From an uncultured Alphaproteobacteria bacterium (lineage in GTDB: Bacteria > Pseudomonadota > Alphaproteobacteria > RF32 > CAG-239), in contig CALXUQ010000011.1 of the NCBI GenBank assembly GCA_944391725.1, forward strand, positions 1 to 40,248: a stretch of 40,248 bases of DNA, in the 5' to 3' direction. Position numbers and translations under genes: made by a program. This document shows positions 1-40,248 of this stretch, piece after piece; the first letter of the stretch is position 1; each line of letters opens with the position of its first letter. Under the pieces are notes generated by a model. That model saw only the letters and a list, made by a program, of their open reading frames with translations, was not told where the DNA came from and ran no database searches.

Positions 1-451
1 ATGTCCAAAAGCGAGTGCAAGCCTCCGGTGTGGGCTTGTCTTGGCTAAAAAGACCGGAGCCGCAGATTTGTGCAAAATAATCAGACCAGCCAAGGTTGGC
101 AACTTCTTTTTCCAAAACTTGGTGGCGTTTGTTGCTGAATATGTGGCATTGTATGTTGTTTTGACGGCAGAAATCCAAAACTTCTTGTGCGTGAGGACAA
201 GGAGAAAGTTTATCTAAATGATGTTCTAAGGTATATGTGTAGAAAAAACATTTGGCTTTGAAAAAATCGTCTTCGCCAAAAACACTGTGAAATAAGTCCA
301 CATCTTTGTGTTGGTGCGATAAACGACGAATAGCGGCATAGCTAAGCGGTTTTCTTTTTAAGTATTCAAAAGTTTTTTTGAAGGTTTCGTGTAAAAAAGG
401 TAAGGTGTCTACCAATGTGCCGTCCCAATCAAAGACTATGTTTTTTAGCAT
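1..451 (-). CDS. HAD-family hydrolase, phosphoglycolate phosphatase-like (partial, C-terminus off window)
   Basis: The reading frame starts with ATG at 451 and runs off the left edge after about 150 residues without a stop. The N-terminus carries the HAD nucleophile motif VFDWDGTLVDT; a SNK triplet further on fits HAD motif II, and a DKPTPEA stretch matches the Lys-Pro motif typical of phosphoglycolate phosphatase-like members. The family hydrolyses small phosphate esters in the cytoplasm; the substrate cannot be read from the sequence. It lies 9 bp after the trkA stop on the same strand, so it is probably the last visible gene of the dusB-trkA unit. Family assignment is firm and the exact product is not. 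Confidence 0.85.
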   Translation of the reverse strand, partial: MLKNIVFDWDGTLVDTLPFLHETFKKTFEYLKRKPLSYAAIRRLSHQHKDVDLFHSVFGEDDFFKAKCFFYTYTLEHHLDKLSPCPHAQEVLDFCRQNNIQCHIFSNKRHQVLEKEVANLGWSDYFAQICGSGLFSQDKPTPEACTRFWT

Positions 452-460
452 ATTTTTTTC

Positions 461-1819
461 CTATACAAAGATTTGCTCGGCTCGACGGATTTGTCGGGAG
501 TTTACAAATATAAGAATCTTGTCGCCGATGTGCAAAATTTCACTATGGGTGGGATAAATAATTTCTTCTTGTCTCAGAAGTGCACATATCTTGATGCCGG
601 ACGGTAAGTGTAAAGAGGAGATTTTGTGCTCGGCAATATTCATGTTCTCTTCAATCTCAATCTCCCATATTTCGCCAAAACCCTTGCCCAGCGAATAGGC
701 AAAATCTATTTTGTTTTGCCGGATTTCTTTGAGCAATTTCGAAATAGTGATGGAAGATCGGTGCACCAAGATATTGTCGCCGATATTGTCAACCAAAGTG
801 TTGTTGGCTTGCGAGTTGACCAAAGAGATGACCGAGGTGGCTCCGTTTTGCTTGGCAAGCAGCGAAACCAGCAGATTGTCCTTATCTTGGTTGGTAACGG
901 CAATGGCCATATCGGCATGACTAATGGCAACTTCTTCTAATATGCTGTCGTTGAGCATGGCGCCGTTAATAACCACCGTATCGTCCAGTTCTTTAGCAAG
1001 CTGTCGGGCAATTTGCGGATTTTCTTCGACAATTTTGCAACTCAAAATATTGTCATCGCTTTCGAGTTTGTGGGCCAGATTGAGAGCTATTTGTCCGCCG
1101 CCGAAAATTACTACCCGCTCAACTGCCGGTTTTTCCATATCAAAAGCATGGACGGCATCGTCGAGTTGGTTTTTTTTGACCAGGAAATATACTTCATCGC
1201 CAATCTCAAAGACATCGTTTCCTTTGGGGATAAAAGCTTGCCCGTTTCTAAGAATGCTTAAAAAGTCTAATTCTAAATCCGGAGCAATCATGCTAAGCTG
1301 GTCTAACGGAGTTTTTAATAAGGGGCAAGTGGCCTGACAACGAAAAGACAATAAATATAGCTTTTCATCAAAAAATGGCAGATATTCTGACGAGCCGGGG
1401 ACTTTTAGCAGGCGATATATGGCCTCGGCAATGGCTTGCTCGGGAGAAATTATCAGGTCTATCGGAAGATTGGCCTCGTTGTATAAGGTGGACCAGAGCG
1501 GAGAGAGATAGGCTTCGCTATCTATACGGGCAATCCGTTTTTGAAGATTAAACAGGCTATAAGCAATTTGGCAGGCAACCATATTGGTTTCATCGCTGTC
1601 GGTGACCGCAATGAGCATATCAGCACTCTTGGCTCCGGATTTTTCCAGCACACCGGGGTAAGATATTGAGCCGTTTACCGGGCGGACATCGGCAATTTGG
1701 GAGAGCTCATCTAACCTTTTGTTGTCGTTATCAACCACGATGATGTCATTGTTACCTTGAGCCAGGTAACCGACAATGCTTTGGCCGACGCTGCCGGCCC
1801 CTCCGACAATTATCTTCAT
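461..1819 (-). CDS. trkA: Trk system potassium uptake protein TrkA
   Basis: This 452-residue protein is the cytoplasmic, nucleotide-binding regulatory subunit of the Trk potassium transporter. It has the expected doubled RCK layout. A first Rossmann domain opens with IIVGGAGSVGQS and has an acidic ribose-binding strand end (VVDND); a second starts near residue 235 with VVIFGGGQIA. Each is followed by a TrkA-C type region. Length is normal for full-length TrkA. The start ATG follows a good ribosome-binding sequence (AAAGGAG) inside the end of dusB, and the two genes overlap by 4 bp, so they are translationally coupled. No TrkH/TrkG membrane subunit is visible in this window. Confidence 0.95.
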   Translation of the reverse strand: MKIIVGGAGSVGQSIVGYLAQGNNDIIVVDNDNKRLDELSQIADVRPVNGSISYPGVLEKSGAKSADMLIAVTDSDETNMVACQIAYSLFNLQKRIARIDSEAYLSPLWSTLYNEANLPIDLIISPEQAIAEAIYRLLKVPGSSEYLPFFDEKLYLLSFRCQATCPLLKTPLDQLSMIAPDLELDFLSILRNGQAFIPKGNDVFEIGDEVYFLVKKNQLDDAVHAFDMEKPAVERVVIFGGGQIALNLAHKLESDDNILSCKIVEENPQIARQLAKELDDTVVINGAMLNDSILEEVAISHADMAIAVTNQDKDNLLVSLLAKQNGATSVISLVNSQANNTLVDNIGDNILVHRSSITISKLLKEIRQNKIDFAYSLGKGFGEIWEIEIEENMNIAEHKISSLHLPSGIKICALLRQEEIIYPTHSEILHIGDKILIFVNSRQIRRAEQIFV

Positions 1820-2799
1820 TTATCTTCTCCTTTGAGCATTTCACAGGCATTAAAATAGTCTTCAATTGCCTGAAATGCAGCGGCAAAGTTGTCAATGCGG
1901 ACATAATGTTCGCGAAACTTGCGGGCATCGCGCAGATTTTTGCAATACCAGCAGACATATTTGCGCGAAAGCGGTAAGGCTAGTTTCTCTCCATAATAAC
2001 TTATTAATTCTTTAATATGCCTTAACAAAATGTTTTTAGTATCGGTAATGGAAACAGGTTGAGGTTCCTCTTTGGCGGTGAGATAATTGTGAATTTGACT
2101 GATAAGCCAAGGCGCTCCTAAGGCGGCTCTACCGACCATAACACCGTCGGCATGGGTATATTCCAACATTTTTTTAGCGCTTTGAGGAGAATTGATATCA
2201 CCATTGCCGATAACCGGAATTTTAACTGCGGCTTTGACCGCGGCAATGATATCCCAATCGGCGGTGCCGGAATAAAAGTCACTGCGGGTGCGTCCGTGGA
2301 CCGTAATAAAATCGGCTCCGCTTTCTTCGCACATCTGAGCAAATTCTACGGCGTTGACATGGTTGTTGTCCCAGCCTTTACGAAACTTGACACTCAGCTT
2401 TAATGGAGAGGATTTTTTTACCGTACTGATTATTCGGGAGGCTAATTCAGGATTGCGCATTAAATCAGATCCGGAATGATTGTTGACAATCTTTTTGACC
2501 GGACAGCCCATATTGATGTCTAATGTCGCGGCGCCTAATTCTTGTAAAAATTCTGCGGCCTCGATGAACAATTCGACATCTCCGCCAACCATTTGTACCG
2601 TGACGGGATACGGTTCATCGCGAACATCGGCAATCCGAAAACTTTTGGGATTTTTTCTTTGCAGAGCATTAATGGCCACCATTTCGGAAACAATATTCCC
2701 TCCCCCTAAGCTTGCAACCAAGCGGCGCATCGGTTTGTCGGTAATGCCGGCCATGGGGGCTAAAAATACGGGGCTTTGAAATCCTAAATCTTGTATCAT
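1816..2799 (-). CDS. dusB: tRNA-dihydrouridine synthase DusB
   Basis: This 327-residue flavoenzyme reduces uridine to dihydrouridine in the D-loop of tRNAs. The N-terminal TIM barrel begins with PVFLAPMAGITDKPMRR, the FMN-binding start of Dus proteins. The catalytic cysteine lies in NMGCPVKKI, and the later VHGRTR and GNGDI motifs also match. The C-terminus is the helical Dus tRNA-binding domain. Its ATG overlaps the stop of the upstream 131-residue gene (ATGA) and its own end overlaps trkA. In many Alphaproteobacteria this gene (nifR3) begins the ntrBC-ntrYX-trkA cluster; here those regulators are missing and dusB runs straight into trkA. Confidence 0.95.
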   Translation of the reverse strand: MIQDLGFQSPVFLAPMAGITDKPMRRLVASLGGGNIVSEMVAINALQRKNPKSFRIADVRDEPYPVTVQMVGGDVELFIEAAEFLQELGAATLDINMGCPVKKIVNNHSGSDLMRNPELASRIISTVKKSSPLKLSVKFRKGWDNNHVNAVEFAQMCEESGADFITVHGRTRSDFYSGTADWDIIAAVKAAVKIPVIGNGDINSPQSAKKMLEYTHADGVMVGRAALGAPWLISQIHNYLTAKEEPQPVSITDTKNILLRHIKELISYYGEKLALPLSRKYVCWYCKNLRDARKFREHYVRIDNFAAAFQAIEDYFNACEMLKGEDK

Positions 2800-3191
2800 A
2801 TCTTAAAATCGTAAGTTTGATTGTTCTTATGCATAAAATCTAGCAAAACCTTGGGCTCCTCATTGAGGCTGACGGTAGCATTATATACGAGCTCGGCATA
2901 TTGTTTGATTCCGGCGGCAGTTTGGAGCGGGCTGAGACTATGGAGGCTATATACCGCGTCGGGGCCTAGATAGGTCTGGGCATAATTGTGCAAAGACACG
3001 GGTTTGCCGCGTAAATGCGCCTTGGGTTTTTCAAGGTTATCTTGCGGGCGGAGCGTGGTTTCTTCGGTGTAGTCTTCACTAAACAAGCGGGCATATTTTT
3101 GGGCATCGCGACTCTTGAGGCGCCCGGCGTTCTCAAAAATTTGGGCGCTGAGCTCTGCAAAGGCTTCGGAACTTATTTTTACTCCGGACAT
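2796..3191 (-). CDS. Hypothetical protein, 131 aa
   Basis: I do not recognise a family. The product is small, soluble and mixed-charge, with no signal peptide or membrane segment. A segment near residues 75-110 (Y-L-G-P-D-A-V-Y-S-L-H-S-L) looks amphipathic. It is probably real: it fits exactly between its neighbours, starting 20 bp after the stop of the large coiled-coil gene and ending in a 4-bp ATGA overlap with dusB. It is therefore likely co-transcribed and translationally coupled with dusB. Upstream of the ATG there is a G-rich stretch (AGGGTGG) about 12 bases away as a possible ribosome-binding site. Function unknown. Confidence 0.7.
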   Translation of the reverse strand: MSGVKISSEAFAELSAQIFENAGRLKSRDAQKYARLFSEDYTEETTLRPQDNLEKPKAHLRGKPVSLHNYAQTYLGPDAVYSLHSLSPLQTAAGIKQYAELVYNATVSLNEEPKVLLDFMHKNNQTYDFKI

Positions 3192-3211
3192 GAGTTATTA
3201 TCCACCCTACC

Positions 3212-6200
3212 CTAGTTTAGTTTATCCAAAGAACGCGCCAAAATGTAATACAGTTTGCCAACGTCTGAACCGGAGATGACCGCCATGAGCACATTGGAAC
3301 GCTCGTTTTTCTTGGCTTCGGCAATCAGAGCCTCAAAGTCCGACATATAGCGGGTTACCAGATCGCGGAACTCCAGATTCTTCTCAAACTCGGAGCGAAT
3401 CTGTAAAATTTGCTGTTTGTTCATACTCCGAGAAAGATAGCGAACAAAGGCCGCCGTATCGCCGGCATAGTATTTTTTCCATAATTCTTCTTCGGCATCA
3501 GGTGTGAATATCCGATTGATATCGACTGCCATGGTTTCAAGTTTTTCAACCACATAGCCGGCATCTTTCAAGAAGTTTTCTACCTTTAAGTGCTTATATC
3601 TCTTTTCGAGCTCGGTAATCTTGTTGTCGGCTTTTTGCGAGGTATTGTGCAACTCGGTCATTTGTTGAGAGAACAAAGTATTGAGTTCGTTGGATTTATT
3701 CACAATATCTGCGCCTTTGGTGTCAAAATCGGTAGTTGCGCTCTGGATACTCTGCATAGCGGCATTGACCTTTTTGATGGTTTCGTCAGTGGCGGCAACC
3801 AAAACATTGGATTGTTGCAGGAAGACTTCTCCGGAACTGCGGATTTCGTTGGAAATACGCTCGGCATTAGAAGAAATTTCCGAAATGGAAGAACGAATCT
3901 TATCGCTGGAATTTTCCATATGAATGGAGCTCATTTTGGCGGTTTCACCAATTTGCAGGCTCAAAGATTTTAAGCTTTCGCCAAAGCCTTTAACCTTATC
4001 ATATGCCTGCTGCGCACGTTTGGAGAACTCCATTGAGGTGTCGTTCAAGACTTTGTTAAAGAACTCAACCAATTGTTTGGTATCTTGAGTAATGGTGGTC
4101 ATCTTGTCGCCTTGCTCAGATATCATCTTATTAATCTCAACCACACCGGTACTGGCTTCAGCCGTAACCGTATTGAAATTGGCAATATATTTTTCATATT
4201 CTTTGCCGACGTCGCCAATCTTGGTGACGGTTTTGTTGACGCATCCGTTTAGCTCATCGGAACTTTGGTTTAAGGACAAGTTGACTTGCTCAATATTTTT
4301 AATTGAACTCTTGGCTGCCTTAGAAACATCTTGGCTGACGCTGAGCAATTTATCGCCCAAAACATCAAACTCGTAAGACAATTTGGAGGTGATTTCAAAA
4401 ATATTGTCGGTGCTGTCTTTGAACTTGCCGTTTATCTCACCGATTTTTTGAGCAACTTCAGAGGAAACATCTGACAACATCTTGTATTGCTGAGCCATGG
4501 AGGCCTCGCCTAAACGCGCTTGGGTCGAAACCACATTAACAATATCAGATAAGCTGTCTTTTTGATGATTTAGGGTATCATTAATCATATCGGTTTGGGA
4601 GCGAACTTTGTTTAAGCTGCCTTCCAGATTTTTGGCGTGATTTTCCATAAGACCGGAGATGTTTTTAGCGCCATCGCCTAACTGTTGATGCAGGTTTTGA
4701 ACCTTATCGGCACTAGAGAGCAGTTTTTCGGTGGAGTTCATGGCTTCTTGCTCAATTTTGCCAACCTCACTGCCAAGCGTATCTAGTCCGGATTGGAAAC
4801 CTTTATACAAATTGCCCAATTTGCTGGCAATGTCTTCCATATGCTGTCCGGCGGCGTTTTGTTGCTCGGAAATTATATTATACACTTCTGAAAGCTTGTC
4901 GATTGATTTGCCGGAAATTTTGACAACTTCATCGGCGTGCTTGTTGAAATTTTCCTCCAACATGGCCATACGTCCAAAGACTCTATCGGAGTTTTGCTCA
5001 ATGACCGAGACTTGTTTTTTGAGTGAAGAGCCGATGTTATTGGTGTTTTCGGTAATTTTGTCGCAAATTTCAAAAAATTCGTTCTCTTGGTGGTTGAAGA
5101 GCTGGTTAATGGCTTCGGCTTTTTCATCCATAACCTGAACCATATCTGCAACGTGTCTGATGGTGTTGTCGGTGACGGCTTGGATGCTGGTGTTTTGTTT
5201 TTCAAAAGCATTGACCGCCAAATCCATGCTTTTGGCGGTATGTTCGGCCGTATCGCTAAGCGAGCTGATTTGGCGGCTCAAAATCTCACTAATAGATTTG
5301 GCAATGTTTTCGATTTGGGCACCCGATTGGTTCAAACTGCTGACCTGAGTGCGGACAATGTTCTCAAACTCAGAAGCTTTTTCAATCGATTTGGCGGTTT
5401 CGGCGTCAAAAGCAGCGGTTTGGACTTCAAGATTTTCGCCCAAATGGCGAGTGCTCTCAACAACGGAGTTGCAAGATTGCAGAGCTTTTTCCAGTTGTTT
5501 TTGCAGATTATTAACCATTTCGCCGGCATTGCTCTCGATAGAATCGGAGGCTTTGACCAAATCTTCAATCTGGCGTTTGAGTTCGGCTTTGATATCTTCA
5601 ATCTTGGCGGCTGTGGCCGTAATATGGCGTTGCTGTTGAACCAGTGAGGTTTCGCTAATTTGGCTTTGGGTTTGTACAATGGAGGTGGTTTCTTTGAGGC
5701 TGTCGGTATGTTTGTTCATGACCTCGATGACTTCATTGAGCTTGTCTACCGCACTTTCGGAAACAACCCGCAAATCGCGGTTGCGTTGTTCGACATCGGC
5801 GGCAACTTTGGCCATTTTCTCAACCATGTTATCGGCGGTTGTGCCCATTTTCTCTGACTGAGAGTTCATGTTGTCGGCCATATCGCCAATGTTTTTAACC
5901 GCGTTGGCACTCATGAGGCTTAGTTTGTTGCTTTGCTGTTCCAAAACGGTGACCGCACCGCTGATGGCGGCACCTGTTTCCTCGGCATGTTGTTGCAAAG
6001 ATTTTACTTCGCTACCGATGCGGCCGTCGACATTGTTCAGATTTTCAATCACCTCGTCGGAGACATTGCGGATGTTGTCAACTTGGTTGCTAATGCTTTC
6101 GCTGACGTTTGAGGCACGAGCCAAAATCTTTTCTACCTCAACACCCAAAGCCTCGTTTTGCTCACTAAATTTACGAGATAGGCCACTGATGTTGTTATCG

Positions 6201-7213
6201 AGTGTTTCAACATAGTTAAGCGAAAATTCTTGGTGATTTTTCAGAGTATTTTCAATATCTTGAATGTTGGTCTGGACAGTGGATTGTAAGTCTTGGGCAG
6301 ATTTGATGCTTTGTTCGGCCACATTTTCAAGATGTTTGGTTTGCTCGCCAACCATTGAGGTAATATATTCAATATTTTTGCTGACCCGATCATGAAATTC
6401 GACCAAGAGTTCGTTGGCGCGCAACATTTTACTGTTGTTTTCATCGTTGACATTTTTGATTTGGGCCGAAGAAGACTGCAACTCTTGAATACGAGGCTGC
6501 AGAGATTCAAAAATACTTTCTATATCCGTGCGAATCTGCTCTCCGGCGGCGGAAAAATCGCTGACTTTGCTTTGAAGGTTTTCGGTGGAAACTGCCGCTC
6601 TTTCGGCAACATAGTCAAAACTGTTGATGAGAGTTTTGATACCATCGGTCAATTCGGTAATGGTTTTGGAGGAATAGTTATCTAAAATGCCGACCAATTT
6701 AGCAAAATCTTCAACCCGGTTGCTGAGCTCAGCTTGAATTTTATCGGTTTGTTCGGTGGCTTGTTTGGTGACTTCTTGGAGTTCGATAACTTGGGCGCGA
6801 ATAGCATCGGCCATGGCTTTGGCGGTTTGGGCGCCGCCTTCCTCAGGATAGACCAACTGGTTCATGTAGGCGTGGAGAAGTTTGGCCTCTTGTTTGAAAC
6901 TGGCACCGCGGTCAATATAGGCCATGACCACCCAAATAATGGCTAAAGGCAGTGTTACGCCGGCTAAAAAGCCGCCAAACTCATCGGGCATCATTAAAAA
7001 GAGGTTGGACCAGCCGAAAAACTGGGTAATGTAAATGAGGACAATACCAAACCAAATGATGCTGACCCAAATCATGAGGCGCTGCATATTGTTGGCCAGC
7101 CATTTGTGCTTGTTGTCTTCTTCTGTGTTGATAACAGGTGTTGGTGTTGAGATAAATTCCGGCAAATGCGAATCCTTACGCGAATTGCTATCGGCAACTT
7201 CCTGATTAGACAT
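3212..7213 (-). CDS. Large membrane-anchored coiled-coil protein, TipN-like architecture
   Basis: The product is 1333 residues. Residues 1-45 are polar and probably cytoplasmic. Two hydrophobic segments follow (about 47-66 and 80-100) with a short turn between them. From about 105 to 1215 the chain is almost entirely predicted coiled coil, rich in Q, N, S, E and K, with recurring V-x-x-I/L heptads and many 'QxNxLS' stretches. The last 120 residues look globular and well ordered (W-K-K-Y-Y, RYLSRSM, GKLYYILARSL). Two N-terminal membrane helices followed by a long cytoplasmic coiled coil is the layout of the alphaproteobacterial polarity factor TipN, so a role in pole or division-site organisation is a reasonable inference. 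Methyl-accepting chemotaxis proteins are a less likely alternative, because the conserved signalling hairpin is absent. A GGGGAAA ribosome-binding sequence supports the ATG at 7213. Confidence 0.6.
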   Translation of the reverse strand: MSNQEVADSNSRKDSHLPEFISTPTPVINTEEDNKHKWLANNMQRLMIWVSIIWFGIVLIYITQFFGWSNLFLMMPDEFGGFLAGVTLPLAIIWVVMAYIDRGASFKQEAKLLHAYMNQLVYPEEGGAQTAKAMADAIRAQVIELQEVTKQATEQTDKIQAELSNRVEDFAKLVGILDNYSSKTITELTDGIKTLINSFDYVAERAAVSTENLQSKVSDFSAAGEQIRTDIESIFESLQPRIQELQSSSAQIKNVNDENNSKMLRANELLVEFHDRVSKNIEYITSMVGEQTKHLENVAEQSIKSAQDLQSTVQTNIQDIENTLKNHQEFSLNYVETLDNNISGLSRKFSEQNEALGVEVEKILARASNVSESISNQVDNIRNVSDEVIENLNNVDGRIGSEVKSLQQHAEETGAAISGAVTVLEQQSNKLSLMSANAVKNIGDMADNMNSQSEKMGTTADNMVEKMAKVAADVEQRNRDLRVVSESAVDKLNEVIEVMNKHTDSLKETTSIVQTQSQISETSLVQQQRHITATAAKIEDIKAELKRQIEDLVKASDSIESNAGEMVNNLQKQLEKALQSCNSVVESTRHLGENLEVQTAAFDAETAKSIEKASEFENIVRTQVSSLNQSGAQIENIAKSISEILSRQISSLSDTAEHTAKSMDLAVNAFEKQNTSIQAVTDNTIRHVADMVQVMDEKAEAINQLFNHQENEFFEICDKITENTNNIGSSLKKQVSVIEQNSDRVFGRMAMLEENFNKHADEVVKISGKSIDKLSEVYNIISEQQNAAGQHMEDIASKLGNLYKGFQSGLDTLGSEVGKIEQEAMNSTEKLLSSADKVQNLHQQLGDGAKNISGLMENHAKNLEGSLNKVRSQTDMINDTLNHQKDSLSDIVNVVSTQARLGEASMAQQYKMLSDVSSEVAQKIGEINGKFKDSTDNIFEITSKLSYEFDVLGDKLLSVSQDVSKAAKSSIKNIEQVNLSLNQSSDELNGCVNKTVTKIGDVGKEYEKYIANFNTVTAEASTGVVEINKMISEQGDKMTTITQDTKQLVEFFNKVLNDTSMEFSKRAQQAYDKVKGFGESLKSLSLQIGETAKMSSIHMENSSDKIRSSISEISSNAERISNEIRSSGEVFLQQSNVLVAATDETIKKVNAAMQSIQSATTDFDTKGADIVNKSNELNTLFSQQMTELHNTSQKADNKITELEKRYKHLKVENFLKDAGYVVEKLETMAVDINRIFTPDAEEELWKKYYAGDTAAFVRYLSRSMNKQQILQIRSEFEKNLEFRDLVTRYMSDFEALIAEAKKNERSNVLMAVISGSDVGKLYYILARSLDKLN

Positions 7214-7330
7214 CTATATTTCCCCAAGTTACAATTATATTTTTCATCCAGAGCTGAGTGTAGACTACTTTTTTGGATTTTTAAATTAGAATATTTATCT
7301 TTTGAGCGTTATCCACAGCCTGTATATTTA

Positions 7331-7364
7331 ATAGATATCCCCCAGTAAACTGGGGGATATCTAT
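7331..7364 (-). terminator. Perfect 15-bp inverted repeat with 4-nt loop
   Basis: The arms ATAGATATCCCCCAG (7331-7345) and its exact complement (7350-7364) enclose the loop TAAA. The hairpin lies between the 60-residue gene and the large coiled-coil gene. No clean U-tract follows on the minus strand, so it is either a weak terminator/attenuator, an mRNA stability element or a protein-binding palindrome. A further GGGGATAT copy sits beside it at about 7368-7376. Confidence 0.4.
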
Positions 7365-7386
7365 GTTGGGGATATTTATAAATGAA

Positions 7387-7569
7387 TTAGTCTTCGGATA
7401 AGGCTTTTTTTAATACATAGTTCAATTTGCGCATGGCTTGGAGTTTCATCTCGTCTTCCGACAGCCCTATCGGCACAACCACAGCCGCCTCAACACGTGT
7501 TTCGGGCTCAATGGCGGTGACTTTGACGATATTGCCGTTCCTCACAAACTCAAACAAAATCTCCGCCAT
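7387..7569 (-). CDS. Small conserved alphaproteobacterial protein, DUF6898-like
   Basis: This 60-residue protein has no membrane segment. Its pattern, an N-terminal ILFEFVRNGNIVKVTAI strand pair, a T-x-V-E-A-x-V-V-V-P middle and a basic LRKLNYVLKK-like helix at the end, resembles the short DUF6898 family that I recall from Alphaproteobacteria; that match is from memory. The ATG lies 3 bp beyond the parC stop on the same strand, which indicates translational coupling to parC. Function unknown. The spacing and the ordered composition make it more likely a real gene than a chance frame. Confidence 0.65.
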   Translation of the reverse strand: MAEILFEFVRNGNIVKVTAIEPETRVEAAVVVPIGLSEDEMKLQAMRKLNYVLKKALSED

Positions 7570-7572
7570 GGT

Positions 7573-9798
7573 CTAATCTTTCAAAAATTTGTTGCTTTTG
7601 GGAAAACCAAACGGTGCTAATTTACCAACCTGTCCACGGTGACCAAGCCAGTTCAGCAACTCAGTTTCCGTCTTGCATCCGCCGGCGCGATTGTAGGTGA
7701 AACCCTCATCTTCTTTGAAGATTTGGACATCGGCCATGCCGCCGTCTTTATATTTCTGCAAGGTTACCCCTCGCCCACGCGCCATAGTCGGAATTTCTTC
7801 CAGCTTAAAGACCAAAAGCTTGCGATTGTCACCAATGATGGCCACCATATCGCCGCATATCCGTTTGCAGAAAACGGCCTTTTCGCCCTCGCCTAAGTTC
7901 ATAATCTTTCGGCCGTTGCGGGTCTGCGCTAAAATATGGTTCTCATCTACCAAAAAGCCCTTGCCGCTATTGGAGGCAATCAGATATTGGGCTTTGGGGT
8001 CAAAGACAAACATTTCGCTAATGTTATCTTCAATACCCAAATCCACCATCAATCTTAAGGGTTGGCCAAAGCCGCGTCCGCTCGGTATCTCACTGGCATT
8101 GATATTAAAGAACTTCCCAGATGTATCAAACAAAATTATCTTATCTGTAGTTTGAGCGTGGATAGCGGCCTGAAGCGCGTCATCGTCCTTAAATTTGAAG
8201 TCCTCGTTTAAGGCGCTGTGCCCCTTAATACATCTAATCCATCCCTTCTTAGAGAGAATTACCGTAATCGGCTCTTTTTCAACCAAAGCTTCTATCGGAA
8301 CTTCAATATCATCGGGAACTTCGGCAAAATCGGTCCGGCGGCGGCCTAATGCCGTTTTCTTACCGAACTTTTCTCTAATTTGCTTTATCTCACTGCCAAT
8401 TGCCTGCCATCTCAATTTTTCATCGGCCAGCAAAGCCTCAAGCTCGCCTTTCTCGGCCGTCAAGTCGTCAAACTCTTTTCTTATCTCGCTTTCTTCGAGT
8501 TTACGCAGATTCCGCAACTTCATATTCAAAATGGCTTCGGCCTGATTATCGGTCAAGGCAAATTTTGCCATCATAACCGCTTTGGGGTCTTCTTCCTCGC
8601 GGATAATGCGGATTATCTCATCCAAATTAAGATAAGCAACTAAGTATCCAGACAATATCTCTAAACGGGCATTAATCTTATCCAAACGATAATTTACTCT
8701 TCTGACCAAAACATTATGGCGGTGAGCCAAAAATTCGCTTAAAACTTCCTTAATGCTCATAACCCGCGGAACACCATCAGAATCAAGCACATTCATGTTC
8801 ATGGCAAAGCGAATTTCAAGCTCGGTTTGTTTGAACAAATGCTCCATTAGCATTTGCGCATTGACAGTGCGGTTCTTGGGCTCTAGCACTATTCTGACAT
8901 CGTGTGTTGACTCATCTCTAACATCACTTAACAGCGGCAGTTTCTTTTCCAACAACAGCGAAGCAATCTTTTCTATCAACTTGGATTTTTGAACCTGATA
9001 AGGTATCTCTTTAATAACAATTTGATACTGCCCGTGCCCCAAGTCTTCGGTTTCCCAGCGAGCGCGCAGGCGGAAACTGCCCTTACCCTGCTTATAGGTA
9101 TTTAATATGCTCTCAAAGCTATCAACGATAATGCCACCGGTCGGGAAATCCGGCCCTTTGAGTTTACGTACCAGCGGCTCTTCTCCGCAATCGGGATTGT
9201 CTATCAAATACAGCAGAGCATCGCAGACTTCGCTCAAATTGTGCGGAGGTATGTTGGTGGCCATACCAACGGCAATACCAGATGAACCATTACACAGCAA
9301 GTTTGGCACCATGGAAGGCATAATTACCGGTTCGTGCTCCTCACCGTCGTAGGTTTCCCTCATATCAACCGCGTTTTCGTTCAAGCCTTCCATCATGGCG
9401 ATGGCATATTCGGTCAAGCGAGCCTCGGTATATCGCATGGCGGCCGGACCGTCTCCGTCAATATTACCAAAGTTGCCTTGTCCGTCGACCATGGGGTATC
9501 TGACCGAGAAGTCTTGAGCCAATCTCACCATGGCCATATAAACTGCCGAATCGCCGTGCGGGTGGTATTTACCGATGACATCTCCCACCACGCGGGCGCA
9601 TTTCTTAAAGCCGGATTTGGGATCCAAATGCAGTTGCCGCATGGCATACAGCAAGCGTCGATGCACCGGTTTTAAGCCATCGCGGACATCCGGCAATGAG
9701 CGGGCAACAATCGTGGACATGGCATAAGACAAATATCTTTTGCTCAATTCCTCTGCCAAGTGGACATCTTTAATTTTTTCTTCAACCGGTTCTGACAT
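7573..9798 (-). CDS. parC: DNA topoisomerase IV subunit A (ParC)
   Basis: The A subunit of topoisomerase IV cuts and rejoins DNA to decatenate daughter chromosomes. The N-terminal breakage-reunion domain has [21 protein letters not shown] and the active-site tyrosine in [11 protein letters not shown] coiled-coil tower and a short beta-propeller end follow. Length (741 residues) and the lack of a GyrA-box glutamine motif favour ParC over GyrA. I chose the ATG at 9798, which has a GAGAGA ribosome-binding sequence at ideal spacing. A TTG at 9816 would add six residues and has no good site. At the residue equivalent to E. coli ParC Glu84, in the quinolone-binding region, this protein has Met. Confidence 0.93.
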
Positions 9799-9818
9799 AT
9801 TTTCTCTCAAATTCAAGC

Positions 9819-10535
9819 TTATATATTCAACTGAGTTAGCAAATTAGCACGGTTTGTCGGGAATTTCAAGCCGTGAGTATTAAAAAAGTTTTTTTGCAGG
9901 AAAAACTCAGTCATCTTTAGCAAATCGGCCATTTCTGCGGGATTGGGGCGGTAGTTCTTCTCAACGATAAACTGTGGATAACTAAACAATTTGTCCCGAT
10001 ACAAAAAGCCAGCCTCCTCACAAACCGCACGTCCGCTTTTGGGCGAAACATAGCGCAAATTGTCAACTCTTCCGGTGGCGGCGCACTCGCTTAAATCCAG
10101 CCCTATTCCTAACTCTTCCAGCAGGTAAAACTCAAAAAAACAATAATGAGCCAGCCAATTGTCCTCGTTTATCAGCTCCATGAAACTTTCAACATAGTAG
10201 TAAAATCGCTCCAGCGGCTCTTGCTCGGCCAGGCAATCATCGCACAAGGCACAAAACGAACTCAAAGTAGCTAATTTGCTCCCGTCAGTTATGAAATTGA
10301 CCGAGCCGGCCTCCTCAAGCTCTACTCGCAGGTTAAGCATATTCTCTTCGACCCGCGCAAAAGCCTCTATTCTGACCAAATTTCCTAACTGGTAAATGCT
10401 CAAAGTTTTTTTATGAAGGCAATTTTTGACATAACCGCTAATCTTGCCATGATTACGCGTTAACACGGTGAGAATTAGCGAACTCTCACCGTGTTTGCGC
10501 AGACGAATTATGTAGCCTTCATCACTAAACTGCAA
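9819..10535 (-). CDS. recO: DNA repair protein RecO
   Basis: RecO helps load RecA onto SSB-coated single-stranded DNA in the RecFOR pathway. The 238-residue protein has the N-terminal OB-fold start ([19 protein letters not shown]) and a helical C-terminal domain with CALCDDC, a zinc-binding type cluster. Length is normal. The start codon is TTG at 10535, supported by AGGAG seven bases upstream; no ATG in frame fits as well. It follows kdsA by 12 bp and precedes parC by about 20 bp, so all three are probably co-transcribed. Confidence 0.9.
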
Positions 10536-10547
10536 TCTATACTCCTA

Positions 10548-11393
10548 TTAATAATCGTGTATCATGCTTTTAGTGATTTTATCATAAGCTTGCAACTCAC
10601 TTAAAACCCGTTTCATATCATGTAAGGGTATCATATTGGGGCCATCGCTCAAGGCTTTGGCCGGATTATCATGAGTTTCGATAAACACAGCCGCAACTCC
10701 TACGGCAACCGCCGCACGCGCCAATACAGGTGCATATTCGGCCTGACCGCCGGAAGTGCCGCCCTGCCCGCCCGGCTGTTGTACTGAGTGAGTGGCATCA
10801 AAAATTATCGGACAGCCGCTGTCTTTGGCCATTCTCGGCAGACCGCGGAAATCGGTTACTAACGTATTATACCCAAAGCTTGAGCCTCTCTCGGTAATGC
10901 AGACATTCATATTGCCGCTGTCTTCCGACTTCTTAACTATGTTTTTCATATCCCAAGGAGCTAAAAACTGGCCTTTCTTAATATTAATCACCTTTCCGGT
11001 TTTGGCCGCGGCTACCACCAAATCCGTCTGACGACACAAAAAGGCCGGAATTTGCAACATATCTACATATTTGGCCACAATTTCGCATTGCTCTTTTTCG
11101 TGCACATCGGTTACAATCGGCAAGCCGGGATATAATTTCTTTATCTCCTCAAAAGTTCTCATACCTTCTTCTAAGCCCACTCCCCGCGGCGTATTAATCG
11201 AAGTGCGGTTAGCCTTATCAAAAGAAGCCTTGAAAATATAATTCATACCCAGTTCTTTGGTGATTTCAACCAGAGCTCCGGCCATCTCTATCGCGTGAGC
11301 CCTGCTTTCAATCTGACAAGGTCCGGCCAGCAATGCCAGTGGTAATTTATTGCCAAGTTCAAAATTGCCAATTTTTATAGTTCTTTGTTCCAT
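10548..11393 (-). CDS. kdsA: 3-deoxy-8-phosphooctulonate synthase (KDO-8-P synthase)
   Basis: The enzyme condenses phosphoenolpyruvate with arabinose 5-phosphate to make KDO 8-phosphate, the precursor of the inner-core LPS sugar KDO. The 281-residue chain shows the family's TIM-barrel signatures: LAGPCQIESR, FKASFDKANRTS, IVTDVHE, FLCRQTDL, IFDATHSVQ and FIETHDNP. Length is standard. The ATG is preceded by AAGGA. A nearby pyrG is normal for Alphaproteobacteria, but here two extra genes separate pyrG from kdsA. Its presence shows that the organism makes KDO-containing LPS. Confidence 0.96.
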   Translation of the reverse strand: MEQRTIKIGNFELGNKLPLALLAGPCQIESRAHAIEMAGALVEITKELGMNYIFKASFDKANRTSINTPRGVGLEEGMRTFEEIKKLYPGLPIVTDVHEKEQCEIVAKYVDMLQIPAFLCRQTDLVVAAAKTGKVINIKKGQFLAPWDMKNIVKKSEDSGNMNVCITERGSSFGYNTLVTDFRGLPRMAKDSGCPIIFDATHSVQQPGGQGGTSGGQAEYAPVLARAAVAVGVAAVFIETHDNPAKALSDGPNMIPLHDMKRVLSELQAYDKITKSMIHDY

Positions 11394-11467
11394 TATGTTA
11401 TCCTTTTATTGTCAATATTGGCTTATCTATAGCAAAAATTATCCGATTTTGCAATCTTTATAAAACA

Positions 11468-11497
11468 AAATCCCCAGTGCGCTAACACTAGGGATTT
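11468..11497 (-). terminator. Intrinsic terminator after the 335-aa gene
   Basis: The arms AAATCCC (11468-11474) and GGGATTT (11491-11497) pair, followed by an inner AGTG/CACT pair and a 6-nt loop. On the minus strand the hairpin is followed by TTTTGTTTT. It lies 19 bp past the stop of the gene ending at 11516 and upstream of kdsA, so it separates the two units. Confidence 0.65.
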
Positions 11498-11515
11498 AAT
11501 CTCTTTAAATCGCTC

Positions 11516-12523
11516 TTAATCTTTCTTGAGCGTAGATTTCAAACGAGAGGCATATACCCGTAAGGACATTTGCCAACTGATGCGCTGGAGCAAATTGTCT
11601 TGAAATTTGGGGGCATTTTGCCGAAACAAGTCCAGTTTCTTTTTGTGATATTCTTGTGCAAACTGCATCAGGCCATTCATCCTGATAAATGCTTCAACAT
11701 TTTCTTGCAGATTGTGCAGTAAGATTTTCTTGGAAATATATGGGGCTTTCCATAAATCTCCCAGCTTGGTATCACTGACATAACGCCAAATTCTTTGCTC
11801 ATCACCCAAGTGCTTGTGCAGAATTTCTACCGAACGACTGCAGGTCAACGGGCTTGAAACCAACAAAATATCTCCAATTGCGTCTCCAATATTCTCGCTA
11901 TAATCAATACCGTATGAACTCAGCAACATACGCGCTTTGGAGTTTTGGTACGGATTGCGAAAATTGCCCAGCAAAATTATCCGCGGCTGGTACTTTTGTT
12001 GATATTTCCGGTTGGAGTAGATGGATAAACCAAGCGGAACGGTATTGATATCGGCGGCATCTATTACCAAAGTATGATAGTCTACCATGTGGAAATTAAT
12101 GGTACCGGGAAGATGGTCAACAGCATTAACGTCTTCTATCTTTTGCGGACAAAACCATATGCCATTATGATTTAAGAATACTCCGCGGACACAGAGTTTC
12201 TTGATGACTTCAATATCTGCGACGACCAATGCACTCGGAGCTCGTTTTTCTTCCATCAACTTGGTTATCAACGGAGTGTAAAAGCCAGAGCGTTTATCAT
12301 ACTTTCGCAAAAAGCCAAGCTGTTCCTTGCAAATTTCCGGACAGTAGTGATATTGCTGCCGATAGGCCTCGCACAGACAAGCTAAGATGTGTTGATTGCG
12401 GCTGTTTGGGGCGGCAATTATCAAATCTACTTTGGGAATCTGCCACTTGAAACAATTACTGCTAAGGGTTGACCCTTGATATGCATCAAGCGCACAAGAA
12501 AAAAACTTATTAAACCGTTTCAT
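11516..12523 (-). CDS. Hypothetical protein, 335 aa
   Basis: I do not recognise this protein. It has no signal peptide or clear membrane segment. Residues 30-200 alternate beta-like and helical stretches (KVDLIIAAP, ALVVADIEVIKKL, TLVIDAADI, RIILLGNF), which suggests an alpha/beta fold. The last 100 residues are basic and helical. The leader upstream of the ATG is almost pure A+T and has no recognisable ribosome-binding sequence. The gene stands alone, with a terminator after it and a 91-bp A+T-rich gap before it, and together with pagP it interrupts the usual pyrG-kdsA neighbourhood. An unrecognised transferase is possible but unsupported. Confidence 0.65.
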   Translation of the reverse strand: MKRFNKFFSCALDAYQGSTLSSNCFKWQIPKVDLIIAAPNSRNQHILACLCEAYRQQYHYCPEICKEQLGFLRKYDKRSGFYTPLITKLMEEKRAPSALVVADIEVIKKLCVRGVFLNHNGIWFCPQKIEDVNAVDHLPGTINFHMVDYHTLVIDAADINTVPLGLSIYSNRKYQQKYQPRIILLGNFRNPYQNSKARMLLSSYGIDYSENIGDAIGDILLVSSPLTCSRSVEILHKHLGDEQRIWRYVSDTKLGDLWKAPYISKKILLHNLQENVEAFIRMNGLMQFAQEYHKKKLDLFRQNAPKFQDNLLQRISWQMSLRVYASRLKSTLKKD

Positions 12524-12614
12524 AAATAAATAATATTAAATTAAACATAACATCAAATAATTTTTTATTTGTTAAACTTTTAGCATAGCATTATTTAATT
12601 TTCAAGGAATTTTG

Positions 12615-13169
12615 TCAGAAACGATATCTTAACCAAGTAAACAAGACATTGCCATCATTTTTCAGACCCGGCACATAGGCCGCTTGCAAAGCCCAATCTT
12701 GATACTCGATACCGGCTAACGGTAGCGGCAGAGGTACCGGAATATACAAATATTCCTCCCGTTGTGTTAAACTAAGCGTAAATCCGGCTCCAACCCGAAA
12801 ATCGGGATTGCAGTTGACAAACCAGTTCTTCTGGTAGGCATAGCCAAAAATGGTTTGAGGGTGATAGTTAGAATCTTCAAAAACCATAGCATACAGCCCA
12901 TGCCAATCGCCGTCTTCGTCATATCGCCCCTTACCTAGTCCCAAACCCCAAGGCATTTCATTGTATTTTTCAATTTTTTCTTTGTCATAAGTCAGCCTAT
13001 TGTGCCAGGTGTTAATCGGGATAAACACATTGTAGTCACCTTCTTGCCAAGTTTGGCTTACATTTGTTTTGAATTTATCCCAAAGCGAACTGTTGCTTTC
13101 TTGAGCTTTTACATTAAAAGAAGCGCATAATATACTGAATATAAACAGTATAGTCACAAATTTTTTCAT
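12615..13169 (-). CDS. pagP: Lipid A palmitoyltransferase PagP
   Basis: PagP is an outer-membrane eight-strand barrel that moves a palmitoyl chain from phospholipid to lipid A, which raises resistance to cationic peptides and dampens immune signalling. The 184-residue precursor has a signal peptide (about residues 1-22). It then has the conserved stretch TWHNRLTYDKEK...YNEMPWG, then DWHGLYAMVFEDS, and ends in a terminal Phe as expected of an outer-membrane barrel. The catalytic residues map to His56, Asp99 and Ser100; their 43-residue spacing equals that of His33, Asp76 and Ser77 in mature E. coli PagP. It is a single gene with its own flanking gaps. PagP is best known from Gammaproteobacteria and Bordetella, so transfer is plausible. 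Confidence 0.93.
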   Translation of the reverse strand: MKKFVTILFIFSILCASFNVKAQESNSSLWDKFKTNVSQTWQEGDYNVFIPINTWHNRLTYDKEKIEKYNEMPWGLGLGKGRYDEDGDWHGLYAMVFEDSNYHPQTIFGYAYQKNWFVNCNPDFRVGAGFTLSLTQREEYLYIPVPLPLPLAGIEYQDWALQAAYVPGLKNDGNVLFTWLRYRF

Positions 13170-13242
13170 TTTTCCGTCCTCTCTTTATTACTTTGTAGGT
13201 AATGTTTGGCTAATATGCAACAAAATTTTACTTACTTACACA

Positions 13243-13274
13243 AAAAAACTCCCCAGATTTAATCCAGGGAGTTT
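13243..13274 (-). terminator. Intrinsic terminator of pyrG
   Basis: AAACTCCC (13246-13253) pairs with GGGAGTTT (13267-13274). On the minus strand the second arm runs directly into TTTTTTT. It lies 18 bp after the pyrG stop. Confidence 0.8.
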
Positions 13275-13292
13275 GTAGCTAGTGCTTATTGC

Positions 13293-14975
<1,683 letters not shown>

Positions 14976-14985
14976 TTAAAGTGAC

Positions 14986-15014
14986 AAAGGCGCAATTCAA
15001 AGAAATGCGCCTTT
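14986..15014. terminator. Hairpin between secG and pyrG
   Basis: AAAGGCGCA (14986-14994) pairs perfectly with TGCGCCTTT (15006-15014) around an 11-nt loop. No strong T-run follows on the minus strand, so it may be a partial terminator or attenuator that sets the ratio of secG to pyrG transcripts. Confidence 0.5.
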
Positions 15015-15035
15015 ATTTTGAATGGTTCTGCTCAT

Positions 15036-15371
15036 TTATTTTTCCGCAACCGGAGCTTCTGGTGCGGCAGGCGCTGCGGGTGCGGCCTGCTGCGTTTCGG
15101 CAGCGGCAATACTGTCTATCAGCGATTGGTTGGTAGTATTGCGCCCCTTATAGTAGAAAGAAAGCGAAATGCTGGTGATGATAAACAAAGTAGCTAAAAT
15201 TGCCGTTGTTCTGGTCAGTAAGTTACCGGTACCGCGGGCAGTTAAAAAATTGCTGGCACCGCTGCCGCCACCAAGACCGTCAAGCGCTCCGCCTTCCGAA
15301 CGTTGCAACAAAATTACGGCAACTAAGAAAATTGCAATCAGCAGGTGAATTACTAATAAAACTGTTCCCAT
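15036..15371 (-). CDS. secG: Preprotein translocase subunit SecG
   Basis: SecG is the small inner-membrane partner of SecYE that assists SecA-driven protein export. This 111-residue protein has a first membrane helix (about 3-22, LLVIHLLIAIFLVAVILLQ), the conserved cytoplasmic loop RSEGGALDGLGGG, a second helix (about 57-73), and a disordered Ala/Pro/Glu-rich tail. Such tails are usual in alphaproteobacterial SecG. AAGGAA precedes the ATG. It follows tpiA by 28 bp on the same strand. Confidence 0.94.
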   Translation of the reverse strand: MGTVLLVIHLLIAIFLVAVILLQRSEGGALDGLGGGSGASNFLTARGTGNLLTRTTAILATLFIITSISLSFYYKGRNTTNQSLIDSIAAAETQQAAPAAPAAPEAPVAEK

Positions 15372-15399
15372 TATTCTTATTCCTTAATTTCTATATTCA

Positions 15400-16161
15400 T
15401 TAACAACCGGAATTTTTGGCAATGGCCATAAAGTCGGCAACCTTTAAGCTGGCGCCGCCAATCAAGGCACCGTCAACATCGGGTAATGACAAAAACTCTT
15501 TGGCGTTGCCGGGTTTGACCGAACCGCCGTACAAAATGCGCATTTTGTTGGCATTGCCCTTTCCTAATTTCTTAGCCAAAACTTTGCGTACGGCAGCATG
15601 AACTTCTTCAACATCATTGGCGGTCGGGGTTTTACCGGTTCCGATGGCCCAGACCGGCTCATAAGCAATGACGGTATCGGCAGCGGTAGAATCATCCGGT
15701 ACGGAGCCCATAATTTGTTTGGAGCAAACATCAATGGTCTTACCCGAATCGCGTTCAGCCAAGGTTTCGCCGATGCAAATCACGGTTTTTAAGCCGGCTT
15801 GATGAGCGGCAACGGCCTTTTTATTAACCAATTCGCTGCTTTCACCATGGTCGGCTCTTCTTTCAGAATGGCCCAAAATTACATACTGACAGCCAACATC
15901 TTTTAACATCTCGGGGCTGATATCTCCGGTATGAGCACCTTTAGTATTGAAATGAGCATCTTGTGCGCCCAAAGCGACTTTAGCACCGCGCAAAGCCTTT
16001 TTAACACTGGTCAAAAGTGTAAACGGCGGACAAACCAAAAACTCGCATTCGGGTTTGCCCATTGCTTTTACTTCAGCGGCCACGCCTTTGGCCAACTCTA
16101 CACCGTCTGCCAACAATCCGTTCATTTTCCAGTTGCCGGCGATTAATTTCTTTCTTGCCAT
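15400..16161 (-). CDS. tpiA: Triosephosphate isomerase
   Basis: The enzyme interconverts dihydroxyacetone phosphate and glyceraldehyde 3-phosphate in glycolysis. The 253-residue TIM barrel shows the substrate lysine in GNWKMNG, the electrophilic His in ILGHSERR, and the catalytic Glu in AYEPVWAIGTG with the adjoining flexible loop. ILYGGSVKP and GALIGGASL form the phosphate-binding end. Length is normal. AAAGGA precedes the ATG. The gene is divergent from ppiD across a 170-bp gap. Confidence 0.97.
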   Translation of the reverse strand: MARKKLIAGNWKMNGLLADGVELAKGVAAEVKAMGKPECEFLVCPPFTLLTSVKKALRGAKVALGAQDAHFNTKGAHTGDISPEMLKDVGCQYVILGHSERRADHGESSELVNKKAVAAHQAGLKTVICIGETLAERDSGKTIDVCSKQIMGSVPDDSTAADTVIAYEPVWAIGTGKTPTANDVEEVHAAVRKVLAKKLGKGNANKMRILYGGSVKPGNAKEFLSLPDVDGALIGGASLKVADFMAIAKNSGC

Positions 16162-16260
16162 GGTTTTAGTTTCCTTTCATATTTCTCGATGATGTCCTTT
16201 TAGCACAGCATTTTTAATTTGACCAGCTAAAAAAACTTTTCAACACGAATATTTATAAGA

Positions 16261-16290
16261 TTGCATAAATTTATAATTTGGAACTATAAT
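16261..16290 (+). promoter_or_regulatory. Possible promoter of the ppiD-like gene
   Basis: TTGCAT (16261-16266) and TATAAT (16285-16290) are 18 bp apart in the A+T-rich divergent gap, 41 bp before the start codon. Further TATAAT sequences at 16306-16311 and 16311-16316 lack a good -35 partner, so the assignment is tentative. Confidence 0.35.
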
Positions 16291-16331
16291 CTCCTAGCTT
16301 TAATTTATAATATAATACAGGATTGAGTGCA

Positions 16332-18212
16332 ATGATTGGTAAAATTAGAAATATTCAGGATTCCTGGTTTATGAAGGGAATTTTAATCCTGACGGCTCTT
16401 AGCTTTATGTCTTTGTTTGGTATTTCGGGATATTTGGGCAGCGCGGCTCAGAATAAACCCGTGATTAAGGTTGATGACATTGTGATTAGCCAAAACCAAA
16501 TTTCTCAAGAGCTTAATCGCGAAATTCAGATGGCTCACAAACTTTTTGGCGAGAATCTGGAGATTGATGACGCTATGCGCCAAACTTTGCTGCAAAATCT
16601 GGTCCAAAAAGAACTCTCGGGCGCTATCTTGAAAAAAACCGCTCAAGACAATAATGTCAAAATCAGCATGGGCCTCATTCAGCAGATTATTCGCACCATG
16701 CCGGATTTTCGCGATGCACAAGGCAATTTTAATCTGAATTTGATGAAACAAGCACTCAGTGCCGCCGGTTGGTCGGAAGCTATGTATGTCGACACCCTCA
16801 AAAATGATGTGATTGCGCAACATTTGGTTCAAAATCCGGTGCTGATGGTTAATGTTCCGCAATTTATGGCCGAATATATCAACAAAATCGATAATCAGAA
16901 AAAAGTCTTTAAATATATCATTATCAATCCTAATGATATGAAAATTGATCGCAAAATTTCCGATGACGAACTGGAGCAATATTATAATGATTTTGCTAAC
17001 CAATTTGTGGAACCGGAAAAACGTGATGTTTCGTTTATTAGTTTTTCGTTGGAAGAAGCAGCCGCTAAAAGCACTCCTTCCAAAGAGGAAATTAAGCAAT
17101 ATTATGACGAACACGTTAACCAGTTTGTGACGCCTGAGAAACGTAGCGTATTGCAAATGTTATTTGAAACCGAAGATGCCGCTAAAAAGGCTTGGGATAA
17201 ACTCAAAGCCGGTAATGACTTCTATGCGGTTGCAAAATCTGATGCTAACCAAAGCAAAGAAGATACCGAACTCGGTGATGTTTCTCAAGATATGCTGATT
17301 GCTAATATGGGCGAAGAAGTGTTTAAGCTCAAAAAAGGCGAATTTACGGCTCCTCAACAGTCGGAGTTTGGCTGGCATATCATGAAGGTTACTAACATTA
17401 AACCCATGAAAAAAACTCCCGAGGCTGTTGCATACAAACAAATTGTTGAAACCTTGCAACAAGAAAAAGCTTATGAGGCAGCCGAAAATATGGCTATGGA
17501 TATTGAGGATATGGTCGGAAGCGGAAAATCTCTTCCCGAAATTGCCCAGGCTTTAAACCTTAAGGTCTATGAAGTGAAAAAAATAGCTGAAGACGGCTCT
17601 GCTCAAAATGCGCCCAAGCAATTTGAGTCCTTGGTCAAAAGTCAGGATTTTGCTGACAACGCCTTCTCTTATAATGTCGGTGAAGTCAGCCAAGTGTTTG
17701 AAACCGACAAAGGATTTGCCGCACTTGTGGTCGATAATATACAAGAAGCTCGCCAAATGAGTATGGACGAAGTCAAACCTCAAATTATTGAAATGTGGGA
17801 AAATAATGAAAAAGCAGCAATTGCTCAAGAAGTCATTAATGATGTGACCAATGATTTGGAAAACGGCGATAAGATTGATGAAATTGCCTCACGTTTTAAT
17901 TTGCCACTCAAAACATCAAAGCCCCTCACCCGCTCGGGCAGCTTTGCAGGATTGTCTAAAGCTCAAATGAACGAACTCTTTAAGGAAGGATTAAATTCAC
18001 CTAAAATTCTTAAACGTGGTGAGGAACAAATTATTGCCGTTAATACCAAGGTGATTAACAGTAATGTCAAGCCTTCACGCGGCGATTTAATTAGTACCGA
18101 ATATCAGGCCAGTGTTGCTATTTCGCAAGATATGGCTCAGCAACTGATTAATGACTATGGTACGAATTATGATGTCAGAGTGAAATATAAAAATGTCGGA
18201 TTGGCCGACTAA
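16332..18212 (+). CDS. PpiD-type periplasmic peptidyl-prolyl isomerase / chaperone (SurA N-terminal domain)
   Basis: This is a membrane-anchored periplasmic folding factor for exported proteins. The chain opens with a short basic segment and one membrane helix (about residues 16-36, ILILTALSFMSLFGISGYLG). A SurA-like N-terminal domain follows, then a parvulin (PpiC-type) rotamase region around residues 270-360 with ELGDVSQDML, VFKLKKGEFT and the GWHIMKV end. The C-terminal half is a further chaperone-like domain. I chose the ATG at 16332, with AGGA about nine bases upstream; a TTG at 16323 would add three residues. A divergent ppiD beside tpiA-secG is a common alphaproteobacterial arrangement. 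It ends in a strong terminator. Confidence 0.88.
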   Translation: MIGKIRNIQDSWFMKGILILTALSFMSLFGISGYLGSAAQNKPVIKVDDIVISQNQISQELNREIQMAHKLFGENLEIDDAMRQTLLQNLVQKELSGAILKKTAQDNNVKISMGLIQQIIRTMPDFRDAQGNFNLNLMKQALSAAGWSEAMYVDTLKNDVIAQHLVQNPVLMVNVPQFMAEYINKIDNQKKVFKYIIINPNDMKIDRKISDDELEQYYNDFANQFVEPEKRDVSFISFSLEEAAAKSTPSKEEIKQYYDEHVNQFVTPEKRSVLQMLFETEDAAKKAWDKLKAGNDFYAVAKSDANQSKEDTELGDVSQDMLIANMGEEVFKLKKGEFTAPQQSEFGWHIMKVTNIKPMKKTPEAVAYKQIVETLQQEKAYEAAENMAMDIEDMVGSGKSLPEIAQALNLKVYEVKKIAEDGSAQNAPKQFESLVKSQDFADNAFSYNVGEVSQVFETDKGFAALVVDNIQEARQMSMDEVKPQIIEMWENNEKAAIAQEVINDVTNDLENGDKIDEIASRFNLPLKTSKPLTRSGSFAGLSKAQMNELFKEGLNSPKILKRGEEQIIAVNTKVINSNVKPSRGDLISTEYQASVAISQDMAQQLINDYGTNYDVRVKYKNVGLAD

Positions 18213-18218
18213 TAAAAT

Positions 18219-18250
18219 AAAAAAAAGCCTCCCAAACGGAGGCTTTTTTT
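18219..18250. terminator. Bidirectional terminator between ppiD-like and lprI-like genes
   Basis: GCCTCC (18227-18232) pairs with GGAGGC (18238-18243), flanked by an A-run on the left and a T-run on the right. It can therefore stop the plus-strand ppiD-like transcript and the converging minus-strand transcript. Confidence 0.85.
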
Positions 18251-18259
18251 GAAGTTTGA

Positions 18260-18700
18260 TTATTCGTTATAAATCTTGGAAACTGATGTTTGCCAGAGCC
18301 CATCCATGTCTTCAGCGTGGCGTTTGGTGAGTTGCATAATGCATTCGGCTTGGTGGTATGCAACCGAGCTCCCGTCGTATTCGGAATAGGTTTGAGCATA
18401 TAACGAGCAATAACGATTGCGGAAACTAATCCAAGTATCAAGCATATCCTTGAAGTTGCCCTTAAACATCCCGTTTCCGTTATTCCAAGTGCTAAACTTT
18501 GGATTAGAAGACATTTTTTGGTAATAGCTATCAATTTTGGCTACATCGCGCTTGGCCTCTTCCAGATAACATTTGACATAGTCGTCATCTTGTTTGTTGG
18601 AGGCGTTAACACAATTGTAATATTCCGTACTTTGAGCTTGAGCTTCGGCGGTCCCTAATACGCAAGCACTCATCAAAACAGCACTCAAAAATTTTTTCAT
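18260..18700 (-). CDS. Secreted LprI/DUF1311-like protein
   Basis: The 146-residue precursor has a signal peptide (MKKFLSAVLMSACVLGTAEAQA, cleavage near 22). The mature part has spaced cysteines and the pattern of the lysozyme-inhibitor LprI-type domain: a C...C pair early, a helix ending in Y-Y-Q-K-M, a W-I-S-F-R-N-R-Y-C core, then GSSVAYHQAECIMQLTKRHAEDM. Some members of this family inhibit lysozyme; others are uncharacterised periplasmic proteins. The function here is therefore only suggested. GAGG precedes the ATG. It is a lone gene converging on ppiD and sharing its terminator. Confidence 0.72.
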   Translation of the reverse strand: MKKFLSAVLMSACVLGTAEAQAQSTEYYNCVNASNKQDDDYVKCYLEEAKRDVAKIDSYYQKMSSNPKFSTWNNGNGMFKGNFKDMLDTWISFRNRYCSLYAQTYSEYDGSSVAYHQAECIMQLTKRHAEDMDGLWQTSVSKIYNE

Positions 18701-18849
18701 GGTTACCTCAATGGTTAGGACTCATTTATAATTTGTTTTTTATCTTAACTCATGATGATTTAATTTTGAATTAATTATTTTAGAATAATCATTATAAAAA
18801 ATGCTTGCAAAATAAAAAAAACAAGGTAACTTAGTTTTGTTGACAGAAT

Positions 18850-18926
18850 CGGGACATAGCTCAGCCTGGTAGAGCGCTTGCTTTGGGAGCAAGATGTCAC
18901 AGGTTCAAATCCTGCTGTCCCGACCA
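18850..18926 (+). tRNA. tRNA-Pro(TGG)
   Basis: The 77-nt gene folds as a full cloverleaf. The acceptor stem CGGGACA pairs with TGTCCCG, the D-arm begins TAGCTCAG, the anticodon loop TTTGGGA gives anticodon TGG, and the T-loop is GTTCAAATC. The 3' CCA is encoded. It is followed 13 bp later by tRNA-Arg. Confidence 0.97.
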
Positions 18927-18939
18927 CTGGTTGAATCCT

Positions 18940-19016
18940 GCGCCCTTAGCTCAGCTGGATAGAGCAACAGCCTTCTAAGCTGTGGGTCAGACGTTCGAAT
19001 CGTCTAGGGCGCGCCA
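18940..19016 (+). tRNA. tRNA-Arg(TCT)
   Basis: The 77-nt gene has the acceptor stem GCGCCCT pairing with AGGGCGC, the D-arm TAGCTCAG, an anticodon stem ACAGC/GCTGT around loop CTTCTAA (anticodon TCT), and the T-loop GTTCGAATC. The CCA end is encoded. A strong terminator follows within 3 bp, so it and tRNA-Pro form a two-tRNA unit. Confidence 0.97.
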
Positions 19017-19018
19017 TT

Positions 19019-19046
19019 AAAAAAGCCTCCGAATGGAGGCTTTTTT
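19019..19046 (+). terminator. Terminator of the tRNA-Pro/tRNA-Arg unit
   Basis: GCCTCC, loop GAAT, GGAGGC and a T6 run form a classic intrinsic terminator. The preceding A6 extends the stem. An identical hairpin occurs 250 bp further on, at 19275-19296. Confidence 0.88.
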
Positions 19047-19095
19047 ACAGGCAGCGCCTGAGGCCGTAGTCAGATGTTTGAAAATTGTGCCTTGT
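19023..19095 (+). repeat. 73-bp direct repeat, copy 1
   Basis: This segment, which includes the tRNA terminator, recurs at 19273-19345 with five mismatches by eye. Identity begins at the AA before GCCTCC and ends at GTGCCTTGT. The offset is exactly 250 bp. Beyond the T-run the shared sequence codes for nothing obvious. Confidence 0.85.
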
Positions 19096-19150
19096 TCCCG
19101 CGATGCTACCTATGACCAGCTTTTATAGTGTACCTTGAAATAAATATAAT

Positions 19151-19296
19151 ACGGCAGACTTGTTGCCGAGTGCGCAAGTGACAACGCCGCAATACGAGGC
19201 TTACAAGTCAAACGACGCGAGGTTGTTAAGCTGGGAGGTTGCCCGAACCAGCTGTTACATAACGAGCCGCCTAAGCCTCCGAATGGAGGCTTTTTT
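19151..19296 (+). ncRNA. Candidate structured small RNA ending in its own terminator
   Basis: No convincing protein is encoded between the two repeat copies, yet the stretch is higher in G+C than the usual spacers here and contains nested complementary segments. GACTTGT (19157-19163) pairs with ACAAGTC (19203-19209). AGCTGG (19229-19234) pairs with CCAGCT (19248-19253), and GTTA/TAAC extends that stem outward. It ends in a perfect intrinsic terminator with T6 on the plus strand only (19275-19296). TATAAT at 19145-19150 is close upstream, but its -35 is weak. It matches no RNA family that I can name. A degenerate element between duplicated terminators is the main alternative. Confidence 0.35.
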
Positions 19297-19345
19297 ACAG
19301 GCAGCGCATGAGGCCGCACTCAGATGTTTGGATATTGTGCCTTGT
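19273..19345 (+). repeat. 73-bp direct repeat, copy 2
   Basis: This is the second copy of the segment that follows tRNA-Arg. The hairpin and T-run are unchanged, while the distal part carries the five differences. It ends 14 bp before the stop of the minus-strand exporter gene. The 250-bp repeat-to-repeat distance suggests one segmental duplication or an inserted unit. Confidence 0.85.
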
Positions 19346-19358
19346 CTATGGATCACAC

Positions 19359-21122
19359 TTATTTTAACTGTGCGCGGTACAACGAGGCATAAATGCTGTT
19401 TTCTTTATTGATTAGTTCGTCGTGGCTGCCCATCTCAACTATCTCTCCATAGTTTACCACCACGATTTTATCAGCATTCCTTACTGTGGACAGACGGTGG
19501 GCAATAATCAATACCGTACGGTCTTTCATCAGATTGTCAATTGCCTGTTGTACAACGGCTTCCGATTTGTTATCAAGTGCAGATGTAGCTTCGTCCAAAA
19601 TCACTATCGGAGCATTTTTAATAAAAGCTCTGGCAATGGCGATGCGTTGCTTTTGCCCGCCGGACAATAGCACCCCTCTTTCGCCAATCTGCGTATCCAA
19701 GCCTTTATCTAAACTCTTTATAAATTCTTCTAGGCAAGCGGCCTTAATGGCCTTGTCAATCTCTGCAGGACTGGCATCTTCTTTACCTAACAAAATATTA
19801 TCCCGAATCGTGCCGGCAAACAAGAAATTGTCCTGAAAGACTACGGCAATTTTGTCGCGGAGCGAAATTAAATCTATGTCTCTGACGTCACGACCATCAA
19901 TCAATACGGCTCCGGATTTGACATCATAAAAACGCGGTAACAAATTAACCAAAGTTGTCTTGCCGCCGCCGGAATTGCCTACAAAAGCAATGGTTTCACC
20001 TACTTTGATGTTTAAGTTAACATTTTTGAGCACCGGTTTGTTTTTGACATATTCAAAGCAGACGTTCTTATACTCTATGCCGCTATTAATTTTTTCTAAT
20101 TTTATTGCATTGGGCTTATTGCAAATGCGAGGCTTTTGCTCCAGCAAACTGAATACTCTTTCCATTGCCATCAATGCCATCTGCACGGAGTTATAATTGT
20201 TGCCGATGGATTTGATGGGATTGTACAACATTATCAGTGCAGTAATAAATGAGACAAAGTTCCCGGCAGTTATTTCGCCGTGGACTATCAAATAACTTCC
20301 CAGCCAGATAATGATGGCAATACCGAGCGATACAATAAAATGCATCAGCGGCGACATTAATCCCGTACGCTGAATTACCTTGATGCCCAGCTTAAACACT
20401 GAGCGCAAAGTCTCGCGAAAACGCTGGTCTTGATAATCGTACAAATTGTAGGAAGTAACAATGCGGTTGCCGCTGAAAGTTTCATTGTAGTGAGTCATGA
20501 CCGCAGCTCCGGAGAAAATGGTCTTGTCCATGACGGATTTTATTCTTCTTCTCACCGTGGTTAGCGGATACAGAGCCCCAAACAAAACTGCTACTGCAAC
20601 CAATGCCAGCTCCCATGAGTTGTAAAACAAAACGGCAATCAATGAAACTGATGAAAAAACGCGCGTGGTGAACAGTTTGAGGTTGGACAGCAGGCCGTTG
20701 CAGGCCATATCGACGTCATTGTTAAACCGAAACTGAATATCACCGGAGGTCGACTTATCAAAAAACGTGGCATCATATGTCATAAGCTTGTCAAACAAAT
20801 CTATTTTGACATCATTGGCAATTTTACGCCCTACCCAAGTATTTAAATATGTGGCAGTATAGTTTAAGAGACTTTGCAGGCAACTAAATACAATTATCAA
20901 AAGCGGAATATAGGCCGTGGAAGAAGTATTTTTTTCAACCATAACCACATCCATATAGGGCTTGAGAGACCACGCAATGACCGCATCCATAGAGCCAATC
21001 GGAATGGTTATCAAAACGGCTAACAGCGCCCTCACCCAATATGGTTTTACGTAAGGCATAATTTTGCGATAATTACTTACAATATAGAGCGAGTTAAATT
21101 TTTCTTTTAGTTTTTTAAACAT
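19359..21122 (-). CDS. MsbA-type ABC exporter (lipid/LPS flippase family), fused membrane and ATPase domains
   Basis: This 587-residue half-transporter works as a homodimer in the inner membrane. Residues 1-320 form the six-helix exporter domain, with hydrophobic stretches near 33-50, 70-90, 155-190 and 260-300. The ATPase domain has Walker A GNSGGGKTT, a Q-loop at VFQDN, the signature LSGGQKQR, Walker B IVILDEATSALD and the switch His in AHRLSTV. The layout and LPS context fit MsbA, which flips lipid A-core. Export of another lipid-linked product cannot be excluded, because related exporters look alike. It has a good upstream promoter of its own and is not obviously co-transcribed with the glycan genes that follow it on the map. 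Confidence 0.85.
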   Translation of the reverse strand: MFKKLKEKFNSLYIVSNYRKIMPYVKPYWVRALLAVLITIPIGSMDAVIAWSLKPYMDVVMVEKNTSSTAYIPLLIIVFSCLQSLLNYTATYLNTWVGRKIANDVKIDLFDKLMTYDATFFDKSTSGDIQFRFNNDVDMACNGLLSNLKLFTTRVFSSVSLIAVLFYNSWELALVAVAVLFGALYPLTTVRRRIKSVMDKTIFSGAAVMTHYNETFSGNRIVTSYNLYDYQDQRFRETLRSVFKLGIKVIQRTGLMSPLMHFIVSLGIAIIIWLGSYLIVHGEITAGNFVSFITALIMLYNPIKSIGNNYNSVQMALMAMERVFSLLEQKPRICNKPNAIKLEKINSGIEYKNVCFEYVKNKPVLKNVNLNIKVGETIAFVGNSGGGKTTLVNLLPRFYDVKSGAVLIDGRDVRDIDLISLRDKIAVVFQDNFLFAGTIRDNILLGKEDASPAEIDKAIKAACLEEFIKSLDKGLDTQIGERGVLLSGGQKQRIAIARAFIKNAPIVILDEATSALDNKSEAVVQQAIDNLMKDRTVLIIAHRLSTVRNADKIVVVNYGEIVEMGSHDELINKENSIYASLYRAQLK

Positions 21123-21152
21123 TGCAGGCCTTGTGTACGTACTAACGTTTTA

Positions 21153-21181
21153 TGTATAATATACTTTTAATATGATGTCTA
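21153..21181 (-). promoter_or_regulatory. Promoter of the MsbA-type exporter
   Basis: On the minus strand TAGACA (21176-21181) and TATACA (21153-21158) are separated by exactly 17 bp, ending 30 bp before the start codon. This is the best sigma70-like match noticed in the window. Confidence 0.6.
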
Positions 21182-21333
21182 TATTTTAAGTTAATGCGGG
21201 GTAAGAGCAAAGCTGATATTGCACATTAATTTACGATGATATATCATTGATAATGATAGTTTTTATCCATATGCAACTTACTGACAAATGTGGACATAAT
21301 TTGGGTATAACACAACTGCACAATATTAATTGA

Positions 21334-22257
21334 CTACTTCTCCAGAGATTTTATCCTTTCTGTTATCACAGTGGAAATATCATACACCTTTACAAAGTCA
21401 TCTTGAATTTGATGAGCATTAAGATGTGTATTTGTACATAGAATCTTTTTTATATAGCCGCAAGATTTCAGTTTTTGAAGGGCGCCGGAAACAAATATCC
21501 CATGCACTGTAATGACATATACATCTTTTGCACCGGCATTTTTGTATGCTTCTGCAGCATGAATTAATGATGTACCGGAACGTATCATATCATCAAAAAT
21601 CACAATATTTTTGTCTTTAACTTCGGCATTAAGAGCCACGACCTCGGTTTTCGAACCGGATATACGTTTTTTCATAATATAGGCTGTTTCCAAATGCAAT
21701 TCATTGCCCATTTTTTCAATCCACTTGGCGCGCCCCATATCGGTTGAGGCCAAAACGATATCCTTGCCAAATTGTAACAACATATCCTTAATCACGGACC
21801 ACGAGGTCAAATGAACGGGATGAATGGTATTTTCAAAATAATATTGCGTCCCCAACGAGTGCAAATCCATCATATACACAAAATTTCCGAGCGGTGCCTG
21901 CGGAATGGAGCTGATTAAATTGGCAATATTTTTGGCCGTAACCACCTCCCCTTCTTTGACCGCTCTTTCCATGGTGGAATAGCCAAAATAAGGAATAACG
22001 ATATGCAAAGAAGAACATTGCTCACGAACCAAAGTGGCCGCCACATTATAAAGCTCAAAAATACTTTCATCATCTACCGTTCCGGCAATATAAACCGCCG
22101 GTTTATGGCGCAATTGCTCCGGATTAACAATTTTCCAATAATGCTCACCATCGGGAAATGTCTCGGTCTCTATCTCGACATCATCAAAACACGCCCCTTG
22201 CTTTAATATATTCCGCTTCAAGTATTCATACTTTTGAGATGAGAGAATGTTTATCAT
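21334..22257 (-). CDS. Divergent ribose-phosphate pyrophosphokinase (PRPP synthetase)-like protein
   Basis: PRPP synthetases transfer pyrophosphate from ATP to ribose 5-phosphate. The 307-residue chain keeps the family's frame: FPDGE (34-38), IPYFGY (88-93), DLH (131-133), the KKR flexible-loop residues (196-198) and a PRPP-binding loop FDDMIRSGTS (221-230). It departs from class I enzymes at the adenine-binding stretch, where the usual ARQDRR is replaced by STMERA followed by KEGEVVTA. As I recall, that resembles the plant class II (phosphate-independent) enzymes. AAGGAA precedes the ATG. It follows the acyltransferase gene by 17 bp and is the last gene of the glycan block. It could supply PRPP or act on another sugar phosphate. 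Confidence 0.8.
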   Translation of the reverse strand: MINILSSQKYEYLKRNILKQGACFDDVEIETETFPDGEHYWKIVNPEQLRHKPAVYIAGTVDDESIFELYNVAATLVREQCSSLHIVIPYFGYSTMERAVKEGEVVTAKNIANLISSIPQAPLGNFVYMMDLHSLGTQYYFENTIHPVHLTSWSVIKDMLLQFGKDIVLASTDMGRAKWIEKMGNELHLETAYIMKKRISGSKTEVVALNAEVKDKNIVIFDDMIRSGTSLIHAAEAYKNAGAKDVYVITVHGIFVSGALQKLKSCGYIKKILCTNTHLNAHQIQDDFVKVYDISTVITERIKSLEK

Positions 22258-22274
22258 TTAATGTTCCTTGATAC

Positions 22275-22958
22275 TCAATTTTCAGAAAATTCTTTGGTAC
22301 TCATCCTACTCCAAGACACTCCTCTTTTAATAATTTTTGCAGGATTTCCGGCAAGAACAACATTTTCTTCATTAATTGTTTGTGTTAAAACAGATGAAGC
22401 TGCGAGAATAGAATTTTTTGCTAATCCTCCATTTTTATAAATAGAACAATTATAGCCAATCCAACAATGTTCTCCAATAACAAGCTCCTTGGGAGGGAAT
22501 TTAAGAATTTTTTTACTTTTAATGTCGTACACAGCATGTCCATCAGCAGTCCATATAACAATATTACTTGAGAACATACAATCTTGCTTTATGTGCAAAG
22601 ATGAATTTTCGTGAACCCAAATGGTCGCGCCACCTGTAAAACTTGTATATTTTTCTATAATAATGTTTTGTTTCTCGCCATTATGTATTGAGAAAAAACA
22701 TCCTTCTAAATAGATATAATTTTCAAAGACAACATGTGCTCCTATAGATTTTGTAATGTAAATATTGCAATTTACAAACTTACCTATTGGTAACATTATT
22801 TCTATTTCATTATCATTGCCTTCAATATATATGTTTAACCCTTGTAATTGATGGTGTATCTCTGTTTTTTCATGTGTTTCAGCATCTACTAAATATACAT
22901 GATTATTGCTTCCATTAAAACTAAAAGTTTTTTCCGTCAAAAAAGTATCAGGTTTCAT
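22275..22958 (-). CDS. Hexapeptide-repeat acyltransferase (left-handed beta-helix), likely sugar O-acetyltransferase
   Basis: The 227-residue protein has an N-terminal beta-rich half of short strands. From about residue 115 it shows left-handed beta-helix repeats with hydrophobic residues every six (IWVHENSSLHI, NIVIWTADGH, IGEHCWIGYNCSIYKNG), ending in AGNPAKIIKRGV, the usual acetyltransferase closing motif. Enzymes of this class acetylate or acylate sugars of surface polysaccharides from acetyl-CoA in the cytoplasm. The gene is strongly A+T-rich and lies between the DUF1796 gene (63-bp gap) and the PRPP-synthetase-like gene, in the same direction. The acceptor sugar is unknown. Confidence 0.82.
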   Translation of the reverse strand: MKPDTFLTEKTFSFNGSNNHVYLVDAETHEKTEIHHQLQGLNIYIEGNDNEIEIMLPIGKFVNCNIYITKSIGAHVVFENYIYLEGCFFSIHNGEKQNIIIEKYTSFTGGATIWVHENSSLHIKQDCMFSSNIVIWTADGHAVYDIKSKKILKFPPKELVIGEHCWIGYNCSIYKNGGLAKNSILAASSVLTQTINEENVVLAGNPAKIIKRGVSWSRMSTKEFSEN

Positions 22959-23021
22959 TGATTATGCCTTCATCATAATATTGTTAACACGATTTTTAAC
23001 TCATTTGTCACAGAATATGTT

Positions 23022-24527
23022 TTATTTAGGCTGAATGTATTTTATATTTTTAAATATTACCCACAACTTGCCAAAATCAACTTCCCAATCAAACTCTCCT
23101 TGCTTCCATTTATAATCATAATAATAATAAAACACATGGTTATTTAACCTATGACAAATAGGCACATCTTGTTCGGTTTGATAATGAATATAATATATAT
23201 CAATCTGTTTATTAGCTCCAAATTTATTTAATATTTTTAACCAACAGTTAACAGTATCAATTTCAGAAGCAGGCTTATCCTGGCCATTTGGGCGCTCTAA
23301 ATATATAATAGCTATTCTAGAGCTATTGTTAAGATTGGTAAGCAATCGAGAAATTCTTCTATCATATTTTTCTTTAACAGGCAGATATGAATCCTCTATA
23401 TTTGATGAATTTTCAATAAAATCATGATTATAAACAAGCTGTGTTCTTCTATTTTTCCATACAGCGTGTTTAGTATTAGACGTCATAAATTCTAATTCAA
23501 AATCTTCCTTATTGAACCAATCTTTGAAATCATTAATCAAATAATCACATCGACTAACAAAATCTGAGCCCCAAAGCCAGTCAAAAGGATATGATTTATC
23601 TTGAAGGTTACATCTTCGCATCATATCTGTACACGTACAGGCGGAGCCTATTGAAAATAAGAAATCATATTCTCTATCTTTAGGAACAACTGTCTCATTT
23701 TGGGATAACATATTGATAACTTTTTGCAATTGGGTGTTTAACATACTATATTTTTCATCTATAAATGGATTGAGGCTATCAATTTTTTGATTTATTATAT
23801 GACATTCCAAAAAAGAATTTTTCATTTGCTCTAATGAAGATGATGAACAGTAGTTCTTGAGTATGTCAGCAATTACACTCTCATTTCCTAAAAAATTTTG
23901 TATTTTATCTTCCACCATAGAAAAAACAGTATTCATATAAACACAATGCACATTTTCAGACAATTTTTTAATAGTGTACTGATAAGGATTATAATGTAAG
24001 TTATTCATAATGTAGAGAAAATCAATTGTCTTATCTTTAAACTTTTTAGCTAACTTTTCTTGTTGTTGTATTAGATATTCTTCTGAAAAACCTTCATCTC
24101 GAGATAGATAAACAAATAGAACATTATCACTAAAATTCACAGCACTATAAAACCGATCTATACGTCTTTTGTACTTATCTTTAATATTATTAAATACATT
24201 TTCAAAGCTTTGCGTTAAAGGGAAATCATGCTGATATTGTAGTCCTGTTTTTTGATTAACCATCCATCTACAATTTTTGTCCCACCACCGTTGTTCATCA
24301 TTCAAATCAGTGCCATATTCAACAAAGTCTTCTTGATTAAAAAAATCATTAAAATCGTTGCAAATTAAATCAATCTTTCCAGACAGGCCTCCTTTACCGG
24401 CACATTCTAGAATCCCTGCTGACCAGTCAAACGGAAAGCTTTTATTTTGCAAGAAATGCTTACGCAGTATCATTGAGCAAGAACAAAATTGTCCTAGTGG
24501 TATTACTACATCATAGTATTTAATCAT
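23022..24527 (-). CDS. Protein with two tandem DUF1796 (putative papain-like cysteine peptidase) domains
   Basis: The 501-residue chain is an internal duplication. Domain 1 starts VVIPLGQFCSCSMILR with NKSFPFDW, NDFNDFFNQEDF and YQHDF. Domain 2, from about residue 286, starts FLFSIGSACTCTDMMRR with DKSYPFDW, NDFKDWFNKEDF and YNHDF. Each half keeps a C-x-C pair (15/17 and 297/299) and a His-Asp (100/101 and 368/369), plus a later RRI-x-R helix and an I/V-x-Y-L-x-R strand. DUF1796 proteins are annotated as putative cysteine peptidases and often lie in polysaccharide loci; activity is unproven. AAGGAAAA precedes the ATG. The gene is very A+T-rich and sits between the GT8 and acyltransferase genes. 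Confidence 0.8.
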   Translation of the reverse strand: MIKYYDVVIPLGQFCSCSMILRKHFLQNKSFPFDWSAGILECAGKGGLSGKIDLICNDFNDFFNQEDFVEYGTDLNDEQRWWDKNCRWMVNQKTGLQYQHDFPLTQSFENVFNNIKDKYKRRIDRFYSAVNFSDNVLFVYLSRDEGFSEEYLIQQQEKLAKKFKDKTIDFLYIMNNLHYNPYQYTIKKLSENVHCVYMNTVFSMVEDKIQNFLGNESVIADILKNYCSSSSLEQMKNSFLECHIINQKIDSLNPFIDEKYSMLNTQLQKVINMLSQNETVVPKDREYDFLFSIGSACTCTDMMRRCNLQDKSYPFDWLWGSDFVSRCDYLINDFKDWFNKEDFELEFMTSNTKHAVWKNRRTQLVYNHDFIENSSNIEDSYLPVKEKYDRRISRLLTNLNNSSRIAIIYLERPNGQDKPASEIDTVNCWLKILNKFGANKQIDIYYIHYQTEQDVPICHRLNNHVFYYYYDYKWKQGEFDWEVDFGKLWVIFKNIKYIQPK

Positions 24528-24565
24528 TATATTTTCCTTCTTATATATCTTCTATATTCTCAAGG

Positions 24566-25675
24566 TTAACCCAAATTTCCCTTGTGAGTTATTTTTAAAA
24601 ATTTTACACAATTAAAGATGTACCAATATTGTGAATTTTGAGAAATTTTTCTTTTTAAAAATGGGACACATCCAAACAAATAAATATAAGTTTTATTCTC
24701 CACATATTTTATTCTGAACAATAACAAATATTTAAATAGATAAATTTTTTTATTTGTGCTTTTAGGAGCTTTATTAGTGATTTGCTTAGAAACGGGTGAC
24801 ATGTGACAATAATAATGCCATACTTCATAAAAATGCTTCACATTTCTATTTAGCCAAGGTTTGTTTCCTCCTGCATAATGGTATATAACTGGAGATTTAA
24901 ACGCTTTTTTAATCTGCTTTTTTGAATAAATTGGAGAAATGTAGGAATCAGTATATGAAATGTCACAAAATACATTGTAAGAAGGATCTAAATATATTAT
25001 GTCATTATGATATTTTTGTCCTAATATTGCATTTAATGTATCTTGATCAGCGTAAGGAGGATTAGGATAACGTTGCAGAAAATCCAAGCATTGCTCAAAG
25101 ATCATCAATTCCTTAGCCTTTTTAACATTAATTAACAAAAAGCCAGCATTAAAATATGGAGCTTTATAGGGATTTTCATTGAACAAAAAAAAGTCAGATA
25201 TATTTGATAGATGCTTTAATAAAGTTTCTTTATGAGCCATTGCAAATATTTCTACAACAACGGCAGCAAGCTTATTAGGGCTTAAATTTTTATATATAGG
25301 AGATAAATCTTTTCCTACAATCATATCTCCATCTATATAAAAACATTTATCAACATCTTCTGGTAAAATTTTGAACAAAAGCAGTCTATAATAAGTAGCT
25401 AAAGAGATATATTGCAGAGTAAAGGTGGATGTATCAACACTTTTAAAATATTCTAAATATTGATCCATAGGCATATTTACAATCTCACATGTTCTATGTT
25501 TTTTTATTTCAGAAACAATATCCAGCTCTGTTTGAGTATATCCTGTTGTAAACAAAAAGAATCTTGGAACATATGATTTGTGTGTGTGTTTTAAGATTGA
25601 AGTCATTAAAACAGTTATTGGTATCACATAATTTTTATCGCTAGTAATAACAAAATTCATATATTTTTTAACCAT
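24566..25675 (-). CDS. Family 8 glycosyltransferase with LFG-repeat tail
   Basis: GT8 enzymes are retaining transferases that move glucose or galactose from UDP-sugars in LPS-type glycans. The 369-residue chain begins NFVITSDKNYVIPITVLMTS. It has the metal-binding DxD as YIDGDMIVG (115-117), YFNAGFLLIN (173-182), the YADQDTLN acceptor-side motif and HYAGGNKPW (265-273), all diagnostic. The last ~60 residues (24569-24748) are a basic, aromatic tail with degenerate repeats such as YIYLFGCVPFLKRK. The start overlaps the upstream HAD gene by 8 bp, with GAAAGGG ahead of the ATG. The base composition is very A+T-rich. The acceptor is unknown. Confidence 0.9.
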   Translation of the reverse strand: MVKKYMNFVITSDKNYVIPITVLMTSILKHTHKSYVPRFFLFTTGYTQTELDIVSEIKKHRTCEIVNMPMDQYLEYFKSVDTSTFTLQYISLATYYRLLLFKILPEDVDKCFYIDGDMIVGKDLSPIYKNLSPNKLAAVVVEIFAMAHKETLLKHLSNISDFFLFNENPYKAPYFNAGFLLINVKKAKELMIFEQCLDFLQRYPNPPYADQDTLNAILGQKYHNDIIYLDPSYNVFCDISYTDSYISPIYSKKQIKKAFKSPVIYHYAGGNKPWLNRNVKHFYEVWHYYCHMSPVSKQITNKAPKSTNKKIYLFKYLLLFRIKYVENKTYIYLFGCVPFLKRKISQNSQYWYIFNCVKFLKITHKGNLG

Positions 25676-27596
25676 TTTTTTCCCTTTCAGTAATGTTAAT
25701 TAATGGAATTCCACAAAGTTGATAAGAAATTTTTGATTCTTTTTTCTTTATTTTCCAAACAGGAAGTCCAAAAATTTTATATATTCGCTTCCTTGAAAGG
25801 GTTAAAATATTTAAAATAGGGATAAATCCAAATAATTTAATATTTAAAATAGAAGCTTTCTCTTTAACTTTTTGTTGTTCATTTGTAAACCACGGTTTGC
25901 AAATAGGTACATACACACTATGATTAGAATCATATCCATGTTTTATTTGAGATATGAAAGGCTTTTCTTCGTCTGTTGGTATTAAAATAAATTTATTAAT
26001 CCATGCTGTAATTTCTTTTGCTGTAAAATCTATCGAAATTTTTCCAAAAAACTTTGTGATAACATGTGCAAATAAAACTGCACCTTCTGAAACTTTTGGA
26101 TATACTTTAATCCGTATTGCTTCTTCTTTAGAAATTTTTTTATAAATGGGTTTCCCTGATTTTATATCTTCAATCGGGGGTTCTGGCGCAGTAATAAGGA
26201 ACTCCATAAAATCCCAGTCTGCAAATTCCCAATTATGACTTATCTGATATGTATTTGTTTCAAATTTACTATTATCAACATGTGGTGAATCTAACAAAAA
26301 CCAATAAAATCCAATGATTTTTTTCTTTAAAGGTTCTAACAAACCCGTCAAAAGACGCTGAGAAGACAAATGAATGCTACATGTATCAACAATAGCAATT
26401 TTTGTATCTTTAATATATGGTTTCAAATAAGATAAATATGTTTCTTTTTTTTGTGTCGCTAATCGTTTGTAAATATTAAAGTATTTTTGTATAAATGATA
26501 TTCCTTCTTGACATGTTGATATGGTTTTAGGGGTATGCTTTTTTAAGATTTTATCTTGCGCGCAATATGTATAAATAATCTTTTTTACAGCTGATATCCC
26601 TTCTTTTTCATCTGTTTTAACCTTTCCCTGATAATTTAAATTGAATAAAATATCAAAAATTCTAGATGCATAAACATAATATGTTTCAAATTTTTTTTCA
26701 TCATCAAGATAATTAAATATTTTTTGTAATGTATATCCATCTCGCGCAACAAATAATACATTTTTAATTTTCTTTTGAAGTAATTCACATTTTAACCATT
26801 TCATGTATCCATATATTACAGGTCCAGCATATTTAAAACCAAATTTTTTCCAATAATTTTGTTCTTCAATTGCATAAATATAAGACAATATTCCTATCAT
26901 AATTGAGCTATTTAATGATTTATTTTCTTCTATAAATGACTTAACTCTAATGTCATCTTGCATAAATTCATCTAGAGGTTTAGGTATATGTATGGCAGAA
27001 ATTCCTAGTGACATCGGTATATTAAAATCACTATGCAAATTATCCCCAATGTGTAAAATATCTTTTGGTTCAATTTGTAAATCTGTTAAAACTAAACGAA
27101 ATAAATTGCCAGAACATTTCATTTTATTATATGTTGATGATACATACAGTTTTTCAATATTTTTATAGCCTTTATCTTGTAATATCTTTAATAAAACATC
27201 TTCTGATAGATACATATCTGAAATAATGTATATCTTTTTTTTATGTTTAACAGCATAATCATATAGCTTTTTCACCTTTGGATTTGCTTGAAGTACTGTG
27301 CTTTCATATGAAATTTCAAGATCTTTAAACCTCTTAAATTTTTCTTCTATTACTTGATAGATATCGTTAATTGATATGTCTTCAAAATCTGGATATAATT
27401 TGCGTGCATTTTGTTCTGCTAAGATGCGTGCTTGTGCAAAACCAGGAGCATTTTCGAGTTTTTCCATATGTTCAAACAAATCAACCGGTCTTACATATGG
27501 TCTAACCAGCAATGTGTCAAAAATGTCAAATGAAACAACTTTGGCCTTATTAATTTGTTTTTTGATTTTTTCTAAAAGTAATTTATCTTTTGCCAT
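25668..27596 (-). CDS. Two-part HAD protein (COG5610 type) with LFG-repeat tail, paralogue 1
   Basis: Residues 1-210 are a HAD hydrolase with nucleophile motif VVSFDIFDTLL (Asp24, Asp27), IISDMYLS and HIGDNLHSDF. Residues 240-560 form a second conserved region with KNVLFVARDGYTLQKIF, IAIVDTCSIH and LITAPEPPI, matching its neighbour throughout. The last ~63 residues (25671-25859) contain repeats like IKLFGFIPIL, YKIFGLPVWKIK and YQLCGIPLINI. Such proteins recur in capsule and LPS loci, but their substrate is not known to me. I chose the ATG at 27596 because GGAGG lies at ideal distance; a start at 27623 would add nine residues. It overlaps the upstream paralogue by 14 bp. Confidence 0.82.
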   Translation of the reverse strand: MAKDKLLLEKIKKQINKAKVVSFDIFDTLLVRPYVRPVDLFEHMEKLENAPGFAQARILAEQNARKLYPDFEDISINDIYQVIEEKFKRFKDLEISYESTVLQANPKVKKLYDYAVKHKKKIYIISDMYLSEDVLLKILQDKGYKNIEKLYVSSTYNKMKCSGNLFRLVLTDLQIEPKDILHIGDNLHSDFNIPMSLGISAIHIPKPLDEFMQDDIRVKSFIEENKSLNSSIMIGILSYIYAIEEQNYWKKFGFKYAGPVIYGYMKWLKCELLQKKIKNVLFVARDGYTLQKIFNYLDDEKKFETYYVYASRIFDILFNLNYQGKVKTDEKEGISAVKKIIYTYCAQDKILKKHTPKTISTCQEGISFIQKYFNIYKRLATQKKETYLSYLKPYIKDTKIAIVDTCSIHLSSQRLLTGLLEPLKKKIIGFYWFLLDSPHVDNSKFETNTYQISHNWEFADWDFMEFLITAPEPPIEDIKSGKPIYKKISKEEAIRIKVYPKVSEGAVLFAHVITKFFGKISIDFTAKEITAWINKFILIPTDEEKPFISQIKHGYDSNHSVYVPICKPWFTNEQQKVKEKASILNIKLFGFIPILNILTLSRKRIYKIFGLPVWKIKKKESKISYQLCGIPLINITEREKNG

Positions 27597-29553
27597 GTTT
27601 ATCCTCCGATTGCTTTTTCCCAACGATTATTTTGTATGAACAGGTGGAACTTATGTTTAGGAAAGCTCCAAAAAATTGTTTAGCTAGATAAGGAAAGAAA
27701 TATATATCTATGCGCTTCATTCCCTTGCTTCTGATGCTGATGGGCTTTAGTAAACATGCAAATAAACTCTGCCATGATGTTTGCCATATTAATTTCTTTA
27801 TCCTCTTTAACGTTTTTTTAGGGTGTAACAAATATTCCCTAAGCGGTATGCTTTCTGAAAACAGCGGAACATAATCTGTGTGGTTGCTATCTTTACCAAA
27901 CTTGATTTTTGACATCTCGCTTATGTCTCGCTTGGTTGGATTCTCAATAAAGCTGTTAATATATGTAACCAGCCCTTCTCCATCTAAAAAAATGTTGTGC
28001 TCACCAAACAGTGCCTGAATATCTTGTACAAATTTTATGGCTCCTGCAGAAATGACCGGATAAATTTGGGCGCGATATTTTTCTGCCGCGTTAGGATTGC
28101 TCTCATATATCGGATTGCCATTTCTATCCATATTCTTTATGGGATACTCAGGACTAGTCAGCAAAAATTCGATAAAATTCCAATTCTTTGTATAAACAGA
28201 TACATCTTCTTGTAATGAGGATTGATTTATAAAACAACTCCTTGAATATATCCCCTTATATGCTTGTAAGATGACTGACCAATATATGCCATGTATCTCT
28301 TTATCTAAGGCTGACTGCAAAAGTTTTTGTGCCGAAAACTCACCGGTAATGGTATCAACCATGCCAATTTTTGCATTTTGGGGTAATTTGCTTGAGATGT
28401 AGCTCCTATAGTTCTTAAGATTTTTTTTGGCTATAGGCAAAAATAAATCAATATGATTTTGAATAAAATTATGCTGCTCTTTGGCTTTTATTAGTTTTTT
28501 AGTTGAAGAAAGCCGCTTTATTTCTGAATTTTCCTGGGAAAAATAATCTAATATTGCACTGGTTTGTTCTATATTACGGCGCGCATAGTCAAGACGGCAG
28601 ATTAAATTTAAAAACCTTGGGGCGTATATATATTCGGTCTTAACACTGGGGCAAAGAAGTGTGAAAACTTTTTGCAATGTATATCCATCTCGCGCAACAA
28701 AACCTATAAAATCAAGTTTTTGTTCTGTTGTCACTTCTTCAATAAAGCGGCAATAGCCATATGCAAGCGGACCTGCGTATAAGTAGCCAAGCTCGCTCCA
28801 GTAGTCAAAACTGTTTTCACCTTTTATGATCTGTTCATGCCAACGATAAGCCAAAACAGATAATAAAATTGATAGACCTAAGTTCTGTTCGGCTTCTCTA
28901 TGTAGCTCATATAAATATTTATGCGCATCTAAAAACTGTTCTAAAACCTGCTTATATAATACGCATTCAATTCCTAATTTGTGTGGAGCTTTATAATCAG
29001 AATGCTTATTGTCTCCGATATGCAACACTTTTTTGGGGGTATCTAAAGAGAAATCTTGCAACACTCTTTTAAATAGATTTCCGGTACCCTTGGTGAGCCC
29101 AATATCTCCGGAAACATAAAGCCTTTCCCATCCATCATAGCTATTTTTCCGAAGAACCTTGGCTATAAAATCTGTCGGAAGGTACATATCAGATATGATG
29201 ACTATGGTTTTATTTTGGGACAAGGCATAGTCATAAACTTGCTTAAGTTCAAAATTTGGACGCAGAACTCTTTCTTCCCAGTTTATTTCAATGTCTTGTA
29301 AAGGCTTAAATGTTTCATCAATATTTTGATATATTTGATCAAAACGAATATCTTCTTTGGAAGGATGCTCTGCTCTGGTTTCTTTTTCGGCGGCTTGACG
29401 GCATATGGAAAAGAATGGCATCCCTTGCAATTGTCCAATATGCGTAAATAAATCCACAGGCTTAACATATGGGCGCAATAACAGTGTATCAAATATATCA
29501 AAGGATATAATCTCAGCTTTATCAATTCTATTTTTAATATTATCCAGCAACAT
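27583..29553 (-). CDS. Two-part HAD protein (COG5610 type), paralogue 2
   Basis: The 656-residue protein is colinear with its downstream neighbour: HAD nucleophile IISFDIFDTLL (Asp19, Asp22), IISDMYLP, HIGDNKHSD, then FVARDGYTLQKVF, KIGMVDTITGEF and LLTSPEYPI. Only the last ~80 residues differ. They are basic and hydrophobic but lack the LFG repeats of the paralogue. I chose the ATG at 29553, with AAGGA upstream; an earlier start at 29595 would overlap the GT32 remnant. It begins 5 bp after the stop of that remnant, which suggests it was once the second gene of the operon. Its base composition is less A+T-biased than the paralogue, so the two may have different histories. Confidence 0.82.
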   Translation of the reverse strand: MLLDNIKNRIDKAEIISFDIFDTLLLRPYVKPVDLFTHIGQLQGMPFFSICRQAAEKETRAEHPSKEDIRFDQIYQNIDETFKPLQDIEINWEERVLRPNFELKQVYDYALSQNKTIVIISDMYLPTDFIAKVLRKNSYDGWERLYVSGDIGLTKGTGNLFKRVLQDFSLDTPKKVLHIGDNKHSDYKAPHKLGIECVLYKQVLEQFLDAHKYLYELHREAEQNLGLSILLSVLAYRWHEQIIKGENSFDYWSELGYLYAGPLAYGYCRFIEEVTTEQKLDFIGFVARDGYTLQKVFTLLCPSVKTEYIYAPRFLNLICRLDYARRNIEQTSAILDYFSQENSEIKRLSSTKKLIKAKEQHNFIQNHIDLFLPIAKKNLKNYRSYISSKLPQNAKIGMVDTITGEFSAQKLLQSALDKEIHGIYWSVILQAYKGIYSRSCFINQSSLQEDVSVYTKNWNFIEFLLTSPEYPIKNMDRNGNPIYESNPNAAEKYRAQIYPVISAGAIKFVQDIQALFGEHNIFLDGEGLVTYINSFIENPTKRDISEMSKIKFGKDSNHTDYVPLFSESIPLREYLLHPKKTLKRIKKLIWQTSWQSLFACLLKPISIRSKGMKRIDIYFFPYLAKQFFGAFLNISSTCSYKIIVGKKQSEDKHGKR

Positions 29554-29558
29554 AATAA

Positions 29559-29813
29559 TTATATCCTTGTTTTGCCGTATAATGTGGGCATGCAAAAATC
29601 TGTATGGTGCAATGTAGACGATGTGTTACATGCACTTAGAAACAAAAGGCCTGAGTGCCTTTGTGATGAAAATTGATTATATGAAAATGTATCTAAGCAT
29701 GAACGAAACTCATAACCGGAAAGATTTTGTTTCCAGCTATGCAGACAACGACGGATAGTTTCGTTCTTCGGACCGTTTCCAAACCAGCAATAATGAATCA
29801 GTTTACGAATCAT
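29559..29813 (-). pseudogene. N-terminal remnant of a GT32 (OCH1-type, DXD) glycosyltransferase
   Basis: The first ~36 residues read MIRKLIHYCWFGNGPK...CLHSW then LSGYEF, the standard opening of bacterial family 32 glycosyltransferases (I-P-K-I-I-H-Y-C-W-F-G). After residue 36 (below about 29706) similarity stops in all frames. The usual YAFVSDYAR and DxD parts are missing, and the frame ends after 84 residues. The rest was probably deleted rather than frameshifted. Translation signals are still good: GAGGAGG stands before the ATG. A short leader-like peptide of some use cannot be excluded. Confidence 0.75.
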
Positions 29814-29848
29814 TACGCCCTCCTCGGAAACGAGCGGGGCTGATGCGC

Positions 29849-29854
29849 ATTATA
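29849..29854 (-). promoter_or_regulatory. -10 element for the glycan operon
   Basis: TATAAT on the minus strand lies 36 bp before the ATG of the GT32 remnant. No strong -35 stands 16-18 bp upstream, so an activator-dependent or weak promoter is possible. Confidence 0.4.
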
Positions 29855-30118
29855 CACCTTGCGGCAAAGCTTTATGAAGAACTTTGCAATTTGTTAAATG
29901 GTTAATAAAAAACCAACTATCCTTATCGGTTTTGAGCCTAAATTATTTAGATTAGGATTACAAGAACTTTTTTGTATTTTTACCCTCCGAGTGTTATTTT
30001 TTTTGAATCTAAAGATGTGTTGACAAATTTTATGTAATTTTTTGATGCACCCTTAATTTTTTCTATTATTAGTTGCATATATACGAACCGTAAAGTTTTA
30101 CTTTATCATAAAATAAAT

Positions 30119-30150
30119 GGTGCCGAATCGATAAACCAAAATCCGACACC
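30119..30150 (-). terminator. Terminator of the GT2-GT8 fusion gene
   Basis: GGTGCCGAAT (30119-30128) pairs with ATCCGACACC (30141-30150) apart from two G-U type positions. It is followed on the minus strand by ATTTATTTTAT. It lies just beyond the stop at 30178. Confidence 0.55.
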
Positions 30151-30177
30151 AATCTGAGGGCAAACTTGCTTATTCTC

Positions 30178-32259
30178 TTAACTGATTTTCATTATCGGCA
30201 GCAGGTTCAAAAACTTAACAAGCTTGTATTTATTTTTATTTTGAACACGGAACATCGGAAGTCCTAACACCGATATAACATCTCGCTTGCCCCGTTTTAT
30301 CTTAATTAAGGGCAAAAACCCCAGCAACTTGTACGCACTTTGAGTGGAGTTATGTTTAATTTTAAGTATCGGGAAAAGCCCAAATAATTTGTAGCTGATT
30401 TTGCTTGCCGTTGGACCGTTTTGCCTTGGGTTATTAAGTTGGTGCGTGACCACATCATAGTATGGAGATGCGCGCAGATATTGCCAATAGACATCGGCAA
30501 AATCACAGTGAAGGTTTTTGGTTGTCCACGGCTTTACTATCATCGCAACCAAAGAGGGTGCACACATAAAATGAAAATAATTTTGCTTGACTTGTTCTAC
30601 CAAATAATCACTTTCTTTTAAGGTATTGGAAACATTATAATAGTTCCATGCTGCCGGAAGTATATATAACTCTTGTTCCGAAAAGAGACTATTTAGAATA
30701 TCTTGATCATGACTATAATAGTCTCTTTCTAAAAGTTTTGCTAGCTTGCAGCGTTTTTCTTCTAAGTCCATTTTGGTCAGATTTAGCAATATTACTCCCG
30801 CATTGAAATAATATTGGCAGCGATGTGGTGGTAAATTTAAGTATGCGGAAAAATATTCATAATAACTACCTGAGAAATTGCACCAAGCAATTTGCTTCTT
30901 GTTGGCGCTTTTTTGCCATACACTGGAATCTATGGCTCCGGCAATGGATTTATTTCCAATATCCATATGATATAGCTTAGAAATGTCATCTAAGAGGAGG
31001 CTGTCGGCATCTATATACAACACGCGGTCAAATTTGCGAAACAACCAGAATATGCCAAGCCGATAATAAGTTGCTCGGGTCAGATGGCGAGTTTCTGAAG
31101 CGCAAATAAACTGCTCGCGCATATCAATAAAGCTGATTTTAACTTTATTGTTTGCTAGGTGATAGAAATTATCCTTATGAACAATACCTCCATCAAGTAT
31201 GTATATATAGGCAGTAACATCCGGCGATATTTTGCTCAAAGCAGATTTAATTGCCACATATAAGTGCGGTTCATAATTGACATCGCTAGCAAGGCAAAGC
31301 ACAATCTTATTCTCTTTTTCTTTATATGGCGGCTCAATAATCGGCAAGTCAGAGAGCTTGTTTATCATATCGCTTTTCGTATATTTAAAAGGTATACGCT
31401 CCACTTTGTCTAACGGATTACGCTGACATAAAATCTTCAATGCTTGAATGAATTTGTTGCTATAATCTCTTGATTTTTTGGTGGAAAAATATTTATATAT
31501 ATCTTCGTTGCTCTTCCAAATGGCGCGGCTTAAAAAATTGCTGTCAGTCGGTGATAATTCGGGAAAATGTCTAGAAATTATATCAGATCTTTCCGATAAA
31601 TGAAGCTGTTGGATTTCTTTGTCCTTACTGCCGCTTAAGCCTCCCAAACGAAAAGCAGCTACAGCGCGATACAGATTCTTTATATTACAAGATTTATCTT
31701 CATAAACGCGCAAGAAAAAATCCCAATCTGCGGCAATTTTATAATGAGTGTTATATTCTCCTAACCTCCGGTGCAAATCTTTTTTATATATAATTCCTTG
31801 ATGGCTGACCATAAAACTAAAATACATTTTATCGTCGAGTTCATAAGGAATGCGACACGAAACTCTTTTGTCTTTGGCGTCATATTCGTTGACACCACAG
31901 ATATAGGCATCGACTTTACCGAAATCTGCTTGTTCCAAAATGGCATTGACTGAGCCATTCAATATATAATCGTCTGAATTGATAAGCCAAATATATTCGC
32001 CTTGCGCCAAGTGTATCCCCTTGTTCATAGCCTCATATATGCCGCTATCTGGCTCAGAAATATATTTGAACCAACCTTTTTTTGCGTATTCGTCCAAAAT
32101 TCTTACACTACCATCTGTTGAACCGCCATCGATAACTAAGTGTTCTATTTGTCCCTGATTTTCTTGATGAATGCTTTCTACACACTGACGAAAAGTCTTC
32201 TCTCGGCCGTTGGAGATAAGATTGTGAGTTGCGGTGATAATGGTGATTAGTGAGGTCAT
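30178..32259 (-). CDS. Two-domain glycosyltransferase: GT2 fused to GT8, with LFG-repeat tail
   Basis: The 693-residue chain has an N-terminal GT2 domain (about 1-230: LITIITATHN, VIDGGSTDGS, YISEPDSGIYEAMNKG, INSDDYIL, DWDFFLR) and a GT8 domain (about 318-580: IVLCLASDVNYEPHL, DxD in YIDADSL at 417-419, YYFNAGVILLN, SHDQDILN). The final GT8 motif is altered: HFMCAPSLVAMIVKPW replaces the compact H-x-x-G-x-x-K-P-W. The last 76 residues (30181-30408) hold about four ~20-residue repeats (YKLFGLFPILKIK, YKLLGFLPLIKIK, SVLGLPMFRV, YKLVKFLNLLPIMKI). I chose the ATG at 32259 with GGGAA upstream; an earlier in-frame ATG at 32328 precedes the GT2 fold by 23 unneeded residues. It is a single-gene unit. 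Confidence 0.87.
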   Translation of the reverse strand: MTSLITIITATHNLISNGREKTFRQCVESIHQENQGQIEHLVIDGGSTDGSVRILDEYAKKGWFKYISEPDSGIYEAMNKGIHLAQGEYIWLINSDDYILNGSVNAILEQADFGKVDAYICGVNEYDAKDKRVSCRIPYELDDKMYFSFMVSHQGIIYKKDLHRRLGEYNTHYKIAADWDFFLRVYEDKSCNIKNLYRAVAAFRLGGLSGSKDKEIQQLHLSERSDIISRHFPELSPTDSNFLSRAIWKSNEDIYKYFSTKKSRDYSNKFIQALKILCQRNPLDKVERIPFKYTKSDMINKLSDLPIIEPPYKEKENKIVLCLASDVNYEPHLYVAIKSALSKISPDVTAYIYILDGGIVHKDNFYHLANNKVKISFIDMREQFICASETRHLTRATYYRLGIFWLFRKFDRVLYIDADSLLLDDISKLYHMDIGNKSIAGAIDSSVWQKSANKKQIAWCNFSGSYYEYFSAYLNLPPHRCQYYFNAGVILLNLTKMDLEEKRCKLAKLLERDYYSHDQDILNSLFSEQELYILPAAWNYYNVSNTLKESDYLVEQVKQNYFHFMCAPSLVAMIVKPWTTKNLHCDFADVYWQYLRASPYYDVVTHQLNNPRQNGPTASKISYKLFGLFPILKIKHNSTQSAYKLLGFLPLIKIKRGKRDVISVLGLPMFRVQNKNKYKLVKFLNLLPIMKIS

Positions 32260-32306
32260 ATGATTATTCCCGGTAGAACTGTGGAGTTTTAGACAATTAT
32301 GAAGAT

Positions 32307-32335
32307 ATGCTACTAAGATTATTTTCAACTTTCAA
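32307..32335 (-). promoter_or_regulatory. Possible promoter of the GT2-GT8 gene
   Basis: On the minus strand TTGAAA (32330-32335) and TAGCAT (32307-32312) are 17 bp apart, 48 bp before the chosen start codon. Confidence 0.35.
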
Positions 32336-32360
32336 GATTAATTGTAAGTCATATACAATT

Positions 32361-33890
32361 TTATTCTTTGCTATTTAATATATTCACGATACGCCTTATT
32401 TCAAAGCTGCGCAGGGATTTTCTTTCCTGACATTCGGCGATTAAGATATCTCCACGTATTTCCTGCGGAATTACCTCGCGTTTGTAATTTTTACCATCGG
32501 TTTTGCAATAAATCAACCACAATGTATGCTTATTAAGAACTGCTTGATGCAAAACTTGCATTTTGCACACCGGCGGCATGGCGGTATCTTCGCAATAATT
32601 ACACAAAAAGTCATTAATTCGCTCATCAACCATGACACTTCTGAGCGAAACGGCTCTGGTTAAACTCAATCCTTCAAACGAGGTACAGCGGCTCAAGGCG
32701 ACATACAATTGTCCGGCGGCAAAGGTGCCTCGACCGATATCTATCTCGACCTTATCAAAAGTTTTGCCTTGGCTTTTGTGAATAGTCACTGCCCAAGACA
32801 TCCGAAACGGGAACTGCACAAAGCTCCCTACTACCTCCGAGATTATTTCTTTACCCTCAAGCTTATATTTGCAAACTTCCCACTCAAACGGGAAAACCGC
32901 GACCAGCCTTTGTCCGGCTTGCAGTCTTACATTGACCTGACTTAAGCGGTTATCACGAAACTTTATGCCTTCAATATGTCCGACACTGCCGTTGACCCAG
33001 CGGTTTTTGCTATCATTATTCAAAAACATTATCTGAGCACCAATCTTAAATTCCAAATGCTCGGCGGCCGGATAATATTCTTTGCTGAAATCGCCTTCTA
33101 TTTCGGCATCGGAAATATAACTTGCCCCTTCCAGTGCCTCTAATCTTTCCTGATTTATTTTATCGGCGGTTTGGTTAGTGGTGGTCAGTGTTATCTTAAA
33201 ATCCTCAGCTCCTTTGGCACTGACATCAACTCCGACCCGCGAGTTGAGTTCGCGGATATCCGCCAAAGTGGCCTGATTGTTCCGGATATTATTTAACAAC
33301 CGAATAAACTCCCCGTCTTTCTGGCGATATATCTTCTTGAGCTCAATTACTTGCAGGGGGATTTGGCGTATGACATCGGCACTAAAAAAATACGGTGTAA
33401 CATAGTGCTCGGCAAATATCTCTTTTTCCTGATTGCTGACCACCGGCGGAAGTTGGTATAAATCTCCCACCAACACAATCTGGACACCACCAAAAATTTT
33501 GCCCTCGTTAGGGCCATAGCGGCGCAAAAAAGCATCAATACAATCCAGCAAATCGGCTCTCAGCATAGATGCTTCATCGATTATCAAAGTTTCTAAATGC
33601 TTATATATCCTTACAGCGCGAGGTTTGAACTCGCCGCTGGTGATTTGCGTGGCACTAATATTTATCGGGAAGCCGAAAAAGCGGTGAATGGTTTGCCCCT
33701 TGATATTTAAGGCGGCCACTCCGGTGGGGGCCAAAAGCACTATTCTTTTAGAGCTATGCTCATAGGCATAATTTAACAGGGTAGATTTTCCGGTGCCGGC
33801 CTTACCGGTTATAAACAAATGCTGCGTGGTATTTTCCAGCAAATCTAAGGCTTTTTGAAACTCCTGATTGATTTCTACCTGCAGGGGCAT
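32361..33890 (-). CDS. Pif1/RecD-like DNA helicase with C-terminal WYL-like domain
   Basis: The 509-residue protein is a superfamily 1B helicase that would unwind DNA with ATP. It has Walker A ITGKAGTGKSTLL, motif Ia LLAPTGVAALNI, Walker B LIIDEASMLR, motif III VQIVLVGDLYQLPPV, and the late motifs AVTIHKSQGKTFD and LYVALSRCTS typical of Pif1-type enzymes. The final ~80 residues (LHQAVLNKHTLWLIY...R-S-F-E-I-R-R-I) resemble a WYL ligand-binding or regulatory domain. The gene starts 4 bp after the DUF3750 stop and is probably the end of the map-radC-DUF3750 run. The role is likely DNA repair or replication support; the exact one is unknown. Confidence 0.85.
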   Translation of the reverse strand: MPLQVEINQEFQKALDLLENTTQHLFITGKAGTGKSTLLNYAYEHSSKRIVLLAPTGVAALNIKGQTIHRFFGFPINISATQITSGEFKPRAVRIYKHLETLIIDEASMLRADLLDCIDAFLRRYGPNEGKIFGGVQIVLVGDLYQLPPVVSNQEKEIFAEHYVTPYFFSADVIRQIPLQVIELKKIYRQKDGEFIRLLNNIRNNQATLADIRELNSRVGVDVSAKGAEDFKITLTTTNQTADKINQERLEALEGASYISDAEIEGDFSKEYYPAAEHLEFKIGAQIMFLNNDSKNRWVNGSVGHIEGIKFRDNRLSQVNVRLQAGQRLVAVFPFEWEVCKYKLEGKEIISEVVGSFVQFPFRMSWAVTIHKSQGKTFDKVEIDIGRGTFAAGQLYVALSRCTSFEGLSLTRAVSLRSVMVDERINDFLCNYCEDTAMPPVCKMQVLHQAVLNKHTLWLIYCKTDGKNYKREVIPQEIRGDILIAECQERKSLRSFEIRRIVNILNSKE

Positions 33891-33894
33891 GGGC

Positions 33895-34665
33895 TTAATC
33901 GTCTTTCAGCGGACGGTCCGGCAGTCCTATTCTGCCCACAAACGGCAACTTAACGGCCGGACGTAAAACATCTACCCCAAAGTCCAAGCCCAAAATGCTA
34001 ATCTCTATCCCCTCGCCTTTGCCAATAGTAAAACCAAGTAAGCCATATAGCGAAAACTGCCGACCACTGCCGCTCTCGCTAACCGACCAAAACTTGCCGC
34101 CATATAACCAATCTCGGCCAATGGCATGAGGTGGAAGCTCAACGCTTAACTCGGGGACATTTCTGATAATGTGGGAAACAAAAGTATTGCTGTTGGGTCC
34201 GGGCCAGAGCACATAGGTATCATCATAAGCGTAGTTTTTGACCAACTGCTCAATCTTAGCAATGGCGGTTTTAGCCTTTTCTCCACGCAATTCCTCAATT
34301 AATTCCGGAGTTGAGCCATACCATTTGCGGTCGGGGATATCTTGCTCAACCGCCACACTATGTCCAGTGCGAGGAAGGCGATAGCCCAAAACCTGATAAG
34401 TGGTATATTGCTTGGCGTTTTCGGGTTTTACTGCTATCCAGCTATGGACGCTAAACCAACCGCGCCAGCTATAGGTGCGCGCTGCATAGACTTGGACAAC
34501 GGCTCTTTTCTCAGCATCGGGCGATGGGGCAATTCCTGCCGAGCTGCGATCAGCCTGCCACCACGGTACCGGGCGATAAAACAAAGTCAAACCCAAGAAA
34601 ACACCGGTCATTAACAATCCGAATATCATGGCCTTATTGATTTTTATGTCTTTTATTTTTATCAT
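33895..34665 (-). CDS. DUF3750 family membrane-anchored protein
   Basis: The 256-residue protein has one N-terminal membrane helix (about 13-30) and a large, probably periplasmic, domain. The family pattern is clear: AARTYSWRGWFSVHSWIAVK, VLGYRLP, IPDRKWYGSTPELIEELRG, VLWPGPNSNTFVSHIIR, VPELSVELPPHAIGRDWL. The conserved H...W and N-S-N-T-F residues suggest an enzyme, perhaps papain/NlpC-like, but no activity is established to my knowledge. It overlaps radC by 4 bp (ATGA) and leads into the helicase gene. Confidence 0.85.
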   Translation of the reverse strand: MIKIKDIKINKAMIFGLLMTGVFLGLTLFYRPVPWWQADRSSAGIAPSPDAEKRAVVQVYAARTYSWRGWFSVHSWIAVKPENAKQYTTYQVLGYRLPRTGHSVAVEQDIPDRKWYGSTPELIEELRGEKAKTAIAKIEQLVKNYAYDDTYVLWPGPNSNTFVSHIIRNVPELSVELPPHAIGRDWLYGGKFWSVSESGSGRQFSLYGLLGFTIGKGEGIEISILGLDFGVDVLRPAVKLPFVGRIGLPDRPLKDD

Positions 34666-35390
34666 CTCTTTATTTTGGGTATCAAACCTTCTTTAGCAAA
34701 ACTATACACATTATCCTTACTGACTATCAAGTGGTCAAGGACGTCAACATCAACCAGTTGACCCGCCTCATAAATCATTTTGGTTAGGGCAATATCCTGA
34801 CCTGAGGGTTTGACCACGCCTGAGGGATGATTGTGAGCCAGCACAATTGCGCCGGCACCGCGGTCGATGGCTGCTTTTATCACCTCACGCGGATGAATCG
34901 AAACTTGGTTGAGACTACCGCGCTGTTCAATATCTTCTCCGATTAATCTTAATTTGGAGTTAAGATAAACCACCATGAACTGCTCAACCGTACTATAGCC
35001 GATTTTGGAACGGCAATAGTCCAGCACCAGATCCCAATTGTTGAGCACCGGAACATCGGCCGCATTAAGATTTTGCCACTGCAAACGCAAGGCCGCTTCT
35101 TTTACGGCTTTCAAAAGTGCCAGACTACTCTCTTTTAGCCCCGGAAAAGAAAGCAACTCATTGTTGTCGGCATTAATCACTCCGGCAAAAGAACCAAACC
35201 TCTTAACCAGCTGCTTTGCTAAAGGTTTGACATCGCGTCTTGGTATAGACATGGTGAGCAAAAACTCTAAAAACTCATAATCTGCCATATCTTTGCCCTC
35301 GCTTATCAAAAAGCGAGTTCTTAGCCTTTGGCGATGTCCGAGATAGTCCGGTTGGTCTTCTTTATTATTGCTTTGAGTAGTCCCGCTCAT
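34662..35390 (-). CDS. radC: RadC family protein (JAB/MPN metalloprotease fold)
   Basis: The 242-residue protein has the UPF0758 layout: a helix-hairpin-helix-like N-terminal half (FAGVINADNNELLSFPGLKESS) and a C-terminal JAB domain. The metal-binding motif is AHNHPSGVVKPSGQD, preceded by the zinc-coordinating HPREV region, with LDHLIVS downstream. The family name comes from a radiation phenotype since assigned to another gene; the actual role is unsettled. It starts 2 bp after the map stop. Confidence 0.92.
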   Translation of the reverse strand: MSGTTQSNNKEDQPDYLGHRQRLRTRFLISEGKDMADYEFLEFLLTMSIPRRDVKPLAKQLVKRFGSFAGVINADNNELLSFPGLKESSLALLKAVKEAALRLQWQNLNAADVPVLNNWDLVLDYCRSKIGYSTVEQFMVVYLNSKLRLIGEDIEQRGSLNQVSIHPREVIKAAIDRGAGAIVLAHNHPSGVVKPSGQDIALTKMIYEAGQLVDVDVLDHLIVSKDNVYSFAKEGLIPKIKR

Positions 35391-35392
35391 TG

Positions 35393-36199
35393 CTAATCAA
35401 CCTTATAAGGCGGTTTATCCAAGCCTTTGAGCGAATAAGTAAACACTTCGCAGCCGTCTTTGGTCACACCCAACGAGTGTTCAAACTGGGCCGAAAGCGA
35501 CTTATCTCTGGTGGTGGCAGTCCAACCGTCAGCCAAAATAATCGCATCTTTTTTGCCAATATTAATCATCGGCTCAATGGTGAAGAACATACCCTCCTCT
35601 ATCAGCGGACCGGTACCTTTGCGACCGCAGTGCATGACATTGGGCTCATCGTGGAAAACTCGACCCAAGCCATGACCGCAGAACATATCAACTACCGAAT
35701 AGCCATATTTATGAGCATATTCCTCAATGACAGCTCCAATATCTCCCATGCGGGCTCCGGGTTTGACCACATCTATACCCCGCATTAAGCACTCGTAAGT
35801 AACATCGCAAAGTCGGGTGGCTTTGAGTTTGGGCTTGCCGGCATAATACATTCGGCTCGTATCGCCAAACCAACCATCCAGCGTCACCGTAACATCAATA
35901 TTTAAGATATCGCCATCAGCCAATTTGCGCTCATAGCTTGGTATGCCATGACATATCACATGGTTGATGGAGATACATAGGGTTTTGGTATAGCCCCGAT
36001 AGCCAAGGCATGATGGAATCGCGCCATGGGACAATATAAACTCTCTGGCCATATCATCCAACTCACCGGTGGAAACGCCCACTTTGACATAGGGGGTCAG
36101 ATAATCCAAGCACTCGGCCGCGAGTTTGCCGGCTTTGCGCATTCCTTCAAAATCTTCCGGCTCATAAATGGTGATGCCGTCTTTTCTCTTGTGTGACAA
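35393..36199 (-). CDS. map: Type I methionine aminopeptidase
   Basis: The enzyme removes the initiator methionine from nascent proteins and uses two metal ions. The metal ligands are visible: Asp in ILNIDVTVTLDGWFGDTSR (two Asp), His in GHGLGRVFH, Glu in FTIEPMIN, and a final Glu near the C-terminus (QFEHSLGV). The substrate-side His is in NHVICHGIP. I chose TTG at 36199, which follows GAGG at good spacing and gives 268 residues; a TTG at 36214 would add five residues but would overlap that ribosome-binding sequence. It begins the map-radC-DUF3750-helicase group and is divergent from tspO. Confidence 0.93.
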   Translation of the reverse strand: MSHKRKDGITIYEPEDFEGMRKAGKLAAECLDYLTPYVKVGVSTGELDDMAREFILSHGAIPSCLGYRGYTKTLCISINHVICHGIPSYERKLADGDILNIDVTVTLDGWFGDTSRMYYAGKPKLKATRLCDVTYECLMRGIDVVKPGARMGDIGAVIEEYAHKYGYSVVDMFCGHGLGRVFHDEPNVMHCGRKGTGPLIEEGMFFTIEPMINIGKKDAIILADGWTATTRDKSLSAQFEHSLGVTKDGCEVFTYSLKGLDKPPYKVD

Positions 36200-36290
36200 T
36201 TTTTCCTCTTTCAATTAAAACTAATTTTTTACTTTTGGATATTTTTACATCATTAAAATAATATTGCAATACTCCTAACACTTATTATTT

Positions 36291-36334
36291 ATATATAATA
36301 ACCTTGAAAGGAATATATAATAACCTTGAAAGGA
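36291..36334 (+). repeat. Perfect 22-bp tandem duplication upstream of tspO
   Basis: The unit at 36291-36312 is repeated exactly at 36313-36334. Each copy contains TATAAT (36294-36299 and 36315-36320) and AAGGA, so the -10-like sequence and the ribosome-binding sequence are both doubled. Only the second AAGGAGG is at the right distance from the start codon. Confidence 0.9.
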
Positions 36335-36341
36335 GGAAATC

Positions 36342-36797
36342 ATGATGAGAAAATTTGCTTATGCGCTATTGAGCGTGTTGATTGTGGGTTTGACCTTGTT
36401 GGGGTGCAAAATCTTTACCGAAGCCGGCATGGACACTTGGTATCCGATGGCACAAAAACCAATGTTTACCCCGCCCGATTATGTCTTCCCGATTGCCTGG
36501 AGCATTATTTATGCCATGCTCATCTTGACGGCTTATCGAATTTTTTATTATCGTTTGGGTTCGCCCATAATCGTTTTGTTTATCATTCAGCAAACCTTAC
36601 AAGTGTTGTGGTGTATGGTCTTTTTTGGAATGCAAAATTATCTGATGGGACTTATGGTGCTCTTAATGCTTGATTTAACGGTGCTTATTCTCATTTTCCG
36701 TTTGCAAAATCCCGACATTATCTCGGCACGGCTGATGTATCCGTATTTTATTTGGCTGTTGTTTGCAACTTATTTAAACCTCGGATTCATCTTCTAG
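36342..36797 (+). CDS. tspO: TspO/MBR family membrane protein
   Basis: TspO proteins are five-helix membrane proteins that bind porphyrins and respond to oxygen, light or stress. The 151-residue chain has five hydrophobic segments and the family landmarks: WYPMAQKPMFTPPDYVFPIAW, then LYA-like AMLILTAYRIF, the LQVLWCMVFFG region in place of the usual LNxxWSxxFF, and a closing PYFIWLLFATYLNLG. AAGGAGG is optimal for the ATG at 36342. The tandem duplication directly upstream may alter its expression. It is a lone gene, 109 bp before alaS. Confidence 0.85.
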   Translation: MMRKFAYALLSVLIVGLTLLGCKIFTEAGMDTWYPMAQKPMFTPPDYVFPIAWSIIYAMLILTAYRIFYYRLGSPIIVLFIIQQTLQVLWCMVFFGMQNYLMGLMVLLMLDLTVLILIFRLQNPDIISARLMYPYFIWLLFATYLNLGFIF

Positions 36798-36906
36798 GTC
36801 TAAACTTTGAAAAAAACAGTAATTTTGATAAAAAAATTATAGACAACCGCGGAGCTTTGTTCTATTTTACCAAGGTTAATAATTTTTTTATTTTTGGGAA
36901 GTAAAA

Positions 36907-39537
36907 ATGACTGTTACATTAAAAGAAATCAGAAGTACTTATTTGAACTTTTTTGCCAAGAACGGGCATAAAATCGTGCCTTCCAGTTCTTTGGTTCCGG
37001 ATAACGACCCGACGTTGATGTTTACGAACTCGGGTATGGTGCAATTTAAGAATATTTTGGCCGGTAACGAAACCCGTGATTATACTCGAGCGACAACTTC
37101 CCAAAAATCTGTTCGAGCCGGCGGTAAACACAATGACCTGGATAGTGTCGGTTATGACGTGCGCCACCACACCTTCTTTGAAATGCTCGGGAACTTCTCT
37201 TTTGGAGATTATTTCAAAGATGATGCCATTGCTTGGGCTTGGGAGCTTTTGACCAAAGAATTTGATATTCCTAAAGAACGCTTGGCCGTGACTATTTATC
37301 ATAATGATGATGAGGCCTATAACATTTGGAAAAAAGTTTCCGGTCTGCCCGATGATCGGATTATTCGCATTGCCACCAAAGATAACTTTTGGCAAATGGG
37401 TGATACCGGTCCTTGCGGCCCCTGCTCCGAAATTTTTTACGACCACGGGCCGGAAGTTTGGGGCGGGCTGCCCGGAACTCCCGAAGAAGACGGCGACCGC
37501 TGGATTGAGATTTGGAACCTCGTGTTTGACCAATTTGAGGATTTGCCCGACGGAACTCGAATTCCGCTCAAACGCCCCTCAATTGATACCGGCATGGGTT
37601 TGGAACGTATGACCGCTATTTTGCAAGGTGTGCACTCCAATTTTGAAATTGATATTTTCCAAAACCTTATCAAAGCTATTGCCGATATTGCCAACTCTGA
37701 CCCCAACGGGCCGCTGAAAGCTTCTCATAACGTGATTGCCGATCACTTGCGTTCCAGCTGTTTCTTGATTGCAGACGGCGTTTTACCCTCAAACGAAGGG
37801 CGCGGATACGTCTTGCGCCGTATTATGCGCAGAGCCATGCGTCATGTACATATGCTCGGAGTGAACGAGCCGATGATGTACAAGCTGGTACCGGCTCTGC
37901 AAGAGCAAATGGGCGAAGCTTATCCGGAACTCTATCGTGCCGAAGGTTTAATCACTGAAACCCTCAAAATGGAAGAAACTCGCTTTGGCAAGACACTTTC
38001 CAAAGGTTTGAGTATGCTCGATGCCGAAACCGAAAATCTTAAGCCAGGAGATAAATTCTCGGGTGAAACCGCATTCAAACTCTATGATACTTACGGTTTC
38101 CCGCTTGATTTGACCCAAGATGCACTCAAAAACAAAAATATTGAGGTCGATGTGGCCGGTTTTGATGCCGCCATGGAGCGTCAAAGAGCCGAAGCACGCA
38201 AAAACTGGGCCGGTTCGGGAGATGCCGGAACCGAAAAAATTTGGTTTGAGCTCAAAGACAAACTCGGGGCAACCGAATTTTTGGGTTACAATACACTTAA
38301 AAGCGACGGTATGATTATGGCCTTAGTACAAGACGGCAAAGAAACATCTTCCGTTACCAAAGGTGATTTCCAGCTCATTGCCAACCAGACACCTTTTTAT
38401 GGTGAATCCGGCGGACAACTTGGCGACACCGGTATTATTTCTAATGCATCATTTAAGGCCAAAGTTACCGATGTGAAGAAAAAGCTTGATGGTATGTTTG
38501 TGCACTACTGCACACTCATCAGCGGTGAAGCCAAACCCAATGAAACCGCCAGCTTTGAGGTAGACAAAGCATATCGCGCGGCCACTGCGGCTAACCACTC
38601 GGTTACCCACATTTTGCACCATGTTTTGCAAGAAAAATACGGCAAACAAGTTACACAGAAAGGCTCAATGGTGGCTCATGACAAAATGCGCTTTGATATT
38701 GCTTACAACAAACCTATCAGCGAGGAAGAGCTCCGCGAGATTGAAAATAAAGTAAATGCACTTATCCGTGCCAATGCTCCGGTTAATACCGTGTTGATGA
38801 GCAAAGACGAAGCTGTGGAACTCGGAGCAATGGCGCTGTTTGGTGAAAAATACGGCGATGAAGTGCGCGTGGTGATGATGGGTGAAAAAGATACCCCCTT
38901 CTCGATTGAGCTTTGCGGCGGTACTCATGTTCATCGTACCGGAGACATCGGGTACTTCAACATTGTATCCGAATCGGCTATTGCGGCCGGTGTGCGTCGT
39001 TTGGAATGTGTGACCGGTCCGGGGGCTGAGGCCTATGTGCAGGAAGTTGAAGACAAACTGCACCATGTGGCTCAAGCCTTGAAATCGAACCTAAACGATA
39101 TTGAGACCAGAATCCATGCCTTGCTCGAGGAAAAGAAAAAGCTTGAGGCTGACATCTTCAACCTCAAAAAGTCTTTTGTCAGCAACAAGGCTGCTGATAA
39201 TCAAGATAAAATTGAGACCGTCAACGGGGTTAAGTTCATTGGGCGTGAAATCCCCAATATTCACCCCAAAGAGCTCAAGGCCTTTATTGATGAAATTAAC
39301 CAGAAAATCGGCTCAGGTGTGGTGGTATTGGCCACCAATAAAGATGACAAAGCCTCCATTGTGGTCGGAGTAACCAAAGATTTGGTGAACAAATATTCCG
39401 CAATTGATTTGGTGAAAATCGGCTCGACGGCTGTGGGCGGAAACGGCGGCGGCGGTCGTCCGGATATGGCGCAAGCCGGTGGCCCTGACGGCAGTAAAAT
39501 CGGCGATGCAATTGCGGCCATCCGTAAGGCTTTGTAA
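36907..39537 (+). CDS. alaS: Alanine-tRNA ligase
   Basis: The enzyme charges tRNA-Ala. The 876-residue chain has the class II catalytic core (residues 1-240: [58 protein letters not shown]), a tRNA-binding middle, and the editing domain with [11 protein letters not shown] and CGGTHV, the zinc-binding pairs that clear mischarged Ser or Gly. The C-terminal part has a coiled coil followed by the glycine-rich C-Ala end ([16 protein letters not shown]). Length is normal. GGGAAG precedes the ATG. A strong terminator follows. Confidence 0.97.
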
Positions 39538-39551
39538 TCTCTTAGCTAATC

Positions 39552-39584
39552 AAAAGTCCTCGAAGTTGTTCGGGGACTTTTTTT
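39552..39584 (+). terminator. Intrinsic terminator of alaS
   Basis: AGTCCTCG (39555-39562) pairs with CGGGGACT (39571-39578, one wobble) and is followed by T7. It lies about 15 bp after the alaS stop. Confidence 0.85.
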
Positions 39585-39679
39585 GTTTTTGCCAAATTTT
39601 CCCAAAAAAATTCTTGAACTTAGTTTTCTTTTGTGCTTTTCTTAAATACAAATCATGTATAATTTTAATTTTTTCAATT

Positions 39680-40078
39680 ATGGTACCATTAATTATTAAA
39701 AAGCATTTGTTATCTTCAGAAGTAGTGAAAAATCTTAAATCATTGACCAAAAATTTGCATTTAGCCTATGACGTAACGGAGATTTTGCCGCTTGCGATTA
39801 GTCTTAAAAAAGATTATCCGCACTTTAAGAAAGGTTCAACCTATTATGTGTGGCATATTATCGGAACTATCCTGAAGGGAAAAGAAGCCGGATATGAGAA
39901 ACATCTGATTTATAAGATGTATGAGGGAGATAATATTGAGTTTGATACAATTAAACTAGAGGACGTTGAAAAATGTGAAGTACTGAAAGAGAATTTTCAG
40001 TACAAAACCATAACTTATCAACGCAAAATTTCGCCCAAGTGGCATTATCCGTATTTTGTGCCGATTGAGGCGTATTGA
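39680..40078 (+). CDS. Hypothetical protein, 132 aa
   Basis: I do not recognise this protein. It is small, basic in its N-terminal third and without signal or membrane segments. Clear secondary-structure-like patches include a helix at 8-40, a GSTYYVWHIIGTIL stretch and a C-terminal KWHYPYFVPIEAY. I placed the start at the ATG at 39680, because the frame extends upstream into alaS and through its terminator, where translation is unlikely. No ribosome-binding sequence stands before it. TATAAT lies at 39658-39663, so the leader would be only about 10 bases. A strong terminator directly after it supports a real gene. Confidence 0.6.
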   Translation: MVPLIIKKHLLSSEVVKNLKSLTKNLHLAYDVTEILPLAISLKKDYPHFKKGSTYYVWHIIGTILKGKEAGYEKHLIYKMYEGDNIEFDTIKLEDVEKCEVLKENFQYKTITYQRKISPKWHYPYFVPIEAY

Positions 40079-40107
40079 TAATCTATAATCAGTAAAAACA
40101 ACTTTAG

Positions 40108-40134
40108 CTCCCGCATTTTAGCGGGAGTTTTTTT
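40108..40134 (+). terminator. Intrinsic terminator after the 132-aa gene
   Basis: CTCCCGC (40108-40114) pairs with GCGGGAG (40121-40127) around ATTTTA and is followed by T7. Confidence 0.88.
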
Positions 40135-40170
40135 GTGCTACTCGTAAAATAATTTTGTGCTATTTATGAA

Positions 40171-40203
40171 ACAAAAAAAGTAACCCACCGGCTTAGCCGG
40201 TGG
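40171..40203 (-). terminator. Hairpin near right edge, likely terminator of a minus-strand gene outside the window
   Basis: CCACCGGC (40185-40192) pairs perfectly with GCCGGTGG (40196-40203) around TTA. On the minus strand GTTAC and then TTTTTTT follow. Subterminal hairpins of IS200/IS605 elements can look similar, so an element end is a second possibility. The 45 bp to its right show no decisive feature. Confidence 0.5.
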
Positions 40204-40248
40204 TTCTTCATAAGCGGGTGTAACCCTAATGGTGCCAGCAAACGCCTT

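Follow-up and report, generated by a model that had tools for sequence, protein, structure and literature searches.

Three enzymes encoded in one gene run of an uncultured alphaproteobacterium, a GT8 glycosyltransferase, a HAD-type protein (HAD1) and a GT2-GT8 fusion, have non-homologous catalytic domains, and a first-pass annotation described a degenerate repeat tail shared by the C-termini of all three. Is this tail real, and what might it do? The window (the whole 40,248-nucleotide stretch of DNA analysed) was searched with a two-unit tail HMM that, against circularity, was trained solely on tails found in other genomes. The three tailed proteins scored 48.6, 37.5 and 32.3 bits (E values of 3e-14, 1e-10 and 4e-9), compared with 5.2 bits for the next-ranking ORF of the window and 8.5 bits for the best of 4,200 composition-preserving shuffled C-ends, used as a control. 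The shared C-terminal repeat on GT8, HAD1 and GT2-GT8 is real, and it lies where the annotation had placed it (Table 1). HAD2 and all other window ORFs, including the DUF1796 protein downstream of GT8, were not picked out by the HMM, in agreement with the earlier statement that the second HAD paralogue lacks the tail. Only two copies in the window, both in GT2-GT8, fit the strict 12-residue motif; the rest are degenerate or lack one residue ('YKIFGLPVWKIK'). Between the window and the sister species G003, pN/pS was 0.17 for the GT2-GT8 tail versus 0.27 for the enzyme body, and hence the repeat is constrained and is not decaying low-complexity sequence. Random low-complexity sequence, a possibility raised with the original description, fits neither this constraint nor HMM scores far above those of the shuffles. 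A role of the tails as recombination substrates was set aside, as those of the window have diverged widely and are constrained.

Two further observations concern the same gene run. The DUF1796 protein apparently contains two domain copies (two Pfam stretches). Between GT2-GT8 and HAD2 (29559-30177), about 580 bp hold no good gene. An ORF of 84 aa in this interval starts 'MIRKLIHYCWFGNGPKNETIRRCLHSWKQNL', which is similar to the beginning of a Gly_transf_sug (OCH1-like) transferase. A Pfam search of this ORF gave no match, and it is perhaps a decayed Gly_transf_sug-like gene.

Table 1 Tailed and untailed proteins of the window's gene run, and mini-proteins of relatives carrying the same repeat. 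Positions without a locus handle are those of the window.
Feature	Position	Strand	Evidence or remark
GT8 glycosyltransferase, 369 aa, tailed	24566..25675	-	Pfam PF01501 E 7.5e-39
GT8 tail, 3 units (YLFKYLLLFRIK / YIYLFGCVPFLKRK / YWYIFNCVKFLKIT)	24569..24748	-	other-genome tail HMM E 4.2e-9
HAD-type protein 1 (HAD1), 651 aa, tailed	25668..27623	-	weak HAD matches, Pfam and NCBIfam
HAD1 tail, 3 units (IKLFGFIPILNI / YKIFGLPVWKIK / YQLCGIPLINIT)	25671..25859	-	other-genome tail HMM
HAD-type protein 2 (HAD2), 670 aa, same gene run, untailed	27583..29595	-	tail HMM: no match
GT2-GT8 fusion, 716 aa, tailed	30178..32328	-	PF00535 E 1e-20, PF01501 E 9e-24
GT2-GT8 tail, 4 units (YKLFGLFPILKIK / YKLLGFLPLIKIK / ISVLGLPMFRVQ / YKLVKFLNLLPIMKIS)	30181..30408	-	tail HMM E 3.2e-14
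DUF1796 protein, same gene run, downstream of GT8, untailed	23022..24527	-	PF08795 E 2.5e-25
Variant mini-protein, 171 aa, three tail units then about 100 residues	L097 2849-3361	+
Acidic-end mini-protein	L134 3940-4179	-	same repeat
Acidic-end mini-protein	L140 520-771	+	same repeat
Acidic-end mini-protein	L141 2980-3183	-	same repeat

The repeat unit is about 20 residues long and reads K-Y-K-L-F-G-F-I-P-L-L-K-I-K, followed by a basic linker; multi-unit tails hold 2-4 copies, and the spacing between units was 20 residues in 79 of 117 cases. Based on 205 units of 88 tails, with the window included and two chance viral matches excluded, the unit logo was K/T-[YI]-[KY]-L(84%)-F(81%)-[G67/N20]-F-[IL]-P(93%)-[LIF]-[LFY]-[KST]-I(63%)-[KR]-[KR]-K-x. 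An AlphaFold2 model of the window's GT2-GT8 tail, built with 13 tail sequences, displayed eight beta-strands, two per unit, at moderate confidence (mean pLDDT 72, pTM 0.49). In the full-length GT8 model, for which the best solved match was LgtC (1g9r, Foldseek E 8.6e-15), the tail appeared as six beta-strands C-terminal to the GT-A fold and separate from the catalytic fold. The other refuting possibility raised with the original description, a tail integral to each catalytic fold, was thus not borne out. Judged from the residue pattern, the alternate positions Y2, L4, L11 and I13 would give a wholly hydrophobic face, which must presumably be buried somewhere. The moderate-confidence GT2-GT8 tail model had no Foldseek match in the PDB below E 0.001, and a sequence search of the tail against the PDB returned no chain at E ≤ 10. 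At E ≤ 1, none of 24,736 Pfam models matched the tail-only sequences, no NCBIfam model spanned the tail when whole tailed proteins were searched, and neither the motif strings nor C-terminal repeats of glycosyltransferases turned up in literature searches. As far as tested, the tail is a new protein family, claimed by no known family.

The tail was detected in 71 of the 101 genomes of the host's family, compared with 3 of 398 genomes phylum-wide (the window's own genome counted) and 21 of 289 class-wide at a loose threshold that lets in chance matches. In the genus of one distant holder, that genome alone has the tail. The first-pass annotation had mentioned similar LFG-P-L-K-I tails on other bacterial glycosyltransferases; by these counts, the tail is rare in Pseudomonadota beyond the host's family. 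A strict DNA pattern run on a species-level genome collection matched eight contigs, one of them from the sister species G003; all carry proteobacterial or alphaproteobacterial MAG labels, save one labelled 'uncultured bacterium'. In viral contigs the exact DNA pattern matched three times, always in a dCTP-deaminase-like protein, and these matches were taken as chance; a tblastn search of plasmids with a synthetic lysine-rich consensus and one real tail found nothing. A phage collection gave two weak matches, L118 (MT837642.1) and L119 (MT835966.1), whose ORFs are tailed GT2 proteins. Both are unannotated public 'Bacteriophage sp.' records from human feces and are probably bacterial DNA.

Pfam analysis of 78 tailed proteins bore out the earlier proposal of a mobile module on non-homologous enzymes. 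GT2 (41) and GT8 (20) were the commonest families, followed by polysaccharide pyruvyl transferase (4), GT4 (4), TupA ATP-grasp (2), FrhB-type (2) and HAD (2) proteins, with single cases of DUF4422, FkbM methyltransferase, hexapeptide acetyltransferase, capsule synthesis protein and aldo/keto reductase. The HMM matches were nearly always C-terminal and on glycan-family enzymes, and in most cases no more than about 10 residues separate the end of the tail from the stop codon. Those that are not C-terminal are mostly in fusions, with the tail lying between two catalytic domains: GT2-tail-pyruvyl transferase on contig C21 of the window's own genome, GT2-tail-FkbM, and GT4-GT2-tail-DUF7024. Tailed genes also cluster, with 43 tailed-tailed gene neighbourhoods versus 7.3 expected when genes are placed at random in those regions. 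Other GT2 genes of the window's own genome (G000 contig C43; L124, L126) end in degenerate variants (HHLLGIKIFTHRQ), one of which is followed by an 11-residue repeat, NELNNKLTQIQ. Their sequences suggest a wider repeat family in which K replaces the conserved P.

In relatives of the host the module also occurs on its own. In genera g3 and g11 of the host's family, it forms 68-71 aa basic proteins of three units that start with ATG, hereafter called hubs. These were found in four genomes (G008, 69 aa; G093, 69 aa; G100, 71 aa; G016, 68 aa), share 51-74% mutual identity, carry a net charge of +13 to +16 and are under purifying selection (pN/pS 0.28-0.40). At least one hub gene has a clear ribosome site, GAGGAA. 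Free hubs adjoin 1-4 enzymes, and in genome G068 the first GT8 of the corresponding operon carries, fused to its C-end, a hub-like segment of three units (65% identical). The HAD1 tail of the window aligned to the free-standing hub of a relative with 38% identity (E 2.4e-6); in the window's own genome no free hub was detected. The extension of the 171-aa variant looks like a coiled coil, and this protein is possibly an adaptor. G008 also encodes an 80-aa mini-protein (L181) without a tailed neighbour. A second mini-protein class (the acidic-end entries of Table 1) has acidic C-ends (DEEEEFIDDAVD, EEDDAEDF) and a net charge of -3 to -8, and two of its three members come immediately after an enzyme whose tail has three units.

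The same-strand tailed enzymes beside hubs each end in exactly one unit, '[YF]xLFGFIPLLSIEEK'; examples of this tag are YKLFGFIPLLSIEEK (then stop), YYLFDFIPLLSIEEK and YKLFGILPILCIEEK, and the tagged bodies are GT8, GT2, Stealth and GT4-GT2 enzymes. Tags are 15 residues long, with a net charge mostly of -2 to 0 and +2 in one case. A DNA pattern for the IEEK tag had 14 matches in 5 of the 101 host-family genomes, all within hub operons, while the backwards control pattern had 0 matches in the 101 genomes. The tag pattern had no match in the window's own genome. Single-unit tails made up 14/14 of the tails beside a hub and 9/65 of those elsewhere (Fisher p 6.6e-10, which ignores shared ancestry and is indicative only). 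In some tails the HMM undercounts units: on visual inspection, several of the nine non-hub 'single' tails have two or three, an error that weakens the contrast and does not inflate it. The tags keep their peptide despite near-saturated synonymous sites, with the caveat that the pattern itself selects for the peptide. Hub/tag operons are known from two genera only, and the enzymes of some of them share ancestry across operons; the co-occurrence of hubs and tags thus partly reflects shared ancestry.

On balance, we lean towards the tail being an autonomous beta-hairpin repeat that serves as a docking module for surface-glycan enzymes. The repeat, its mobility, the selection on it, its C-terminal position, the free hub genes and the co-occurring single-unit tags can all be read from the sequences. 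Docking best accounts for a repeat that comes in three forms (fused tail, free hub and single complementary tag), and the hubs and tags of relatives favour a module that gathers enzymes. Each unit of about 20 residues would form two short strands joined by a G-x-x-P turn, and successive units would line up as a small antiparallel sheet, hydrophobic on one face and mixed and basic on the other. Units would bind each other, with charge giving the specificity; their partners could be the same tail on another enzyme, a free hub or a lone tag with an acidic end. Enzymes that act one after another in a glycan pathway would thereby be kept together, probably close to the inner membrane. The same would hold for the multi-unit tails of the window: its genome has no detected hub or tag, so docking there would require the GT8, HAD1 and GT2-GT8 tails to pair among themselves. 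This lack of a hub and tag speaks against docking, as do the untailed enzymes of the window's gene run (HAD2, DUF1796), the L181 mini-protein without a tailed neighbour and the restriction of hub/tag operons to two genera. The new element, as read from these operons, appears to be a module that is also free-standing or fused to the operon's first enzyme, with single-unit-tagged neighbours.

Docking pairs of this general kind are known from NRPS/PKS systems, where a C-terminal peptide of <15 aa adds a strand to a beta-hairpin-containing partner, held by salt bridges and a hydrophobic face (PMC9113145). Like the proposed role of the glycan-enzyme tail, these pairs gather the enzymes of one pathway. 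The likeness extends to short C-terminal tags co-encoded with beta-hairpin hubs (in relatives, not in the window's genome) and to the opposite charge of hubs and tags. In NRPS/PKS systems each junction has a single partner domain with an alpha/beta fold of its own, whereas the glycan tail is a tandem all-beta repeat that is present on both sides, also occurs free-standing and belongs to another pathway. No sequence relation to NRPS/PKS docking domains was found with Pfam. By analogy, the module may work like known docking pairs, without detected homology to them as far as tested.

The first-pass annotation had offered membrane attachment beside docking. As a peripheral anchor, the basic, aromatic-rich sheet would bind anionic phospholipids and keep soluble enzymes at the inner membrane, the site of undecaprenyl-linked acceptors. 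The composition of the tails is in line with this: net charge per 100 residues was +18 for tails and 0.0 for bodies (about +11 for the whole GT8 tail and +15 for that of GT2-GT8), and Asp, Ala and Glu were depleted three- to five-fold (Asp 5-fold, Glu 3-fold). In addition, 0 of 79 tailed proteins had two or more predicted TM segments by simple hydropathy, versus 51 of 510 untailed neighbours. LgtC, the nearest structural relative of the window's GT8 and itself a GT8 enzyme, has a C-terminal region with hydrophobic and electrostatic character that is expected to contact the membrane (PMC4202792). The LgtC tail, however, is mainly helical and one enzyme's own, whereas the glycan-enzyme tail is modelled as a beta repeat and found across many folds. 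Anchoring is also hard to reconcile with 15-residue single-unit tags of near-neutral or acidic charge, with free mini-proteins that have no cargo to anchor, with the acidic charge of the second mini-protein class, and with the tails placed between two catalytic domains in some fusions. We regard an anchor as rather unlikely. Of the two original suggestions, docking has gained independent support from the hubs and single-unit tags of relatives, and membrane attachment would suit the basic charge but not the tags and mini-proteins. The two could possibly combine: if hubs sat at the membrane and docked tagged enzymes there, both suggestions would hold.

It is quite improbable that the tail binds glycan and in this way keeps the growing polymer close to the active site. 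Choline-binding and glucan-binding repeats, like MORN repeats, are tandem beta-hairpin repeats of about 20 residues, and the tail resembles the binding repeats in its period, its hairpin units and its C-terminal arrays on glycan enzymes. Their conserved residues differ from those of the tail, which are aliphatic residues and Lys, not exposed aromatic clefts, and Pfam gave no sequence match to them. Moreover, the tagged enzymes have one unit, and the tail also occurs on an aldo/keto reductase and an acetyltransferase. The H. pylori alpha-1,3-fucosyltransferase likewise has C-terminal tandem repeats followed by a basic end, but these are heptad, helical and found in one enzyme family. A functionless, neutral or selfish C-terminal extension spread among glycan genes by recombination would suit the sporadic occurrence among paralogues (HAD1 with, HAD2 without) and the many architectures, but is very unlikely indeed given the constraint on the GT2-GT8 tail and, with the caveat noted above, the retained tag peptide.

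How the soluble enzymes of polysaccharide pathways find one another and their lipid-linked substrate is poorly understood, and a small, transferable module that labels a pathway's enzymes, and in some relatives has a free-standing partner, would make this question of enzyme gathering directly testable. Docking by such a module would help to assign enzymes to a common glycan, and the module could be a genetically simple connector for glycan engineering. We hold it possible, though short of probable, that the module amounts to a general docking code, in which a beta-hairpin repeat appears as tail, hub or tag, charge picks the partners, and unrelated enzymes are wired into a complex. If so, glycosyltransferases, modifying enzymes and sugar-supply enzymes would be swappable by adding a tag.
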